Source: Vulcanisaeta distributa (GTDB lineage Archaea; Thermoproteota; Thermoprotei; Thermoproteales; Thermocladiaceae). From it: 6,624 bases of DNA. The position numbers and the translations under genes are program-made. The notes under the pieces were generated by a model, which made no database searches, was not told where the DNA came from, and saw only the letters and a program-made list of their open reading frames with translations. Numbering within the stretch: the first letter of the stretch is position 1; each line of letters begins with the position of its first letter. The DNA lies in NCBI GenBank assembly GCA_002506645.1, contig DAXY01000123.1, positions 13,196-19,819 on the forward strand, given 5' to 3'. Positions 1-6,624 of the stretch are shown in pieces.

Positions 1-9
1 ATATACTTC

Positions 10-699
10 GTGCTTGATTACGTATTTGACAAGTTGGTCAGGGCCTTCGTGAAGTTCTCGAGAAAGGGCGACGTTGACAATGCCAAGTTCATCTTTAGGG
101 TAATGCTCGTGGTCACGATATTATCGGCGATAGCCTATGTTTATCAGCAGTACTTAATAGTTGGGGCGTTGCTCATAGTCTTTGCGGTAATCCTGATACT
201 GGGCACGAGACCCATCATTGAGGAGTACTTCACGGGCAAGCTTACGAGACTCATTAAGGATTACGCACTGGATGTTGGGGATCATGTCGAGGTCATGGGG
301 ATTAAGGGCTACATAGTTAAGCAGTCATCAATGGGGTTAATAATTAGGAGTTCACGCAATGAGTTAATATACGTGCCGTACACCCTGGTCCTCAAGAACG
401 TTATTAGGAGGGTACCTCCAACCGAGGGTATTGAGGTTAGGATCCCGTTTAAGGTTCCCAAGGATGGGTTACTAGTGGATGATTTGCGTAAGGAGCTCAC
501 GGACTACATGGAGGAGTTAGGCATTGAGGACCCGCATGTTGATGTTGCAGCGATTGAGGATAGGTACGTAGAGTTAATCGCGAGGGGTTCGTATAAGGAC
601 TTGAGGACCATAGATGATGTTAAGTATTCCGTACTTAACAAGGCATTCGAACTTTCGATGGAACTTAGTAGGAGGTATAGCGTCAGAAGTAATGAGTGA
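10..699 (+). CDS. MscS-family small mechanosensitive channel, possibly 5' partial
   Basis: This is probably a membrane channel of the MscS family, which releases solutes when membrane tension rises. Two hydrophobic helices are visible (about residues 30-46 and 49-66). They are followed by an MscS-type beta domain (about 88-133) containing GDHVEVMGIKGYIV and, where most members have an IPN motif, VPYTLVLKN. A mixed alpha/beta C-terminal domain (about 140-222) fits the cytoplasmic cage. At 229 residues with only two helices it is near the minimum for the family; the usual third, pore-lining helix must be the second one here. The start is a GTG, but the frame is open to base 1 (three more codons), so the true start may lie outside the window. 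The stop codon directly abuts the stop of the opposite TrkA-like gene. The family call is fairly sure; gating and ion preference cannot be read from the sequence. Confidence 0.82.
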   Translation: MLDYVFDKLVRAFVKFSRKGDVDNAKFIFRVMLVVTILSAIAYVYQQYLIVGALLIVFAVILILGTRPIIEEYFTGKLTRLIKDYALDVGDHVEVMGIKGYIVKQSSMGLIIRSSRNELIYVPYTLVLKNVIRRVPPTEGIEVRIPFKVPKDGLLVDDLRKELTDYMEELGIEDPHVDVAAIEDRYVELIARGSYKDLRTIDDVKYSVLNKAFELSMELSRRYSVRSNE

Positions 700-702
700 T
701 CA
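697..702. other. Abutting convergent stop codons (TGATCA)
   Basis: The TGA of the MscS-like gene (697-699) and the TGA of the TrkA-like gene (read from 702 to 700 on the minus strand) sit back to back and make the palindrome TGATCA with no spacer. Any terminator of either gene must therefore lie inside the other's coding region. A T-rich stretch around 717-737, just past the channel's stop, is a candidate. Confidence 0.9.
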
Positions 703-1356
703 CCCACCCAATTCACTTATAAACTTATCAACATTTTCCGACGGGCCCACAATGACAAGCTCATCATTACCCTCCACAACGTAGTCATTGCTTGGTTTCA
801 TAACGCCGTTTGAGGTCACTACGTATGGTACTGCTATGCCGTAATTATCAATCAATTCACCAATGGTCTTACCTATCAACCGTGAATCAGTATTGATCTT
901 TATCACGGCGAACTTCAGGTTTATTGATGGGTCTGTGAATTGCGACTTAACATTATCACTGATTATTAATGTCTCTATATTGTTTAATATTAGGTCCTCA
1001 ACGACTACCGCATTTACATTCAATTCCCTAAATAAATCCACGTTATCCCTATTATTGACCCTAGCGATTATTAATGGGACGCCCTTACCCCTGGCTATAC
1101 TACACACCTTATAATTCAATTCGTCGTTCTCGGACAACGTCATGAGGATCTCGGCCTTGTCAATACCCACCTCATTAAGCACATCCTCACTGGTTGGGTC
1201 ACCCCTATAGACGAGCGCTGTTGATTTAAGTACCTTAAATGCCCTTGAGCATGCCTCATCGTTCGAATCCACAATCACTACGTCGTACCTGTCCATGAGT
1301 TTCTTAGCCACGTTTATGCTCACGTTATTCGCACCGACTATTATTGCGAGCTTCAA
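700..1356 (-). CDS. TrkA-like RCK (KTN) protein, TrkA-N plus TrkA-C
   Basis: This looks like a soluble regulator of potassium or other cation transport. It has an N-terminal Rossmann domain (about residues 1-135) that would bind NAD(H) or another nucleotide and a C-terminal TrkA-C domain (about 148-218) ending in DELVIVGP. The first beta strand reads AIIVGANNVS, so the normal GxGxxG loop is degenerate: two of its glycines are Asn and Ser. The acid at the end of strand 2 (VVIVD) and the GDPT and SENDELN segments are as expected for TrkA-N. There is no membrane helix, so it would act on a separate channel or transporter, perhaps the adjoining MscS-like protein, which is only a guess. I chose the TTG at 1356 because GGTGATTGGTA directly precedes it, the same 11 bases that precede the ATG at 5185. 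A TTG at 1362 would add two residues but lies inside that Shine-Dalgarno region. Confidence 0.85.
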   Translation of the reverse strand: MKLAIIVGANNVSINVAKKLMDRYDVVIVDSNDEACSRAFKVLKSTALVYRGDPTSEDVLNEVGIDKAEILMTLSENDELNYKVCSIARGKGVPLIIARVNNRDNVDLFRELNVNAVVVEDLILNNIETLIISDNVKSQFTDPSINLKFAVIKINTDSRLIGKTIGELIDNYGIAVPYVVTSNGVMKPSNDYVVEGNDELVIVGPSENVDKFISELGG

Positions 1357-1361
1357 TACCA

Positions 1362-1367
1362 ATCACC
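1362..1367 (-). promoter_or_regulatory. Shine-Dalgarno GGTGAT for the TrkA-like gene
   Basis: GGTGAT on the minus strand lies five bases before the TTG at 1356 and matches the archaeal AGGAGGTGAT consensus. It belongs to a small tandem repeat, GTGATTG-GTGATTG, at about 1360-1373. It decides the start between the two TTG codons. Confidence 0.6.
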
Positions 1368-1391
1368 AATCACGTAGCTTAAGCGGGAACC

Positions 1392-1399
1392 ATTTAAAT
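1392..1399. promoter_or_regulatory. Palindromic TATA box shared by divergent promoters
   Basis: ATTTAAAT is a perfect palindrome in the 65-base gap between the TrkA-like gene and the deaminase gene. Its centre lies about 26 bases before the deaminase GTG at 1422, which predicts a leaderless transcript. In the other direction, a start site near 1370 would leave a leader of about 14 bases that contains the Shine-Dalgarno at 1362-1367. A single TBP site may therefore serve both genes. An A/T-rich stretch at 1401-1413 is an alternative for one of them. Confidence 0.55.
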
Positions 1400-1421
1400 T
1401 CATTATTACTTAATCACCCAC

Positions 1422-1805
1422 GTGATACCGAGGGAGTTGGTGGAGTTGGTTAAGGATGGGTTGAAATACTCATACGCGCCATACAGTGGGGTTAGGGTGA
1501 GCGCGCTTGCGATAACGCCAGATGGTAAGGTGTATAGGGGTGTAAACATTGAGAATTCGTCCCTTGGATTAACAATGTGTGCCGAGAGGGTGGCAATATT
1601 CAACGCCGTGTCAAATGGTGAGAGGAAGATTAAGACCGTTGTGATAACGTCGAACCTCAATAAACCAATATATCCCTGCGGCGCCTGCCTTCAGGTAATG
1701 AGTGAGTTCGGCGTTGAGGAGGTGATCATAGTCCATGGAGATGAGGTAATAAGGCATAGCCTCAATGAGCTATTACCGAAACCATTCAGTGATTGGAGGA
1801 GGTAG
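1422..1805 (+). CDS. cdd: Cytidine deaminase
   Basis: This enzyme hydrolytically deaminates cytidine and deoxycytidine to uridine and deoxyuridine (EC 3.5.4.5) in pyrimidine salvage in the cytoplasm. At 127 residues it has the size of the homotetrameric type. The substrate loop YAPYSGVRVSA (residues 18-28), NIENSS (42-47), the CAER motif (C53, E55) and PCGAC (C86, C89) are all present. Three cysteines for zinc plus the proton-shuttling Glu give the complete tetrameric-CDA active site, so it should be active. The start is a GTG placed about 26 bases after a TATA box, with no Shine-Dalgarno, as in leaderless archaeal messages. It is divergent from the TrkA-like gene and convergent with the Zn-ribbon gene. 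Blasticidin-S deaminase is a related alternative, but the motif spacing fits cytidine deaminase best. Confidence 0.93.
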   Translation: MIPRELVELVKDGLKYSYAPYSGVRVSALAITPDGKVYRGVNIENSSLGLTMCAERVAIFNAVSNGERKIKTVVITSNLNKPIYPCGACLQVMSEFGVEEVIIVHGDEVIRHSLNELLPKPFSDWRR

Positions 1806-1815
1806 GGCAATCTAA

Positions 1816-1827
1816 CTTATTTTATTA
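1816..1827 (+). terminator. T-rich candidate terminator after the deaminase gene
   Basis: CTTATTTTATTA follows the deaminase stop by about ten bases, and archaeal terminators are often T-rich without a hairpin. It reaches the last codon of the opposite Zn-ribbon gene. The call rests on base composition only. Confidence 0.3.
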
Positions 1828-2037
1828 TGGACCTTCAAAACCACACACAGGGCACTTGTATGGGTTACCCGTCCTCCTACAGTGCTCGCACCTCCATATC
1901 TCAGCCTTACCACAGTTTGGGCATAGGAAGTGGGTCGCCCTCTCGTATGGTTTAATTGGCTTGCCGCATGAGGTGCATATTGGCACCGTTGGTCCATGGA
2001 GTACTGGCCTTGGTCTCTCAACCCTAGGCAACGCCAT
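1825..2037 (-). CDS. Small zinc-ribbon protein, four CPxCG-like motifs (COG2888/HVO_2753-type)
   Basis: This 70-residue protein has four knuckles: C21-C24 (CTSCG), C39-C42 (CPNCG), C50-C53 (CEHCR) and C62-C65 (CPVCG). They are suited to binding two zinc ions. The order and spacing match the archaeal family annotated as Zn-ribbon RNA-binding proteins with a role in translation (COG2888), whose Haloferax member HVO_2753 is a two-zinc protein. The biochemical role in this family is not firmly known, and RNA or protein binding is inferred from the fold. A basic, proline-rich tail of about 20 residues precedes the first knuckle and is a little longer than in typical members. The ATG lies about 28 bases downstream of a minus-strand TATA box, so it is likely leaderless. 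Its 3' end faces the deaminase gene with 19 bases between their stops. Confidence 0.85.
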
Positions 2038-2060
2038 TTGGGTACTCCGTGGGGTATTGT

Positions 2061-2068
2061 AATTTAAG
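2061..2068 (-). promoter_or_regulatory. TATA box of the Zn-ribbon gene
   Basis: CTTAAATT on the minus strand is centred about 28 bases before the ATG at 2037. There is no Shine-Dalgarno before that ATG, so a near-leaderless message is expected. Confidence 0.5.
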
Positions 2069-2102
2069 CATTTCTATAGCGTTAATAATGCGTGAGTAAT
2101 CC

Positions 2103-2110
2103 TTAATAAA
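2103..2110 (+). promoter_or_regulatory. TATA box of the DsbA-like exoprotein gene
   Basis: TTAATAAA is centred about 26 bases before the ATG at 2132, predicting transcription from that ATG. An earlier ATG at 2121 is out of frame and only about 15 bases from the box, so it is unlikely to be used. Confidence 0.5.
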
Positions 2111-2131
2111 GGCGGGGTCCATGTTACGGCG

Positions 2132-3004
2132 ATGGACATTAATAAGGCAATAAGTAGTGCAATAATCGTGTTGGTGATCATACTGGCCGCCGTACTGACG
2201 TACTTCCTATTCGCTAGGATCATAGCACCACCATCAAAGCTCCATAGTGGTTTAACGGAGATTATATACCCAGTCGGGACGTCAGGCATTGTGGTATGGC
2301 CGCCGTACTTCCAACTCATTAATGAATCATCGGTGTATGACCTCTTTAGTAATTATAGTCTGATTTATGGACCAAGCAACGCGCCAATTAAGGTATTAAT
2401 ACTGTATAACCCAGTCATGCCCCCTGCGACGAACTTCACAGTCGATAATTTGGACTACATACTCAACACCTCGAGGGAGGGGCTTGTTCAGTATGAGATT
2501 GCGTTTAACGTGTACTCCTACATGGGTACGATGTCCGCCTCCCCATTAACAACCGCGGAGCTTAACGTAGCATCAGTCGCCTACTGCCTGTATTACAACT
2601 CGACCAATAGGGATAATGCCTTACTATTCCTCAGTAGGGTTGGTTCAATAATTGGTTCAAACGCGAGCAATATAGCTAACCTAACTAGCATATCCTCGAT
2701 TCAATCAATACTAAATGGCATGGGCATTAACATGAACGCCACAACCTGCGTAAGTAGGTACGAGCAATACGTCATGAAGTATCAAACTGAGGTTGGCTTA
2801 GTCCTAACCCTCTACTACGTACCACCATTTGTAACGCCATCACCACTCACGTATGAGGTACCCATCAACTCGCCGGTGGTGTTCATCCTAGGCTATAACA
2901 ACGCCACAGGCGCTTATGATAGCACGATTAATAACCTTCAACTACCAATATTTGTACAGAACCTAATGACGCAGAGGTTCATGTACCAAAAACTAAGTGG
3001 CTGA
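2132..3004 (+). CDS. Membrane-anchored extracytoplasmic DsbA/thioredoxin-like protein without CxxC
   Basis: Residues 9-31 form one hydrophobic helix, a signal anchor that would leave the remaining 260 residues outside the cell. Nine N-x-S/T sequons (N64, N74, N101, N112, N156, N177, N183, N202, N257) fit an N-glycosylated archaeal surface protein. I infer a DsbA-type fold. GPSNAPIKVLILYNPVMPPATNF-like residues 80-102 line up without gaps with the G-x-x-x-AP...FxDfxCPxC...F entry segment of the Thioredoxin_4 family, but the two catalytic cysteines are M96 and A99. Residues 245-260 (INSPVVFILGYNNATG) resemble the cis-proline loop TPTFVING. Only two cysteines exist, C152 and C206, far from that site; they may form a structural disulfide. 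It would then be a binding or structural protein, not an oxidoreductase. The last 12 bases overlap the opposite SpoIIM-like gene. The exoprotein call is secure; the fold is moderately supported. Confidence 0.6.
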   Translation: MDINKAISSAIIVLVIILAAVLTYFLFARIIAPPSKLHSGLTEIIYPVGTSGIVVWPPYFQLINESSVYDLFSNYSLIYGPSNAPIKVLILYNPVMPPATNFTVDNLDYILNTSREGLVQYEIAFNVYSYMGTMSASPLTTAELNVASVAYCLYYNSTNRDNALLFLSRVGSIIGSNASNIANLTSISSIQSILNGMGINMNATTCVSRYEQYVMKYQTEVGLVLTLYYVPPFVTPSPLTYEVPINSPVVFILGYNNATGAYDSTINNLQLPIFVQNLMTQRFMYQKLSG

Positions 3005-3571
3005 CTTAATCGCACTACTTATTAAGCCCTTCAATGTCACTATCTCGAAATACTCAACATTGGCCGCAACATAAAGTAATGCAACTGATATTAGGTAGTA
3101 AATCACCAACATGGTGATGTCGCCCCTGCCAACACGCCCCCTACCACGTATTGAATTAATTAGCTTGCCCGTGAAGGTTAATGAACCCGTTGTGGAGAAT
3201 GCATAAGCCATAAGCTCTATGATTCCGTGAGGGAGGAACATGGTTACAAATAGGGATATTGCCAAACCAAGTAACGAATTTATATTGTAGGCAACGAAGA
3301 CCCCAAGGACGAAGCCCGTTAACGCCAGGGCTAGTATGAAGAAGAAGGGACCAACCACTGGGATCGCCATTAACGTATCTATCGCTAGGTTATGAAGGAA
3401 GATGTAGTTCGGCCCAAGGCCTACATCAGTCATCAACTGGCTTTGCAGTGACGAAATTAGGGACTTGCTCACGAACAGTGGTCCTAAGTAAAATCCAACC
3501 ATTGATATGGCTACTAGAAGCACTAATTCAATGACGTATATTAGCAGGACCCTCCTAATGTTTATCGCCAT
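2993..3571 (-). CDS. SpoIIM/DUF95 family integral membrane protein
   Basis: This is a polytopic membrane protein of 192 residues with helices near 8-30, 64-95 (probably two segments), 99-112, 114-130 and 153-172. The signature of the stage II sporulation protein M (DUF95) family is clear: IFLHNLAID (57-65) in place of the usual FxxNN motif, then LPHGIIEL (113-120). In Bacillus, SpoIIM belongs to an engulfment complex. Archaea do not sporulate, and the archaeal role is unknown, so no function should be carried over. The short basic loop GRGRVGRG (143-150) should face the cytoplasm. The ATG at 3571 has only a weak GTGAGG ahead of it and no TATA box at 25-30 bases. Translation may depend on the small ORF whose end overlaps the start. 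The 3' end overlaps the DsbA-like gene by 12 bases. Confidence 0.8.
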   Translation of the reverse strand: MAINIRRVLLIYVIELVLLVAISMVGFYLGPLFVSKSLISSLQSQLMTDVGLGPNYIFLHNLAIDTLMAIPVVGPFFFILALALTGFVLGVFVAYNINSLLGLAISLFVTMFLPHGIIELMAYAFSTTGSLTFTGKLINSIRGRGRVGRGDITMLVIYYLISVALLYVAANVEYFEIVTLKGLISSAIKSAT

Positions 3572-3660
3572 AGCGCCTCACTTGGTAAGTTCTTGAGGAG
3601 GGGTTTCAAATCCGCGTTCAAATCCGTCGTCACCGCTCGGTACATCCCTCCTGTCTTCAT
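3562..3660 (-). CDS. Possible 32-residue small protein upstream of the SpoIIM-like gene
   Basis: An ATG at 3660 opens a frame of 32 codons beginning MKTGGMYRAV and ending NLPSEALWR, with TAA at 3564-3562. The ATG is about 27 bases after a TATA-like CTTAAGTAC on the same strand, the same leaderless layout as other genes here. The frame closes ten bases inside the SpoIIM-like gene, so ribosomes ending here could restart at the ATG at 3571. The peptide has no membrane helix. Its middle, TDLNADLK, comes from a 12-base tandem repeat, and residues 13-31 could form an amphipathic helix. A second in-frame ATG (M6) follows directly after AGGAGGG, too close for a normal Shine-Dalgarno. I recognise no family. 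It could instead be an untranslated leader or a coupling peptide; the small size makes this uncertain. Confidence 0.45.
   Translation of the reverse strand: MKTGGMYRAVTTDLNADLKPLLKNLPSEALWR
3605..3626. repeat. Tandem 10-base repeat TTCAAATCCG, period 12
   Basis: TTCAAATCCG occurs at 3605-3614 and again at 3617-3626. The 12-base period equals four codons in the minus-strand small ORF, giving TDLN-ADLK. The sequence resembles a tRNA T-loop, but flanking T-stem and acceptor pairing are absent, so no tRNA is called. Confidence 0.6.
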
Positions 3661-3682
3661 TACGTAATGGGGCAATTATGAA

Positions 3683-3691
3683 GTACTTAAG
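3683..3691 (-). promoter_or_regulatory. TATA-like box for the small ORF and SpoIIM-like gene
   Basis: CTTAAGTAC on the minus strand lies just after the stop of the ATPase subunit D gene and about 27 bases before the ATG at 3660. No A/T-rich box lies at the right distance from the SpoIIM ATG at 3571, so this would be the promoter for both. Confidence 0.45.
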
Positions 3692-3701
3692 CCTTACTTA
3701 C

Positions 3702-4331
3702 TCAACGCCTACCCAGGGACTCAAGGAGCCTATTAATTACTATCCTCCTAACGAACTCCTCACGCTCATCCTCATCCAGCTTAAGCCTAACAAACCTCGC
3801 GCTCTCGATTATCCTGGGCAGTAATACGTTATCTATGGCGTTGACCATCCTCTGGTACTCCCTAACCCTAGCCAGTAGTGTGTAGAATAGGCTCTCGAGG
3901 TTCATCATCTCCGAGATTATGTTGAAATTGCTGTAAATCCCGTACAGGGCGCTATCGAGCTCAGGTGGTACCGCGAAGATTCCGTAGTTTGGGCTGGAGA
4001 CGCCTCTAAACTCAAGGCCCCTGAACTTGAGCCCCTCCATGACTATGTCCACGAACTCGGCATCAACCGACGGCTTCACGACCTCACTCAGCTTTCCATA
4101 ATCCTCAATACTCATCTTCGAAATTGCGGCCCTGAGCATCAGCGATGCCCTGCCTAACTCCTCATACACGCTCTTCCTAAGGCCCTCTAGCTTGGGTATT
4201 ATCGCCCTGATCCTCTGTATCGTCGCGTTCCTCGCATCCTCAACCGTCTTCTTAATGCCCCTATAAAGCCTCTCCTGATTCCTAAGTCTCAATAGTGTTA
4301 GCCTTGATGGTATCGGCTTCTCGAAGGCCAC
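3702..4331 (-). CDS. atpD: V/A-type ATP synthase subunit D
   Basis: Subunit D is the central rotor shaft of the archaeal A1Ao ATP synthase. It turns inside the A3B3 head and couples membrane ion flow to ATP synthesis. The 209 residues match the family's usual length of about 200-220. The N-terminus IPSRLTLLRLRNQERLYRGIKK corresponds to the family's PTRxxLxxLKxxLxxAxxGxxLLK stretch. The C-terminal helix EYQRMVNAIDNVLLPRIIESARFVRLKLDEDERE (about residues 160-193) closely follows the conserved NALExxxIPRLxxTIxFIxxxLDExERE pattern. Both ends are coiled-coil helices, with a beta-rich part near 105-125. The usual KRD segment after the first helix is weakly conserved (KTVEDARNA). It starts at a GTG about 26 bases from an A/T-rich box, so it is likely leaderless. 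No other ATPase subunit is nearby, which suggests dispersed ATPase genes. Confidence 0.88.
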   Translation of the reverse strand: MAFEKPIPSRLTLLRLRNQERLYRGIKKTVEDARNATIQRIRAIIPKLEGLRKSVYEELGRASLMLRAAISKMSIEDYGKLSEVVKPSVDAEFVDIVMEGLKFRGLEFRGVSSPNYGIFAVPPELDSALYGIYSNFNIISEMMNLESLFYTLLARVREYQRMVNAIDNVLLPRIIESARFVRLKLDEDEREEFVRRIVINRLLESLGRR

Positions 4332-4344
4332 GTAATTAGGGAAC

Positions 4345-4360
4345 GTTTTATATTTTTAAA
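4345..4360. promoter_or_regulatory. A/T block with divergent TATA boxes
   Basis: A 16-base run of A and T between the ATPase subunit D and GTPase genes reads TTTAAAAATATAAAA on the minus strand. Its part near 4357 is about 26 bases before the GTG at 4331. On the plus strand, TTTTATAT or TTTTTAAA would start transcription at about 4375-4382, leaving a leader of about 10-17 bases before the GTPase ATG. Confidence 0.6.
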
Positions 4361-4378
4361 CATTATTACATAGGGACT

Positions 4379-4383
4379 GAGGT
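4379..4383 (+). promoter_or_regulatory. Shine-Dalgarno GAGGT for the GTPase gene
   Basis: GAGGT lies eight bases before the ATG at 4392. Together with the short predicted leader it supports that start; unlike most first genes here, this message is not leaderless. Confidence 0.45.
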
Positions 4384-4391
4384 CTCAGCGA

Positions 4392-5192
4392 ATGAGTAGG
4401 GTTGGCCAGGCCGAGGCCTGGAGGAGGGTTAGGAACGTGCTTGAGATGAGTGATTTGGTACTTGAGGTTATTGATTCTAGGGATCCCGTGGAGACCAGGA
4501 ATAGGAGGGTTGAGGAGTTGTTGAGTAAGTTGGGTAAGCCGTTGATAATAGTTATAAATAAGGCCGACCTCGTGCCCATCGAGGTTCTTAAGGAGTGGAA
4601 AGAATACCTCGAGCGTGAGCACCCCACGGTATTCATAAGCGCGAAGAACAGGCTGGGTACTAGGAAATTGATCGTTAGTATTAAATTGCATGCACCGAGA
4701 CTGCCCGTAAGGGTCTCCGTGGTTGGTTACCCAAACGTGGGTAAGTCAACAATAATTAATTACCTGAAGGGCAGGCACGTGGCTGAGACCAGCCCAATAC
4801 CTGGCTGGACAATCGGCGAGCAGGTGGTTAGAGCTAAGCAATGGCTCATGGTGATTGACACACCTGGCGTAATACCGCCGGAGGAGGTTAATGACGAGGC
4901 GCTTCTCGTCATTAAGGGCGCCATAGACCCATCCAAGCTCGAGGACCCCGTCCCACCGGCGGTAAAGTTAATAATGAGGGTTAAGTCCCTCAACCCTAAG
5001 GCGTTTATGGATAGGTACGGTGTCGATGCGGAGGACCCAATGGAACTCCTGGAATTAATTGGCAGGAGGAGGGGGCTACTATTGAAGGGAGGTAAGGTTA
5101 ACATTAGGGAGGCAGCCATAGCAGTGATTAGGGACTGGATCCTCGGCAAGTTAACCTATTACTATAGGCCTGGGGTGATTGGTAATGCCTAA
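4392..5192 (+). CDS. Circularly permuted GTPase, YlqF/RbgA–Lsg1–Nog2 type
   Basis: The G motifs come in permuted order: G4 NKAD (residues 56-59), G5 SAK (83-85), G1 GYPNVGKST (112-120), G2 PGWT (137-140) and G3 DTPG (156-159). An early DSRDP (28-32) is another hallmark of this family. Known members (RbgA, Lsg1, Nog2, Nug1) assist large ribosomal subunit assembly. Archaeal members are presumed to do the same, so the role here is inferred. The C-terminal 100 residues are helical, and residues 224-235 (GRRRGLLLKGGK) are basic, as expected for an RNA-contacting part. G2 has Trp where most members have Thr or Tyr (PGTT, PGYT). At 266 residues it is a compact member. It overlaps the next gene by eight bases, so the two are probably co-translated. 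The start at ATG 4392 is backed by GAGGT. Confidence 0.88.
   Translation: MSRVGQAEAWRRVRNVLEMSDLVLEVIDSRDPVETRNRRVEELLSKLGKPLIIVINKADLVPIEVLKEWKEYLEREHPTVFISAKNRLGTRKLIVSIKLHAPRLPVRVSVVGYPNVGKSTIINYLKGRHVAETSPIPGWTIGEQVVRAKQWLMVIDTPGVIPPEEVNDEALLVIKGAIDPSKLEDPVPPAVKLIMRVKSLNPKAFMDRYGVDAEDPMELLELIGRRRGLLLKGGKVNIREAAIAVIRDWILGKLTYYYRPGVIGNA
5174..5179 (+). promoter_or_regulatory. Internal Shine-Dalgarno GGTGAT for the primase-like gene
   Basis: GGTGAT lies within the last codons of the GTPase gene, five bases before the ATG at 5185. It selects that ATG over the TTG at 5179, which overlaps the motif itself. Confidence 0.65.
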
Positions 5193-6084
5193 GAGACTTA
5201 CGCCCATGGTGCTAAAGCCCCCCGTTAGGCCCCTTAAGTACTATGACATTGTTGGCGATTTAATGATTAACTTCCTAACGAATAGGAGGGTAGCCATTAT
5301 TAAGCAGGTAAATGATGCGGCGACATTAATGACCAGGGTTAGGCATGAGGATGGGAGTAAACTACCAATTATTATTAATAATAAGGATGAGTTGATTAGG
5401 TACGTCAAGGCCGGTGGTATCGACTTCATGGCCTCCGTAAGCGCTGCGTTGTCTAAGGATATCGATATTGCAATAATAGACGTTAAGGGCGGTAGGAGGG
5501 TTTGGATGTTTGATAGGGGTTTGGAGCTCATGGACCTGGTGGTTACGGCAGTGCGCGCGGTCTTTGAGTACGTTGGTTTGGTAAGTAATGCCGTAGTATT
5601 TGACGGAATGAATGGGTTTAAGGTGATTGCATCATTATCGAGGGAGGTCAGTAGTGAGGAGATGAAGGCCTTCACAAATCTAGTGGGTGAGGTCGTGAAT
5701 AGGAGTTTGAAGTCTTTCGATCTATTTCAAGCATACGGCAACGATATAATAATTGGGGGCAACACAATGCTCAAGGTTAGGATGTACAGGGTACCACTTT
5801 CGCTACACTGGTCAACGAAGCTATCGGCAATACCTGTTGCTAGGGTTTACGACTTCCTAACCATCCATGCCGACCCCTCAAACGTGATTAAGCACGTGGA
5901 AACGATTAGGAAGTTACTCGAACCACTGCTCGTGAGGAACCCCGTGGACTCCCTCACCGACGTAGTAAATAGGTGGGTGAATAATGATTACGAATTAATT
6001 TATTACATTAAGGGTGCTATTAGAAGTAGAATTAAACATGGCGATGGCAATACGAGATTAGAAATTGATAGAGAAAACCTTTAA
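5185..6084 (+). CDS. Primase/LigD-polymerase (AEP) superfamily-like protein, apparently catalytically inactive
   Basis: I read this 299-residue protein as a distant member of the archaeo-eukaryotic primase superfamily (PriS, LigD polymerase). RVPLSLHWSTKLSAIPV (202-218) matches the RxPxSLHxKTGLxxxPV signature of small primase subunits. IDIAIIDVKGG (93-103) aligns with PDRLVFDLDPG of LigD, and FDGMNGFKV (139-147) with TSGGKGLHV. In these alignments the second metal-binding Asp is K101 and the motif II His is K146; D99 is kept, and D187 might be the third acid. DELIRYVKAGGIDFMASVS (68-86) also resembles the LigD region before motif I. It would therefore bind nucleic acid or a partner rather than polymerise. 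There are no cysteines and no Zn motif. It is coupled to the GTPase by an 8-base overlap, which hints at RNA or ribosome work. The fold assignment rests on motifs by eye. An unrelated archaeal family remains possible. Confidence 0.5.
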   Translation: MPKRLTPMVLKPPVRPLKYYDIVGDLMINFLTNRRVAIIKQVNDAATLMTRVRHEDGSKLPIIINNKDELIRYVKAGGIDFMASVSAALSKDIDIAIIDVKGGRRVWMFDRGLELMDLVVTAVRAVFEYVGLVSNAVVFDGMNGFKVIASLSREVSSEEMKAFTNLVGEVVNRSLKSFDLFQAYGNDIIIGGNTMLKVRMYRVPLSLHWSTKLSAIPVARVYDFLTIHADPSNVIKHVETIRKLLEPLLVRNPVDSLTDVVNRWVNNDYELIYYIKGAIRSRIKHGDGNTRLEIDRENL

Positions 6085-6086
6085 AG
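6079..6086 (+). promoter_or_regulatory. TATA box CTTTAAAG embedded in the stop of the primase-like gene
   Basis: The palindromic CTTTAAAG includes the TAA at 6082-6084 and is preceded by an A-rich GAGAAAA that could act as a BRE. It predicts transcription from about 6108, only some five bases before the ATG at 6114. The last gene may therefore have its own promoter. Confidence 0.5.
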
Positions 6087-6103
6087 TAAGCCTTAGCTCC
6101 TTA

Positions 6104-6109
6104 GGTGAT
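6104..6109 (+). promoter_or_regulatory. Shine-Dalgarno GGTGAT for the last gene
   Basis: GGTGAT ends four bases before the ATG at 6114. It would be used on read-through messages from the GTPase operon. A transcript started from the TATA box at 6079-6086 would largely lack it. Confidence 0.5.
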
Positions 6110-6113
6110 TACA

Positions 6114-6624
6114 ATGAGGAATGTGATAATAGTATTCATAGTAATTGGCATAATAATACTCATAATGTCAAATATAAGGGTTGCATTACCAATAACCAAC
6201 GCCACAACGCCAAATTTTGACGAAATCATCAACGTAACACCTGGACTAAGGCTAATAATAAGCGACAAAAATGGTTCACTAACATTAATACCAATAAGGG
6301 GTTATTCAATGTTTATAGATACTATTGATTACTTATCGCCAATATTTGTCTTTGTTGGAATAATAATCTCAATAGTATTACTAATAATGAGGGGTAAACA
6401 GAGCATTGACGTCTCAGACCCACTATTCTTTGGCATAATCCTAATGCTTATTGTAGCCCTCGCCTTTGCACTACCCATACCAATACAGGTATACGTAGGT
6501 GGGGAGTCGACCACGCAATCAATGCTCATTGGCGTCAACGCCTACGTAGGGTTCTCATCAATAACCTACCTAATAAGCACGGTATTACTCATAATTAGTA
6601 CTTGGCTCTACAGCGGGGGGATGA
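6114..6624 (+). CDS. Four-helix membrane protein, unknown function, 3' partial
   Basis: The frame is open from the ATG at 6114 to the window's end (170 residues, no stop). Hydrophobic helices are at about 4-18, 74-92, 104-122 and 146-166. The 50-residue loop after helix 1 carries three sequons (N29, N40, N53), so it is probably outside the cell, with the MRGKQ loop (92-96) inside by the positive-inside rule. Helix 1 could alternatively be a cleaved signal peptide, given the ALP at 24-26. Isoleucine codons are mostly ATA. I recognise no family and assign no function. It follows the primase-like gene by 29 bases and has both a TATA box and a Shine-Dalgarno, so it may be transcribed alone or with its neighbours. 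Confidence 0.75.
   Translation, partial: MRNVIIVFIVIGIIILIMSNIRVALPITNATTPNFDEIINVTPGLRLIISDKNGSLTLIPIRGYSMFIDTIDYLSPIFVFVGIIISIVLLIMRGKQSIDVSDPLFFGIILMLIVALAFALPIPIQVYVGGESTTQSMLIGVNAYVGFSSITYLISTVLLIISTWLYSGGM

Follow-up and report, generated by a model that had tools for sequence, protein, structure and literature searches.

A LigD-type primase-fold protein with an exchanged catalytic motif set, encoded beside a YAG GTPase in Vulcanisaeta and its relatives: a putative binding protein

Based on the analyses reported here, we suggest, with a probability of roughly two in three, that Vulcanisaeta distributa and its relatives encode a LigD-type AEP pseudoenzyme in which a rebuilt, invariant cleft holds a phosphate-bearing ligand without extending it. 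Computation establishes the AEP fold of this protein (the K family), its nearest catalytic relatives, the exchange of its motifs, their strict conservation, purifying selection on the gene and its adjacency to a GTPase gene. Because nearly all catalytic residues have been swapped for another fixed set and the gene adjoins that of a GTPase, the protein is probably a binding protein and not a polymerase. The features below lie in the window, i.e. the whole stretch of 6,624 nucleotides that was analysed, to which all coordinates refer.

4392 to 5192, plus strand: GTPase gene, circularly permuted RbgA/YlqF-type of the archaeal YAG subfamily, 266 aa (subfamily name as used in PMC5224878)
5174 to 5192, plus strand: coupling region, with GGTGAT, a 5-nt spacer, the ATG at 5185 and an 8-nt overlap with the GTPase stop
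5185 to 6084, plus strand: AEP gene, encoding a 299-aa protein of LigD-type AEP fold that lacks the catalytic motif set (pseudo-primase)
5476 to 5490, plus strand: motif I region IDVKG, residues 98-102; D99 is retained and K101 stands at the second Asp
5599 to 5622, plus strand: motif II region FDGMNGFK, residues 139-146; Ser to D140, Arg/Lys to N143, His/Gln to K146
5755 to 5775, plus strand: motif III region GGNTMLK, residues 191-197; Asp to G191 (Gly or Ser in the family), with new invariant N193, T194 and K197
5788 to 5820, plus strand: RVPLSLHWSTK, residues 202-212; RxPxSLH kept, W209, S210 and K212 family-typical (K212 is Arg in one member)
5947 to 6051, plus strand: C-terminal helices (model H255-265 and H270-289) with invariant Y273 and K276, outside the stretch aligned to LigD-Pol

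A fold comparison was needed because PDB sequence searches gave no significant match (best E values 0.52, and 0.026 to an oxidoreductase subunit). The core of the model aligns to solved AEPs and is nearer to LigD-Pol than to PriS, which bears out the primase/LigD-like fold proposed in the first-pass annotation. The best matches are LigD-Pol structures, some of them solved with DNA breaks, and the alignment to M. tuberculosis LigD-Pol covers model residues 6-251. Profile comparisons point in the same direction. PF21686 (LigD_Prim-Pol) matches the window AEP with 21.2 bits (E 2.3e-4), below the curated cut-off of 27.4, and matches 18 of 29 K-family members at E <= 1; three catalytic relatives score 71-73 bits, over the cut-off. 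PF01896 (PriS) has no match to the window AEP at E <= 10 or among the 29 members at E <= 1, in a search whose HMMER filters discard most matches above about 0.1. In profile-profile comparison, the K family reaches E 5.5e-27 against the catalytic relatives, 0.0043 against LigD-Pol and 0.047 against PriS. The nearest kin of the K family are, by sequence comparison, the PF21686 proteins and not PriS. In the tree, the K family is set off by a branch with 100/100 support and a long stem (2.02) and is placed next to the relative from genome G018 with weak support (85/73), before the other relatives join (85/82). PriS lies apart from the K family in this tree. The tree is unrooted, and false grouping of the long PriS and LigD branches is a risk flagged by the program.

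The catalytic motifs have been replaced by a non-catalytic set that is fixed in the K family. In the joint alignment (173 rows, 44 from the K family and 129 others; the 44 rows represent 43 proteins, P0001 being the window protein with a later start), position 101 is Lys in 44/44 K-family rows and D99 is kept, so that the motif I D-x-D/E is absent. Among the other 129 rows, this position is Asp in 125 (118 distinct sequences; 22 classical LigD-Pol), Glu in one and a gap in three (P0044 and P0045, with a gap here, are K-family fragments; P0138 and P0139 are short). Position 146 is likewise Lys in all 44 rows, with D140 in 43 and Asn in one, giving a motif II of D-G-x-N-G-x-K versus the catalytic S-G-x-x-G-x-H (Gln for His in some); the other rows have Gln (101), His (26), a single Lys in fragment P0045 and one gap. 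At position 191, the K-family rows have Gly (34), Ser (9) or a gap (1), the others Asp (127) or, in the two K-family fragments, Gly (2). No intermediate between the two motif states is present among the 173 rows. At the level of genomes, the motif II and III strings were read in 23/23 K-family loci and a clean motif I pattern in 21/23 (for L023 another frame was given, for L030 none). The RxPxSLH signature and the Asp-to-Lys and His-to-Lys exchanges noticed at first pass are confirmed, the two exchanges throughout the family. Moreover, an AEP core is present, the motif positions are conserved and the SLH segment is in its expected place, i.e. none of the three outcomes that had been named beforehand as refuting was found.

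In human primase, D109 and D111 bind the metals, D306 is a possible partial ligand, S160, R162-163, H166 and K318 hold the triphosphate, and H324 makes a water-mediated contact, as described in PMC4434180. Judged by motif spacing, D109, D111, D306, S160, R163, H166, K318 and H324 would correspond to D99, K101, G191, D140, N143, K146, R202 and H208, respectively. If so, two of the three metal-binding acids and two phosphate contacts are lost in the K family, while R202 and H208 are retained. In view of the charge-balanced exchange of acids and bases, the metal ions may have given way to lysine ammonium groups: a metal-free network, with K101 and K146 neutralising D99 and D140, may have taken the place of the two-metal site. 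The new lysines are K101, K146, K197 and K212. A cleft lined by invariant K101, K146, K197, R202 and H208 and near-invariant K212 could still accommodate a ligand that carries phosphate. The end or strand of a nucleic acid is the most likely candidate, and the protein would not extend it. The earlier proposal that a phosphate site has replaced the metal site is weakened by the Ser-to-D140 and Arg-to-N143 exchanges, which remove two triphosphate contacts. Where catalytic AEPs grip the triphosphate, the K family has an acid and a neutral residue, which argues against simple phosphate binding. We consider it likely that the cleft is a specific ligand-binding site, and we lean towards nucleic acid as the predicted ligand.

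Conservation is concentrated in this cleft. Comparison of 32 non-redundant members with 51 relatives identified ten invariant positions that differ from the dominant (>70%) residue of the relatives, namely G77, K101, N143, K146, N193, T194, K197, W209, S210 and K212; D140 and G/S191 come close. Mean conservation is 0.80 in 46 hand-chosen motif columns and 0.49 elsewhere, and the AEP gene has a pN/pS of 0.17-0.25 in six comparisons with Vulcanisaeta loci (GTPase gene, 0.06-0.17). The better conservation of the motif columns together with the low pN/pS argues that the cleft is kept for a purpose. Decay of a pseudogene is ruled out by the same invariance and pN/pS. Any argument from a high pI is tempered by its frequency in hyperthermophiles and by the values of 8.1-9.1 in eight listed relatives out of 51.

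Such constraint could also reflect a new enzyme, in which the rebuilt pocket (D99, K101, D140, K146, N193, T194, H208 and K212) catalyses another type of reaction at a nucleotide or the end of a nucleic acid; D99/D140 might, for instance, hold one metal, or a lysine might act as nucleophile or acid. Roughly ten positions in or near the former active site have become fixed for new residues, most of them polar, even though the outer members share only ~30% identity; this would be expected of an active site more than of a dead scaffold. However, two of the three metal-binding acids are lost and no window gene scanned hints at a reaction, and we regard a new catalytic activity as unlikely. We know of no AEP with chemistry of that kind. 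Equally, the cleft might have been shut by salt bridges for heat stability, leaving a pure protein-protein scaffold that acts through its surface, e.g. by pairing with the YAG GTPase. The acid-base swap would then be charge-balanced, the C-terminal helices have invariant Y273 and K276, and the gene overlaps that of the GTPase in 15/20 cases; yet 19 of the 29 invariant positions fall in motif columns and the GTPase is missing from 3 of the 23 AEP-bearing genomes, making this explanation improbable as well.

The K family has close relatives that are catalytic. A search of 398 genomes drawn from the phylum (E <= 1e-8) matched 38, i.e. 21 with known K-family members and 17 with weaker matches, and the motifs are catalytic in 17/17 of the latter. 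Among these, the proteins of G018, G010 and G011 have the full set (DMD/DLD, SGSRGFH/SGSRGFQ, L(L/I)DWSSMK and RAPFSxH). PF21686 matched 51 of the same 398 genomes, 39 of them over the cut-off and with loci retrieved for 30 of the matches, including classical LigD-Pols as well as the catalytic relatives. A profile seeded with the K family and these relatives found 99 proteins (E <= 1e-8; 7994 candidates scored). Few of the 99 are named: the K-family proteins come from Caldivirga and Thermocladium, the relatives from Methanosuratincola, Methanomethylicaceae, Bathyarchaeia, Thermoprotei, Methanocellales and one labelled Geobacterales. The unnamed catalytic LigD-like AEPs, which occur in Methanosuratincola/Methanomethylicaceae and in further archaea and measure about 290 to 400 aa, share YY, R34, D80, F139 and RxPxSxH with the K family but, unlike it, retain DxD, SGSRGxH/Q and the Asp of motif III. 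An additional N-terminal ~90 aa is present in those of about 370-380 aa. The GTPase is absent from the three neighbourhoods read: G010 and G011 lack it, and in G018 it is on another contig. As a separate observation, the AEPs of L044, L045, L086-L093 and L121-L127 are LigD-like and catalytic with Gln for the motif II His (SGSRGxQ). Where translated whole, they have about 370-380 aa including the N-terminal ~90 aa, for which P0047 gives weak winged-helix matches, and where the source annotates them it is as DNA primase or LigD.

Searches for the family itself gave 32 proteins, including the window's own, by protein search and 45 by profile search (7998 candidates sharing most words were scored), all without precomputed Pfam domains; the window AEP is 81% identical to the V. 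distributa protein P0004. Profile A2 matched 26 of 81 genomes of the class, of which 23 have K-family members and three divergent catalytic AEPs. None of 13 pattern-matching stretches of viral contigs encodes a relative. In literature that includes few subscription papers, the titles and abstracts covered on inactive AEPs and AEP paralogues describe no such family, and no paper joins Vulcanisaeta, Caldivirga and primase.

The neighbouring gene encodes a GTPase with permuted G motifs (NKAD, then GYPNVGKST, then DTPG) that matches the YlqF model at E 2.8e-43 with 148.3 bits, below the model cut-off of 208.2. YAG (YRG archaeal GTPase) is described as occurring at most once per archaeal proteome, YjeQ carriers excepted, and the permuted GTPase family as a ribosome biogenesis marker (PMC5224878). 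This GTPase has a much broader spread than the K family, being found in 64/81 genomes of the class (E <= 1e-20) compared with 23. The two genes lie side by side on the same strand in 20/20 genomes that have both. The pairing does not extend across Thermoproteales: the AEP is limited to the Vulcanisaeta/Caldivirga/Thermocladium group and absent from G063-G081, which appear to be Thermoproteaceae. Joint translation, proposed at first pass, fits the stop-start overlap in 15/20 genomes (start codons hand-picked among candidates): 8 nt in seven Vulcanisaeta loci (L004, L006, L007, L053-L055 and L057; frames of L006 broken elsewhere), 4 nt in L010 and L058 and 23-44 nt in L009, L021 and L049-L052. 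The GGTGAT 5 nt upstream of the AEP ATG reads as Shine-Dalgarno-like. In Vulcanisaeta locus L003, a 6-nt gap separates the genes, and L001, L002, L005 and L011 have broken frames at the GTPase or AEP genes; the broken frames in these drafts and in L006 are probably sequencing errors and not gene decay. However, three Caldivirga genomes, G005 (L008), G046 (L056) and G047 (L062), keep the AEP and have no YAG GTPase at E <= 1e-20. G046 is a single contig of 2.08 Mb, G005 has one weak GTPase match (5e-5) in a 688-aa frame, and in a fourth Caldivirga genome, G006, the GTPase adjoins the AEP. These three genomes weaken the case for an obligatory GTPase-linked role.

Around the pair, the V/A-type ATP synthase subunit D gene (window 3702-4331, minus strand; PF01813) is 54% identical to its counterpart in L049 (4776-5402), and look-alike ORFs were seen by eye in L102 (2611-3213), L105 (2336-2941) and L106 (854-1450). 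Its position near the GTPase gene even in AEP-free genomes marks an older neighbourhood. On the other side of the AEP gene, 6105-6623 (plus strand) encodes a membrane protein without a Pfam match that is kept in Vulcanisaeta loci. The evidence on an insertion of the AEP gene between the GTPase gene and a conserved membrane-protein gene is mixed: this protein is unmatched to its L106 counterpart, 3' of the GTPase (BLASTP E 0.19), and to that of L105 (hhalign probability 0.15% each), while against the L049 counterpart BLASTP gives no match and hhalign, run on a single sequence, 91.7%. Elsewhere in the window, a 70-aa ORF (1825-2037, minus strand) with four CxxC pairs resembles an archaeal zinc-ribbon protein.

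A role in DNA replication or end joining, either as a non-catalytic helper of PriS/PriL or as a DNA-break binder like LigD-Pol, would fit the LigD-Pol structures with DNA breaks and the separate, normal PriS, over the cut-off in 8/8 relatives' genomes tested (motif II and RxPxSLH both read in five). Of the seven other genes in the window, five have a Pfam match and none of these is a primase, ligase or Ku, and the constant neighbour is a ribosome-type GTPase, although neighbours are only partly named in other loci; we therefore find such a role doubtful. The K-family AEP and the large-subunit assembly GTPase are probably made from one message in most hosts (adjacent in 20/23 genomes) and, because of this, RNA, i.e. 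rRNA or its precursor, would be a likelier ligand of the putative binding protein than DNA, a weaker point than the phosphate-bearing ligand itself. The ribosome link is a hint, weakened by Caldivirga, and a putative role in ribosome assembly or rRNA handling is accordingly proposed tentatively. A more far-reaching version, in which a metal-free or one-metal rebuilt site acts on RNA ends in large-subunit assembly with the YAG GTPase, with new chemistry or specificity, is a long shot. That the protein is a still-active, very slow or unusual polymerase is hardly credible, given Lys at the second motif I Asp in 44/44 rows and Gly/Ser at the motif III Asp in the 43/43 rows showing the position, despite the retained D99, the Gln at the motif II His position in PolpTN2 (PMC5862659) and most relatives here, and the precedent of PolB2 (PMC4104785). 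Inactivation judged from sequence is not proof, because PolB2/Dpo2, called inactivated, had very weak activities reported for one member (PMC4104785). We nonetheless hold it very probable that the K-family AEP has no primase or polymerase activity.

AEPs include primases, end-joining polymerases and CRISPR polymerases. The exchange of a whole catalytic set for another fixed set in a conserved branch suggests that the AEP fold may serve beyond polymerases. The close catalytic relatives provide a before/after pair for probing the new residues, adjacency to an archaeal RbgA-type GTPase allows a direct test of whether the primase fold is linked to ribosome assembly, and the GTPase-free Caldivirga genomes are a natural control.

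Compared with known systems, the polymerase domain of LigD (M. tuberculosis, P. aeruginosa, Methanocella) and Prim-PolC have the catalytic triad that is lost in the K family, and in the LigD (NHEJ) system ligase or Ku is alongside, while neither was found among the seven other window genes scanned. PriS, the small subunit of the replicative primase, is a separate gene in the K-family genomes tested. A parallel is PolB2 (Dpo2), which, like the K family, is described as a conserved paralogue of polymerases whose catalytic residues have been replaced and whose gene lies in a predicted operon; unlike the K family, it is a family B polymerase, is patchy across archaea and is linked to RadA-like genes and not to a GTPase (PMC4104785).
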